Positions 1-64,000 of a stretch of DNA of 64,000 nucleotides are shown here, piece after piece (within the stretch, counting starts at the first letter, position 1; each line of letters opens with the position of its first letter). A program made the position numbers and the translations under genes. The notes under the pieces are model-generated. The model worked only from the letters and a program-made list of their open reading frames with translations. It did not search any database and was not told the origin of the DNA. The stretch is from positions 5,766,001-5,830,000 of the forward strand of contig OY725490.1 of NCBI GenBank assembly GCA_963281255.1, in the 5' to 3' direction. The DNA comes from Aphrocallistes beatrix (lineage: Eukaryota > Porifera > Hexactinellida > Sceptrulophora > Aphrocallistidae).

Positions 1-836
1 TATTTTACTTATATTGTCATCAAATTATTCTGCTTGCAGGAACAGTTAGACATGTCCACGCACGAGCTCAGTAGAATTCATCGCTGACCATGTTAATTTT
101 CACAATCTATGTAAATATTCGGTTTTCTGTCCAAACCCCTAGTAATGTTCATTGCGATATTTAACTGTTAAATATTCTCGAAGATTATGACGCTGTTGAC
201 CTTACTGTTGAAAAAGGCGGCTCTCATGAAGTTATCTTTTTCAAGTTATTCCATTTTTAACGGCTCTCGAGGTGTGGAAAATCCTGACATGTTTGAGGGA
301 ATGTTTTTAGTAAACATTGTATAGCATATTCATGCAAATTCAACATTTGGTTTATGATGAGTCATCGTCACTTGACCATATATATATATATATATATATA
401 TATAGTTGTATGCTCAAATCAGTGAAAAGAAGATTTAATTATTAAATTTAAGCTCTCTCACAATCTCAAATCTCACACTAACTTCTGGTAACGGATGTTA
501 AATCCAGAACAATGGAAATCTATTCGCATTACATACTGTGAAATGAACAATCAATTATAAAATGAAGATTTTTAAAAATATGGCGCAATAGAAAAATCTG
601 CAACTGTTGGTGTTAAAATTTCCTCATGCACCTTATATGACAAAAGTTGACAATGTTGTCATCATGAATACTACGTTTAACACATTGTCTGAACTTTCAA
701 AGTTGTGCCATCTTATTATTGAGTGTCGGATCAGAATTCGTGAAGTAACTTCTGCCTGTAAACAATATACACCTCTTTAATTTTCATTCTTCTCGCACTT
801 TTATGGTATTCCCGAAAAATCCGTTATGGGAGAAAC
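1..836. other. Gene-free AT-rich stretch
   Basis: No coding region is recognised. A (TA)n microsatellite lies at 377-404. A diverged repeat at about 222-340 recurs at about 1160-1260 and shares AGTTATTCCATTTTTAAC. A good splice acceptor (ttctgcttgcag) ends at 40 and is followed by 16 open codons and a stop, which could be a terminal exon of an upstream gene, but nothing in it is recognisable. Confidence 0.6.
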
Positions 837-1013
837 CTACCTTTATCATGCAGTCGCCAGCCAGAGATCCCACTAAAGGGCCGGATACCAAGTGACTATA
901 GATAGGCTGGCACAATGGGACTTATTTGAACAATAACTGAGCCAGACTATACTCACTTGGTATCCAGCGCTTTTGTAGGATCTCTGGCTGGCGACTGCTT
1001 GATAAAGGTGGAG
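837..1013. mobile_element. Hairpin-type MITE
   Basis: Two arms of roughly 55-60 bp are inverted complements: the left begins near CAGTCGCCAGCCAGAGATCC and the right ends with its complement around 980-998. Both continue through GGATACCAAGTGA, leaving a loop of about 50 bp. It has the shape of a foldback MITE. The superfamily is not identified because no clean target duplication is visible. Confidence 0.6.
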
Positions 1014-1468
1014 GCAAACTGGGGGTATCTTGATGATATTTTTTGTAAATAATGGAATTTTTGATGAGTCATTTTCACTGATCATGAAAATAATTACATA
1101 GAAAGGGGTTGTAATGCTTAATGAACAATTCATCTTAATTTACCTAATCTCTATCTCTTCTCACTCCCCAGTTATTCCATTTTTAACACCTCGAGGTGTT
1201 GAAAATTTCGATATTTTAGGAATGTTTTGAATAACATTGTATAGCCATAGCATACTATACATAAGGCCTAGCAGTAACTTGTGAATTTTGGACCAGGGAT
1301 GGGTTAGCCGATGGTAACGAATTTCATTTGAAACATCATCATCAAGTTGTGTTTGATATATACAAGTATAGGTTACACTAAAAATCCAATAAAACTTGAT
1401 AATTCCTTGTCAGGGAATTTAATGATGAAATTATTAATAACACATAGTTGTAAATTCTTAGTAAACGT
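1014..1468. other. Gene-free intergenic or intronic DNA
   Basis: Nothing coding is seen. About 1160-1260 is the second copy of the diverged repeat found at about 222-340. Confidence 0.55.
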
Positions 1469-2333
1469 ATATGAGGGTCACTCGATAAGTTTTGAGCCTG
1501 GAGTAGTTGCTTCCATTTAATTGTGTTGAAAATTCCTAGGATTATTCATCTACCTATTATTACTTGTTCATCTTTGACTTTGAGTTAGATTGGACAAGTT
1601 TCTAAAATATTATGCCACATATAATGGAGTGTCCTTGTGGACTCCGACACATTTGCAAGTAATTTCTTATGGAATTTTATTTATTTTCTTTATGGAAAAT
1701 GATAGTTGGGAACAAACTTTTGATAATTCAATATTATCAATGATGCGATATATTCACAATCCGGGGGGATTCTATGATTATCATATTTAAATTTCGTTTG
1801 CAAAACATAAATAAATGTCAAAGATATCCCAATTCAACACTTGTGTTTGTGTTTTCATATATACTAATACAGTACACCCTCGCTGATCAGAACAGCTCTG
1901 TTCCAATGATTGAAAACATCGTTCGGATTAGTGAATTTGTTCCGATTAGTGAAAGAACACTAATTCAATGGGGCATTAATTATAACAAATTTGTATTGTT
2001 AGAATATTAAGGATATCATTTCGCTATGATTGCTTATTTAACGAGCTTTCTCAATCTTATTGATAGATATAAGTTTATAGACGTTTATTCAAAGCATAGA
2101 GGCGAATAATATTATATTTTGGGTGTTCGGATTTTAAGAATGAAGTGTTCGGATTAGCGAGGGTTGGATTGGCGAGGTTCGGACTATCGATGGTTTACAG
2201 TACAAAATATCTGAGACAATTTTTTCATCACAATATTTTAGAAACTTATCCGATTGAAATCAAACTCAAAGTCAAAGATAATAATGGAAGCAACTACTCC
2301 AGGCTCAAAACATACTGAGTGACCCTCGTATAT
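1469..2333. mobile_element. Mariner-type non-autonomous element with long TIRs
   Basis: The termini are inverted repeats of about 48 bp (GAGGGTCACTCGATAAGTTT at left, its near complement at 2284-2333), flanked by TA as expected for Tc1/mariner. Internal parts such as ATCTTTGACTTTGAGTT are also inverted, so the arms extend well over 100 bp. GAGGGT-type ends resemble mariner termini. No transposase is recognisable. A Tigger-like element (1870-2200) is nested inside. Confidence 0.7.
1870..2200. mobile_element. Tigger/pogo-like MITE, nested
   Basis: It starts CAGTACACCCTCG and ends with an imperfect inverted copy (about 24 bp), flanked by TA. The interior contains iterated CGGATTAG(T/C)GA motifs near both ends. 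It interrupts the mariner-type element at 1469-2333. A related, inverted and truncated copy is at about 8885-9080. Confidence 0.65.
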
Positions 2334-2336
2334 GTT

Positions 2337-2480
2337 ACAGTAAATTTGTAGATTGCCTGAAATTTCCAGTCAATTTATAAATTGCCTGATTCACTTAGGC
2401 AATTTACAAATTGACTAGAATTTTCAGGCAATTTACAAATTGACTGAATCATTGGTCAATTTATTGAACAGATTGACTGA
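2337..2480. repeat. Inverted repeat of a 'caatttacaaattg' module
   Basis: The left arm (about 2337-2390) and right arm (about 2391-2446) are near-perfect inverted copies built from gattgcctgaaatt and caatttataaattg words, with a few-base loop. A further partial copy follows to 2480. It looks like a small foldback element. Confidence 0.55.
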
Positions 2481-2492
2481 AACGTATTACGA

Positions 2493-2594
2493 ATTGAATT
2501 TATTGATATCGATATGCATTAACATAATGTGATTACAGTATATTGAATTTATTGATATCGATATGCATTAACAGCATGTGATTACATTATATTG
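2493..2594. repeat. Tandem duplication, two 49-bp units
   Basis: The unit beginning attgaatttattgatatcg occurs at 2493 and again at 2542 with only a few differences, and the start of a third copy follows. The unit contains the palindrome atatcgatat. Confidence 0.8.
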
Positions 2595-2606
2595 ACTTTA
2601 AAATGT

Positions 2607-3116
2607 TCACATATCGTTCCCATTCAGAATGTTGGGGCAGGTCATAATCGCATGACACTTGCTATTACATTTAAGTCCAGTCTTGAAACATTTGCATTTG
2701 TTTGATCTGCATCGTTTGCCACTTTGTGTACAGTTCCACTTGGCAAACCCTTGTCCACCACACAGATCCTTTTTGAACAGTTTGTCGCCTATTTCTTTGT
2801 CTGTGGGGAAATCGTACACACTGTACAGCGGATGGGGACACAAATCAAATTATTTTCGGCTGTAAGATCCTTTCAGGATTCCTGCACGGACTGCTATACG
2901 GTGCATGTCATTTTCATTTCTGTCCAGAATTACACCCATGATGTTTCGAGGATCACCTCTACCGCGATCCACTAAAGGGATTGGAATAATTATATTATCT
3001 CCAGAGTTTCCAGCTTTGAGAAAGGGGGTGCAAAAAATGGTATCATAAAGGGGGGAATTAGGGGAAAAAGTTTGGGAACCACTGCCATAGCAGGCCATAG
3101 ACAAAGCAACGTTCAC
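2607..3116 (-). mobile_element. Fossil C-terminal part of an integrase-type (KRBA2-like) element
   Basis: Two minus-strand ORF segments resemble the C-terminal tail of KRBA2-like, integrase-bearing transposable proteins common in invertebrates. One carries the motif VDRGRGDPRNIMGVI, the other a cysteine-rich tail (CKCFKTGLKCNSKCH). The copy is a fragment and is broken, with at least one or two breaks. The zinc-binding and catalytic parts are absent here. A hAT-type terminus lies at its upstream edge (3020-3084). The family assignment is from memory of the motif. Confidence 0.55.
3020..3084 (-). mobile_element. hAT-type terminus fragment
   Basis: On the minus strand the sequence begins CAGTGGTTCCCAAACTTTTT, a terminus typical of hAT elements, and runs about 65 bp. 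No second terminus or 8-bp duplication was found, so only an end fragment is called. Confidence 0.5.
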
Positions 3117-3559
3117 ACATTAAGATAATTACACAATGCGTTTCCTTTTGATTTGTGACGCAAAAATTCATAATATGATTTAGTCAATCTGTCAAAAAAA
3201 TTATCACTGTTTATTATGAAGTTATTATGTATCAAACACTTGCTAATATTAACCTTATATGGATATGATTAAATTAGCTAAGTAATATCTGTGCAATATA
3301 ATTGAGATCTATATAAATAAAATTTTCAGTATAAACTTTTCATATCGAACCCCCAAAGTTCACAGAAGGGCAACTGAATCAGACAAAATTCATTGAAAAC
3401 GGGTCTCCCTAATAAGCATTGCCTTTATTGAAACGCCGTCGCCAGGTTTAGAGTGGTGGCGCAGCACATTTACGTACCTCTGAAACTTATCATAGCTCAA
3501 GACAATCATTTCAAGAATTTATTTCATGTATATTAACGTTTGAAAAAACAATTAATGCA
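3117..3559. other. Gene-free stretch
   Basis: AT-rich DNA with no recognisable gene, TIR or tandem repeat. Confidence 0.5.
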
Positions 3560-4830
3560 ACTGAATCTTCCTTGTGACCACTGCAAACATATCTACTACT
3601 TTTGAGGATCCTGCTTTACCATCCTCTCTAAACACACTGCCAAAACAGTTAGAGAGCCCAGTCTTTCATGCGACATCTTTATCTACATGTAGTTCTTCGG
3701 CCTTTGACCTTGCAAAACGCTCACTCACACCCTGCACTCAGAGACACGCAAATAATGCACAGTTCGTGCATGCCAGTTTCATTGTTATTAGTTAATCCGT
3801 TCATCTCAGTTTCTGCGATCCCGTACATTTCAGCCGTTTTCACCATTTGACCGATCAAAAACAGAGGAGATTTCGGTGTCAAAGAGGAAATACTGCGATA
3901 AAATGTGGAAAACTTTTCGTTGAAGCGTCTGTTAAAGTCATTTATCATGCTGCAAACAATTGTTTGGCGGACATCTTTTCAAAAATCATCTTTAGTGATG
4001 AGCCCATGTGAGGCTGGGTTATCTTCGCGAACTTTGCGAAGTTGTTTGCTAATCGGAACAGTTATGGCTGCTGAGTCAAGCTTTGCTGTAATCGTTTCCC
4101 ATAATTGGTCGAAGTGATTACCGGTTGTCAAATCGAACGGACATGCTTTAGAAGCCTCAATCTTGAACACTGCATAACTTTAATCGAGCTGTTCCTTCCG
4201 GAGTACTACACTCAAATGATTTATGATCTCCAGAACATCCTTGAGGATACCAAGGATGTGTTTATCTGTTTGTACAAAACAAGGGCCTTACTCTTTTGGA
4301 TGGATCCTTACAGTTCTCTAAAACTTCCAAAGTATTATGTATGACTTGCAAGTTTTTCCAAACTCCCACGACACCCATCCAGTATCTGTGGGTCGTTTCA
4401 GTGTGAAGTTCCTCATTTTTCTCATTTTTGTCTCTTAAGAGCGATCTAATTATTTAATCTTTTGTTGTTGCTTGAAAAGCTCTTCATGGACTGCCGAAAC
4501 TGAAAAGAAGTTGTAGATTGATAACATTATTTCGAGCTTGTTTCCACAATATCCATCGACCTTGCAACATTCACAAGGGAAATGTTTAGTTTGTGATTTA
4601 CATAGTGAATGCTCATGTATTCTTGAATTTTCCGGCGGACTCTTCGATGTGCTCCACTCTTGACACTGCCATCGTATGTTTGATCAATGCATTGCGAGAT
4701 ATCAATACTATTAAATTGAAGTTTATGAATAACTACATCAGCCAATCCATTATCTGTTAAACCACAAGAGATTCTACAAAATTCCCTTCGATTTCTTTAA
4801 ACATGTCTAACTCAGGGATTGTTGAAAATT
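3560..4830 (-). pseudogene. hAT transposase remnant (DUF4371/ZMYM1-like)
   Basis: Several short minus-strand ORFs in different frames together resemble the hAT transposase type often annotated zinc finger MYM-type 1-like. At 4527-4745 DISQCIDQTYDG followed by HYVNHKLNISLV matches the catalytic-core motif (QTYDGA...H..HRLNL...) of that family. About 4200-4330 reads ILGILKDVLEIINHLSVVL, matching the insertion domain. The segment at 3721-3948 (ISSLTPKSPLFL) matches the region before the C-terminal dimerisation domain. Many stops and frameshifts show it is dead. TIRs and target duplication were not found. Confidence 0.7.
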
Positions 4831-5049
4831 GTGGCTCCTTTTATCATTCGTTGTAGAAAGTTTCCCCCTTATCCTATTGACTCAAAATCACAATATAAGA
4901 CGCTCAAATTTCGAAGCTATAGTCAAAAATTTTTGAAAGAGTCAGTTTAAAAAAAACTTGCTACCACTAAATGCATTGTGATTATGTGACTATATTAGGA
5001 AAACTACGTACATCGAACTAATCAAACTTGATATCAATTGTGAACTGTT

Positions 5050-5219
5050 TGGGATATTTTGTGATTTTTGAGTGATATCGATTATAACTGTAAGACATGT
5101 ATTTAGAGATGTTATCTATCATATAATTAATCATTGTGAGCCTAGGCGCCCAAAAAGCGCCTCCGACGGATATAGTGTCCGCCAGTCGCACAGCGCAAGC
5201 AAGCGAAGCGGCCTTGTTT
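5050..5219 (+). mobile_element. Helitron-like (HINE) copy, 3' fragment
   Basis: It matches the 3' third of the window's dominant repeat: ATATCGATTATAACTGTAAGACA, the GC-rich hairpins around GGCGCCC and the 3' end at GCAAGCGAAGCGGCCTTG. The 5' part is missing. Confidence 0.75.
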
Positions 5220-6136
5220 ATATTAAGTGGCACATGTGAAATAACTAACGACATTAACATTGGATAACTTTTTTAAAATCCTATATTTGTATGCGGTGCG
5301 AACTATCAGCGAAACGACTGATTATTGTCAACCTTTCGCACAAGATCTGCGCATTGACATTAAGAACTCAAATATCAGACAAGCAGGTGTTGGGGGCGGC
5401 GTTAGTGGGAGGCACGGGTGGGCGACCACTCTCTTCCCGAGGGCCTGGAGGGGAGTATGGGTGCGGATATTTGTGAATTTATTCATATTTTTATCATTGG
5501 TGATCCATTCACTTGATGGGCCTGAAAGTGAACGAGTGGATAATAACTTGTACTGGTTCAACAAGATCTAGGCAAAAAACTCCTTTTGAAATTTTAATTA
5601 AAATGATTTACTCGTGACTCATACTGAATGATTCTTATTATTAGGTAATTTCATGGCAAACAAGCCAATGATTTAACTAACCTTCTCCGATGTGACTGAA
5701 ACTTTGCACAATGAGAGTACCTTACAGGTTTATCATAATCTGCGAGTTACAGCTCAATCCATTTAGTTTTGCCGAGAAATTATTTTTTGAATTTACCTCG
5801 ACCCAGCGTCACATCTGCCTCATCTGATGCATTTAAAAGTTTTTATATAGATAGAAGGTATATCGTAGAAGACGGTTCAAACATTTAATACTTGATTTGA
5901 GAACATCTACACAGTCAACATTTGATTTGAACTTGATACTCGACCAATGTATGAATGTACTATAACCCCTACGGGATCTGTTCTGAAATGAATTTAGTGG
6001 ATCCTGTTTGATAGTTTTAATGGACCTTGTAGTGCAATAAAATTTAGAGTGTTTATCAGTTACCTCTGAGTTATCGAGAATAATGCCATTTTAACCCCCA
6101 TCGCATTTTCTATGAACTTCATTTTGCACATTTTTC
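5220..6136. other. Gene-free stretch with a GC-richer patch
   Basis: No gene is recognised. About 5385-5465 is a locally GC-rich patch in AT-rich surroundings, covered by overlapping spurious ORFs on both strands. It may be an old repeat end. Confidence 0.5.
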
Positions 6137-6674
6137 AAAAACTTACTCAAATTTCTTTGTGACGAAAGCAAACTTAGACTGTTATCTCTGTTACTAAGAG
6201 TTTGTTTGAGATTATTCGATCTATAATTGATGTATCGCTTGAAACATGCACGTTTCAGACGTCTCTCCCCCTTTTCGGCATGCTTTTACACAGTTGCCTA
6301 ATTGGCCAAATCTCAGCTTTTCAATAAGTGACAAAAATACGAAGTCAAACATTATAGGTAGCTACTACTTGTATTATAAATATTAGACACCGTTTAGAAA
6401 AAGATTATTCATCAATCAACACGTTTAATATGATCATACAATTTTTGGTATCGCACATACTCTTATATGCTGCAAGAATAATACAATCGCTTTGTGCTCA
6501 ATTGGTAAAATCGAACAGTATGTGTGCCACACAACCATACATGGTCACACTGAAAAGTTGAACTCAAGACATTTACTCACCTTTCAAAAGAAGAAATCGG
6601 TTTAATAGTATGACAAATAAAGATCAAAATAGGACAAAACGGAAACTATTTGCCTTCATCATAAAAAAGTCTAC
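6137..6674 (+). repeat. Left arm of a ~530-bp inverted repeat pair
   Basis: Over its whole length this block matches the reverse complement of 9081-9606. Shared landmarks are GTTATCTCTGTTACTAAGAG, GGCATGCTTTTACACAGTTG and GTGCTCAATTGGTAAAATCG. It is either one unknown element inserted twice in opposite orientation or the long termini of a composite element. No ORF is convincing in either arm. Confidence 0.8.
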
Positions 6675-6840
6675 CTCGATCAATTTTCATCTCTACACCA
6701 GTTCTGTATTCATCCTTTTCAACATCATGGAGAAAAATACATATCAGAGTCAGAGGTAGATAAGTTGCAATCATTTAGAATATTTTTGAACCATTCATAT
6801 GTATTGGCTAATAGGTTAACAAACTATTACTAAAAACAAC

Positions 6841-7525
6841 CGCGCTTCGCTTACTTGTGCTGCGCGGCTGGCGAACACCTAGTGTCCGCCGGAGGCGCCC
6901 TTTGGGCGCCTGGGGTCACATTAATTAATTATAATGGAGATAACATCTCTAAATACTTCTGTTTTACTGTTTTAATCAATATCGCACAAAATCACTAAAT
7001 TCGTCAATTTAAAAAATTGGATGCGTAATGATGACGTCATAACAGAGTGATGAGTCATCATTTTTCGACGATAGTTGCATCATATGTGAGGTATATTAAT
7101 ACAGTCAGGGTCGCTTATTATGAACTCGCTTAATATGAACATTCGTTTATTATGAACTAACATCCTGGTCCCAATTTCATTTCTTAGATAGGATTTGTAT
7201 TGAATCAAGTTCGCTTAATATGAAGTATCTCTATTATGAACAGATTTTTTGGTCCCCTGGTGGTTCACAATATGCGACCCTGACTGTATACACATCCTAT
7301 TAAAATTTCAGCTTTCTATCACCTAAAATGGCAGAGCGATGGTCAAAAACTGAAATTTCTAATTATAAAAAGGTGACAATGATGTCAGAATTCCATGATG
7401 AGTAGACATTTTCGTCTGAACTCAGAACTTATTGGAGCCATAGCCAAAAGGTCCCCACATGCCAAAAATCAACTTTCTGTGACCGGCAGTTTCTTTAATC
7501 AATTCAATGCAGATATATATCTTTA
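6841..7525 (-). mobile_element. HINE copy, interrupted by a Tigger-like MITE
   Basis: It begins with the inverted 3' end (cgcgcttcgcttacttgtgc) and runs through the hairpins, the CRE and AP-1 motifs and CCAAAAATCAACTTTC to a TA-rich tract. The 185-bp insertion at 7102-7286 splits it. The usual inverted 5' tail is missing; a 5' end in the opposite orientation (about 7530-7560) follows instead. Confidence 0.8.
7102..7286. mobile_element. Tigger/pogo-like MITE (CAGTCAGGGTCGC type)
   Basis: TIRs of at least 16 bp (CAGTCAGGGTCGC...) and a TA duplication on each side. Inside, TTATTATGAAC-type words recur. It has no coding capacity and is nested in a HINE copy. Confidence 0.85.
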
Positions 7526-7529
7526 TATA

Positions 7530-8150
7530 TCCTCACTATTAAAACTCGATTAATATGTATACTACTAGTATATCATATATATTAAAACGTTTTTCTTTGT
7601 TTGTATGTTTGTTTGTTTGTTTGTTTGTTTGTTTGTTTGTGCAGAATTGATTGAGGTACTGGATGTACAAGGAATGTTAAATTTGGCACACATGTAAATA
7701 AGAATGAGTCTACGATTAAGTTCGAAGATCTAATCAAAATCTTCACACCTCGCCGAGATAGGTGAAAAATTGTGCTAACAAATGAAGTTCGTTTCTTTTA
7801 TAATGCAAATACATTACGATCAAACAGTAGTGACTTGTGCATACAATCAAGACCAGTCAGGACCACTTCGATGCACCTTTGCGAGAAAATGCTTGATAAA
7901 ACCAACTATGTTCGTGTGCTCATTGTTGATATTGGTGCCCAATTATCAGCCAGGCCGGGAGAGAACGTGAAAAACGTTGCGTTCTTTCAGAGTGATACTA
8001 TAAGTAGCTTTACTGGGATCGTGCAAGCCCACCAGCATCTACTATCAGTCCCATCCGACGAATCGACTGTTTCAACTTTAGACCCAAGTGCATACCACTT
8101 TGATGTCCCAATTATCGGAGGTAAGTCTTAATCCTATTGTATATCGTTAT
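7530..8150 (+). mobile_element. Helitron-type 5' terminus and downstream segment
   Basis: A HINE 5' stub (TCCTCACTATTAAAACTCG) at about 7530 abuts a second Helitron-type terminus near 7570 (TATATATTAAAACG followed by a TTTG run at 7598-7640). The following leader contains GATTAAGTTCGAAGATCTAA and is shared with 38836-39010. The segment then holds the exon-like ORF at 7772-8131. The 3' end is not identified. Confidence 0.55.
7772..8131 (+). CDS. Exon-like ORF of unknown product beside a Helitron-type end
   Basis: A 119-codon ORF with balanced, non-repetitive composition, unlike neighbouring shadow ORFs (it contains NYVRVLIVDIGAQLSARPGE and AYHFDVPIIGG). It reads into a consensus splice donor, GGAG|GTAAGT, at about 8119-8124, just before its stop. 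I do not recognise the protein. Its place behind a Helitron-type terminus suggests a captured exon or part of an autonomous element's own gene. No clear acceptor or reliable start was found. Confidence 0.4.
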   Translation: MLTNEVRFFYNANTLRSNSSDLCIQSRPVRTTSMHLCEKMLDKTNYVRVLIVDIGAQLSARPGENVKNVAFFQSDTISSFTGIVQAHQHLLSVPSDESTVSTLDPSAYHFDVPIIGGKS

Positions 8151-8346
8151 GAAGCTCGAACATTTATTTTTGAAATTTGTTTACCTTATGTATCTAGTAT
8201 AAACATATTTAGCATATAGACAAAAATATTTATCATATAGATTCGAAAAAATGATATTCGGATTCTACACCCCTAAAGAGCCCAAGTCAAGCTATGTTGT
8301 ATCTGGTATATTTTCAAAATTCGTCAGAAGGTGTGAAAGCATGCAC
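8151..8346. other. Gene-free spacer
   Basis: AT-rich; nothing recognised. Confidence 0.4.
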
Positions 8347-8832
8347 ATCCTTACTATTAAAATTCGATGAACCTTCGCATGCCTAAGTGAAAGTGAAAGT
8401 TAATTAAAAATAAACTGAAGTGAAAATGAAAGTCGGGTCATTTCTATGTATACCTTTGACTCCAAGGCATTCCAGGGTTAATTAATGTGTGTATATATAT
8501 ATATATATAACGAATTGATTGGAGAAACTGCAGGGTACGGAAGGCTGATTTTTAGCATGTGGGAGTCTTTTGGCTATGGCTCTACTAAGTTCTGATCTCA
8601 GACCAAAATGTCTACTAATGATGGAATTATGACCTCATTGTCACCTTTTTAATAATAGGAATTTCAGGCTTTCGAACATAACTCAGCCATTTTAAGTGAT
8701 ATAGTAAGGCTAAAATTTGAATAGAATGTGAATATCAATATATCTCACATATGCAACAACTACGTATCATCAAAAAATGATGACTCCACTCTGTTATGAT
8801 GTTATCATTATGCATCAAAATTTAAAAAAAGA
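8347..8832 (+). mobile_element. HINE copy lacking its 3' hairpin end
   Basis: It starts with TCCTTACTATTAAAATTCG, carries an extra ~110 bp of A-rich sequence before the (TA)n tract, and continues through the body to TATGCATCAAAATTT. The GC-rich 3' end is gone and the Tigger-like fragment follows. Confidence 0.75.
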
Positions 8833-8884
8833 CCTATTTAGCGGGCACTTTATTCTTAAATCCGTAATCCCTGGATTTAATATT

Positions 8885-9080
8885 ATTCGCCTCTATGCTT
8901 TGAACTAACTTTTAAACTTATATCTATCTATAAGATTGAGAAACCTCGTTAAATATGGAATCAATGTAAATTAATATCCTTAATATTATAACAATGCAAA
9001 ATTTTATTATTATTAATACCCTATTGAATTAGTTTAATTCACTAATCAGAGCAAATTCACGAATCCGAACGATTTTTGTT
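8885..9080. mobile_element. Tigger-like fragment (related to 1870-2200)
   Basis: This resembles the reverse complement of about 1930-2150: GCCTCTATGCTTTGAA, TATAAGATTGAGAAA and CACTAATC words occur in matching order. The ends are eroded. Confidence 0.55.
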
Positions 9081-9606
9081 GTAAACTTTTTATGATGTAG
9101 GCAAATAGTGTCCGTTTTGTCCTATTTCGATTCCTGTTTGCCATACTAGTAAATCAATATCTTCTTTTGAAAGGTGAGTTAATGTCTTGTGTCCAACTTT
9201 TCAGTGAGCATGTATGGTGGCACACAGACTGTTCGATTTTACCAATTGAGCACAAAGCGATTGTATTATTCTTGCAGCATACGTCGTATAAGAGTATGTG
9301 CGATATTCAAAATATGTATGATCATATTGAACGTGTTGATTTGATGAATAATATTTTTATGAACGGTGTCTAATATTTATAATAGTATTTACCTAGGATT
9401 TTAAACTTCGTATTTCGTCACTTTTTGAAGAGTCGAAATTTGGCCAATTAGGCAACTGTGCAAAAGCATGCTAAAGAGTGGGCGGGTCCGAAACGTGCAC
9501 ATTTCAAACAATACATCAATTATAGGTCGCCTAATTTAAACAAACTCTTAGTAACAGAGATAACAGTCCTAGTTGAGCTTTCGTCACAAAGAAATTGAGT
9601 AAGTAC
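9081..9606 (-). repeat. Right arm of the ~530-bp inverted repeat pair
   Basis: Reverse complement of 6137-6674 with substitutions and small indels. The ORF at 9167-9373 lies inside but has no recognisable features. About 2.4 kb, containing HINE and Helitron-type sequence, separates the arms. Confidence 0.8.
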
Positions 9607-10165
9607 AAAATTGCTTTATTAGCAACCAATCTTTAGGTCCAAAGTGAAGATTGTGTGTTAATTTTGTTCCCCTATTAGCAATTTCGCGTATTTGCAACCA
9701 TTTAAGCTTAACTCGAGTTGCTAATATGCGATTCCCAATTTACTAAGAATAGTATTTCGACTTTTTGAGTTAATCTTGTTTAGAGTTAACTATATGAAGT
9801 CAATTGTATCATACTTTAGTGTTATGTTAGGCAAAAAGGGTACTATTAATTAATATGAAGCAGCCGATTGTATTTAAATAACACTGAGTGTAATTTAAAA
9901 GCGCATGTAAATACCTTAAAAAGTGTTTTATTTTGTGGTAATACATTTCTTTTGATTATAATGCACAAGAATTGAGTTTTTATATAATAATAAACGATTC
10001 GAATATTTGAATCCATAGGTTTTCGGGAAAAAAAGGGACCATCATTCGTGTAGTTTATATAATCCTTGCCAAGTATTTAATTATATACGTAAAGTTATTA
10101 GATTGTGATATTTATAAAGGAAATTCAGATTGTTGATTTGGTGAAAATGTACTTTTATATTTTAG
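9607..10165. other. Intronic or upstream DNA with a degenerate Tigger-like piece
   Basis: About 9607-9760 contains TTATTAGCAA and CTAATATGCGA words reminiscent of the small Tigger-like element at 28667-28748. The rest is AT-rich intron leading to the acceptor tattttag at 10165. Confidence 0.45.
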
Positions 10166-10444
10166 GTTTTGATCATTGGAAAGTTATTAAGACTAATATG
10201 GACTATCTCTAACTCAATTCCTCCAAATTCTACTGATCTGACTAATTTATTGAAATTGATTATTAGAGAAGATTTAAGAGATAAATGCAACCTTGATATT
10301 TCTTCATTGACAACATTGCAGATGTTCGAAATACGAGAATTAGATAATACACTGAAATCCTCTCTCCTACTCCATATAGGTTTTGCTTTGCTCCGAATGG
10401 ATAATATTGCATTTACAGATAAATGCATTTACCAACTTCAGAAG
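10166..10444 (+). CDS. CFAP46: CFAP46 exon (block 1 in window)
   Basis: 93 codons between acceptor tattttag|GTT and donor AAG|GTATTT, phase 0 at both ends. The translation is alpha-helical and Leu/Ile-rich, ending SSLLLHIGFALLRMDNIAFT and then DKCIYQLQK. This aligns to the human segment around LLLFELARFSLTLKCMEIS...LSDLKKM. It starts inside the protein (no initiator Met), so earlier exons must exist. Confidence 0.85.
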
Positions 10445-10478
10445 GTATTTAACTAATTATTGCCAAAATTAATTCTAG

Positions 10479-11096
10479 GTTTGTCCAACCGACGGCCCGC
10501 GAAAGGATTCTATGCTCGGGAATTGTTACCAGGTATCCGCGATTTTTGATTGAGTGAAACCTATTTGACTGAATCCAATTATGAGAAACTAAATTTGTGC
10601 AACCAAATTGAAAGAAATCATTTTCAACAAATGTGTGGTTTTTAAAACCTTAAAAACTCCTTAAATTACTTTCCGATTTAGTTTTGATTAAATAATTATC
10701 TGTCACATAATTGGGTTTCTCTCAACTGGAACAGCTCTTATATGTATATTCAAATAATAAACCATCTCAAACAATACTAAAATATCAAATGAAAAATGAC
10801 AAAAAGCAAATCTAGTTCTCTCCTAACAAACTCATTTATCAGGAATATTAAAGATTGCGACATCAAGTTTACGAGCAGACATTGTCTCTTTGTGTTAACT
10901 AAAACTCTCTGTGTAAACTAAAACTCTGTCTGATATCCCATTAAATTTTTTAAGTATAAACTGAAATAATACAAGTTAATGCAATCCCAAATAAATAACA
11001 GTCATCATTTCGCATTGTTATATCTAAGGTCATGCGGCCCTCAAGTAGCTAAAGAATCCCTTATTTGGCCCGCGAACAAATAAGGTTGGACAAGCC
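10479..11096. mobile_element. hAT-type element, non-autonomous
   Basis: The termini are near-perfect inverted repeats: AGGTTTGTCCAACC followed by GGCCCGCGAA at left, and TTGGCCCGCGAAC...GGTTGGACAAGCCT at right. The pattern matches hAT termini with a 'gtccaacc...ggcccgc' head. ATTCTA flanks both sides, an incomplete trace of an 8-bp duplication. No transposase is seen. It lies directly after CFAP46 block 1. Confidence 0.7.
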
Positions 11097-11489
11097 TATT
11101 CTAGTTATTCTCTACGTTTTACTCGCTGTGAATACCTTATCTTTAATTGAAATATTATCAAAGGGACTAAATCAACCGAATTAATTAGTGAATTTATACA
11201 ATATTTTTCCCCCCTATCTCAAGTCCTATTAGTGTTTTAGTGTGTTTTATCTATTTGATCTTATATAGTTGTTAAAATTTCAACGGGTGCAAATTGTCTG
11301 AAAATTGTATGCGAAATAAGTGTATCGTCTATTTAATCTATTTAATATCGTATCTTATTCATTTTTCGCTAAGTTGAATTATATCGAGGAATTCTGTTAA
11401 ATGACTTTGCTTTAATGAATTCTTTAAAGTGAGAGGACTTCGCATTGAATAATATACCAGATTACTCTAATGATTGATTTGTACATATA
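11097..11489. other. CFAP46 intron 1, gene-free
   Basis: AT-rich intronic sequence without recognisable elements. Confidence 0.5.
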
Positions 11490-11971
11490 CACCAACCGGA
11501 CAAAAGTATTTCAACACTTGATTCTTTCCCATACAAATAATATTAAATCGGATTTTTTCATGAAGGGCAATAGGTTCAAATTCAAAGAGATACTAAAAAT
11601 CTGATTTCAGATTCGAAATCTACACATTCGAATTAGTCATAGTTGAACATAACTAATAAATTACTCAACTCAATGAACAATCTTAGCAGCCTGAGCCACC
11701 ATAGTTAATTCATTGCCATCATGTATAATAGTTAAAATGGGTGTATGTAGGTAACATAAGGTGGCACTGATTGATAATTACAAAAAGTTAGGAATGAATG
11801 ATTAATTAGAAAAATTAACCTGTGACTATTCGAATGCACATTATTCGAATCTAGAATCCGATTAGCTGTATCCCATACCGTTTAGAAGTAACCCTCTTCA
11901 TGAATAGACCCATTTTAGTATTATTTGTATGAGAAAGAATCAAGTGTTGAAATATATTTGTCCGGTTGGTG
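11490..11971. mobile_element. Tc1-type MITE, ACCAACCGGACAAA subtype
   Basis: TIRs of about 32 bp (CACCAACCGGACAAAAGTAT at left, inverted at right) flanked by TA. The interior has paired TTCGAAT motifs and a 'gatggcaatgaattaactatgg'-like centre. It is one of about ten related MITEs in the window that share the CCGGACAAAAGTATT core. Confidence 0.85.
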
Positions 11972-11977
11972 TAGTAT

Positions 11978-12466
11978 AAAAGCACTCTTCGCTTACTAAG
12001 GCTGCGCGGCTGCCAGGTACAAAGTGTCTGCCGAAGGCATCCTTTGGCACCTAGACTCACATGATTATTTATAAGGAGAAAACACTCTAAATGCGTCTGT
12101 CTTACTGTTATACTCGATATCACTCGCAAAATCACAAAATTTTTGATACTTAATGATGACGTCATAATAGAATGATGAGGCATCATTTTTTATGTTAGTT
12201 GTATCATACATATGTGAAGAATATTAATATACACAATCTATTAAAATTCCAGCCTTCTATCACCTAAAATGGCTATTGTCGGAAAACTGAATTTCTTATT
12301 ACAAGAAGGTGACAATGGCGTCACTATTCCATGATGAGTAGATATTTTTGTCTGAGGTCAAAACATAGTGGAGCTATAGCCAAAAGATTTCAATTTCCCC
12401 AAAATCAGCTTACTGTGCCTGGCAGTTTCTTCTATCAATTCATTATTGAGTTTTAATAGCAAGGAT
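11978..12466 (-). mobile_element. HINE copy, near full length
   Basis: It runs from inverted 3' end (agcactcttcgcttactaag) to inverted 5' end (gagttttaatagcaagga). The (TA)n tract near the 5' end is missing. It directly abuts the MITE at 11490-11971. Confidence 0.8.
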
Positions 12467-12559
12467 GGCATATTAGCAATATACGTATGTATTGTATCTC
12501 AATAAATTATGTCTTTTCGTTATAGTATAAACTATCACAGTTGGAAATTCGAGTGAAAA

Positions 12560-12863
12560 TTAGACACGCTGCCCCCCCTAGAAATGTTCAAGGGGGACAG
12601 CTTCACCTGCCCTCCTTAACTCTGCGCCTATAATGATCTTCCTTTTTAAGTGAAATTTATAAATTTATATGGATAATTCGTTTGTTTTCATTATTCATAT
12701 ATATACAGTAGATTGACGTGCTTCAATCGTCAGATAATAATTGTTTTTTTTTTAACACCATATAGAATTTAACTAAAGCCAGAGGCGATCTATGATTTGT
12801 GGCCCGTAAGGCGGAGCCTAATTTTTAAAGTGGCCCGTAGATTTAAAAGTTTGGGCACCCCTG
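12560..12863. mobile_element. Two hAT-type end fragments
   Basis: About 12570-12632 (gccccccctagaaatg...ctctgcgcctata) and 12779-12863 (minus strand starts CAGGGGTGCCCAAACTTT, then ACGGGCCAC) look like single termini of different hAT families. No partner ends or duplications were found. Confidence 0.45.
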
Positions 12864-13355
12864 TCGTAAACCATTGAATTTAAACATCGAAATTATATTA
12901 TCGCTTGATAGGAAGTAGTCTATTCGCTATCAAATGGAATTACATTTGAATGTCTAACTATCGCGGTTTTCAAGATATAACCCCAACTGACCAAACATGT
13001 TTCCATAGCAACACTGGAATGTAGCAACACTCCATTAAAAAATTCCAAATTTTTCGTATTAATTAACCCATTAACATCTCAGTTCGATGCAAAAAGTGCC
13101 CTTAAACGACATCTGAAAATCACCTAATTTGTCACAAATATACCCTATTCCGCAACCATATGGTGACTAATCTAAATTTTAACAACGGATATGGGGACTT
13201 TGACACCATATTTTATTGTATAATATATGCTGGTAATACATTCCTAAGCTATATTGTGCTTTGTTAATGATATAAGGTAGCTCATGTATTAGTTCAACCA
13301 TCTTCTACTGCATCCCTAGTCCCAAATCCGCAAGTTACTGTGAGGCCTGTTTCAT
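12864..13355. other. CFAP46 intron 1, gene-free
   Basis: No features recognised. Confidence 0.5.
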
Positions 13356-13612
13356 GGGATTTTGACCCGCACCAAATAACATTGTAGAATATTAGTCGTG
13401 TGATTTTGACCCGCACCAAATAACATTGTAGAATATTAGCCGTGGAATTTTGACCCGCACCAAATAACATTGTAGAATATTAGCCATGGGATTGTGACCC
13501 ACTCGAAATAACATTGTAGAATATTAGCCGTAGAATTGTGACCCACTCTAATTATAACATTACTATAATCTATAATACATATAATTAGCCGTGGGATTTT
13601 GACCCGCACCAC
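13356..13612 (+). repeat. Minisatellite, 44-bp unit, about six copies
   Basis: The unit begins GGGATTTTGACCCGCACC, continues aaataacattgtagaatatt and ends tagccgt. It repeats with few changes; the fifth unit is expanded and diverged. The motif ATTTTGACCCGC recurs inverted at 19828-19862. Confidence 0.9.
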
Positions 13613-13974
13613 GGACATGTGCATATTTACTATACATTCTTCTATCTCCAATCTTTTAGGCTTTAAAATTTGCAAACATTGGCACCAAGACTAGAGTGGC
13701 CTTAATTTTGGTGTAGTATTCATACTTTCTAACCTGAACAATGATTGTGGTTGGAAGGCAACGGTGCAATTAGGGGTCATGGACTGGAAGCATTTATAAG
13801 TATTATCTTAATTAAGTAACTCATTTGCGATATTATGTTTCTAGCTCATTAATTATCTACAATGTTAAAATGAAGCGAGGAATCATTAATATATGTAATT
13901 AAATTTCCTGATATACTCCATTTAATAGCAATCAATTATAAATCATACATAAATATATAACTAGACTATATAAG
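13613..13974. other. CFAP46 intron 1, gene-free
   Basis: No features recognised. Confidence 0.5.
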
Positions 13975-14445
13975 AGTCTGTGTGCATCATATCCTCTCCA
14001 GGTAGTGTAGGTATAAACAGAGCGATGTGCGCACAGTACTAGTGACTAGTTGTTTAGCTGTGATGGCCTCCACCTCCCCTAATAGCCATCCCGTTCCTCT
14101 CCAGATAGAATTGGTTTACAGAGCAATGTTAATTCAATACGTTCTAGTGTTTTAGCTGTGATGACCTCCACCTCCCCTAATAGCCATCCCGTTCCTCTCC
14201 AGATATAATTGGTTTACAGAGCAATGTTAATTCAATACGTTCTAGTGTTTTAGCTGTGATGACCTCCACCTCCCCTAATAGCCATCCCGTTCCTCTCCAG
14301 ATAGAATTGGTTTTACAGAGCGATGTTAATTCAATACGTTCTTGTGTTTAGCTGTGATGGCCTCCACCTCCCCTAATAGCCATCCCGTTCCTCTCCGGGT
14401 AGAATTGGTTTGCAACAGATCGATGTGAATGCAATACTAGTGACT
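13975..14445 (+). repeat. Minisatellite, about 97-bp unit, four to five copies
   Basis: The unit contains TTTAGCTGTGATGACCTCCA, CCTAATAGCCATCCCGTTCC and TTACAGAGCAATGTTAATTC. Three central units are nearly identical and the outer ones are diverged, the usual pattern of a tandem array homogenised in the middle. Confidence 0.9.
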
Positions 14446-14687
14446 TGATATTAGAAGTAAGATTTCCCTTTCCCACCCATAAAGTTGGGATGCCGATCCA
14501 ATCAATCAAAAATGGGGGAGCCTTATATAAAAGTTTATTTCCAGAATAATATCAAAGATGTACCAGCTTTAACACCATTTGATTGGAAATTATCAGAATA
14601 CTTTCGTCCGCGTATCATCAACTGGGTTGGATTGGCATCCCTATTTACAGACATTCGCTCTCTTCAGGCATGTCAATAGCATACATG

Positions 14688-14880
14688 CGTCCCGTTGTTT
14701 GCGGGACGTCCCGCTTTTTCACTCTTCTCCTGAGCAAATTTTGATACGTGTCCAGTTTTTACATGAAATCTCCCCATTATGTCCCGTTTTTTTGATTATG
14801 TGTATAATACTTTTCTATTGCGTCCCGCCATGTCCCGCGAAATTCAACGCTGCGTCCCGCTTTTATCATGGGTCAGGTTG
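14688..14880. mobile_element. hAT-like MITE rich in GTCCCGC words
   Basis: A 193-bp segment with repeated GTCCCGC(TTTTT) motifs in both orientations, flanked by GCATACATG (14679-14687) and GCATGCATG (14881-14889), a likely 8-9 bp duplication with one change. The interior resembles a hAT family widespread in invertebrates. The terminal repeats are weak. Confidence 0.6.
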
Positions 14881-14927
14881 GCATGCATGCGATGTGTCAA
14901 TGGTCGCATTGTTTTCGAATGTATCGC

Positions 14928-15193
14928 TAATCGAGTGTACTGTCGATTGAGTGTTCCGTCAATCGTGTGTTCCGTCAGTCGAGTGTTCCGTCAGTCGAGG
15001 GTACCATTTTTTTAATGTGTGACAGTCGTATGCCGGCAGTCGAAAGTACGATAGCCGAATTTATGACAGTCAAATGTACGACCATCCAATTTAAGATAGT
15101 CGAATGTACCGAGAGTCGAGTGAACCGAGAGTCGAGTGAACCGAAAGTCGAGTGAACCGAGAATCGAGTGGACCGAAAGTCGATTGGACCGAT
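14928..15193 (+). repeat. Minisatellite, 16-bp unit
   Basis: Degenerate tandem repeats of GTCGAGTG(AA/TT)CC(GAGA/GTCA). The first part reads agtgttccgtcagtcg and the last part gagtgaaccgagagtcg. The period is 16 bp and about a dozen units are recognisable. ORFs across it are artefacts of the repeat. Confidence 0.85.
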
Positions 15194-15784
15194 GTTTTAA
15201 TAGTAGTGAGAGTATGTAGTCGAGTCAAAATCACAGACAACATAACGAGGGCTTGTAATTGATCGAATTCGGTAGGTTTGCAATTGATCAACAGTAGAAA
15301 TTGAATTGACTTGAGAATTGATCAGCTGAATTCGGATCGCGAGGAAGAATGGTGTTTATTTTGTGAAATAAAGAATATGAGTTTGCTAGGGGCATTGGGC
15401 ATGGTTATTAAGAACCAAGGTAATTTTGGTATCGAATATTTTAAAAACTAGCCGGTTGAGGCATTTTTAACGAACAGGTATATCTAACTTGTTATTCACT
15501 TCCTTAATCCAGTTTTGCAGATTATTCGCCCTTATTCAGTCAACCCAATCATAAATTGCAAGCGTCTCAACATAGCGATTATTCAATTACTGTCGACCCT
15601 CGTAAATACGTACGCTAGACCTTTGAAATGTATACGTCTTGTTTATGTGCACTAGTGTATAGAGATAATTTATAAGTGTACTACTTAGTATTTATCCAGG
15701 TTATGCATTGTCTGTATTCGTACTGACGAGAGTCGAGTCGACTATATTATCCCAACTATGTATCCAAGATAATCCATCTATTAA
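15194..15784. other. CFAP46 intron 1, gene-free
   Basis: No coding or repeat feature is recognised apart from a short GAGTCGAGTCGACT motif at about 15730. Confidence 0.5.
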
Positions 15785-15889
15785 TTTGTATTTACCTCTA
15801 TGTGTGAAAGCTATTCGGGTCCTGACAAAAGTGTCCCGATTAAGCGGTTGACCCGATTAAACAGTGGCCCTATTAAGCGGAGTCGACTG
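15785..15889. mobile_element. Tigger-like MITE, right half (AGTCGACTG type)
   Basis: It matches the right half of the complete copy at 51402-51589, ending TATTAAGCGGAGTCGACTG followed by TA. The left half is not present. Confidence 0.75.
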
Positions 15890-15900
15890 TATATATATTT

Positions 15901-16020
15901 ACAAGCGCGCTTCGCTTGCTTGCGCTGCGCGCCTGGTTGACAATTTGTATCCGCCAGGGGGCCCTGCGGGCGCCTGGGGTCACATTGATTAATTATAAGG
16001 GAGATAACACCCCTAAATGA
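15901..16020 (-). mobile_element. HINE copy, 3' fragment
   Basis: ACAAGCGCGCTTCGCTTGCT at the inverted 3' end, then the hairpins (gggggccctgcgggcgcc) and GGGAGATAACA, after which similarity ends. Confidence 0.75.
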
Positions 16021-16204
16021 TTTTAAGCCTCAAAGTGTTTAGGAGCGTGAAAATCCAGAATAATACCCAATTTACCCTATTTTATAATGCTATTTATAGA
16101 TTTAGGCGTATGAAAATTTAGGGATTTTAAATTAGGAGCGTATCCCTGGAGGGCTGTATAATACCCTGATTGGGATCTTAGTTGTCTTTTGCTGTTGAGA
16201 TCTG

Positions 16205-16215
16205 TATGTGCAATA

Positions 16216-16250
<35 letters not shown>

Positions 16251-17505
16251 GACATTTATATAGCGCAGATTCTATATTAATATGTTCAAGTTCGCTGTAC
16301 AATTCAATAAAAGTAGGTGTGTGTTATGTATGTACGTATGTATGTGTATGTATGCGTATGTATGTGTATGTATGCTTGTAAGGTATGTAGTATATGCATT
16401 GAAATTAATTTAATAAGTATTTATTTAAGTGGATGTGTCGTGGGCGATACGAAAAAGATGAGTTTTCAAGAGTTTTTTGAAGAGAAGAAGTGAGGGGACA
16501 TTCCGAATGCTCGGAGGGAGAAAATTCCACTCAACAGGCGCAGCTATAGTGAATGCACGAACACCCAGAGTTTTGGAAGATTTGATAGTAGGATGGATGC
16601 TCAAGGAGGATGGCGTTGGATGATCGTAGAGTACGATTGGATGACTTAACCTGTATGAGCTGGATGATATAGTCCGGAGCAAGAGAATGGATGGCTTTGT
16701 AAGTTATGAGGAGGATTTTGAAGAGGATACGATGTTTAACAGGCAGCCAGTGGAGGTTAATAAGAAGAGGAGAAGACGAAAAGGTACGAGAAACATTGTA
16801 GATAAGCCTGGCTGCACTGTTCTGGACTCGCTGGAGTCGAGCTAAGAGGGATGAGGGGCAAGCATACAAGAGACTGTTACAACGAGATGTGATAAGAGAA
16901 TTAACAAGAGTTTCACAGACTTCCCTAGAGAGATACTTTCTAATACGCCGGATGTTATAGATGTAGTAGAAGCAGGAGGAGGCAACTTTGCTGACCTGAG
17001 TAGACATTGAGAGGGTATTGTCGAGCCAAGTTCCAAGATTCCGTACTTCTTTGGAAGAAGAGATTCTCGACTCACCAACAGAGATGCTATCAGTTTGAAC
17101 CTTAGATAGTTGTTGACGAGTCCCTATTATAAGGAACTCAGTCTTGGTGTCATTGATAAGCAACTTGTTGGTGAGGAGCCAGGAACGGATCGTGGAGATG
17201 CAAGATTGGATGGCGGAGAAAGCAGATTCTTCAGAAGAGATGGAACCGGGTTTAAAAGAAAGATAGAGAAGATGGGATCAAGATTTGGTCTTTTAAGTTT
17301 GGGCAAGATGATGGCGCGCTTCCAGGGAGAAGGAAAATGACCAGTAGAGAGGGAACCATTTACGATTTTCGTAAGGATGGGCGCTAGGATGGGTAGAGAT
17401 GATTTGACCAACGATGCTGGGATAGGATCGAGGATGCAAGATTTATTAGGAGCAGAGGAAACAAAAGAAACAATTTCTTCCTCAGATAATTCTTTGAATT
17501 AAATA
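16205..17505 (-). mobile_element. CR1/L2-type LINE, internally deleted
   Basis: The 3' end is at 16213-16250, a (TTA)n microsatellite preceded on the minus strand by a 3' UTR with AGCGAACTTGAACA and TCTGCGCTATATAAATG. This UTR is shared with the copy at 36980-38728. Minus-strand ORFs give the region after the RT core (LLINDTKTEFLIIGTRQQLS, LQRVQNSAARLI, LHWLPVKHRILFKILLITYK) and, after a frameshift near 16600, the C-terminus (FKKLLKTHLFRIA). At 17127-17411 the N-terminal side of RT (AIILPKLKRPNLDP) is present, but the catalytic core between them, including YADD, is deleted. The copy is dead. Confidence 0.85.
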
Positions 17506-17631
17506 TTTTAACCGTGAGAAGTCATACGAATTGCCAAGTTTCTTTGAGAAAATATGCTCTGGTGATGTTATCATCATTGTCATTACTTTCTGTTATTGGA
17601 ACCAATACTAAAAAATAAGAATTACTCACCT

Positions 17632-18730
17632 ATTGCGTTTTAGTTTACGGTCAAAATTCCGTTTTTGAATCTTCTGTTCCTTTTTGATGTTGTTGATCGC
17701 AAACATTATGTCAGTATCACGAGTTTCATCTATTTCTTGCATCCACTCATCATCATTATTTGGTAACTCATAGGGATCTGCTTCGTCAATGGTCATTGGA
17801 ATGGTATCAAGTTGGGGGGATCCTGGATCAGAGGTACAAACGTATTCATTCGACTCAGAACGATCGTCGTTATTTGATGATGAGGTAATCAAGTTGAGAC
17901 GGTTAAAGGAATCATGATCTCTTCCGAACATAAGATAAAATGGAGTGTACCATGTAGATCATTTCTGAGTGTTTGCAGACAAAACTACTGGTTGTAGTTT
18001 TGCTGTCCATTATGTATCTGAATTACTCCTCAATTAGTAAATTTTACTATAATTCAAAGTTAATTAAATAAATAGAGATTTACAAATAATAGGAGGTGAG
18101 ATAGATACATAAGACTCTTACTTCTTGATATTTTTATTATGCGCTTTAACAAGAGTATTACTTTGTGGATGGTAAGAGGTGGTTCTTCTAAGCTCAACAT
18201 CAAGTTGTGTGGAAATCTTGAAAATTCCTAAAACAATCAAAATATTCCTAAGTATGCTTCCTGATACTTTCACATTTATTCAATGGCTTAATTGGGACGT
18301 TAGCTTAGAAAAAAGGAGTACACAGCTAATTTAGCTGATTTAGCTAATTTAGAGTTTCCACTACGTTGAAGCTGGTGGATATCAAATAATGTCAATGTAT
18401 ACCAGAGTGCTGCATTAGATTGGCAGTCGTGACAGGTTTTTATCTAAAAGGATAAAAAATTCAATAACATTATTAGTGTCAATCTAATTCATTGAATGGG
18501 AATTTCTTACATATTATCGAGCATCTTCATGAATGCCGATCCAGTCGTATTTGTTACGAATGTCATCAATTGTGGCATTGATACCAGCGTGATCAGTATC
18601 ATGGTAGAAGCTGATGATATCATTGATTTCGGATTCAAGTGGAACCTCAAGGTATTTTACGACTCCATTCTTCCTCACACTTCTAAAATATGGGCAGTAA
18701 AAATGAATGGATATATACGATTTGGATGAT
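17632..18730 (-). mobile_element. Fossil of a retroviral-type integrase element (GIN/KRBA2-like)
   Basis: Separate minus-strand segments resemble a retroviral-type integrase. About 18490-18680 has an HHCC-like zinc-binding region (YHDTDHAGINATIDDIR). About 18380-18436 has its CHDC end. About 18113-18212 has the core motif around RRTTSYHPQSN. About 17632-18010 has the post-core region (STWYTPFYLMFGRD) and an acidic tail ending at a donor-like sequence, GCAATAG|GTGAGT. The segments are separated by stretches with intron-like borders. It is broken, with at least three breaks, and looks old. The LINE at 16205-17505 follows it. It may be of the same type as the C-terminal fossil at 2607-3116. Confidence 0.6.
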
Positions 18731-18952
18731 TAGTAAAATAAACCACCACCACAGACAGTAAATTGAAAAAGATTGAAGCGAAAATATTAGTGACCAAGAT
18801 CCAATAATAGTAAAGGTTAGGTAAAAGCTAGTTTGAATGCCGTCGTATTTTATTTTACTTTACCTTTACAAGTTTGTTGTTCCGGAGATTATACTCTCTG
18901 CATCTTCTGACAAAATTCTTTTTCTAATATAAACTAAAAAAGTTTATAGATA
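18731..18952. other. CFAP46 intron 1, gene-free
   Basis: No features recognised. Confidence 0.4.
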
Positions 18953-19433
18953 TACATTACCCGGACAAAAGTATTCGACCACCATGGAAACCGCCATACA
19001 AATAGTATTAAAGTGGATCTATTCATAAAGGAATATATACTCAAACTGTAAGGAATACTCTGGAAATATTTCAAATTCGTAAACTACACATCCTAATTAC
19101 TAATAATTGATAGCCTCAGCTTAATTACTAACTCCCAAGTTAATAAATATCAACATTTGATACTTGATGCTACTTAACCCAAGTCACAGCCATTATATAT
19201 GATGGCGTTTAGTGACACAAAGTGGCAATAGGTTGATAATTTTCTACATAAGAATAAGTAATTGAGTTGAAACTCTCAATTATGAGTAATTAGAATGTGT
19301 AGATTACGAATTTGAACTAAAAAACGAGTATTTTCTACTGTTTAAGGACATGTTCCTTTTTTACAAGATCTAATTTAATACTATTTGTATGGAAGTTTAG
19401 GTGGTGGTCGAATACTTTTGTCCGGGTAGTATA
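18953..19433. mobile_element. Tc1-type MITE, TACCCGGACAAAAGTATTCG subtype
   Basis: TIRs of about 29 bp, inverted at the two ends, followed by GACCACCA. The interior is internally inverted (GAATTTGAAATATTTCCAGA-type and AATTACTAATAATTGA words), so the whole element folds back. It is very similar to 25086-25564 and 28152-28626. Confidence 0.85.
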
Positions 19434-19805
19434 TACCTCCCAAATCCATGCTAATATGTTCTCAGGGGGTTCACAATCTAGGTGAGGTGCGAAACCTACT
19501 GATAGTTGCTGATTGTGTGTATGCGGCGTGTCTGTATTCATATGATGACATGTCTGTGTGCATATGATAGCGTGTTACAGAGAAAAACTCGGCTATCAGT
19601 AGGCAAGAAAGATAGCACCTTACTTTACCCTTTAGCAAGATGACATCCTTAGTGCTTTCAGCTCGCTAAGGTTCTGCAAGAGTGTAGGCTCAGGTTACAT
19701 TACCGAAGCAAAGTAATTGAGAGTAAATACAAAGGACTAGGGCGAAGTTAGAACCCATGACCTAAGTCACTGTGTTCAAACACCCTAACCACTGCACCAC
19801 CCATG
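19434..19805 (-). mobile_element. tRNA-derived SINE
   Basis: Read on the minus strand, the 5' end is tRNA-like: GGTGGTGCAGTGGTTAGGG (A-box-like) and CATGGGTTCTAACTTCGCCC (B-box-like) about 35 bp downstream. A body of about 290 bp follows, with GAGCTGAAAGCACTAAGGAT and CTGATAGCCGAGTTTTTCTC. A second copy at 54602-55320 has the same limits but carries two insertions. It would have been transcribed by RNA polymerase III. Confidence 0.75.
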
Positions 19806-19865
19806 CAGATAATGAAAAAGCTATCCGTGGGTCAAAATCCCACGCGGGTCAAAATCTCATGAACA

Positions 19866-20200
19866 GCACTTTTTTTACATCACAAAAAACTCCAACTGGT
19901 TCTCAAAATGCATCGATCTGAATATTTTTCAACAAATTTGAGCGTCCGAAGAGAATGTATGACTAATTTTTCCTAGAATTTGAAGACACTGAAAGTTAAT
20001 TTTAAGCAGTTGGCCCTGACTCGCAATTATCGCATCGGGCCAGAACATTTGTTTACGCCACCAAACTTACCATGAAAAGCACAGTTACAGTTATTAGACT
20101 CAAAATTCTATGAACATAATTGAAACTATTCGAATTATTATCTCTAAAGACCATAAAACTATTGTTTGTTATAAGAAATTTTGTACATAATCAAACTTGG
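19866..20200. mobile_element. Fragment of the long-TIR MITE seen at 55423-56173
   Basis: Shares TTTTTCCTAGAATTTGAAGA, AAGCAGTTGGCCCTGA and TCTCTAAAGACCATAA, in order, with about 55900-56110. The termini are not preserved. Confidence 0.65.
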
Positions 20201-21819
20201 GACAGAACTTATTGGTAAAGTATTGGTCATACTATACATTTCATTGATGAAGTATTGCACGAATTCGATTTATGCCTCTAAGGGTTGTTTATACTGGCTG
20301 TTTAAGTTTGTATAAATCATTGTTATTTGGTTCCAAAACAACATGAAAAATGCAATCAACAATTTCTATAGTTATATGACACTTGAGAAGATCAGAATTG
20401 AATTCATTTACGTGATGATTTAGACAACATTGAATTTTTGCCTGTTACGTTGAACTCAGGACTAAAATATTCTATTTTTCGCTGAATTCTTTACAGTTAT
20501 TTAGTTCTCTTCTAATGAAGTAACCCATTATATTTATCATTGTTTATCGAATATTGTGAGGACCTTCTTCAAACTTCCTTCCGAATCAACTGTCCCTATT
20601 ATCAAGTTGGTTCGGAAAGGTTCACACTCATTGATATTGATGAGTCCAATCATAAAATTTTATTAGAGAAATAGATTACTCATCTTTGTTCCATCTGACT
20701 TCTCGTTTTCGATTAAATTTAGTCAGTTAGCATTTAGCATTTTAGCAGAAAGCCACATTGCCCACTAATGGGGCGGATTTCGAATTTCATACCTAGGTTC
20801 CTTTGCATTAGTTTCGCATCTTTTTGTCCTAATATCAGCTCTGTACCACATATATTATTCTGTCAAGCAAATATTTATGCAACAACTTTAGAAGATAAAT
20901 TTTGGCATAAAATTGATTTTAAAATGCAAACTTTAGAAAGGATCTAAAGAATTCCTCTGGCAACTTTGTTCAGAATCATTTGCTATATTCTATGCGGAAG
21001 CCAGATACATTTGGGATCCATATTATAAATGCATATTGGCATTCTTTATTGCATTCTATGAAATGATCGTGAAAGTTTGATAATCAAATCGTAGGGGGAT
21101 AAATACACTCGATCTTTACTTGATCTTGAGCATTACTGCCACAGATAGGAATTTATAATTTGGTATGGTAAGTTATGGTTCAAGTATTTCAATAGGACGA
21201 TAAATGGGTGAAATTTTTCATGTTGCGTTATCATTGGGTTATAACTTTTAAACAGATTATCAGATTTGAAAATCGTTCCTTCTATGTATTTATCAAGTCT
21301 TATTTGATATTTATTTGCATAGAATATCACGAGCATTTCTTAGCAACGGATTCGCATGTCTGACAAAACCGTTTATAAATCAAAAATGTGAGGGATATCA
21401 GGAAACTAATTAGACCAACGTGTAGGGGAGGGTTTGGAGATTCATATATCATGCTCAAAAAATCAAAATATTATATAGTGATCATGGATGGGTACCTTTA
21501 ATTCACGTCACAGTTAGCAGTTAAAACCATGATAAATATCCATTTAAAATTGTTTTTTTTAATACAGTTAATGTCTACCCTTGGAAGACTCTTTGTTTAA
21601 AATTTCAGTTAAAATATGCACTTTTGAGAAAATCACAAATGTCCATCTTTTCACTACTTTTACATTGAAAATTGGACAAATAGTACTAGTATATGACAAT
21701 CATACTATACTAGGCACACTTCATAATGCAAATAATGTTCAATCTAGTATAACTGATTGAACACATATTTGTCCATAATAGGATAATGAATGGTTAGGCC
21801 ATTATTGTTCGATTCCTTT
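20201..21819. other. CFAP46 intron 1, gene-free
   Basis: About 1.6 kb of AT-rich sequence in which I see no repeat, TIR or coding region. It is the longest apparently unique stretch of the window. Confidence 0.5.
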
Positions 21820-22286
21820 AACACCTCGCCCTATCAAATAGAATTGACCTGCCCTAGCGGCCACCTCTATTTGACTGTCACCTGGACATAGTGTCCACCT
21901 AAGAACAGTCTCGTCCGATTTCTTATTATATTGAACCGCGTATAACGATCTCCTGCTCAACGCGACCAGCGACCACCATTTCGGTACCTTGTGGAAACAA
22001 CAACTAACAACTGGTCACTTCATGTTCAGAATTGCATACATGTGTTCACTACAATCCTTATTCCGAACAAATATCTAGTTTATACGTAGTATCAGTAACC
22101 TAAGTAGCAACGCACATCAGTATACACGTATGCATAGATTGTTACTCTATCGCACCGTTACATCACAAGCCTCTATATTCTGCCAACTGGCTCCTGCCTG
22201 CCTATAACGATCAAATGTATATATATACATATATATGTATATATTTTACCCATCACTTGGGTGTCCGTTATAGACGGTTTAAACTG
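21820..22286. mobile_element. Degenerate Tigger/pogo-like element
   Basis: The right end reads GTCCGTTATAGACGGTTTAAACTG followed by TA (written here across 22264-22286), typical of pogo-like termini. The left part has CTAGCGGCCACCTCTATTTGA-like and GGACATAGTGTCC motifs with the same grammar. The left terminus is eroded. Confidence 0.45.
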
Positions 22287-22545
22287 TATACTACTTCGTG
22301 CTATTGCTGTAATACTTCTAGCAAATCAAATTTATTGTCGTTGTTTCGACCACCTTTTTGATAATTGTACTTTCTTAAGTTGTATACACTATATATATAA
22401 ATAATAATCCTCCTGTACATCCAGACAACATTTCTAAACCTTTCCAAATGTTCCAGATGTCTGGACAAACACACAAGCACACATCAACAATTGAGTTTTA
22501 GTTAAACAGATTTTTAAATTCTATTTGACAAAATGCACGCAATTA

Positions 22546-22740
22546 TACACTGCACGAACATATCTGAACACTTGATTATTTTATAAACAAATAGTATTAT
22601 AATGGGTCTATTTGTAAAGGTGAAAACTAGAAGATAGGGAGTACAATTAACGTGTTTCAGATTCGAAATATGCATATTTGAATTAAGTATACTGTATTAA
22701 CATTTCCCAACATGTGTTATTGCTAAATTAATGCCATCAA
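22546..22740. mobile_element. Tc1-type MITE fragment
   Basis: A left end like CACTGCACGAACATATCTGA then ACACTTGATT, followed by the AAATAGTATTATAATGGGTC block shared with the CCGGACAAAAG MITE family. The right half is missing. Confidence 0.55.
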
Positions 22741-22797
22741 TACTTTTTGAGTTTAACTTTAGGCGCCCTCAATCTTCTGATATTTATAAGCACGAAT

Positions 22798-22973
22798 CAG
22801 GCCCGGATTATCCATGAGGCAATGGAGGCAGTTGCCTCCGGCCCCCGATTTCTACCGGCCCTGAAAACTGGCATCATTGATCGTCCTGAGGGAAATATTA
22901 CTCAATATTATTACTCAAGGAGCCCCAATTTTATTAATTGCCTCCAGCCTAAATGCCCCTTAATCCGGGCCTG
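22798..22973. mobile_element. hAT MITE with exact 8-bp target duplication
   Basis: TIRs CAGGCCCGGATTA / TAATCCGGGCCTG. The 8-bp duplication GCACGAAT lies on both sides (22790-22797 and 22974-22981). It is 176 bp with no coding content. The perfect duplication suggests a fairly recent insertion. Confidence 0.93.
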
Positions 22974-22981
22974 GCACGAAT

Positions 22982-23226
22982 TAGAAATGTACCCAAGCTG
23001 AGAACGCGCTTATGACTTGTACAATCTCTGAATACATTATAAACTCATGAATACGAACAACATGTTTTAACACCACGGAGAGAAAATGTATGTAGTAAAT
23101 ACCCACGGATAATGAGAATTCCAGTTTACATGAAAAAATATCCATGGTGTTCATATTAACCAATTTATACTGTATATTTCTGACGTTTGGATTTGTTTGT
23201 TTTAAAAAAAATTATTTTATTTCAAG
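22982..23226. other. End of CFAP46 intron 1
   Basis: AT-rich; it ends at acceptor tttatttcaag at 23226. Confidence 0.5.
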
Positions 23227-23493
23227 ATAGGTTCCTTTGGTTTCAAGCTGGGCTATCAGTATTCTTTCTTATCTGTGGCTTTGCAAGCAAAACGAATTTC
23301 AAATAAGCTTTATACTAGAAATGGATTTAAAAATTATACTAGATACATTATTGGATTGTGCCAACAACTTGATATTGCTTTTGAATATGGAGATGTAGAA
23401 ACCATTGAAATTGGTTGTAGTTTAATTTGGGATTTGGTATTATCTCTTCTTCAACCCAAATATAGAAAATATGTCAAAGCAGCTCTTCATCAG
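23227..23493 (+). CDS. CFAP46: CFAP46 exon (block 2)
   Basis: 89 codons from acceptor ttcaag|ATA to donor CAG|GTATCT, phase 0. The alternative acceptor 4 bp downstream (atag|GTTCC) would break the phase, so I chose 23227. The translation includes YIIGLCQQLDIAFEYGDVET and DLVLSLLQPKYRKYVKAALH. It matches human IIQRLDVALQNAVRLGDPRV...CLPLLQHNLRHHLRKPL, a TPR-like helical segment. Confidence 0.9.
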
Positions 23494-23794
23494 GTATCTA
23501 GTATTTTTGACACATTGGTTTCGGATATAATAAAGTTTTAGTGAAATCGCATCTTTTTATAAAACTAACTCAAAAAGGATTTCGAATATAACAATCGGAT
23601 GTAAAACGGGCTTCCAACCTTTTCGAACATGGGGCCACATCCCAACTTTATTTGACATTAAGTTACGATGAATAAATGTGAACTGATCAAATTCCACAAA
23701 AGTTAATTAATAGTAACCTTTTAGATGAATAACGTTTATAATTACATTTTGTTGTAAAAAGAATGTGTGATAAAAAAGGGGTAAGTGACTCGAT
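23494..23794. other. Start of CFAP46 intron 2
   Basis: A hAT-like end remnant (cttccaaccttttcgaaca then tggggccacatccc) lies at about 23610-23650. Otherwise nothing. Confidence 0.4.
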
Positions 23795-24000
23795 ACACTT
23801 TGTGTCCGCCAGAGGCGCCCTTCGTTCACCTGGAGTTACATTAATTAATTATTAGGGAGACAACATCTCGAAATACGTCTGTCCTACTGTTATATTCGAT
23901 ATCGCACAAAAAATCACCAAATTTTTCAATTTTTAAAATGTATGCATAATTTAGACGTCATAACAATGATGAGTCATCATTTGTTAATGATAGTTACAAC
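23795..24000 (-). mobile_element. HINE copy, left part, split by the P-like element
   Basis: Hairpin region (tttgtgtccgccagaggcgc) through ACGTCATAAC and GAGTCATCATTTG to GATAGTTACAAC. The same copy resumes at 26259 after the insertion. The 3' tip is lost. Confidence 0.8.
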
Positions 24001-24786
24001 CACAGCATTCTATATACTAAGGCAATGGCACTCTATTGAAATTTTGGACAATGGATTGTCATTACCATCGACCTTCAAAGTACAATGTAATAGCTATATA
24101 CTATATCGGTGTGTTTCTACTGCGCTGCTACTATTATTAATCATCAGTTTAAATAATTTACCGCACCCCAGCCTATTTCAATATTAGAATATTATAAGTC
24201 AACAAATAGATTTTAATAAGTCAAACCATATATTACAGTATAATACGTTAGTATAGAACAAATAAAATGATTCATTCTCTAAGTAATCGTTGCAGCAGCA
24301 GCAGCAATATATTTCACCATCCTAAACGTCCAGCTGGATATAACATCGAAAAGTACAATAGCTTCAGTCTTCTACACAAACTTCTAACAGTAAGATGATC
24401 TAAAAAACAAAGAAAAATTAGTTGTATTTTTTAAGCTTAGTATTATCCCTATTTAAAACCATAAAATTGTAATTGCGGACTCTCTTTAACAAGATTATAT
24501 TTGACCATGTAACACATAATTTCTTTAATATGTCCCGATTCTAAACCCCACAAAAGCAACAATCATTCCAAACATCACTATATTTCTCGGCAATGATTGT
24601 CATAGAAATTAGTACCAACAATTACGGGATTGTGCAGAATAGAATTTCTTGCTGAGGGAATCACAGCTATCAATAGTCAGAAAGGCTTTATACAAGATAG
24701 TAATATACTTCACCACACAAGAAGAAGGATATTTAAGAGAACCTCGATCTAGTGTAACTTAGATATAATACAACTAAGATTCGAAA

Positions 24787-25756
24787 TCATAAACTTAGCC
24801 TCGGTCTCTTGAAATCAGCTCGACTTTTCTTGTATGCATCCTGCATCCTCTTCTCCTCTTTATTGTCTAGAGATAGCCTTTGGGTTTTAGCAACGGCATC
24901 TGTGAGATAGGTTGGACGATATGGAAAGATGCTTGGAACTGCAAATTTCTTTAGAACAACTTTTTTCCTGGGCATCTTGATCATCTCAACTCCGTTATAA
25001 TATTCAATATTTCCCTCAATATCTTCTTCGCGGAAGTGGTGTATACAGACCTATAAAGAGATAAATAATTATACATACTACCATACAGTACCCGGACAAA
25101 AGTATTCGACCACCACAGAAACCGCCATACAAATAGTATTTTAAGTGGGTATATTCATAAAGGAATATGTACTCAAACCGTGAGGAATACTCCATTTTTT
25201 ATTTCAAATTCGTAGACTACACTTTCTAATTACTCATAATTGATAGCCTTAACTCAATTACTAACTCCCAAGTTAATAAATATCAATATTTGATACTTGA
25301 TACTACTTGTCCCAAGTAACAGCCATTATATATGATGGCGATTAGTGACACAAAGTGGCAAAGGTTGAGAATTTTCTACATAAGAATAAGTATTTGAGTT
25401 GAAACTCTGAATTACGAGTAATTAGAATGTGTAGTTTACGAATTTGAAATAAAAATAGAGTATTTTCTACTGTTTGAGGACATGTTCCTTTTTTGAATAG
25501 TTCTAATTTAATACTATTTGTATGGAAGTTTTCGTGGTGGTTGAATACTTTTGTCCGGGTACTGTATATTGCGGTACAAATTAATATAGCAACTTACCAA
25601 AATTCGTTTATTCTTCTCATAGTCTCTTTTCTGTCGTGGAATCGCTCGAATCCACTTTACACGAGTTTCAACATCAATTGGAAAGGAAAAAGTAGGCACG
25701 TATGAATCAGCTTGACTATGATAATTCGACTTACAACCAGGTATTAGGCATGTCAT
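24787..25756 (-). CDS. THAP-domain protein, two exons, 140 aa
   Basis: Exon 1 is 25598-25756 (53 codons) and exon 2 is 25050-24787 (87 codons plus stop). Donor TTG|GTAAGT and acceptor tttatag|GTC give a phase 0 intron of 547 bp, 479 bp of which is a MITE. Together they form a full THAP C2CH zinc-finger domain: CLIPGC near the start, WIRAIPR, VCIHHF (the last Cys and His) and AVPSIFP, the conserved AVPTIF-type end. A basic tail of about 45 residues follows (RKKVVLKK lies just before AVPSIF; ADFKRPRLSL ends it). The start at 25756 places the first Cys at residue 3, as in THAP proteins. No RNase-H-like transposase domain follows. By analogy with truncated Drosophila P products it could bind element ends and repress. 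That role is inference. Confidence 0.8.
25086..25564. mobile_element. Tc1-type MITE inside the THAP intron
   Basis: CAGTACCCGGACAAAAGTAT at the left, inverted at the right, with TA on both sides. It fills nearly the whole intron, so the ancestral intron was about 68 bp. Nearly identical in structure to 18953-19433 and 28152-28626. Confidence 0.92.
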
Positions 25757-26186
25757 GTTGAATAAGTGATGATGCGGAACAAATATAGCATTAATAGGAA
25801 GTAACAAATAAATAATAACAATAATTAAAATATATTATCAACATTGAACACAAAATTTATGGGTGGGTAAATGTTTTTCATATTATGTGTTTATGACAGA
25901 AAATTTTCTAAATCATCACAAATATTGAAGCTAATATATAGTTTGCATGTTGCTACATACAATCTCTATGCTGATGATGGATTAAACTTATTCTTAGAAC
26001 ACTATAGGCGGTTAAAATTCGCGCGAACAATACGACTGAATTGAATATTCGAATACTATATGCAAAACTGAAGTTTTATAGAACAGGCAAAATTATACCA
26101 AAATATGTTCTAATGAGTAGGCACTTGATACTACATAAATGTTGAAATCATTTTAATGTTTTAACAAAAAGTTTTAGTATAAAGTA
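25757..26186 (-). promoter_or_regulatory. Putative promoter region of the THAP gene within the P-like element
   Basis: About 430 bp of AT-rich sequence between the right TIR and the THAP start codon. No defined motif is identified. It is called only by position. Confidence 0.3.
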
Positions 26187-26258
26187 GTCCGATGGTATTG
26201 ACAATCCATGCTACAAAATTTTGATAGAGTACCATTGCCTTAGTATAAAGAATGCTAT

Positions 26259-26430
26259 GTTACAACATATGTATATGTGCTTTATTAATTAACACATCCA
26301 TTAATATTTCAGCCTACTATCACCTAAAATGACTGAGTTATTGTCGAAAAACTGAAATTTCTAATAATAAAAAAGGTGACAATAACGTCATAATTCAATG
26401 ATGACTCGACAATTTCGTCTGAGGTCAGAA
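26259..26430 (-). mobile_element. HINE copy, right part
   Basis: It continues the copy begun at 23795: GTTACAACATATG, TTTCAGCCTACTATCACCTA and ACGTCATAATTCAATGATGA. It stops at gaggtcagaac, where a + oriented 5' end begins. Confidence 0.8.
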
Positions 26431-26433
26431 CCA

Positions 26434-26469
26434 TCCTTACTATTAAAACTCGATCAATGTTTATTTGTT

Positions 26470-26509
<40 letters not shown>

Positions 26510-27622
26510 CAGCCCTCGCCGTTCGCGAGTTTGTCATTCGCGGTTTCGACTATTCGCGGATTTTTTTTTTAGTCTTGTTTTGCTATTCGCAACTCGTTCC
26601 CTCGACTATTCGCGGTTTTCGTTACTCTCTTCGGTAGTTTCATGGGCTACCATAAGGCGATAAACTTATACGTACTCCATATTATCCTGGGAATATCATT
26701 TACTGTTTCTATTGTTCTATACTAATACTAGATTCTACTGTTTCTACGTATACTTATAATTTTCTACCCAACAATTACATCATGCCTAAGAGGAAGTTGG
26801 TTGGTGATTGTAAGGCTAGACTTTACTATTTAGATATTAGTACTTAGGCTAGCTACTAGTGGATCTATATCTTTCATTTATCACTTCATTTATTATCACC
26901 ATTTCACTTGTGCTAGTGTTTGTATCAGTATTACAGTTCAACTATTGAATCAATAACGTATTTAGCAAACTGTATCTAGAGTCGTTTTCATAATCTAGGA
27001 ACGTAACACCACTATTCACATTGAACTTAAGTCTGGCCGTTAGCAATTGTGTCATTCGGAGCAATTCTCAGGAACGTAACCCCCGCGAACGGCGAGGGAT
27101 ACCTGTATATATATATATCTGTAAGTTACAAATTGAATGAAGAAACTGGGAGGCACATAAAGCTGATTTTTGGCATGTGGTAGTCTTTTAGTTATGGCTC
27201 CAGTAAGTTCTGAACTCAGAGCAAAATGTCGAATCATCATGGAATTATGATGCCATTGTCACATTTTAAAAAGGTAAGCAATACAGTTATTCGAGCATAA
27301 CTCAGCCATTATAGAAGATAGAAGGCTGAAATTTTAATAGAATCTGTATACTAACATTTCTAACATATGATGCAACTACTATCTTCAAAAAATGGTGACT
27401 TATCACTTTGTCATGACGTCATCATTACTCATCCAAATTTTAAAAATTGATAAATTTGGTAATTTTTCGTGCGATATCGATTATAACAGTAGGACAAACG
27501 TATTTAGAGATGTTATTTCCCTTATAATTAATCAATGGTGAGCACAGGCGCCTAAAGGGTGTATCCGGCGGACACAAAGTGTCCGCCAGCCGCGCAGCAC
27601 AAGCAAGCGAAGCGCGCTTGTA
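26434..27622 (+). mobile_element. HINE copy, full length, with Tigger-like element in its TA tract
   Basis: 5' end TCCTTACTATTAAAACTCG at 26434, TA tract split by the element 26506-27105, body from CTGTAAGTTACAAATTGAAT and 3' end AGCGAAGCGCGCTTG at about 27620. The two sides of the insertion join in the correct order. Confidence 0.88.
26506..27105 (+). mobile_element. Tigger/pogo-like element (CCCTCGCCGTTCGCG type)
   Basis: TIRs of about 25 bp (CAGCCCTCGCCGTTCGCGAG at left, inverted CGCGAACGGCGAGGG at right) with TA on each side. At 26782 an ATG opens MPKRKLVGDCKARL, which resembles the N-terminus of pogo/Tigger transposases (MPKRK...), then a stop follows. It is therefore a 600-bp internally deleted derivative. 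A related copy at 30721-34872 carries the LTR element. Confidence 0.85.
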
Positions 27623-27630
27623 TATATATA

Positions 27631-27661
27631 TACACATTAATCGAGTTTTAATAGTAAGGAT
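27631..27661 (-). mobile_element. HINE inverted 5' stub
   Basis: CACATTAATCGAGTTTTAAT then AGTAAGGA, isolated between the 3' end of one copy and the 3' end of the next. Confidence 0.7.
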
Positions 27662-27673
27662 ACATATATATAT

Positions 27674-28150
27674 AAGTGCGCTTCGCTTGCTTGCGCTGCG
27701 CGGCTGGCGGACACTTTTTGGGCGCCAGGGGCCACATTGATTAATTATAAGGGAGTTAACATCCCTAAATACGCCCGTCCTACTGTTATAATCGATATCG
27801 CACGAAAAATCACCAAATTTCTCAATTTTTAAAATTTTGATGCGTAGTGACGACGTCATGACAAAGTGATGAGTCATCATTTTTTGATGATAGTTGCATC
27901 ATATCTGAGGCATGTTAGTATACACATTCTATTAAAATCTCAGCCTTCTATCCCCTATAATGGCCGAGTTATGCTTGAATAACTGTATTGCTTAACTTTC
28001 AAAAATGTGACAATGACGTCATAATTCTATGATGAGTCGACATTTTCATCTGAGCTCACAACTTAGTGGAGCCATAGCCAAAAGACTCCTACATGCCAAA
28101 AATCAGCTTTCTGTGCCTTGCAATTTCTTCAATCAATTCGCTATATATAT
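27674..28150 (-). mobile_element. HINE copy
   Basis: From inverted 3' end (agtgcgcttcgcttgcttgc) to the TA tract at 28143-28151, where the MITE at 28152 is inserted. The inverted 5' tail reappears at 28749-28778 beyond the inserted MITEs. Confidence 0.85.
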
Positions 28151-28151
28151 A

Positions 28152-28626
28152 CACTCCCCTGATAAAAGTATTCGACCACCACGAAAACTTCCGTACAAAT
28201 AGTATTAAATTAGATCTATTAAAAAAGGAATATGTCCTTAAACAATAGAAAAAACTCTTATTTAGTTTGAATGCGTAATCTACACATTCTAATTACTCAT
28301 AATTGAGAGTTTCAACTCAATTACTTATTCTTATGTAAAAAATTATCAACCTATGCCACTTTGTGTCACTAAACGCCATCATATATAATGGCTGTGACTT
28401 GGGACAAGTAGCATCAAGTATTAAATGTTGATATTTATTACTTGGGTGTTAGTAATTAAGCTGAGGTTATCAATTATGAGTAATTATAATGTGTAGTTTA
28501 CGAATTTGAAATAAAAAATAGAGTATTCCTTACAGTTTGAGTACATATTCCTTTATGAATACACCTACTTTAATACTATTTGTATGGCGGTTTCTGTGGT
28601 GGTCGAATACTTTTGTCCGGGTACTG
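28152..28626. mobile_element. Tc1-type MITE in a HINE TA tract
   Basis: CACTCCCCTGATAAAAGTAT at the left and the inverted CCCGGACAAAAG end at the right, TA on each side. Same family as 18953 and 25086, opposite arrangement of the internal blocks. Confidence 0.9.
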
Positions 28627-28666
28627 TATATATATATATATGTATATATATATATACGTATATATA

Positions 28667-28748
28667 CAGTAGAGTTCGCTTATTAGCAATTGCCTTATAG
28701 CAAGTTTTTTCGTGCAAAACCCGACCTGCTAATAAGCGAACTCTACTG
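28667..28748. mobile_element. 82-bp Tigger-like MITE
   Basis: TIRs CAGTAGAGTTCGCTTATTAG(CA) are identical over 22 bp at both ends, TA on each side, and only about 38 bp lies between. It is among the smallest complete MITEs imaginable with this terminus. Confidence 0.9.
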
Positions 28749-28782
28749 TATATTAATCGAGTTTTAATAGTAAGGATATATA

Positions 28783-30126
28783 CAGGGTGTCTCAAAATTA
28801 TTGCCCTATTGTATTTTTATCCATAAAATATTAGAATAGAGAGATATATGATCGGTCATCTGGATATATAATTTCCATCTAGTTTAATACAAGATTTTAT
28901 CCTCTCGGGCATTCCATCTATCAGAGCTTTTAGATAATTTGGTTTTATGGATGACCAGGCCGATTCGAGCTGTATTTTTAGGTCACAAATACTTTTGGCG
29001 GTGTCCATCTTGTTTAGCTCTTCCTGAAGATATCCCCACAGGTACTCAATTGGGTTTAAGTCAGGAGAGTTGCCTGGCCATTGTGGTTTATCCCAAAAGT
29101 TAGCTAGGTTCCTCTTGCACCAATCTTGGGTTTTTTTGGACGTGTGAGCAGGGGCGCCGTCCTGCATAAAAACAGCTTTTGACATGTTTTTGAGCATTTT
29201 TCTATCCAAAACAGATCCATTTTCACGGGTTCTGTGAAGAGTCTCCAAACAGGACTTTGCCAGGATTTCATCTATATAGTAGGCTGTATTTACTGTTTGT
29301 TTGGGAGGGATGAAGTGCAATTTAGAGATCGCTCGAAAGCTCATCATCCCCCAAACCATAAATTTCGGAGGAAATTTGACAGTTTCCTGTGGGATGATAT
29401 TTGAGCCATCTCTTGCCCAAATCCTGTCATTTTGACGATTTGTGGGATGAAATAGCTCAAATGAAGACTCATCAGGCCAAAGGATGTTTCTCCAGTCAGC
29501 GACAGTCCAGTTCTCCTTTGCCAGACAGAAATTTAATCTGTTTTCTCTCTGTTTTGAGGAAAGTTTGGGCTGTTTTGGTCGCTTATAGGGTCGAACTTGC
29601 AAATCTTTCCTCAAATAGCGATGGACAGTGTCTTTCGAGACAGGTACACATGTCCTCGTAATTTGTGTAGCGATTAATCGCGTAGATTTGTGTCGCTTTC
29701 CCAGAGATTTTGCGATCATGATCTTAGACCGCCGATTCAGCTTTTTTGGCCTTCCAGCCCCTTTCCTATGCTGAAGATCTTTTGAACAATTGTATCTTGC
29801 CCACCATCTTCGAACTGTTCTAATATCCTTCCCAAGTTCCTTTGCTACAGAAATCTGAGTAGAACCAGCGAGTAACATCCCAATAGCGATTTCTGACCTG
29901 TAACTTTCCATCGTCAACATCCATATCGGCCAATAAAACAAGACAAGAGAAAAAAAATAAATTTCGTAAATATTTTCAAGGTACGTAGATAAATTTTCAA
30001 GTTATCAAATTTCAAGTTATATTTCAATACTTGAGTTACTATAACTGAAGTCTATACTGATTTGAGGTAGATTTATAATCCATACTGTATAGACTTACAA
30101 TAGGGCAATAATTTTGAGACACCCTG
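28783..30126 (-). mobile_element. Tc1/mariner DD37E transposon, apparently intact
   Basis: 1,344 bp with 31-bp TIRs that are identical (CAGGGTGTCTCAAAATTATT...), flanked by TA, inserted in the TA tract next to a HINE 5' end. It carries one uninterrupted transposase gene (28856-29941). Perfect TIRs plus an intact ORF imply recent, possibly current activity. Confidence 0.93.
28856..29941 (-). CDS. DD37E Tc1-type transposase
   Basis: 361 codons; initiation is more likely at Met11 (MESYRSEIAI) or Met8. Residues about 12-60 form an HTH (SVAKELGKDIRTVRRWW), GRPKK at 63-67 is the linker motif, and a second HTH lies at about 75-110. The catalytic triad is visible: D157 in WPDESS, D261 in MQDGAPAHTS and E299 in NSPDLNPIEYLWG. 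There are 37 residues between the second Asp and the Glu, so it is DD37E and not the DD34E of Tc1. The C-terminus reaches GMPERIKSCIKLDG, the normal end. No stop or frameshift. It would cut and paste the element at TA sites. Confidence 0.93.
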   Translation of the reverse strand: MFYWPIWMLTMESYRSEIAIGMLLAGSTQISVAKELGKDIRTVRRWWARYNCSKDLQHRKGAGRPKKLNRRSKIMIAKSLGKRHKSTRLIATQITRTCVPVSKDTVHRYLRKDLQVRPYKRPKQPKLSSKQRENRLNFCLAKENWTVADWRNILWPDESSFELFHPTNRQNDRIWARDGSNIIPQETVKFPPKFMVWGMMSFRAISKLHFIPPKQTVNTAYYIDEILAKSCLETLHRTRENGSVLDRKMLKNMSKAVFMQDGAPAHTSKKTQDWCKRNLANFWDKPQWPGNSPDLNPIEYLWGYLQEELNKMDTAKSICDLKIQLESAWSSIKPNYLKALIDGMPERIKSCIKLDGNYISR

Positions 30127-30129
30127 TAT

Positions 30130-30639
30130 ATATATATATATTTACATTTTTAACGAATTTGATTGAAGAAACTGCAAAAGGCAGAAAACTGATTTTTGGC
30201 ATGTGGGAGTCTTTTGGCTATGGCTCCAGTAAGTTCTGAACTCAGACGAAAATGTCGACTCATCATGTAATTATGACTTCATTGTCACCTTTTTTATAAT
30301 TAGAAATTTCAGTTTTTCGGATATAACTCTGCCATTTTAGATGATAGAAGGCTGAAATTTTAATCGAATGTGTATATAAATATTCCTCACATGTGATATA
30401 ACAATCATCAAAAAATAATGACTCATCACTCTGTTATGACGTCATCATTACGCATCTTTTCAAAATTGACAAATTTGGCGATTTTTCGTGCAATATCGAT
30501 TACAACTGTAGGACAGCCCTAATTCGAGATGTTATCTCCCTTTTAATTAATCAATGTAACTCCAGGCGCCCAAAGGGCGCCTCCGGCGGACACAAACTGT
30601 CCGCCAGCTGTGCAGCGCAAGCAAGCGAAGCGCGCTTGT
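30130..30639 (+). mobile_element. HINE copy
   Basis: From the TA tract and TAACGAATTTGATTGAAGAA to the 3' end AGCGAAGCGCGCTTG. The DD37E element separates it from the opposite-strand 5' stub at 28749-28778. Confidence 0.85.
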
Positions 30640-30640
30640 A

Positions 30641-30718
30641 GCTATAAAACTTCCACATGCCAAAAATCACTTTCTTAGCTCGAAAGTGTTTTTAATCAAT
30701 TCGTTACAGATACATATA
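30641..30718 (-). mobile_element. HINE 5'-proximal fragment
   Basis: ACTTCCACATGCCAAAAATC to TCAATTCGTTACAGATACAT, ending in TA sequence where the Tigger-like element 30721 begins. Confidence 0.75.
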
Positions 30719-30720
30719 TA

Positions 30721-33700
30721 CAGGTTGCCCTCGCGGTTCGCGAGTTTGCCATTCGCGGTTTCGACCATTTGCGGAAATTTTTTAGTCTTGTTTTGCTATT
30801 CGCGACTCGTTCCCTCGACTATTCGCTGTTTTCATTACTCTCTTCACTAGTTTCATGTGCTAGCATAAGTCCATAACCTTATAAATATCTACAATTTAGG
30901 TTTAGTACTAAAGGCTAAATTTTACTATTTAGGTATGGTACTGTTAGGAGTATCTATATAAGTTGATACTAAGTGTATAGTATGATATAATTGACACTAA
31001 TAAGTGCATACAATAAGAACTAATAATTATGTCGCGATCTAAGTTACGATTACTTACATCCTTGTGGGTTACTTAGAACGCAACACTCTAACATCACCCC
31101 CTTTCTTTAGCTGTCTTCTCTTAAGGTTTTTTGACACCTCCTGTTCCAGCCGTGTCATAGTCAGAAACGAACTCTCCTAGCCATTGCGGCGGACGATTCC
31201 TCCGCGGGTAGCGTGGTTCTGGCTGAATTATTTCATCCCCGATGGACTCCTGTTGCGGGTCCGTTTTCGCTTCAAAGGGTTGTACACTTGTACTTGTTTC
31301 ACCATCTTGTTCTTGTGTAACATCCTCCTCGTTGCAATCTGCCTCTTCTATTTCACCACTGATACCTTTCGTTAGCAGACCCCACCCAGGTGGGCGAGAC
31401 CAGCTGACTCCTTTCATAGAATTTGCATCGGTTGAAGTGTTCCCATTTGTCCCTTCCCGGGAGGCTAATCATCGCACGTTCTCACCGACCCTGCGTAATA
31501 TAGCAAACGGACCTTCGTACTTGCAATCCAGCGACCCTCTCACTTCCCTTCTCAGCAATACTCTATCTCCTGCTCTGAACATCCCGTCCCTTTTGTTTAC
31601 GTCATATTGGGCTTTAGAAGAAGAGGAACTCTCTCTGTTGCTCCTGGCCAGCATGGAAATGACTTATTTTGTCTCTTTGAGCTTCTTGCCGTAGTCTTCG
31701 AATGTCTCCGTTACATTCGGTCCGTCCGAAAGAATGAGGTCTTTCGGGGTTCTTAGTTCCCTTACGTAGGTTTGTAAGTGAGGTGACAGTTTTGTTGAAG
31801 CGTTGCTCACGCTATTTAAAAGGAAGCTAATCTCAGGGAGCAAGGTTTGCCATGATACTTGTTCCATTTTCCTGTCTAGTAGTATGCAGCGTATGGTTTG
31901 CTTTACGGTACCGATACCCCGTTCCGCCATCCCATCTGCTTGGGGATGATACGCGGTCGTATGTCTCTTTTCGATTCCCAACTCTCCACACCTCTCGCGA
32001 ACCTTCGACCCGTCTACGTTCAGTCCCTGGTCTGTCAGCAGTAGTTTTGGCACACCGTGACCCTTATAAATCCAGGACCTTTTAATTTTGCGAACGATTG
32101 ATTCGGCGGTCTGGTCTTCTAGTGGAGCCAGCTCAATATAGTGGGAGAAAAGATCCACCATTAAAACGAAGTAGCGAAATTTTCCACCTCCCCAGGGCAG
32201 TGTGGCCACATTCATGGCTACTGCATCGCCTGGCAGCCAGCCCTCGTCCATAAATAATCCCATAGGCTGGGCAGGGAAGGGTTTCGCTTTCGATTTCTGG
32301 CATACTAGGCAATTCCTACAGAATTGTTTAATGTCCCGTGTCATCCTCGCCCAGAAATAGTTTCTTCTTACTTGCTCTAACGTCCGCGCCTGACCGAAAT
32401 GTGATGTCGGGTGTGTCCTTTGTATTCCTTCTCTTCTGAGCTTCGTAGGTACTACCACACGATTGTCGAAGTGAAGCATACCGTCGACCAGTCTCAAGTG
32501 GTCCGAAAGTTTTTAAGCTGTCCTGTCTGGACTTTTACTGTCAGGACAAGTTGACCCTTTGCGTCGGCCATAACCATATCATTGTATTGCTCTCTGGCAA
32601 TCAGCTCAATCCACGAAGTCTGATTATCAATGATTTCCTCTGTATCTGCGGCTTCAAGTGGTTCCGTTGTATCACTGTTTCCCTTACCTCACGCTCTTCT
32701 ATCGGATGAATCCTGTCTTCAAAATGACTTTCTTCGTTTATCCTCTGATCTACCGTTAGACCCGGTACTCGACTAAGGTAGTCAGGGACTTGGTTCGAAG
32801 ATCCCTGCCGGAAGGCTATGATGCAGGATATTGTCTCCAGTTCCATGAGCCAACGTGAAAAGTGATGACGAGGGTCTCTCTGTCCCCTCAACCATTGAAG
32901 TGGACAATGGTCCGTAATTAAGTTGACTCTTGGCGCAGCTTTCAGGTATAGATCCCACTTCCTGGAAGCAGCAACCAATGCCTTGGCCTTAATTTGTGAA
33001 GCGGAATAGTGCCTTTGGGCTTCAGTAAGGCCTGACGAAAAGTAGCTAATTGGTTGTAAGGCTCCTGTATCTTCATCTTTCTGTGATAAAACTGCTGCTA
33101 TTCCCTTACTACTTGCTTCGGCCTCCACATATAGCTCTTGTCCCCATTTCGGGAATGCCAACCTCACGGGTTGATTAACCAACCCCTCTCTTAGTTCCTG
33201 AAAGGAAGCTTCACAATCCGCGTCCCATTTCCATGGCTGACTCTTTTGAGTTAATTCATAGAGTGGATTTGTGCAATCTGAGCAATCCGTGGAATGTATG
33301 CCCGGTAGAAGTTGACACTGTCCAGAAAGCTTTGAAGCTCCTTTACGGAACTCGGACGTGGGAAATGTAGTAGTAACTCGACTGATGATCTCACCGGTGT
33401 CCTTCCCTCAGGAGTTATATGGTGTCCCAGGAAGTCTACTTCGGCATACGCAAAATGACACTTCTCCGAGCGGAGTTGAATTCTAGCGTCTCTCAACCTC
33501 TGTAACACTGCCTTGACATGTCCCAAGTGCTCCTGAAATGTTTTGGAGAATATAAGACAGTCATCCACAAATGATTCCACGAAATCTAGACCCGTAAGCG
33601 TGCGATCCATGAGACGTTGGTAGGTTGCATGGCTGTTGCACAGGCCGAAAGGCATGACTAACATTTCATGTTGCCCACGAGGGGTGTAAAAGGCGGTCTT

Positions 33701-34872
33701 TTCAATATCGGCTTCGTGCACTGGAACGCACCAATCAATAGGCGCTCGCCACATCTAGGCAGGTGAAGAACCAAGCCCCGTGAAGCTTATCTAAAATGTG
33801 CTGTGGATTCGGCAGGCTCCAGGCGTCCTTTTTTGTAATGTTGTTTAGACCTCTATAGTCAATGGCGAATCGCATCGATCTATCACGTTTTCGTACTATC
33901 CGTAATCTATGGGAAATCCGCCTTCGACCAATAGCGTCCGTATCTTCACCATGAATTTTCTAGTCTCTTCATCCGGTATTTCTCCATCTCTTGCCTCGTG
34001 CCAAGTTTTTGCTGATGCCGCTACCTTTCAGATAATTGGGAGATCATGTTTGTACACGCTTGGCGGGTGGTGTGTCTGGACAGCTTTGCCTCCTTCCACA
34101 TGCGGACGAAAAAATCGTCCACGTACTGACCCGCAGTCCAATGCATGTCGTAATACTTCCGTGTCCTCTCATAGACGTTGATCGAGGGGTCCAGACTTTC
34201 TTTTAGCGTTTCCTTCTTTGCAGCTTCTAATGCGATAGCTCGTTCGGCATCCCATCTCGCTATGTATGCTGGTGGTGTCTTGATGATAGCCGCTTTTCCT
34301 TCCGCCGTGACCAAGTAGGTGCTAACTACGGCCATAAACATCGGTTCGTAGTCTTCGATGGTTTGCTTTTCCCCCAGCTGAGGTATTGATATGAATAGTG
34401 GAGTGGCCATTACGGAGTAGACCAATTATTAGTTATGTTAGTTGTATCACGTAAATCGTGGGTCATTAAGTTGATACTAAGTGTATAGTATGATATAATT
34501 GACACTAATAAGTGCATACAATTAGAACTAATAATTGTGTCGCGATATATCTAACTATGTTACCTTCCTAACTACTAATTTACGATTACTACGATCCTTG
34601 TGGATTACTTAGAACGCAACACTCTAACAGTACTTAGGTTTGCTACTAGGGGATATAGATCTTTTATTTATCACTTCATTTGTTCCAACCATTTCACTTG
34701 TGCCAGTGTTTGGATCAGTATTATAGCTCAACTATTGAATCAATAATTTATTTAGCGAACTGTATCTAGCAAATTAGGAACGTAACCCCACTATTCTCAA
34801 TAAACTAACGTCTTGCTGTTCGCGATTTTGCCATTCACGACATTTCTCAGGGGTAACCCCCGCGAACGGCGT
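30721..34872 (+). mobile_element. Tigger-like element split by an LTR retroelement
   Basis: Left end CAGGTTGCCCTCGCGGTTCG and right end CCCCGCGAACGGCG, similar throughout to the uninterrupted copy 26506-27105. The LTR element 30942-34629 lies inside it with a 4-bp GTAC duplication. Without it the element would be about 460 bp. Confidence 0.85.
30942..34629 (-). mobile_element. Ty3/gypsy LTR retrotransposon fossil
   Basis: About 3.7 kb, minus orientation. The LTRs at 30942-31093 and 34436-34629 (TG...CA ends, TGTTAG/CTAACA) are clearly related. A 4-bp duplication GTAC flanks it, and a purine tract adjoins the 3' LTR (31094-31108). Recognisable parts in order are gag (about 34021-34425), reverse transcriptase (about 33251-33754), RNase H (about 32601-33182), integrase with zinc-binding and core regions (about 31664-32497) and the pol C-terminus (about 31121-31417). 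It is broken, with about five or more breaks. The moderate LTR divergence suggests an old but not ancient insertion, younger than its Tigger-like host. Confidence 0.9.
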
Positions 34873-34877
34873 ATATA

Positions 34878-35069
34878 CAGTAGAACTCGGTTAGTATGTA
34901 CCCCTCTGGGAAGCTGAAAAAAGTACGTACTATCCGTAAGTACGTACTAACCGAGTTGATATTACATAGGAATCTACGTATATAATAAATGAATTTTGGT
35001 TCAGAGAAATGAGTACGTGCTAACCCGAAGTACGTCTTATCCCGAGTACGTACTAACCGAGTTCTACTG
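34878..35069. mobile_element. Tigger-like MITE (CAGTAGAACTCGGTTAGTA type), copy 1
   Basis: 192 bp, TIRs about 24 bp, TA on each side. Internal GTACGTACTA words repeat. 49573-49760 is a second complete copy. Confidence 0.92.
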
Positions 35070-35087
35070 TATATATATATATATATA

Positions 35088-35475
35088 CAGTCAGCGATCA
35101 TAATTATTTAGAAAAAGTAGACGTATATAATTTCAAAATCAAGTGAGATCTTATGTATTCAAGAATGCTCGAATAGTAGAGTAAAACTATTTAAAATTAG
35201 TAATTTATTTTAAAACCGTTGCTTTCTAGTAGCATCTGGCACCTATGAGGCATATAACCCCAGGAACTAGCCAAAATTCTGGAGTTATTGAATCCCATAA
35301 TAAATTTATTCTCGATTTCAGTTCATTAATCTTCTTTGGTCGTCTGTGTGGTAGTCCATTCAACTGAGATAACTAGTGCCCAGGCTTGATTATGATTGTT
35401 TTAGGCCCATTCAATACGCTTACATCTATTTTTCTCTGAAAGCATGAAGGTATGACGAGGAAATTCTTTTTCGCA
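35088..35475 (-). pseudogene. Tc1-type transposase 3' remnant
   Basis: CAGTCAGCGATCATAATTAT beside a TA dinucleotide looks like the 3' TIR. Reading inward on the minus strand, several frames spell the C-terminus of a Tc1 transposase (RRPKKINELKSRINLLWDSI in one frame, then MPHRCQMLLES-like). It has several stops and frameshifts and no 5' half; a HINE 3' end abuts it. Confidence 0.6.
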
Positions 35476-35528
35476 TTCGACACAAAGTGTCCGCCTGCCG
35501 TGCAGCGAAAGCAAGCGAAGCGCTTGTA
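35476..35528 (+). mobile_element. HINE 3' fragment
   Basis: ACACAAAGTGTCCGCCTGCC and GCAAGCGAAGCGCTTG, followed by GATA/TA microsatellite and an inverted 5' stub at 35592-35618. Confidence 0.75.
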
Positions 35529-35618
35529 GATAGATAGATGGAGATTTATATATACTATATATATATATATACTAGGTATGTAGATAAACAAACATTAATC
35601 GAGTTTCAATAGTAAGGA

Positions 35619-36008
35619 TTAATCTATCTCGAATTTCGCTTCTGCAAATTGGACAAGTTTGGTTTTCTTCAATCGGAATTTGCTCGCAGCGAAAGTACAC
35701 CTCAGTATGTGAAAAGTGAAAAAACAAATTGTGGTTTCACGTTGATGTAAGCATACACAACAAACATCATGTGTTATTGAAACATCCCCCCATTGAAAGA
35801 TCATCTTCTGAGTCTTCAGAATCCGATTGCATATCCTCGTAATTTGAATTTTATTTTTGTTTAGAGTTGAAACTAGGTTGTAAAGTATCAATATAATCGA
35901 ATGGGGTATATAATCCATTGACAAGTTTTTGTTTGCAGGATTCCATTTGCTGATCTTTAAGAATTTGTTCTCGCTTTTGACTCCTAGAAATATTAAGCCA
36001 TTATTCAA
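35619..36008 (-). pseudogene. RING-finger protein remnant
   Basis: One frame gives DVCCVCLHQRETTICFF, the first half of a RING finger (C-x2-C-L...RET, as in MGRN1/Neuralized-like C3HC4 RINGs). The second half is in another frame: FSHTEVYFRCEQ and TCPICRSEIRDR, supplying His-Cys and the last CPIC pair. A single frameshift between them (about 35725) inactivates the ORF. The C-terminal stop lies at the junction with a HINE end. It could be a host pseudogene or part of a transposon gene. The upstream part is not recognisable. Confidence 0.6.
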
Positions 36009-36107
36009 TCAAACGATATCCAAGTTCGTATCAGCGATGATGTGATTAAGGGCTTCACAAAAATTACATATATTTCGATTATTGCTTTTAAAATTACTAG
36101 TTGTAAT

Positions 36108-36445
36108 CAGTGGCGGCACTAGCTCTGCGGTACTGATGGGGCTGAACTGGGCTGGAACTATTTTTGGTGGGGCTGAACGTGTAATTATAAATTTACACAA
36201 AACAATATTGAATAATTACTAGTTAGTGTTACAATGGTGATTATTCGAAATTTGATGCTACAATGGTGATTATCGAAATTTGATGCTACACAATAATGAA
36301 TTTTCAATAATAAAAGTTCATGTTTTAAATATTTTTCTAAAAGTTCCCTAGTCTGTCTCTTCTCAGCCCCATCAAGTGATAGGGCTGATAAATTTTTTTG
36401 ATGGGGCTCTAGCCCCATCAGACCCCAAATCTAGCGCCGCCACTG
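36108..36445. mobile_element. hAT MITE (CAGTGGCGGC type) with exact TSD
   Basis: TIRs CAGTGGCGGC(A)CTAG / CTAGCGCCGCCACTG and the 8-bp duplication GTTGTAAT on both sides (36100-36107, 36446-36453). The interior has GATGGGGCT words in both orientations. A truncated copy is at 45323-45414. Confidence 0.93.
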
Positions 36446-36453
36446 GTTGTAAT

Positions 36454-36720
36454 TTTAGCGTGGTAGCTTTCTGCCCATTGTTCGTCGTAACTTTACTTTT
36501 GAAGATTGTCATTTGCGCAGGTTCAATTCTTTTCAACCAGTTTCGCTTGTAATATCGTTTAAACTTTTCGATTTGCTAAACTTGCTAAACAAATAGGCTC
36601 TTACATGCTAAACAAATAGGCTCTTACACGAGCGAAAAATGGTGCTGTTCTAGCTCATTTTAAACATCGTTATCTGCATTTCTAAAGCTTGTATGAAGAT
36701 CTCCTCTAGTATTTTAATAG
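36454..36720. other. CFAP46 intron 2, short tandem duplication
   Basis: A 24-bp word (GCTAAACAAATAGGCTCTTA...) is duplicated in tandem at about 36587-36634. The rest is unrecognised. The segment ends at an acceptor-like tattttaatag. Confidence 0.6.
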
Positions 36721-36925
36721 AGCAGACACCTCTCCTGTAGAAGAAGATGAAAATATTAGTGATTCAGAGATCGAATATCCAGTACCAGGAGATGAATTCT
36801 CTCCTCCGATAGATGAACTGCATCAATCGATATCGCTTCTAAATGATTCAAGAGAATCTACTAACAAGAAGGCCTGTGAATCTATTCGTTCAGAGCCATC
36901 TAAAACAGAAGAGGCAGTTCGATAA
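36721..36925 (+). CDS. Acidic exon-like ORF, possible terminal exon
   Basis: Frame 36722-36925 is open for 67 codons to a TAA and is preceded by attttaatag, a plausible splice acceptor at 36720. The translation is acidic and serine-rich (VEEDENISDSEIEYPVPGDE, then FSPPIDELHQSISLLNDSRE), low in hydrophobics and with balanced codons, unlike random AT-rich ORFs. It has no Met near its start. It may be the last exon of a nested or transposon-borne gene. I do not recognise the protein. No partner exon was found upstream. Confidence 0.4.
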
Positions 36926-36979
36926 AAAATTTATTTTAAAAAGGTATCATCATTTCTACATTCTTTAAATAATTATGTT

Positions 36980-38728
36980 TAATAATATTAATAATAATAA
37001 AATACATTTATTAAGCGCAGATTCCATAGTTATATGTTCAAGTGCGCTGTACCGAAATTGGTGTGGATGGTGTGTTCGGTGCGAATGATGTGTTTGGTGT
37101 GGATGTATTATTGCAGGTGTGCTGTTTTGAATGCGATTTTAAAGAGATGGGTTTTGAGGAGTTTCTTAAAGATATCGGGAGACGTCGCGTTTCGGATCGT
37201 GGGAGGAAGAATATTCCATTCTATGGACGCAGCTATAGAACGGTCACCAAGAGTTTTAGATGATTTGATTGCTGAAGAATAGCTCCATTGGATCTCAGAG
37301 AACGTGATGGATGTTTACTTTTATGAGTTGGATGATGTATTCTGGTGCTAAAGAGTGGATGGCTTTATAGGTGACGAGAAGGATTTTAAAAAGAGTGCGA
37401 TATTTCACAGGCAGCCAATGTAGGTCGAAGAGCAGAAGAGAGGATGGTGGGAATCTAGAAACGTTGTGGATAAGTCTAGCTGCACTGTTCTGGACGCGTT
37501 GGAGTCGAGAGAGAAGTTTGGAAGGGAGACCATAAAGAAGAGCGTTACAGTAGTCAAGACAAGAGGTCACGAAAGCATTCACAAGAATTTCGCAGCTTTG
37601 TCGAGTGAGATATTTCCGAATCCGACGGATGTTGTAGAGAAAATAGAAACAAGAGCCGGCAACTTTAGTGACATGTGTTGACATGGAAAGGATGTCATCG
37701 AACCATGCACCTAGGTTCCTTACTTCTTTAGATGGCGGGATTCGAGAGGAGGCAATTATGAGACTATCAATGTGGACTTTGGATAGTTGTTGTCTGGTTC
37801 CGATGGCCTGGAATTCAGTTTTGGAGTCATTGATAAGAAGGCTGTTGTTTAGTAGCCACACACGGATGTCAGCTACGCACGACTCGATGGCGATAAGTGC
37901 GGGATTCACTGATGTTGTCGGGTTTGGTTTGAAGGAGAGATATATTTGTGTATCATCAGCGTAGCAGTGCATCTCAGGGAGATGGGATCTGATGATTTCA
38001 AAAAGAGGGCTGGTGTAGAGAGTGTAGAGCAGAGGACCAAGACAGGAACCTTGTGGGACGCCATGCTCAAGAGGATGATCAGCGGAGTGGGATCCATTTT
38101 TTGAAACATATTGGTGTCTGTCAGATAGATAGGATCTGAACCATGATAGCGATGTGTCAGAGATTCCGAAGCGTGTCTGAAGTTGTTGAAGCAGGGCGGT
38201 GTGGTCGATGGTGTCAAACGCTGAGCTTAGATCCAGAAGAACAAGAAGAGTGACGTGCTGCCGGTTCATGTTCTGGAGAATGTCATTCTTGACTTTCAGG
38301 AGCGCAGTCTCCGTACTATGGTGTCTCCTATATGCTGACTGCGTTCCGGGGAAGAGATCGTGAGCTGTTAGATAGTCTACAATTTGAGTGAAGACAGCTT
38401 TTTCAGTCAGTTTAGAGAGGAAGGACAGGTTGCTGACCAGACGGTAGTTAGAGAGTATCGGATCAAGGTAAAGTTTCTTGCGTTTGGGCCGGATGATAGC
38501 ACGTTTCCACACAGATGAAAAAAAAACGGTAGAGAGTGAGGTGTTGATGACTTTCTTCAGCGTAGGAGCTAGAATGTGTAGAGATGATTTGACCAGCTTG
38601 GTCGGAATGGGATCAAGGTCACAGGTCTTATTTGGAGCAGAAGTTACTAGACGCTAATATCTTCGTCAGATAGTTCGCTGAATGAGGAGAATTGGTGGCG
38701 AATAAGAACTTCTGGGTCAGGAAAATAG
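36980..38728 (-). mobile_element. CR1/L2-type LINE, 5'-truncated, RT core present
   Basis: The 3' end is a TTA/ATT microsatellite (36980-37001) preceded on the minus strand by GTACAGCGCACTTGAACATA and TCTGCGCTTAATAAATG. The 5' side stops at about 38728 against a HINE fragment. No TSD was found, as usual for this clade. Confidence 0.88.
37295..38512 (-). pseudogene. Reverse transcriptase of the LINE (405-codon open segment)
   Basis: RT domain blocks in order: RLVSNLSFLSKLTEKAVF, QSAYRRHHSTETALLKV, LLVLLDLSSAFDTIDH, GVPQGSCLGPLLYTLYTSPL and HCYADDTQIYLSF (catalytic YADD), then the thumb region LQRVQNSAARLIHNVS and LHWLPVKYRTLFKILLVTYK. Similarity continues on both sides in other frames: upstream past 38512, where a run of about ten T residues marks a frameshift, and downstream below 37295 (GDRSIAA, FKKLLKTHL-like). 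The copy is inactive. Confidence 0.88.
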
Positions 38729-38734
38729 TTTAGA

Positions 38735-38820
38735 TTGAGTAACTCCAGGCGCCCACAGGGCGACTCTGCGAACACGCAGTGTCCGCAAGTCGCGAAGCGC
38801 AAGAAAACGAAGCGCGCTTG
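38735..38820 (+). mobile_element. HINE 3' fragment
   Basis: CTCCAGGCGCCCACAGGGCG through AACGAAGCGCGCTTG at 38820. Confidence 0.75.
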
Positions 38821-38835
38821 TTTTATATAAGTATA

Positions 38836-39029
38836 TCTTATATATTAAAATGCCAGGATTTTATTTGTGTGTTTGTCCGAATTTATTTAAGAATTGGCAA
38901 GTCGTAGAGATATGGAAATTGGCATGTAGGCGTCAAATGATATGACTATGATTAAGTTCTAAGATCTAAGCGAAATTTTAACACATCTACAAAAATATGG
39001 AAAAAAATTTCACACCTTTTCTATACAAC
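38836..39029 (+). mobile_element. Helitron-type 5' terminus, second family
   Basis: TCTTATATATTAAAATGCC at the start, then TTTGTGTGTTTGTCCG and a leader with GATTAAGTTCTAAGATCTAA, shared with about 7570-7760. It is cut by the next HINE copy after about 190 bp. Confidence 0.55.
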
Positions 39030-39581
39030 AAGCGCGCTTCGCTTGATTGTACTGTGCGGCTAGAGACACTTTGTGTGCGCCAGAGGCGTCTGGGGTCACC
39101 TTTGATTAATTATATGGGAGATTACATCCTGAAATAAGTATGTCCTACTATTATAATCGATGTCGCACGAAAAATCGCCAAATTTGCCAATTTTTAAAAT
39201 TTTGACGCGTAATGATGATGTCATAACAGCGTATTGAGTCATCATTTATTGAAGATAGTTGCATCATATGTGAGGTACATTCATTTTACACATTCTATTA
39301 AAATTTCAGCCTTCTATCTCCTATAATTGCTGAGTCTTGCTCGAATAACTGTGTTGCTTAACTTTTAAAAATGTGACAATAACGTCATAATTCCATGTTG
39401 AGTCGACATTTTCGTCTGAGCTCAAAACTTACTAGAGCCATAGCTAAAAGACTTCCACATGCCAAAAATCAGCTTTCTGCCCCTAGCCGTTTCTTCAATC
39501 AATTCGTTGCAGATATATATATACTTATATATGTATATATACACACATATATACACATTAATCGAGTTTTAATAGTAAGGA
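39030..39581 (-). mobile_element. HINE copy, full length
   Basis: CAAGCGCGCTTCGCTTGATT to the inverted 5' end GAGTTTTAATAGTAAGGA. A TGTA spacer separates it from the next copy in the same orientation, a head-to-tail tandem. Confidence 0.9.
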
Positions 39582-39585
39582 TGTA

Positions 39586-40008
39586 CAAGCGCGCTTCGCT
39601 TGCTTGCGCTGCGCGGCTGGCGGACACTTATGTCCGCCGGAGGCGTCCTATGGGCGCCTGTGGTCACCTTTGATTAATTATATGGGATATAACATCTCTA
39701 AATACGTCTATCCTACTGTTATAATCTATATCGCACGAAAAATCACCAAATTTGAAAATTTAAAATTTGGTGCGTAATAATGACGTCTTAACAGGGTGAT
39801 GAGTCATCATTTTTTGATGATAGTTGTATCACATGTGAGGTATATTAATAACCACATTCTATAAAATTTCTGCCTTTTTCACTTAAAATGATCGACATTT
39901 TCGTCTGAGGTCAGAACTTAGTGGAGCTATATAGCCAAAAGACTCCCACATGCCAAAAATCAGCTTTCTACGCCTGACAATTAATTCAATCAATTCGTTA
40001 CAGATATA
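39586..40008 (-). mobile_element. HINE copy, 5' tail displaced by a Tc1 insertion
   Basis: CAAGCGCGCTTCGCTTGCTT to TCGTTACAGATATA, where a Tc1 element occupies the TA tract. There is a small internal deletion around 39890. Confidence 0.87.
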
Positions 40009-40010
40009 TA

Positions 40011-41340
40011 CAGGGTGTAAAGAAATTGATGTCCTCTCATATATTGTCTAATAAAGCACTATAAATGTAGGTGAAATACACTAATTCATTTCCCAATATA
40101 TCCTCCCTTTAGTTTTATACATTTCTTGATACGACCAGGCATACTACATATTAACTTGTCTAGGAACTCGGGCGACAGACTTCGCCATGCTGAAATTAGT
40201 TGTTTTTCTAGCATTTGTAAATTAGTTGCCCCCTCGTATGACTAACGGTGTCTTTCATGACTGACCATAGATTTTCTATTGGGCTCAAATCAGGAGAATT
40301 GGGGGGCCAAATAACTTTGGACCTTGTTATGAGCCAATTTTGAATCATTTTGGCTGTCTGTGCTGGGGCACCATCTTGCTGAAAAATTGCTTCGGACATG
40401 TCAGTTAACAATTTCCTCTCAGATACATCGCCATTATCTCCAGTTCGTTGTAATGCTGAAAGCATGGTTTTACATAGAATTTCTTCTACATAGTATGAGG
40501 AGTTAACAGTTTGCCTTGAGGGATGATATGAAGGTCGGAGAGACCATTGTATGACATCATGCCCCAAACCTGCACTTTACCAGGAAATTTAACAGTTTCG
40601 GTAGGAACCATTTTGAGTCTGTCTGCAAGCCAAACTCTATCATTTTGGCGGTTTGGTGAGTGAAATAATTCAAACGGAGACTCGTCTGAGAACAATATCC
40701 TTCGCCAATCGTGAACTGACCAATTTTTTCTTTCCTTACAGAAGGAAAGTCGAGCATTTTTCTGCTTTTCGGACAACTTGGGTTGCAACTGTGGCTTAAA
40801 CGGCTTGACTCCTAGATTATCTATCAAGTAACTGTGTACAGTCATATGCGAGACTGAGAAACCTTTGTTTTTCAATATTTGGGATATCTTGCGGGTGGAT
40901 TTTCGCTTTTTGCCAAGTGTTTTCGCAATAACAATTTTAGGGACTTTAGTAATCGCCGATTTTCTTCCTCGTCCTTGCATATTCTCGAGGATATTTCCGC
41001 TCTTTGCCCTACTCCACCACCTACGAACGGTACGCACAGTAGTTCCCAAATGTTGAGCGACACTTTTCTGAGTTGAACCGGCTTTTAGCATGCCTATCGC
41101 TTGATTCCGCGTAGCTAAACTGAATTCACGGACCATCTAGAATTGTAAATGTAAATGTTTTATAGTAATTTGTCATAAAATATCCAAAAATGTAAGGAAA
41201 CATATACAGTATCGATTAATGTATAGTAGATACGAATTGTTAGTATAACTGAATGTGAGGCTGTCTTAAATATTATTAAACTATTATTAAGGTGAATTGT
41301 ATATGAAAAAATAGTAGGACATCAATTTCTTTACACCCTG
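40011..41340 (-). mobile_element. Tc1/mariner transposon, decayed
   Basis: 1,330 bp, TIRs of 25 bp identical at the two ends (CAGGGTGTAAAGAAATTGAT...), TA on each side. The terminus shares CAGGGTGT with the DD37E element. The transposase gene inside is frameshifted. Confidence 0.92.
40080..41136 (-). pseudogene. Tc1-type transposase, two frameshifts
   Basis: The first part (40486-41136) has the HTH (SVAQHLGTTVRTVRRWW), the GRGRKS linker and the first catalytic Asp in FSDESPF. The second part (40208-40567, another frame) has QQDGAPAQTAK and NSPDLSPIENLW. Only 32 residues separate the second Asp and the Glu, against 37 in the related intact element, so I infer a 15-bp deletion, not a new DD32E class. 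The C-terminus (EFLDKLICSMPGRIKKCIKL) is in a third frame near 40100. Closely related to 28856-29941. Confidence 0.85.
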
Positions 41341-41350
41341 TATATATATA

Positions 41351-41890
41351 CAAGCGCGCTTCGCTCGCTTGCGCTCCGCGGCTGGCGGACACTTTGTGTC
41401 CGTCGGAGGTTCCCTTAGGTCGCCTGTAATCACATTGATTAATTATAGGGGGATAACATCTCTAAATACGTCTGTCTTACTGTTATAATTGATATCTCTC
41501 GAATAATCACCAAATATTTCAATTTTCAAAATTTTGATGCGTAATGATGACGTCATAACAGAGTGATGAGTCATCATTTTTTGATGATGGTTGCATCATT
41601 TGTGAAGTATGTTAGTATACAGATTCTATTAAAATTTCAGCCTTCTATCTCCTATAATGGCTGTGCATGCTCGAATAACTGTATTGCTTAGCTTTTATAA
41701 ATGTGACAATAACGTCATAATTCCATGATGAGTCAACATTTTGGTCTGAGCTCAGAACTTAGTGGAGCCATAGCCAAAATACTCTCACATGCCAAAAATC
41801 AGCTTTCTACGCCTAGCAGCTTCTTCAATCAATTCGTTACAGATATATATATATACATACATATACATTAATCGAGTTTTAATAGTAAAG
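41351..41890 (-). mobile_element. HINE copy, full length
   Basis: CAAGCGCGCTTCGCTCGCTT to GAGTTTTAATAGTAAAGA. The TA tract (about 41844-41868) is intact. Confidence 0.9.
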
Positions 41891-41897
41891 ATATATA

Positions 41898-42085
41898 CAC
41901 TAACCGGACAAAAGTATTTGTACACTATATTCTTCCCCATATAAATAGTACTAAATTGATCTTTTCATGATGGGAAAAGTTTTCAAACTCTAAGAGCTAT
42001 TAAGAGTCTGATTTAAGATTCGAAATCTTCACATTCGAATTAGTAATAGTTGAAGATTTCTAACAAATGGCCCAACCTACTGTAT
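41898..42085. mobile_element. Tc1-type MITE, left half
   Basis: CACTAACCGGACAAAAGTAT and the interior through TTCGAATTAGTAATAGTTGA. The right half is absent and a HINE-tail remnant (TAATAGTAAGGATATA) follows. Confidence 0.75.
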
Positions 42086-42122
42086 ATATGCATTTAGATA
42101 ATAGTAAGGATATATATATATA

Positions 42123-42466
42123 CACTACCCGGACAAAAGTATTTGCACACTTCATTATCTTACGTGCATTAAATACTAAAATGGGTCTATTCATGAAGAT
42201 TAAAACTCCGAAAAGTTAGGTGATACAAGTAATCGGGTTTCAAATTCAAAATCTTCGCATTCGAATTGGTATTGTAGGATATTTCTAATCAATTACTAAT
42301 TCCCAATTATTTCAAATTATTAATCACTGCCACTTTAAATAATAAATGAATTGCAAAACTCTCAACATGATGATACGTACTAACATTAACGGATAAATTT
42401 GTACCATGAGTCAATATACTATTTCATGAACATCAATAGAATAAACTACTGTTATGTTATCCTGGA
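42123..42466. mobile_element. Tc1-type MITE, right end missing
   Basis: CACTACCCGGACAAAAGTAT at the left with TA before it. The interior matches 57007-57470. A + oriented HINE 5' end begins at about 42470. Confidence 0.8.
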
Positions 42467-42467
42467 G

Positions 42468-42530
42468 ATATCCTTACTCTTAAAACTCGATTAATGTGTA
42501 TGTGTAAATGTATATATATATATATATATA
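42468..42530 (+). mobile_element. HINE 5' stub with TA tract
   Basis: TCCTTACTCTTAAAACTCGA then (TA)n, into which the MITE at 42531 is inserted. Confidence 0.75.
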
Positions 42531-43123
42531 TAGGGTGTCTCAAAAGTTCTGCAACAACCAATTTTACTTCGTTAATTTGACTAAGATAACTTGATTGTAT
42601 TCCAAATTAGCCTCCATAAATGAAATCTAGCACCCTTCTAGCATTGAAATGAGCTCAACTCATTACGCAAAAAAACATTTCTTATAAAATTTTAAATAAT
42701 TACAGACCAATTACTCCAAAATTTGGAGCTCAAAAGTGTAAAGTTTGAAGATCACTATTTTCCTAATGAAATATTACATCAATCACTTCTATATTCTGTA
42801 ATTGATTCATAATACTAAAATAATATTATTACTTTTGAATTATGTAGCAGTAATCTTCGATAAGAACGAGTATTTTTAAAGTATAGCCATAAAATGTACC
42901 TGAGATGTGAGATTTTTTATTGAGTTAAAAAATATTCTTTACGAGACAATGAAATATATGATCCATCATTGCAAATAAATTGAGAAATACAGGCCATTGG
43001 AATGCAAAATAATTAAGATAATCCTCTCTTATTTTTGATTAAAATGAGGTATCAGATGTTCGATTTATTTATCTATGCATAATACATTAGCAAAATTCGT
43101 TGCAGTACTTTTGAGACACCCTG
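42531..43123. mobile_element. TA-target MITE (AGGGTGTCTCAAAAGTTCTG type), copy 1
   Basis: 593 bp; termini AGGGTGTCTCAAAAGTTCTG(CAACAA) and the inverted TTGCAGTACTTTTGAGACACCCTG (given in two parts to 43123). TA on each side. The first 15 bases resemble the ends of the DD37E transposon, which could be its mobilising partner. 62570-62987 is an inverted partial copy. Confidence 0.88.
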
Positions 43124-43321
43124 TATATCTTTATATCAACATTAAACGCCTGAAAATTATATTTCCCGAATTTCTTAACCCCCGGCTGGTATGTCGAGAA
43201 CGCTTATAATTTTTAATAAACATTCCCTTGGGGGAATTTCTTTTACAATAATACCTATTTTCACTTTTTCAATCAACCCTTCATGATTATGCCTCAATTT
43301 ATTTTATTTAATTTTTCATAG
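43124..43321. other. End of CFAP46 intron 2
   Basis: AT-rich; it ends in the acceptor atttttcatag at 43321. Confidence 0.5.
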
Positions 43322-43690
43322 ATTGTTAACATCCTGAAAAAAATTAATTCACAACAATTTACATTGCTTTCTGTCGTATATCGAGAATTAGCTTTATGCG
43401 CAGAACAAGATGACAACATTACATCTGCAATAACTAACCTGGAACTCTCTATTTTATATAATTCTGATGAAGAATGGATTATTAAGCGAAACCACGACAT
43501 TGACAGACTATCAAGGAAGAAAATCTTTTTAATCAAACCAATAATTTTGATCGATCGAGCAATATTATTACTTGATAAATGTCATGCTACAGATGACCAT
43601 CATAAGAGCAGTGAATGTTTGTGCGAAATTGGGGAATGTCTTATTAATTTGCCATTTAACACATTTTTGGATTCCCAATTTCTCGTTAAG
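43322..43690 (+). CDS. CFAP46: CFAP46 exon (block 3)
   Basis: 123 codons, acceptor tttttcatag|ATT, donor AAG|GTGGGT, phase 0. Human CFAP46 has [20 protein letters not shown] and then [20 protein letters not shown] at this place; here the segment is IVNILKKINSQQFTLLSVVY then RELALCAEQDDNITSAITNL. It continues with INLPFNTFLDSQFLVK (human LAPDAFQIVLDSENEAK). It is helical-repeat scaffold without catalytic motifs. Confidence 0.92.
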
Positions 43691-44263
43691 GTGGGTTATC
43701 TTTGACTCTTGCGATGTTAACTTTTATGCTTTTGAATTATTTAATATGTATTTTCGAATTGTTATATTTTACCCTATGGTTAACATCAGTTAAAATGGGT
43801 AGATTTTGAGAGTTTTTGCTCCGTGTGACAATTCTTGCTCCCGAATCGTCCCTTTTGGACTTTTAGGTGTAGAATGAATTTTTTAAAGTTCCTTGTAGAA
43901 AATAAAACATTTTTAAATATAGACCCATTTTCTCGAAAGTTAACATTGAATATATAATCCAAAACTCCATTTTCAATTATGTTCTTCTATAATATGTTTT
44001 ATTTTCAGGAGCTATTCCATTTAATTTTCAAATCATCGAGGCTATTTATTTAATTTTCAATTGAGCTTTCAGTGCTTTTATGCAGCATTGCTTCGGTCTG
44101 CACTGGCACCCTTTTTTAATTCGTATAACGCACACTATCAAGCTTTACTCGCAGATTATAGCCACTTCAATACACTCCCTTCGTCGACCTTTTCTTTACA
44201 ATATATAATTTCTACAACGGTAGCATTTACAAAATGTCATTTTTGGTGATTGACAATAATAAA
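43691..44263. other. Start of CFAP46 intron 3, gene-free
   Basis: No coding or repeat feature is recognised. Confidence 0.5.
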
Positions 44264-44716
44264 AAATGTGTTTATATTCTTCCTCATACAAATAGTAAAT
44301 TGATCTTTTCATAGGGGGAAAAGTATTCAAACTCTAAGTGCTATTAAGAGTATGATTAAAGATTCGAAATCTTCACATTCGAATTAGTAATAGTTGAAGA
44401 TTTTTAACAAATGGCTCAACCCAATGAGTAAAGTTATCAACCTGTGGCACAAGGGTAGTACATCACCATCATGTATAGTGATAAAAAGGGACATATGTAG
44501 CACTAGGTGGCAGTGATTGATAATTTGAAATAATTGGGAATTATTAATTGGTTAGAAATATCTTTCAATAACTAATTCGAATGCGAAGATTTCGAATTTG
44601 AAACCCGATTAGTTGTATCACTTACCGTTTCGGAGTTTTAATCTTCATGAATAGACCCATTTTAGTATTAAATGCACGTAAGAATGAAGTGTCCAAATAC
44701 TTTTGTCCGGGTACTG
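44264..44716. mobile_element. Tc1-type MITE, left TIR lost
   Basis: The right end is TTTTGTCCGGGTACTG followed by TA. The interior has TTCGAATTAGTAATAGTTGA and the TAGTACATCACCATCATGTA block shared with 57007-57470. The left end starts inside the family at TTCCTCATACAAATAGTA. Confidence 0.85.
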
Positions 44717-44721
44717 TACCT

Positions 44722-45189
44722 GTGATGGCGGACACTTTGTGTCCGCCTGAGGCTCCGTTCGGTCGCCTGGGGTCACATTGGTTAATTATAATGGAGATAA
44801 CATCTCTAAATACGTCTGTCCTACTATTCTAATCTATATCGCAACGAAAAATCACCAAAATTTTTAATTTTTAAAATTATGATTAATAATGATGACGTCA
44901 TAACAAAGTGATGAGTCAGTATTTTTGGATGATATTTGCATCATATGTGAGAAATGTTAGTATACAGATTCTATTAAGATTTCAGCCTCCTATCTCCTAT
45001 AATGGCTGAGTTATGCTCGAATAACTGTGTTGCTTAAGCTCATAACTTACTGGAGCCATAGCCAAAATACTCACACATGCCAAAAATCAGCTTTCTCCGC
45101 CAGGCAGTTTCTTTAATCATTTCGTTACAGATATACTATATATATATATATACACACATGCACATTAATCGAGTTTTAATAGTAAGGAT
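44722..45189 (-). mobile_element. HINE copy
   Basis: TGGCGGACACTTTGTGTCCG (first hairpin) to GAGTTTTAATAGTAAGGA. The 3' tip is missing, and it belongs to the GGCTCC hairpin subfamily. Confidence 0.87.
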
Positions 45190-45322
45190 GCCTAAACCTT
45201 CTCCAAGATTGTTAAATTTCTTTTTAAAAAGTATAATGACGTTATAATTTAGTGATGAGTTTGCATTTCCTATGCCCTCAAACTTGCTCGAGCCAGTACA
45301 TTATACTTCACCATCAGTGGCG

Positions 45323-45414
45323 GCGCTATCTCTCCGGGGCTGATGGGGCTGAACTGGGCTGAAACTATTTTTGGTGGGGCTGAACGTGTAATTATAAATT
45401 TACACAAAACAATA
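45323..45414. mobile_element. hAT MITE (CAGTGGCGGC type), truncated
   Basis: CAGTGGCGGCGCTATCTCTC and the GATGGGGCTGAACTGGGCTG block, as at 36108, then cut into HINE sequence after TTACACAAAACAATAA. Confidence 0.85.
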
Positions 45415-45920
45415 AATCGCCAAATTTGTCAATTTTGAAAAGATGCGTAATGATGACGTAATAACAGAATGATGAGTCATCATTTTTTGATGATAGGTGT
45501 ATCATACTAAGTATGTGAGATACGTATATTAATATCCACATTCCATTAAAATTTCAGCCTTCTATTACTTAAAGTGGCTGAGTTATGGTCGAAAAACAGA
45601 AATTTCTAATATAAAAAAGGTGACAATGATAACAGAGTGATGAGTCATCATTTCTTTATGATAGTTGTGATATATTTATGATATATTAATATATACATTC
45701 TATTAAAATTTCAGTTTCTACCACCTAAAATGGCTGAGTTATAGTCGAAAAACTGAAATTTCTACTTATAAAAAAGAATACAATGACGTCATAATTCCAT
45801 GATGAGTCTACATTTTCGCCTGAACTCAGAACTTAGTGGAGCCATAGCCAAAAGACTCCCACATGCCAAAATCAGCTTTCAGTGCCTCGCAGTTTCTTCA
45901 ATCAATTCGTTACAGATATA
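45415..45920 (-). mobile_element. HINE copy with internal duplication
   Basis: The body begins at AAATCGCCAAATTTGTCAA. The block from the AP-1 motif to GAAATTTCTA occurs twice (about 45470-45610 and 45630-45765). It ends in the TA sequence occupied by the Tc1 element. Confidence 0.8.
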
Positions 45921-45947
45921 TACAGTCTGTCACGTAATTATTTACAA

Positions 45948-46518
45948 CAGGCACGCGTCGCTTGCTTGCGCTGCGCGGCTGGCGGACACTTTGTGTCCGC
46001 CGGAGGCTCCCTTCGTTCGCCTGGGGTCACATTGGTTAATTATAAGGGAGATAACATCTCTAAATATGTCCATCTTAGTGTTAAAACCGATTTCACTCGA
46101 AAAATCACCAAATTTGTCAATTTTAATATTTTGATGAGTAGTGATGACGTCATAACAAAGTGCTGAGTCATCATTTTTTGATGATAGTTGCACATATGTG
46201 AGGCGTCTTAGTATACGGATTCGATTAAAATTTCAGCCTTCTATCTCCTATAATGGCTGAGTTATGCCCGAATAACTGTGTTGCTTAACTTTTAAAAATG
46301 TGACAATGACGTCATAATTACATGATGAGTCGACAATTTGCTATGAACTCAGAACTTACTGGAGCCATAGCCCAAAGACTCCCACATGCCAAAAATCAGC
46401 CTTCTGCGCCCTGCAGTTTCTTCAATCAATTCGTTACAGATTTATATATACAATAATCGAGTTTTAATAGTAAGGATATATATATATATATACAAACATT
46501 AAACGAGTTTTAATAGTA
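45948..46518 (-). mobile_element. HINE copy nested in the Tc1 TIR
   Basis: CAGGCACGCGTCGCTTGCTT to a duplicated inverted 5' end (AATCGAGTTTTAATAGTAAG at about 46447 and CGAGTTTTAATAGTA at 46504). Because the intact TIR sequence is known, the insertion point lies within TTTACA|ATTTT with no target duplication, as expected for Helitron-type insertion. Confidence 0.88.
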
Positions 46519-46620
46519 ATTTTCAATGTCCTTAAATTTAACCAATATGTATTATTATGGTTCAAACTCAATGGAAATAGAACAATCAGTTACTTGTAAC
46601 TTCTAAGCTACAAAATCAAG

Positions 46621-47593
46621 CTAATAATTTATCTTTTTCCCATCTGATGCAATGACCATTTGACACCTTCTCTTCATTGAGTTAATGAAGTTGGCTAGGA
46701 ATTCTTGATCAAATGTTTGCCACTCAGTCTCAATGAGTTTTTCTAGCTCCTTTATGTCTTTAGGTGCCTTATTCTGTATTCGCTTTTTGAGTATAGCCCA
46801 AAGGTTCTCAATAGGGTTGAGATCCGGGCTGTTAGCTGGCCAATCTATGTTGCGAATCATCACCGACTTCTTGTATGATTCTGATAACTTCGATTTGTGG
46901 ACACTAGAGTTGTCCTCTTGCAGTTTCCAGCCATCTGGATACAAAGCATTAGCGGTTTCAAGTAAAACTTCATTCAAAACGTTGCAGTAGTGAATTGAGT
47001 TAAAATTATTCTTGAAAACCTTTATTGGGGTCATTCCACGGGATGAAATCGCTCCCCAAATATGTAATTTGGGTGTATGCCGGCGAATATTCATTACTGG
47101 TCTTTTTCCCTTAGTCCACAACATAATCCTCCCGCTTTGGTACCAAATAGAGCACTCACCTGAGAAAAACATATTTTTCCAATGAATGTTCGTGTGTTTC
47201 TTTGCCCATGCAACTCGTTTTATCTCATTGGCGGGTGTGATGCCAGGCCCTCTGATCGCAACCTTTTTGGAGTAGCCCAATTTCTTTGCCGTCCTCCTGA
47301 TAGTTTCATGGGATACATCTAAGCCCCTCTCTAACTTTAATTGACTCTTCAGCGTTCTAAGAAATGTTCTTGGTTGTTTTTTTCATTCGAAATACCAGTC
47401 TTATTCGCTCATTACGGTGTAATTTCTGTTTTCTACCGCCCCCCTTTTTATGTTTCATCGAATCGCCATTTTTCAACTTCGTTCGGACATTATAAACTGT
47501 TTTCAAAGAGACTTTACAACGTTCAGCTATCTGTTTACACGAATGAACTTTAGTTAGATCTTTTGCAATATTTTCCCTTTGAATTCGCTGCAT
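46621..47593 (-). pseudogene. Tc1 DD34E transposase, broken
   Basis: The N-terminal HTH part (47357-47593: QIAERCKVSLKTVYNVRTKL, then GGGRKQKL) is separated by a frameshift or stop from the catalytic part (46621-47280). The first catalytic Asp is replaced by Gly (FFSGECSIW for the usual F(S/T)DECS). The second Asp is in LQEDNSSVHKS and the Glu in NSPDLNPIENLWA, with 34 residues between. The C-terminal MKRRCQMVIASDG is the normal end. It is not functional. Confidence 0.87.
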
Positions 47594-47894
47594 TTCGAGT
47601 CGGTTGTTCTATAAAATCTAACCTCAACTCAAAAAATACATAATAACTATAGTTCAAGATTGACAAAATATTAAATATTTTTTCACTAAAGCCTTTTAGA
47701 GTAGCTGGTAATGATTATTATCTTCATGCAAGTATCCTACACGACACAGTTACCTAGGTGTAGTTATATACACACAGATTTCTAAGTTATGGTCAAGTAT
47801 AATCAACTGAAAAATTGTAAATAATTTCGTGACAGACTGTATATATGTTGCAATCAAAACGCGTTCCGACTGGAAACGCATTCTAACTGCAGTA

Positions 47895-48399
47895 TATAGA
47901 TATTTATATCTGTAACGAATTGATTGAATAAACTGCCAGGCACAGAAGGCTGAATTTTGGCATGTGGGGGTCTTTTGGCTATGGCTCCACTAAGTTCTGA
48001 GTTCAGAACAAAATGTCGACTCATCATGGAATTATGACGTCATTGTCACCTTTTTAAAAGTTAAGCAATACAATTATTCGAGAATAACTCAGCCATTATA
48101 GTAGATAAAAGGCTGAAATTTTAATCGAATGTGTATACTCATTTACCACACCGATGATGCAACTATCATCCAAAAATGATACTCATCACTCTGTTATGAC
48201 GTCATCATTACGCATCAAAAATTTTAAAAATTGATAAATTGGGTGATTTTTCGTGCGATATCGATTATAACAGTAGGATAGACGTATTTAGAGATGTTAT
48301 TACCCTTTTGATTAACCAATGTGATCTCATGCGACCGAAGTGAGCCTCTGGCGGACAATGTGTCCGCCAGCCGCGCAGCGCAACCAAGCGAAGGCTTGT
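47895..48399 (+). mobile_element. HINE copy
   Basis: ATCTGTAACGAATTGATTGA to CAACCAAGCGAAGGCTTG, followed by (TA)n and an inverted 5' stub (about 48410-48438). Confidence 0.87.
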
Positions 48400-48439
48400 A
48401 TATATATATGCACAAACATTAATCTAGTATCTATTAGTA

Positions 48440-48938
48440 CAAGTGCGCTTCGCTTGCTTGCGCTGCATGGCTGGCGGACACTGTGTCCGCTGGAGGCGCC
48501 CTGCTGGCGCCTGGGGTCACATTGATTAATTATAAGAGAGATAACATCCCTAAAGACGCCTGTCCTAATGTTATAATCTATATCGCACGAAAAATCACCA
48601 AATTTGTCAATTTTTTAAAATTTTGATGCGGAATGATGACGTCATAACAGGGTGATGAGTTATCATTTTTTGATGATAGTTGTGCCATATGTGAGATATA
48701 TTAATATACATAATCTTTTAATATTTTAGCCTTCTATCTCCTATTATGGCTTAGTTATGGTCGAGTAACTGTATTGCCTACCTTTTAAAAATGTGACAAT
48801 GACGTCACAATTCCATGATGAGTAGACATTTTCGTCTGAGCTCAGAACTTATTGGAGCCATAGCCAAAAGACTCCCACATTCCAAAAATCATTTTTCTGT
48901 ACCTGGCAGTTTCTTCAAAAAATTCGTTACATATATAT
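48440..48938 (-). mobile_element. HINE copy
   Basis: CAAGTGCGCTTCGCTTGCTT to the TA tract, where the Tigger-like element 48940 is inserted. Confidence 0.87.
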
Positions 48939-48939
48939 A

Positions 48940-49232
48940 CAGTAGGACGTCAGTTACCCGAATGGGTTGGGACCGCGGGGGTTCGGATAACTGAAGTTGT
49001 TATGTGATGCTATAGAAAAGTTGGTCAGTAGTACTAAGTAGTCATAATGATGAATATGGATAAAATACTTATTATTTTATGTAGGTATATCATCAATAGT
49101 ATATAAAATGATGGCAGTGTAATAATTTCAATTATCAACTCAGGATGCATCATTTATACATTTATTATATTTTAGTTTGGTCAACCAAGGGGTTCGGATA
49201 ACTGAAGTGTTCGGATAACTGACGTTCTACTA
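48940..49232. mobile_element. Tigger-like MITE (CAGTAGGACGTCAGTTACC type)
   Basis: 293 bp. Left CAGTAGGACGTCAGTTACCC and right inverted GGATAACTGACGTTCTACT, TA-rich flanks. GTTCGGATAACTGAAG occurs near both ends. Confidence 0.9.
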
Positions 49233-49246
49233 TATATATATATATA

Positions 49247-49343
49247 TCCTTACTATTAAAACTCGATTATTGTATATTTATTTATTTATCCTTACTATTA
49301 AAACTCGATTATTCTATATTTATTTATATATTTATATATATAT
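49247..49343 (+). mobile_element. Two tandem HINE 5' ends
   Basis: TCCTTACTATTAAAACTCG followed by ATTATT(G/C)TATATTTATT occurs twice in direct tandem (49247 and about 49289), with no body attached. Confidence 0.85.
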
Positions 49344-49345
49344 AC

Positions 49346-49569
49346 AAGCGCGCTTCGCTTGCTTCCGCTGCTGCGGGTGGCGGACACTTTGTGTCCGCCG
49401 GAGGCTCCCTTCGGTCGCCTGGAGGTAACACCCACACACAGACTCCCACATGCCAAAAATCAGCTTTCTGTGCCCGCCAGTTTCTTCAATCAATTCGTTA
49501 CAGATATATATATATATACATACTACATACTATATACACAAACATTAATCGAGTTTTAATAGTAAGGAT
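49346..49569 (-). mobile_element. HINE copy with a large internal deletion
   Basis: The hairpin end (CAAGCGCGCTTCGCTTGCTT...GGAGGCTCCCTTCGG) is joined at about 49425-49435 to the 5'-proximal part (CAGACTCCCACATGCCAAAA). About 350 bp of body is missing. The 5' end is intact. Confidence 0.85.
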
Positions 49570-49572
49570 ATA

Positions 49573-49760
49573 CAGTAGAACTCGGTTATTACGTACCCCT
49601 CTGGAAAGCGGGAAAAAGTACGTACTATCCATAAGTACGTACTAACCGAGTTGATATTACATAGGAATCTATATAATAAATGAATTTTGGTTCAGAGAAA
49701 TGAGTACGTACTAAGCCGAAGTACGTTGTATCCCGAGTACGTACTAACCGAGTTCTACTG
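49573..49760. mobile_element. Tigger-like MITE (CAGTAGAACTCGGTTA type), copy 2
   Basis: 188 bp, TIRs as in 34878-35069, TA on each side, again next to a HINE 5' end. Confidence 0.92.
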
Positions 49761-49764
49761 TATA

Positions 49765-50265
49765 TCTATATATCTGTAAAGAATTGATTGAAGAAACTGG
49801 CGGGCACAGAAAGCTAATTTTTGGCATGTAGGATTTTTTTGGCTATGGCTCCAGTAAGTTCTGAGCTCAGACCAAATGTCGACTCATCATGGAATTATGA
49901 CGTCATTGTCACATTTTTAAAAGTTAAGCAACACAGTTATTCGGGCATAACTCAGCTATTATAGGAGATAGAAGGCTGAAACTTTGATAGAATCTGTATA
50001 CTACACGTCTCACATATGATGCAACTATCATCAAAAAATGATGACTCATCACTCTGTTATGACGTCATCATTACTCATCAAAATTTGAAAAAATGACAAA
50101 TTTGGTGTTTTTTCGAGTAACATCGATTTAAAATTAAGACACACATATTTAGAGATTATATCTCCCTTATAATTAACCAATGTCATCTCCAGGCGATCGA
50201 AGGGAGCCTCCGGCGGACACAAAGTGTCTGCCAGCAGCGCAGCGCAAGCAAGCGAAGCCAGCTTG
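49765..50265 (+). mobile_element. HINE copy joined head-to-tail to the next
   Basis: TATCTGTAAAGAATTGATTG to GCAAGCGAAGCCAGCTTG at 50265. The next base starts the 5' end of another copy (TCCTTACTATTAAAACTCG) with nothing in between. Confidence 0.9.
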
Positions 50266-51376
50266 TCCTTACTATTAAAACTCGATTAATGTATATTTAT
50301 TTATTTATTTATATATATATATATATACATCTCTGTAACGAATTTATTGAAGAAATTACCGGTCACAGAAAGCTGATTTTTGGCATGTGGGAGTTTTTTG
50401 GCTATGGCTCCAGTAAGTTCTGAGCTCAGACGAAAATGTCGACTCATCATGGAATTATTACGTCATTGTCAAATTTTAAAAAGTTAAGCAATACAGTTAT
50501 TCGAGCATAATTGAGCCATTATAGGCGATAGAAGGCTGTAATTTTAATAGAATACAAGCGCGCTTCGCTTGCTTGCGATGCGCGGCTGGCAGACACTTTG
50601 TGTCCGCCAGAGGCTCCCTTCGGTCGCCTGGAGGTGATATTGGTTATTTATAAGGGAGATATCATCTCTAAATATGTCTGTCCTACTGTTATAATCTATA
50701 TTACTCGAAAAAACACCAAATTTGTCAATTTTTTAAATTTTAATGAGTAATGATGACATCATAGTAAAGTGATGAGTCGTCATTTTTTGATGATAGTTGC
50801 ATTATATGTGAGACGTGTTAGTATACAGATTCTATTAAAATTTCAGCCTTCTATCTCCAATAATGGCTGAGTTATGCTCGAAAAACTGTGTTGCTTAACT
50901 TTTAAAATTGGACAATGACGTCATAATTCCATGATGAGTCGACATTTTGCTATGAACTCAGAACTTACTGGTGCTATAGCCAAAATACTACCACATGCCA
51001 AAAATAAGCTTTCTACGCCGAGCTGTTTCTTCAATCTATTCGTTACAGATATATGTATATATATATATACATATATATATACACAAACATTAATCGAGTT
51101 TTAATAGTAAGGATGTATACTAACATGCCTCACATATGATGCAACTATTATCAAAAAATGATGACTCATCACTTTGTTATGACGTCATCATTACGCATCA
51201 AAAATTTAAAATTGACAAATTTGGTGATTTTTCGAGTGATATCGATTATAACAGTAGGACAGACATATTTAGAGATGTTATCTCCCTTCTAATGAACCAA
51301 TGTGACCCCAGGCGACCGAAGGGAGCCTCTGGCGGACACAAACTGTCCGCAAGCCGCGCAGCGCAAGCAAGCTTGT
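50266..51376 (+). mobile_element. HINE copy, split by another HINE
   Basis: 5' part 50266-50554 (TCCTTACTATT...GTAATTTTAATAGAAT) and 3' part from about 51115 (GTATACTAACATGCCTCACA) to 51376 (GCGCAAGCAAGCTTG). The two halves are contiguous in other copies. A minus-strand copy lies between. Confidence 0.88.
50555..51114 (-). mobile_element. HINE copy nested inside another HINE
   Basis: CAAGCGCGCTTCGCTTGCTT to GAGTTTTAATAGTAAGGA; complete, 560 bp. It defines both termini against a known target. Confidence 0.9.
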
Positions 51377-51401
51377 ATATATATATATATATATATATAT
51401 A

Positions 51402-51589
51402 CAGTCGACTCCGCTTAATAGGGCCACATCGGTCAGAGGACATTTTGCCCCGATTTAGCGGAGGACCCTATTAACCGAAAATATTTTGTATTAGCTTCTA
51501 TGTGTGAGTGCTATTCCTGTCCTGCCAAAAGTGGCCCGATTAAGCGGCTGACCCGATTAAACTGTGGCCCTATTAAGCGGAGTCGACTG
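51402..51589. mobile_element. Tigger-like MITE (CAGTCGACTCCGCTTAATAG type)
   Basis: 188 bp, TIRs about 25 bp, TA on each side, lying in the (TA)n between two HINE copies. Internal AGCGGAGGACC/GGCCCTATTAAGCGG words. A half copy is at 15785-15889. Confidence 0.93.
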
Positions 51590-51614
<25 letters not shown>

Positions 51615-51620
<6 letters not shown>

Positions 51621-52113
51621 CTGTAACGAATTGATTGAAGAATCTTCCTGGCACAGAAAGCTAATTTTTTGCATGAGGGAGTCTTTAGGCCTTGGCTCCA
51701 ATAAGTTCTGAGCTCAGTCCAAAATGTCGGGTCATCATGGAATTATGACGTCATTGTCACATTTTTAAAAGTTAAGCAATTCAGTTATTCGAGCATAACT
51801 CAGCCATTATATGAGATAGAAGGCTGAAATTTTAATAGAATCTGTATACTAACATATCTCACATATGTTACAACTCTCATCCAAATATGATGACTCATCA
51901 CTCTGTTTTGACGTCATCATACGCATCAAAATTTTAAAAATTGACAAATTTGGTGATTTTTGTGAGATATCGATTATAGCAGTAAGACAGACGTGTTTAG
52001 AGATGTTATCTCCGATATAGCTAAATAATGGTGACCCCAGGCGCCCGCAGGGCTCCTCGGGCGGACACAAGTTGTCCCCCAGCCGCGCAGCTCAAGCAAG
52101 CGAAGCGCGCTTG
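51615..52113 (+). mobile_element. HINE copy
   Basis: ATCTGTAACGAATTGATTGA to AAGCGAAGCGCGCTTG. Confidence 0.88.
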
Positions 52114-52126
52114 TATATATATATAT

Positions 52127-52890
52127 GTTACAGGGTATCTGTAAAATCAGGGTAATTGTAATTACCCTGACTTTTTCAGGGTAATTGTAATTACCCTGAC
52201 TTTTTTCAGGGTAATTGTAATTACCCTGACTTTTTTCAGGGTAATTGTAATTACTTTGTTTTTTAGGTTAATTATAGTGACCACTCATTGTATAGTGGAT
52301 CATTTGTATAGGCGCTACTTGGGCCATTTTCACATGTCCATCCAGATTTGCTCAGCCTGTAATACACAAGTACGGGAAACACAATTTAGCTCACCTAAGA
52401 GCAATTGTCCAATTAATAGGATTCCTCAATTGACAGTTGCATTGTAACAGGTAACATTGCCCACCCTGAATTTCCCCCCCTGAATTCGCCCCCTTCCATA
52501 CTATAAGTTAACAATTATACCACCTAAGTACCATATTAGGAAGTGGAGTTTTCTAAATGTAATTGTGTAACTTATAAAACTCAACTGATACATTAATGGG
52601 TGTGTTATATGTACTATGTACTATGTATTTTCTGAAATTCTACAAGTTTCAAATAGGCTGTTAGATATTCTCATCTAGAAAATTATAATTGAATTTTAAC
52701 CGGGGAATGGGGGATAAACCAGTTTTATCCCGTCCCATGCTCCCCCACTTATGGAGGTTATACTGTAATTACAATTACCCTGAAAAAGTCAGGGTAATTA
52801 CAATTACCCTGATTGAACCAGGGTAATTACAATTACCCTAAAAAAATCAGGGTAATTACAATTACCCTGATTTTAGAGATACCCTGTAAC
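52127..52890. mobile_element. Unclassified TIR element with palindromic iterons
   Basis: The ends are inverted (GTTACAGGGTATCT / AGATACCCTGTAAC). Just inside each end is an array of four near-palindromes: GGGTAATTGTAATTACCC at 52148-52256 with spacers (A/C)TTTTT, and the inverted form GGGTAATTACAATTACCC at 52764-52872. The 507-bp centre has no recognisable gene. The iterons look like binding sites for a dimeric protein. It sits in a (TA)n tract beside a HINE 3' end. The superfamily is unknown to me. Confidence 0.8.
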
Positions 52891-52892
52891 AT

Positions 52893-52950
52893 ATATATAT
52901 ATATGCACACATACATATATACACTTTAATCGAGTTTTAATAGTAAGGAT
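52893..52950 (-). mobile_element. HINE inverted 5' stub
   Basis: (TA)n, CACTTTAATCGAGTTTTAAT and AGTAAGGA. Confidence 0.7.
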
Positions 52951-53140
52951 AGATAATCTGGGTGCAGTTAACTTTGAATCTCTCTTTTTCTTATGTATCG
53001 GATCTCAGGCTAAGTGTCAATGCTTGATTGAGTAACTCATCATCTTTTGAGTCAAGAAACCAATAACTTCGCTTAGTTGCAGATTAGAAATAGTATGATG
53101 GACTTCCCGGTAGCAAACTGGTGTAGCACTATTCTTCAGC

Positions 53141-53335
53141 TTATGGTTCATTCCAGGGATTTCGCGAAAAGTACCCTCTCCTTTGTGAGCCCTCTGTGTG
53201 TGTACTCACACAGAGGGTTCTAAGTATCCTAAAATGCATCATGCAGACGTACACTGCCTTTAACTCGCCAATATCTTCTCTACGGAGTGCCCGAACCCTA
53301 GCGTATCTGAGTTGATCTGGTTTCTTGGATATCAA
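53141..53335 (-). pseudogene. THAP-like fragment 1
   Basis: The minus-strand ORF contains QLRYARVRALRREDIGELKA then VYVCMMHFR, resembling the second half of a THAP domain (W/R-x-ALRR...VC..HF). No N-terminal CxxxxC was found next to it. It resembles the fragment at 53885-54070 more than the intact THAP gene at 24787. Confidence 0.4.
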
Positions 53336-53703
53336 AAAGAGTCACACGTTCTTCAGACTTATAGTAGTTACTTTTGCTACTTCAAATGTAAGTAGCTAGT
53401 GCAAAAAAGAAATGTATGAAATAATTTTTTGTGATTTATCCACGCTCACCACAGAAATTTTTTGCGTCATTTCCGGTTTAAGCCATTTTCAATTGGGAAG
53501 CCATGTATGTTGGGTTTACTACTGTAAATAAAATTCCCAAATGCTTCCAAGGGTTAAATTATACACGAACATGTGTGTACTGAAATGCTGTGGGAAATCT
53601 GAATAGATAAATCTAAATCTAACATTGTGGCTAATTAACATTTACCGGCTTCCAATATTTCCATTCTACTGTGAGGCTTGATTTAAATAGGCCTGTATGA
53701 TAT

Positions 53704-53873
53704 GAGCTAATATGAATTAAAAAAGCAGAGGGAGACAAATATAATGTATCATTAAAGAGTTTGTAGAATATCTTGCCGATAGTAGTATTCGATCAAGTAT
53801 TATTTAAAACTCTTATATTACACATCATATTTGTCTCCCTCTGCTCTTTTAATTCATATTAGCTTCTGAATCA
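53704..53873. repeat. Foldback element, two ~50-bp arms
   Basis: GAGCTAATATGAATTAAAAA...GCAGAGGGAGACAAATAT at 53704-53753 and its inverted copy at 53822-53873. The centre is about 68 bp. It lies between the two THAP-like fragments. Confidence 0.85.
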
Positions 53874-53884
53874 TTACGACATGC

Positions 53885-54070
53885 TTTACTATTGTTCTGT
53901 TCCATGCAAGAGAACTACAATTTAGTGATCGGATTCCAGTTTTCAAGATGCCGAATTCCACCTAAAATATGTCCGGACACATACTCTTCTGCGTAGGGAT
54001 ATAGGTGACCTCAAGGCTGTTTATGGATGTATCATGCATATTCATGAGAAGACGTAGACTTTATTTTCAA
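53885..54070 (+). pseudogene. THAP-like fragment 2
   Basis: The + strand reads YYCSVPCKRTT (Cys-x3-Cys start) and, after stops and a frame change, KYVRTHTLLRRDIGDLKAVY then GCIMHIHE, the Cys..His end of a THAP domain. It has several lesions and is not functional. Confidence 0.4.
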
Positions 54071-54601
54071 AGTGTCAAAAGGAGATGGTACTTTTACTGA
54101 AATACCACGTGTGAAGTCATTACTGAAGAATGGTACTGATCCAAGTTTATTACCTGGCTGTCCATCTTACTATTCAACTAAATCTACTTACTAAACGGAC
54201 TCGCTGAGCTTATTTTATTAAATAAACCGCTGCTTTTATGCTACAAACGAAACTTCATATCTTTCCGATTAATAGTTTTTCAAAATATGGGATATGAAAT
54301 ATCCCAATATGATTATCATATTAGAATAGTTCATATGTCATATTTTGAAAAATAAGACTTGGAATGATATGAAATATCTTTTGAGCACGATATTTCATAT
54401 ACAGCGTTCAATCAAATAAAATAATATATGTGCCCAAGATTTGAGACCAGACCAGGGCAACTCTAAAGTCTTAATATCCTTAATATAGGATATAATAGAG
54501 GAATTTAGAACTGGTGAAGCTAGATTTCAAGGGATGATAGAACGTTGAAAATTTGAACAATTCAACATCATTAAGTATAGTAAAAGTTTATAGAATTATA
54601 T
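54071..54601. other. CFAP46 intron 3, gene-free
   Basis: AT-rich with short imperfect palindromes around ATATGAAATATC (about 54290-54410). No gene is recognised. Confidence 0.45.
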
Positions 54602-54723
54602 GCTCCCCGAATTCATGCTAATATGTTTTGTCTCAGGGTGTTCACAATCTAGGTGAGGTGCTAAATCTATTGATAATTATTGAATGTGTGCATGCTGCGT
54701 GTCTGTATTCATATGATGGCATG

Positions 54724-54822
54724 AAGGCTTTCATCCAGGCGTACTGGGCGCGCCTAGAGGTGCGTATTTGATCCCATGGATCATAATTAGGCGTATGACT
54801 TTGGAAAGCTGGATGAAACCTT
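54724..54822. mobile_element. 99-bp MITE in the SINE
   Basis: TIRs AAGGCTTTCATCCAG / CTGGATGAAACCTT. Flanks GATGGCATG and GATGACTTG are a diverged 8-9 bp duplication. Absent from SINE copy 1. hAT-like by duplication length only. Confidence 0.7.
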
Positions 54823-54969
54823 GATGACTTGTCTGTGTGCATATGATAGCGTGTTACAGAGAAAAACTCGGCTATCAGTAGGCAAGAAAGATAGCACCTA
54901 ACTTTACCTATAGCAAGATGACATCCTTAGTGGTTTCAGCTCACTAAAGTTCTGCAAGAGTGTAGGCTC

Positions 54970-55202
54970 CAGGGTTGCCGTGGGAATGGGAATCTGTGGG
55001 AATTCCCATGGGAATGACTTTAAGCCAATGGTATTCCCACATGTGAGTTCAATGGGTTTCTGTGGGTTTCTATGGGTTTTCCTGTGGGTTTTGTGGTTTT
55101 TCTGCGTGTTTCTGTGGGTTATTGTGGGTTATTGTGGGTATTCCCACAAAAATCCTGTGGGAATGGGATGGGTATTGAAATTCCATTCCCACGGCAACCC
55201 TG
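54970..55202. mobile_element. hAT MITE with exact 8-bp TSD, in the SINE
   Basis: TIRs CAGGGTTGCCGTGGGAATGG / CCATTCCCACGGCAACCCTG, duplication GTAGGCTC at 54962-54969 and 55203-55210. SINE copy 1 holds the single, uninterrupted GTAGGCTC. The interior is TGTGGGTTT repeats. Confidence 0.95.
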
Positions 55203-55422
55203 GTAGGCTCAGATTACAATACCGAAGCAAAGTAATTGAGAGCAAATGCAAATGACTAGGGCGAGGTTAGAACTCATGACCTAAGTCACGGTGTTCAAAC
55301 TCCCTAACCACTGCACCACCTGATAAAAAGTGTATTTTCGAAATACTTAAAAGCCGCCAAAAAAATATAATATTCCACATTTTGCTTATAGCACAATGTA
55401 CAAATTATTGCTGTTCATCTTA

Positions 55423-56173
55423 TACGGTGGCTCATAAGTTATGATACATTCTTCATTGAGTATAAAATGTCTTATCCTCAAACAGTCTTAGCTATTATGA
55501 TCTTTAGATATTCTAATTCGAATGTTCTCAATGATTTTAAAAGACTTTTTGAGTCTAAGACCTGGAAGTGTGTTTTGTATGGTGAGTTTTATGTTGGGGA
55601 AATGTGTCTTAGCACGCAGCGAAAGTCGAAAATTCTGTAAAAATGTCTTCATAATCGATGTTCTATGACGATTTAGTGCCAGATACCTTTCATTCACCTT
55701 GGAAATATTTCATAAATCCATTGAATTCATTATCAGAAATGAGAGTTATTATTTCCCGAGATCAAATTAGGTACATTTTGCAAATCACCCAAAATTGCAA
55801 TTTTTTTCACATCACCAAAAATCTGAGCCAAATGGTTTCAATATGTACTGTTATAAACATCTTATATTTTTACAAATTTAGGGTGTTCGAGGGAAATGTG
55901 AGCGCCAATTTTTCCTAGAATTTGAAGACTCTAGAAAGTTCATTTTTGAAAAGCAGTTGGCCCTGATACTCGATTTTGTTGCGTGCTAGGACACATTTTT
56001 CCCCCATAAAAATCGCCATACAAAACACAGTTCCAGGTCTTAGGCTGGAAAATTTTTGAAATCATTGAGAATATTCGAATTTGAATCTCTAAAGACCATA
56101 ATAACTAAGATTGTTTGAGCATAAGACATTTTATATATAATAAAGCTTGTCACAGAAGCTATGAGCCACCCTG
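55423..56173. mobile_element. Tc1-type MITE with ~190-bp TIRs
   Basis: Left arm from GGTGGCTCATAAGTTATGAT, right arm ending ATGAGCCACCCTG followed by TA. The arms stay inverted over about 190 bp (AAAATGTCTTATCCTCAAAC, GAATGTTCTCAATGATTT(T/C), CCTGGAA(G/C)TGTGTTTTGTA). A fragment of the family is at 19866-20200. Confidence 0.85.
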
Positions 56174-56508
56174 TATAGGTATAGTGACCAATCTATAATA
56201 TATATGCATAATCTCAAACCCCCATCGATTGAGTATTGTACATATATTCAATATATTCTATTAGACAGAAATAATATAAATTGAAATCATCTATTTGTAT
56301 ACTAGTAGCTGATAATGTACTTTGTGAAATTGTCTTCCTCGAACATAATCATTTTACTCCTAGCGGGATATTATATTGTTTAATATATTTGTCATATATT
56401 CAAAAGGTTTTAAGGGAAATAAACTAACGGAATTTCATATAATTATTGCTATTGCATCTTCATTTCGTTTTAATGGAATTTTTGTTATTTATAATTTTTA
56501 ATTTTTAG
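56174..56508. other. End of CFAP46 intron 3
   Basis: AT-rich, nothing recognised. Acceptor ttaatttttag at 56508. Confidence 0.5.
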
Positions 56509-56835
56509 GTGAGAATTGAGAATACGAGTGACATTTCTATTTCTGCTTTGGATTTACTCGACAAAACCGTTTCAATTTATCATGAAGCACTTTTAGAAAC
56601 TCACACAATACACCTCTCAAATGATAACATTATATTACGATGTCAATTATGGCTTGAATTGGCAAAAGTCTCAAGGAAATTGAAATATTGGAACATTGGA
56701 AGGGCCGCAGCACGATTTTGCCTATTTTACTATAAATCTCCGGATAATTTATCTGCAATGGAAATCTTTAATTTGAAACATCCAAATAAAGTGTCTGAAG
56801 ATGATTTTCAAATTCAAGATATTGATGATAAAAAG
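56509..56835 (+). CDS. CFAP46: CFAP46 exon (block 4)
   Basis: 109 codons, acceptor atttttag|GTG, donor AAG|GTAATT, phase 0. It holds the clearest identity of the gene: LWLELAKVSRKLKYWNIGRA and ARFCLFY against human [20 protein letters not shown] and SRFCLLY, a TPR-type helix pair. The charged tail after FCLFY corresponds to the variable basic linker in the human protein. Confidence 0.93.
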
Positions 56836-57006
56836 GTAATTTCCTGAAATGAAACTTATATGTATACCTGTACATAAAACAGTATCATTATCGAATCTGC
56901 GACAAATTACTACTTCCTGCTTGATTTTTATTTTAGTCTAAAAGCAAGTGTATTGTAGTAATGAGGCTGATAACTAAAATTGTTTATTTGATTATTCCAT
57001 TATATA

Positions 57007-57470
57007 CAGTACCCGGACAAAAGTATTTGCACACTTCATTATCTCACGTTGATTTAATACTAAAATGGGTCTATTTATGAAGATTAAAACTCTGAAACGC
57101 GAAGTGATACAACTAATCGGGATTCAGATTCGAAATCTTCACATTCGAATTAGTAATAGTTGAAGATTTCTAATAAATTGTTCAACCCAATGAGTAAAAT
57201 TATCAACCTGTGGCACAGGGGTAGTACATCACCATCATGTATAGTGATAAAAAGGGACATATGTGGCCCAAAGTGGCAGTGATTGATAATTTGAAAACAT
57301 TGGGAATTAATAATTGATTAGAAATATCCTACAATAACTATTTCGAATGCGAAGATCCCGATTAGTTGTATCACTTAGCGTTTCGGAGTTTTAATCTTCA
57401 TAAATAGACCCGTTTAGTATTAAAACAACGTGAGATAATGAAGTGTGCAAATACTTTTGTCCGGGCACTG
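57007..57470. mobile_element. Tc1-type MITE, complete
   Basis: CAGTACCCGGACAAAAGTAT at left, inverted at right (ACTTTTGTCCGGGCACTG), TA on each side. Subtype with TGCACACTTC after the core; relatives at 42123 and 44264. Confidence 0.92.
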
Positions 57471-57547
57471 TATGTGTACTATAGGGACGTCGCCGCATGG
57501 GAGCAATACACCCCTGGCAAAATGATTTTTCTAATATTTGTACTACA

Positions 57548-58111
57548 TCCTTACTATTAAAACTCGAGTAATGTGTATATATATATGTATATATATATAT
57601 ATATATAGTATAGTATATATATATATCTGTAACGAATTGATTGAAGAAACTGTCAGGCCCAGAAAGCTGATTTTTGGCATGTGGGAATCTTTTGGATATG
57701 GCTCCAGTAAGTTCTGAGCTCAGACGAAAATGTCGACTCATCATGGGATTATGGCGTCATTGTCACCTAGTTAGAAATTTCAGTTTTTCGAGCATAACTT
57801 AATTTTAAGTGATTGAAGGCTGAAATTTTAATTGAATATGTATATTAATATACTACACACGTGATACAACTATCATGAAAAAATGATTACTCATCACTTT
57901 GTTATGACGTCATCATATCGCATCAAAAAAAATTAAAAATTGACAAATTTGATGATTTTTGTGCAATATCGATTATAACAGTAGAATGGACGTATTGAGA
58001 GATGTCATATCCCTTATAATTAATCTATGTGAACCCAGGCGGCCGCAGGGTGCCTCCGGCTGACACAAAGTATCCGCCAGCCGCGCAGCGCAAGCAAGCG
58101 AAGCGCACTTG
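57548..58111 (+). mobile_element. HINE copy, complete
   Basis: TCCTTACTATTAAAACTCGA, TA tract, body and hairpins, 3' end AGCGAAGCGCACTTGT. At 564 bp it is a good model of the full element. Confidence 0.92.
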
Positions 58112-58501
58112 TTAGGATTTAATATACTAGATCTTTGAAAAGTATTGTACGATTTATTATGTCCAAATTGAGGTATCTGGGCATAGTATAAACAAATGCT
58201 GTCAACCTCCAGTTTTAGGCAGATTAATTTTTTAATTTAGTTTAAGGAAGTTGTTTACTAGTATGTATGTATTTAGAGCTTTTTTAAACCACAAACGTAA
58301 TCCTATTAAACAGTTCCAAGTCTAATATTGGTGACTTTAGAAATAATGAAGCAAAATGTTTGAAGATTTGAAATGAGACTACGTGGTTTAAATAACTATA
58401 TTAAGTGAGAAACATAACCAAGACTGAAACAATGTATTTTAAATTATTTTATTGTATTCGTTAGAGGATTATCTTTCTACTGGCAATTTGATTTGCTATG
58501 A
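58112..58501. other. CFAP46 intron 4, gene-free
   Basis: No features recognised. Confidence 0.5.
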
Positions 58502-58979
58502 TAATATAATTATTGTGGTTAGCACACACGATTTATACACCCGGTTAACGGTCCTTGTACTTATGGAGAGTTTTAGCTTAATATTTGATGTATTTCGGTT
58601 CTGAGCAAACTTAGATTAAACCATTGAATTCTGCAAATCAAATAACATAGAGATTGACTTCTTTGAACTCTTCTAATTTTAAGCTGGGGGAATAATGTGG
58701 GTTTTTTTGCAATTCACTGACACTTTTGTCCCACTTTTAAGTGGCACCATAATTAGTATAACATCTTTTATCACAAAATACTCAACTGAACACCTCCCGT
58801 TTGCATCTTCTCCATGACTTCTTGATTATTTACATTTCAACGATATTATTTAACAATTTTGAGGAATTTTATCGATACAAATTGTTTTCCAGGATTTTTC
58901 AATGGCAAAATTGAAATTTTTTATAAGGACCGTAAACCTGGTCTATAATCGTGTGTGCTAACCACAGTAATTATATTAA
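58502..58979. mobile_element. MITE with GTGGTTAGCACACACGAT termini
   Basis: Arms of about 57 bp: TAATATAATTATTGTGGTTA...GCACACACGATTTATA at left, and the inverted form at 58923-58979. The centre carries no gene. The TA-rich ends make the exact TSD unreadable. Confidence 0.8.
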
Positions 58980-59762
58980 TAATTATCACACCAACCAACA
59001 TACCAGTCGAAGCATAATCCTGCAACGAATTCATTAAACGAATTGAAAATACTTTGTCTTTGTTACCTTTTGACATATAAAGTTGGGCCTGGAACTTATT
59101 GAACGTCCTAAGTATAAATAAATAAATTTTTTTTACCAACTATACTATAAATAATCCTCTACTTCTGAAATTAGTGCCTCCCTATATTTTTCTTCTTTCG
59201 TATTTTCCTACATAACGAGTTTTTCCGGAGTACCAAAATGTGTGAGACGAATGAAAATTGGTAACAAGGTGTAGAATGTTTATGATCAGACGAGGTTACT
59301 ATACGATTCTCGATTTGCACTAAATAGCATAGTGAAACACTTATTAAGGTCCAGAAAAGGTATTAAACTCCAAGTTCATTATAGCAGCCCTAGAATATTT
59401 TGGTTCATAAGCATATTTCAGCACTACTGCAATTGATTTCTAGCACCATTTGTGCAATCTTTATTATAAAAATAATTATTCAGTTCACACTATGTGATGC
59501 AACCCATATTATTTGTTTGAAGTTTAGCACTAATTACCAGAAGCTAGTTGAGATTATGAGAGAGCTAAATTTATTATTGAAATATTTATTACCAATGATA
59601 CAAGTACGAATAGACAAATATGAACGGGTCTAGACTTTCAACTATTAAAAGATAGCTGAACAGATATTGCACTATAATTGCTCTCCATGTCCATCGTTGA
59701 TTGCGCAACAATTTTCTGGAAAAAAATAAGGTACGAATAAAAGAAATGCAACTTCAAGGACA
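58980..59762. other. CFAP46 intron 4, gene-free
   Basis: No convincing feature; the short ORFs have no recognisable motif. Confidence 0.45.
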
Positions 59763-60262
59763 TAAGCACACTTTGCTTGCTAGTGCTGCGCGGATGGCGG
59801 ACACAGTGTCCACCAATGACGTCCTTTAGAGCCTAGGCTCACAGTCAAAATACGTCTGTCTTATTGTGATAATCGAAGTAATCACAAAGTCTGACAATTT
59901 TCCAAACTTTAATACGTAATGATGACGTCATAACAGAGTGTAGAGTCTTCATTTTTTGATGAAAGTTGTATCATATTTGAGATATAGTAATATACACATT
60001 CTATTAAAAATTCAGGCTTTTATCTCCGAAATAACGAGTTATAGTTAAAAAGCTAAATTTCTAATAATAAAAACAGGTGACAATGGTTATAATTCCATGA
60101 TGGGTCGACATTTTCATCTGAGGTCAGATCAGATTGAAGCCATAGCCAAAGGACTCCAACAAGTCAAGAATCAGCTCTCTGTGGCAGGCAGTTCCTTCAA
60201 TAAATTCATTTCAGAGATATATAAATATACACAAACATGAATCGAGTTTTAATGGTAAGAAT
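59763..60262 (-). mobile_element. HINE copy, diverged
   Basis: TAAGCACACTTTGCTTGCTA to CGAGTTTTAATGGTAAGA. More substitutions than most copies. Confidence 0.82.
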
Positions 60263-60276
60263 ATAATTGAACTATA

Positions 60277-61610
60277 CTTAGGTCATTTCAAAAGTACTGA
60301 TCACTATTGATTTTTGACAGCTAGTGTATATATAATGCACCGATTAATATTATCCAGATAGCATTACCCATTCCCTCCTAATATCTAAAAGAAATTTTAA
60401 GATAGCATAAATATTTTTCTTACAATCATCATTTCAATCTTGTCAGTTTTGACTACTTATATATTTATGGCTTCAAAATCTTCAGTTATTGAGCAAGAGC
60501 AAAGGGCGTATATCAAGTTTCGTTCACTGCTAAAAGATTCGAACAGGAACATCCACAATGATCTCGTGGAAGTTTGTGGGGATCAAGCACTTGCTTATTC
60601 CACGGTTAGAAGATGGGCTCAACTATTCAGAGAGGGAAGAGACAGCATTGAAGATGAGCCTCGGACTGGTAGGCCTAAATCTGCAATCTGTGAACCCTCA
60701 ATTGAGTTGGTTGGTGAATTTCTTCGAAATGACCCTTGCTGCTCTATTGAAGAGATTTCTAAGTATACGGATATCTCAACGGGAAGTATTTACCGCATTC
60801 TGAATGAAGATCTCGGAATAAGGAAGGTTTGCACTCGGTGGGTGCCGTATTTGCTGTCAGAGGCCCAGATGAAACGGAGGGTAGAATGTTGCGAAAATCT
60901 TCTTCTACAATACGAAAGATTTGATGCAAGGCGACTCTATGAGATAGTAACCATAGATGAAACTTGGATTTACTATTCAGAACCAAAATCCAAGGAAAAA
61001 TCTAAGTGTTGGCTGCATCCGGACGAACCCCGACCTAAAAAACCGCGTCCAGATTTTCGTGCCAAGATGGTAATGTATGCAATTGCATTTGACGCCTACG
61101 GCCCAGTTGCTCAAGTTTGCGTTCCGAAGGGCCAGAATGTTACTGGAGACTTTTATTGCACTCATGTACTCGCAGAAGTCGGTAAACACTACGCAGAGCG
61201 TCGGCCAAGAACTGGTCCTCGTGGAATAAAACTTCTACATGACAATGCCAGTAGCCATAAAACTAAACAAGTCGCCGCATACATCAAGGATATAGGGATG
61301 CAAACACTGAATCACCCTCCCTATTCCCCTGACCTAAGTCCTTGTGACTTCTGGTTGTTTTCCATGCTGAAAAGTCATCTATCTGGCAAGGAGTTCACTA
61401 GTCGAATGGAGATCGGATTCGCCATTCATAAGTACCTGAAATCGATCCCACAGACGGAGTATAAAAAGACATTTCGCTGCTGGTTAGACCGTCTAAAGGA
61501 GTGTATTCGCGTCAAAGGAGACTATTTCGAGATATATAATTAAATAACACATCAGTCATTGCTTAATATCAAAATGAGGGGGGTGATCAATACTTTTGAA
61601 ATGATTTAAG
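60277..61610 (+). mobile_element. DD34D mariner transposon, apparently intact
   Basis: 1,334 bp; TIRs of 28 bp with three differences (CTTAGGTCATTTCAAAAGTA at left), TA on each side. It contains an open transposase gene. It lies about 15 bp from a HINE 5' end. Confidence 0.93.
60440..61543 (+). CDS. Mariner (DD34D) transposase
   Basis: 367 codons; the likely start is Met10 (MASKSSVIEQ), giving 358 residues, near the family's usual 340-350. N-terminal HTH pair with STVRRWAQLFREG and the GRPKS linker at 78-82, then the second HTH (SIYRILNEDLGIRK). Mariner signatures WVPYLL at 134-139 and YSPDLSPCDFWLF at 295-307. The catalytic triad D173 (TIDETW), D268 (LLHDNAS) and D303 has 34 residues between the last two, hence DD34D. 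No stops. It would move the element by cut and paste into TA. Confidence 0.94.
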   Translation: MSVLTTYIFMASKSSVIEQEQRAYIKFRSLLKDSNRNIHNDLVEVCGDQALAYSTVRRWAQLFREGRDSIEDEPRTGRPKSAICEPSIELVGEFLRNDPCCSIEEISKYTDISTGSIYRILNEDLGIRKVCTRWVPYLLSEAQMKRRVECCENLLLQYERFDARRLYEIVTIDETWIYYSEPKSKEKSKCWLHPDEPRPKKPRPDFRAKMVMYAIAFDAYGPVAQVCVPKGQNVTGDFYCTHVLAEVGKHYAERRPRTGPRGIKLLHDNASSHKTKQVAAYIKDIGMQTLNHPPYSPDLSPCDFWLFSMLKSHLSGKEFTSRMEIGFAIHKYLKSIPQTEYKKTFRCWLDRLKECIRVKGDYFEIYN

Positions 61611-62123
61611 TATAATCTGTTTTAAGCTCATAAAAGTAGCCTATTTTGACCGATAAAACTCGGAATTTAAGTAGGGAAATCCCTAAAATCTAGAACGCTG
61701 ATACCATTAGCTAACATTTAAAATGTGTCCCATCTACTCATAATTACCAGATTTGCACTCAACGCTAAAATTCAAGTAATTTAATATACCACAAGACCAT
61801 ATTTGGAATGCATTTTTTGGTAACCCCGGAATGTCCTTAGTAATGTGAGAACATTCCATTCCCCATCTTTATTTCAGACGCATCAAGTGACACCTCTTTC
61901 GACTCCCCACATCAATCTGAGTCCAATTAGATCACTTGCAACTTTCGGAATTGTGAATTAATCTTACTTCAATAAAATACATTAGAATCTCTGAGATACT
62001 GGCAACTCCTGTGATCAATGATTTTAGCCAGCTAAAAATTTTTCTCATAAATTCACAGTTTCATAGAATTTTTGAGCAAGTTACCAAATCAAAGTTAAAT
62101 ACGTTTAGTTGCTTCTTATTATA
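61611..62123. other. CFAP46 intron 4, gene-free
   Basis: No features recognised. Confidence 0.5.
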
Positions 62124-62449
62124 CTAACTAGACAGACGTATTTTGCACTATATATTATTTCATATGCAAATAGTACTAAATTGGATATTTTCAAGAGGGA
62201 AAAATGTATTCAAACTCTAAGAGATGCTAAGAGTAATAATTTGCTCAACTCAATAAATAAAATTATCAACCTGTGGCACAAGAAGTAATTCATCAATAAT
62301 GGTACTTGTAATTATGAACATATGTGGCACAAGGTGGCAGTGTTTGATATTTTGAAAACATTGGAAATTAACAATTGAAATATTCAACGATACCTAATTC
62401 GAATTCGCAGATATCGAAATTGAAATCCGACTGAAATTCGAGTTAACTT
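62124..62449. mobile_element. Tc1-type MITE, diverged and truncated
   Basis: Left end CTAACTAGACAGACGTATTT with TA before it. The interior matches the CCGGACAAAAG family (TAAATTGGATATTTTCA, ATCAACCTGTGGCACAAG). The right end is replaced by a HINE 3' end. Confidence 0.7.
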
Positions 62450-62499
62450 TTTGGGTGATAGAAGGCTGAAAGCAGCGCAAGCAAGCGAAGCGCGTTTGT
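62450..62499 (+). mobile_element. HINE fragment, internally deleted
   Basis: GGTGATAGAAGGCTGAA fused to GCAGCGCAAGCAAGCGAAGC, then GCGTTTG. Confidence 0.7.
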
Positions 62500-62514
62500 A
62501 TATATATATATACA

Positions 62515-62987
62515 CTCCATGTACAAAAGTATTCGTAACTTCAATATTTTCCATCCAAACTGTTATATTACCGATACATTTGTAAAGTCATTTAACTCAA
62601 TAAAAAATCTCACATCCCAGCTACATTTTATGGCTATACTTTAAAAAGACTCGTTCTTATCGATGATTACTGCTACATAAATCAAAAGTAATAATATTAT
62701 TTTATTATTATGAATCAATTATAGAATATAGAAGTGATTGATGTATTATTTCATTAGAAAAATAGTGATCTTCCAACTTAACACTTTTGAGCTCCAAATT
62801 TTGGAGTAATTAGTATGTAATTATATAAAATTTTATAAGAATCTTTTTTGCGTAATGAGTTGGGCTAATTTCTATGCTAGAAGGGTGCTAGATTTCATTT
62901 ATGGGGGCTAATTTGGAATACAATCAAGTGATCTTAGGCAAATTAACAAAGTAAAATTGGTTGTTGCAGAACTTTTGAGACACCCTG
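62515..62987. mobile_element. TA-target MITE (GGGTGTCTCAAAAGTTCTG type), copy 2, chimeric
   Basis: About 62570-62987 is the reverse complement of the 42531 family and ends GAACTTTTGAGACACCCTG plus TA. The left 55 bp (CACTCCATGTACAAAAGTAT) instead resemble a Tc1-type MITE end, so two MITEs have been fused. Confidence 0.75.
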
Positions 62988-63045
62988 TATATATATATCT
63001 GTAACGAATTGATTGAAGAAACTGTCAGACCCAGAGAGCTGATTT
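62988..63045 (+). mobile_element. HINE 5'-proximal stub close to a splice acceptor
   Basis: TATATATCTGTAACGAATTG and AGCTGATTTTT, then host intron. Its end is about 70 bp from the acceptor of CFAP46 block 5. Confidence 0.75.
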
Positions 63046-63115
63046 TTACACAAGTACAGCCTTTCATTGATTAAAAGCATTCAAACTTGTCTATAATCAT
63101 TGTTTTGACTTTTAG

Positions 63116-64000
63116 GATGACATTGATATTGGTTCCAAAGAAGATATATCTCTCCTCAAAATTTTTGTAGAAGCTGAATATATTTTAGCTGAATGTCTGG
63201 TCGAAATGATTTTAAGCAATAAATTAGATTTATTTCAGGTGCCAAGGTTATCATATTATTGTATAAAGGATGTTCACAAAGATGATTCTAGATGGCTTAA
63301 ATTTACTGATTGGGTCAATACTATTAGTCAAACTGCTCTTCAAGGTTTTATAAATATTTCTAATACAGCTAATAAAATTGGCCAGATTTGGTTAGTTAGA
63401 AATTCACTTGTATGTTTCTGGAATTATTCCAAACATATGATTAATTCAGAGCAAATTATTGTGCTTCTCCAACCTCTTCTTAAAATTATTTTGTTACTTG
63501 ATAAAATTCCACTAATTATTGACAAATTATTATACTTTAAACTATTGCATTCTTGTCTCTCTGCTCTATATGCAACTTACAAAAGTAGATCAAGTCTTAA
63601 ATCTTCCTCTTCTTTTCAAATTTCTAGTTCAAAAAATGAAAAATTGAACAAATCTACTATTGTTTCAAATCGGATAGTTTCTAGTGGATGTATTTTGACA
63701 CCCGAATATAACGAAATTTTAAAGAAGGCTCTTGTTATATGTGAACGAATATTTGCATTTTTCCCTGATTCTGGGATCGATTATGAGCATTTTCACAGGT
63801 TTCTTCTTGTTTGGGTTAAAGTTAAACAGTCTTTAAACCAAATAGTTGATTTAGATAAAGATTTTGAAAACATCGATATGACAATCGATATGAAGACTTT
63901 AATTGTAATTCAAAGCATTTCAAACAATATTTCTTCACCTGCATTGTCGATAGATCTAGCTATCAATTTATTGACTAACTCTCTATATATGAATAAATAT
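63116..64000 (+). CDS. CFAP46: CFAP46 exon (block 5), open at window end
   Basis: 295 codons with no stop, from acceptor tgacttttag|GAT to the last base. It starts in phase 0. IFVEAEYILAECLVEMILSN aligns to human [40 protein letters not shown] aligns to [40 protein letters not shown] aligns to [31 protein letters not shown] and FLLVWVKVKQSL follow in the human order. It is much longer than the other blocks, fusing what are probably several exons elsewhere. Confidence 0.92.

Follow-up and report, generated by a model that had tools for sequence, protein, structure and literature searches.

An internally deleted P-superfamily element with a THAP frame that is most probably a leftover in the glass sponge Aphrocallistes beatrix

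We analysed a stretch of 64,000 nucleotides of the Aphrocallistes beatrix genome (assembly GCA_963281255.1, contig OY725490.1, positions 5,766,001 to 5,830,000), hereafter the window, in whose numbering all unprefixed coordinates are given. The element described here is very probably a defective, non-autonomous deletion derivative of the P superfamily, the THAP frame of which is a leftover and not a selected repressor. Its features are as follows, where L009 denotes a full-length relative found elsewhere in the assembly.

24001..26259, minus (coding) strand: internally deleted P-superfamily element, recognized by its termini, duplication and relatives
23994..24000, unstranded: left copy of the target site duplication, TTACAAC, 7 bp, supported by identical 7-mers in relatives and by empty sites
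26260..26266, unstranded: right copy of the target site duplication, TTACAAC, 7 bp, with the same support
24001..24070, plus strand: terminal inverted repeat, coding-strand 3' end, matching its L009 counterpart at 65/70 positions
26190..26259, minus strand: terminal inverted repeat, coding-strand 5' end, matching its L009 counterpart at 63/70 positions
24318..24750, minus strand: remnant of the transposase C-terminal coding sequence and the adjoining bases beyond it, containing one stop and indels (433 bases compared)
24750..24751, unstranded: deletion junction, where the copy lacks ~2155 bp of the L009 type
24787..25050, minus strand: THAP exon 2, with C55, H58, F59 and AVPSIFP, ending out of frame past a private single-base indel
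25051..25597, minus strand: GT-AG intron of 547 bp, mostly a MITE
25086..25564, unstranded: the MITE in the intron, 479 bp, TA-flanked, with ends CAGTACCCGGACAAAAGTATTCGACCACC
25598..25756, minus strand: THAP exon 1, 53 codons, with C3, C8, P26 and W35

Termini, target site duplication and insertion site

The inverted termini of about 70 bp given in the preliminary description were recovered as 70-nt arms that are 87% complementary, or 61/70 when the corrected right end is used. That end lies at 26259, one base beyond the earlier call of 26258, and the two ends are then symmetric; the start at 24001 stands. The relatives end in CATAG...CTATG and the left end of the window element reads CACAG, all of them CA-type ends, which we take to be a mark of the P superfamily.

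An exact 8-bp duplication, GTTACAAC, had been proposed. The duplication is real and its length is 7 bp (TTACAAC), the eighth base of GTTACAAC being the element's own terminal G paired with a flanking G before the left copy. Fifteen complete copies, namely the window element and 14 of 20 fetched loci with both ends within reach, were compared at this point (L011, L023, L024, L025, L026 and L028 were dropped as they had no end pair within the limits used, and L016 and L017, with common flanks, do not count as independent). An 8-bp duplication with the right end moved inward by one base would require G at −8 in every copy; G stood there in 7/15 copies while the 7-mers were identical at 7/7 positions in 15/15, and an 8-bp duplication was thereby ruled out. 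Among the loci matching the transposase, seven have perfect 20-nt ends, and six of these carry the 7-bp duplication, one of the six (L029) being L009 again and the miss being L055. With both sets combined, the 7-bp duplication was found in 20 of the 21 P copies with both ends read. The P element proper (Drosophila P, zebrafish P-like) has an 8-bp duplication, unlike the 7 bp found here, and the P superfamily is still allowed because Galileo usually has 7 bp.

The left flank of the window element is a high-copy repeat with 2125 candidates in the assembly, 40 of which were scored and listed. All eight paralogous loci fetched from these 40 are contiguous across the insertion point, the BLAST match extending well beyond the join in seven and by six bases in L084, where other sequence follows. 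Since the site is uninterrupted in 8/8 copies, the window element is an insertion into an older repeat; the preliminary description had placed it inside a HINE copy. Another inverted-repeat element occupies positions 26488-27123 within the same host repeat, with GCCCTCGCCGTTCGCG-type ends beside (TA)n, and these ends resemble those of Tigger/pogo.

The empty sites also bear on the reading of the THAP frame as a domesticated host gene that chances to lie between repeats. THAP genes are reported to be often recruited by hosts (in the part of PMC10027918 consulted), but the similarity to a transposon with target duplications runs over the whole element, the downstream transposase remnant is broken, and the paralogous repeats are uninterrupted in 8/8 cases read. 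We rejected host domestication on the empty sites and give it next to no probability.

The full-length relative and the internal deletion

The assembly searched comprises 100.5 Mb in 28 contigs. In it we found L009, the full-length relative that had been predicted to exist elsewhere in the genome, at G000:C1:10911018-10914923. This copy is 3906 bp long, with similar termini, a 7-bp duplication, a matching THAP exon 1 and a transposase frame of 935 codons without stops. Its core matches PF21787 (TNP-like RNase H, E 3.8e-8), the sole Pfam match up to E 1, and it aligns with the Drosophila P transposase at E 5.5e-9 as a single sequence (6p5a/6pe2) and at E 8.2e-32 as a 20-sequence profile (6p5a). 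Of the aligned catalytic positions, D320 is at least 90% conserved and D401, D438 and H441 are invariant among the 20 sequences, with E677 aligned in the single-sequence 6p5a comparison alone. L009 accordingly has the D, D, E and D(2)H of a P/THAP9-type transposase aligned, a part that the window copy itself lacks. The protein search of the assembly gave at least 82 matches from the 49 scored of 1523 candidates, and other long stop-free transposase frames are among the matches listed, for example one of 941 codons at C2:2480120.

The assignment to the P superfamily is thus borne out by a longer copy in which similar termini and a matching THAP exon 1 go together with a P-type transposase. The termini recur in other copies, and the transposase of the longer copy belongs to no other superfamily. 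The hAT superfamily, which has 8-bp duplications, was rejected because L009 encodes a P-type transposase and PF21787 is its only Pfam match. Five more P-type copies less like L009 (L031, L034, L035, L038 and L057) have CATAG ends and 7-bp duplications, and two further fragments of the window family lie at C15:1716810-1717352 and C18:2819177.

The window copy is of the L009 type minus ~2155 bp, with one base of shared sequence at the joint in the alignment. On the two sides of the gap it is 92.7% identical to L009 over 770 and 96.2% over 343 aligned bases, and the 716-base 5' part is 82.7% identical with many gaps. A second copy of this junction was not found in the assembly, where all 17 of the 17 candidates were scored and the window alone spans the junction. 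As no second junction copy was found, the deletion may have arisen in the window copy after insertion rather than before. The preliminary description had suggested a small element moved by a full-length relative; the relative exists, and movement of the window copy as a small element stays putative. L010 and L011 are separate deletions, both with broken THAP frames (2/2 sister deletion copies), by frame-breaking indels in exon 2 of L010 and by loss of the start codon and an indel in exon 2 of L011.

These data are consistent with the following history. A P-type element inserted into the high-copy repeat and produced the 7-bp duplication, as seen in the termini, the duplication itself and the empty sites. 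One internal deletion, which the alignment places between the THAP exon and the C-terminal remnant, would, before or after insertion, have removed the transposase core of ~2.15 kb from an element built of a THAP exon and a long transposase exon, probably through incomplete repair after excision as in Drosophila P. The single-base indel, the Tc1-type MITE in the intron and the point changes are all present in the copy as well, the order of their arrival being putative. An active transposase of the L009 family could perhaps still move the window copy in trans, its ends being close to those of L009, and the THAP frame would be a leftover whose domain is still unbroken, as the substitution pattern and the sister copies suggest.

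Fate of the THAP frame

The joined THAP exons give 140 residues that match the Pfam THAP domain at E 1.9e-16 and carry the C2CH, P, W, F and P residues of the N-terminal THAP domain of the P superfamily. The intact two-exon THAP gene of the preliminary description was therefore recovered as a minus-strand frame with a GT-AG intron, C2CH residues and AVPSIFP, its splicing being predicted. The MITE in the intron is presumably of the Tc1/mariner type, judged by its ends. Copies or ends of this one MITE, with CAGTACCCGGACAAAAGTATTCGACCACC ends, occur in the window at 18955-19431, 25086-25564 and 28598-28626, two of them 477 and 479 bp long.

The stop of the frame falls 44 residues past AVPSIFP, within out-of-frame sequence. 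It comes early through an indel of one base that lies upstream of the deletion junction and is private to the window copy, being absent in L009, L010 and L011. The stop after a basic tail noted earlier is present, and the tail is out-of-frame sequence produced by the indel. A stop without room for a transposase was accordingly rejected as a design, since a single-base indel makes it.

For the 130 codons before the indel, the window copy and L009 differ by 3.5 synonymous changes over 81 sites and 11.5 nonsynonymous changes over 309 sites, giving a dN/dS of 0.86 (Fisher p 0.75) with low power from n = 15 differences, and these tests take in the branch of L009 as well. The changes private to the window copy in the THAP exons were six nonsynonymous and two synonymous, and those private to L009, likewise without a sign of constraint, were five and two. 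These private counts come from the MAFFT four-way alignment, which looks sound in the THAP exons. Elsewhere it misplaced the sequence near the deletion and, in L011, the 5' end on the coding strand; its count over all columns (53 private changes in 1224) was therefore set aside in favour of region-wise pairwise comparison. By region, the substitutions between the window copy and L009 amounted to 5.7% in exon 1, 2.7% in exon 2, 3.5% in the C-terminal remnant, 5.9% in the 5' non-coding part and 6.1% at the 3' end, with one 36-base stretch unchanged. Exon 2 is therefore less diverged than the non-coding parts (5.9-6.1%) and exon 1 is not. Judged by sequence comparison, the THAP exons appear to have diverged from L009 much as unselected sequence would, a weak test that lends no support to a kept function.

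The main alternative is that the copy acts as a natural repressor like Drosophila KP, its 140-residue THAP protein occupying the transposase sites in the termini and blocking transposition or transcription. Its THAP domain is complete, its GT-AG intron is canonical, a relative with an open transposase frame is still in the genome, and exon 2 is at 2.7% against 5.9-6.1% for the non-coding parts. KP (207 aa) and other THAP-retaining Drosophila deletions are described as repressors in the parts of PMC7776569 and PMC12393704 consulted, and a reference title in PMC7776569 states that KP dimerizes. The window copy keeps the DNA-binding domain and has an interrupted transposase, and it shows both properties used for putative P repressors in the consulted part of PMC12393704. 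Against this reading stand a stop 44 residues past AVPSIFP in out-of-frame sequence, a 479-bp MITE within the intron, the lack of any sign of selection on the THAP exons and the junction without a second copy found; a leucine-zipper segment was not noticed by eye in the 140-residue product. The repressor-only derivative of the preliminary description is thus permitted by the structure and finds no evolutionary support, given the dN/dS of 0.86 and the broken sister copies. We regard repression by this protein as improbable, and give the same low probability to the narrower reading of a young, naturally arisen THAP-only repressor acting on a P family that is still active in a non-bilaterian animal, KP-like but of independent origin; the THAP-only frame looks like decay.

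A second alternative makes the window copy one member of a short, amplified and spreading family with THAP as its sole product. A related amplified family with many copies does exist, mostly 2.0-2.3 kb long (L027 is 2.7 kb and L012, with an insert, 3.95 kb), and compared with the window element one of its ends is 84-88% similar in a stretch of 86-89 bp, the opposite end 88-89% in 75 bp, and the interior only ~70%. However, THAP is broken in all 12 complete copies read (L012-L022 and L027): in exon 1 the match starts at residue 21 in 12/12, and exon 2 was not found in 4/12 and has two in-frame stops in 8/12. Spreading of this family therefore needed no THAP protein. We rejected an amplified THAP-coding family, as the window junction was single in the assembly search and THAP is broken in 12/12, and consider membership in one very improbable, leaving a defective deletion derivative with a leftover THAP frame as the preferred reading. 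Two further observations concern these copies. The insert within the P-type copy L012 holds a 287-codon open frame (1597-2460) whose product, judged by eye, looks like a Myb/SANT-type transposon protein. L016 and L017, on contigs C10 and C11 or vice versa, are P-type copies in opposite orientation and agree in the 14 bases that flank them left and right, which would reflect either a duplicated segment or insertion at one repeat site.

Target motif and comparison with known P-superfamily elements

From 19 copies with identical 7-mers (L017 being left out as a duplicate and L055 as unmatched), we obtained a palindromic target motif, nTAnGTnnnACnTAn, with both strands counted. At the key places T, A, G and T occurred 26, 31, 25 and 22 times of 38, counts that stand without a shuffled control and come from copies not all independent, as L014 and L038 have almost identical flanks. 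These two (L014 212-2473 and L038 526-4641) are members of different P families at nearly the same target, which resembles the host repeat of the window near 27485 and is perhaps a preferred site within that repeat.

Among known systems, Galileo of Drosophila, also of the P superfamily, has mostly 7-bp duplications and a similar palindromic 15-bp target layout, with AANGT and ACNTT in the halves of the palindrome and a 7-bp core, and it encodes THAP and a 905-residue transposase with DDE and D(2)H (consulted part of PMC4168063). Its inverted repeats are long and foldback-like, in contrast to the ~70 bp here, and the likeness is one of features. The internal deletions of Drosophila P, such as KP, resemble the window copy in keeping the THAP exon and the ends, in the deleted core and in having a full-length relative in the genome. 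The window copy differs from Drosophila P in its 7-bp rather than 8-bp duplication and its ~70-bp rather than 31-bp inverted repeats (P features from the consulted part of PMC7776569), and from KP-type copies in that a separate indel ended its frame and any role in repression is putative. The zebrafish P-like elements share a P/THAP9-type transposase with internally deleted relatives, and unlike the window family they have 8-bp duplications and 13-bp inverted repeats (same part of PMC7776569).

Within sponges, the only species-named match among 26 relatives of the transposase is the 'Transposable element P transposase-like' protein of Oopsacas minuta (P0006), with 40% identity over 92% of the query stretch, which belongs to a different element than the window family. 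Literature searches on P elements and sponges, THAP9, and glass sponge genomes and transposable elements listed none that deals with P elements in glass sponges, and in term searches the main text of two glass sponge genome papers (PMC10280926 and PMC10282587) contains neither 'P element' nor 'THAP'. A glass sponge harbours a varied P superfamily, with several stop-free transposase frames and deletion derivatives like those of Drosophila, and the steady 7-bp duplication and the Galileo-like nTAnGTnnnACnTAn layout suggest that the choice of target may be a deeply conserved trait of the P superfamily.
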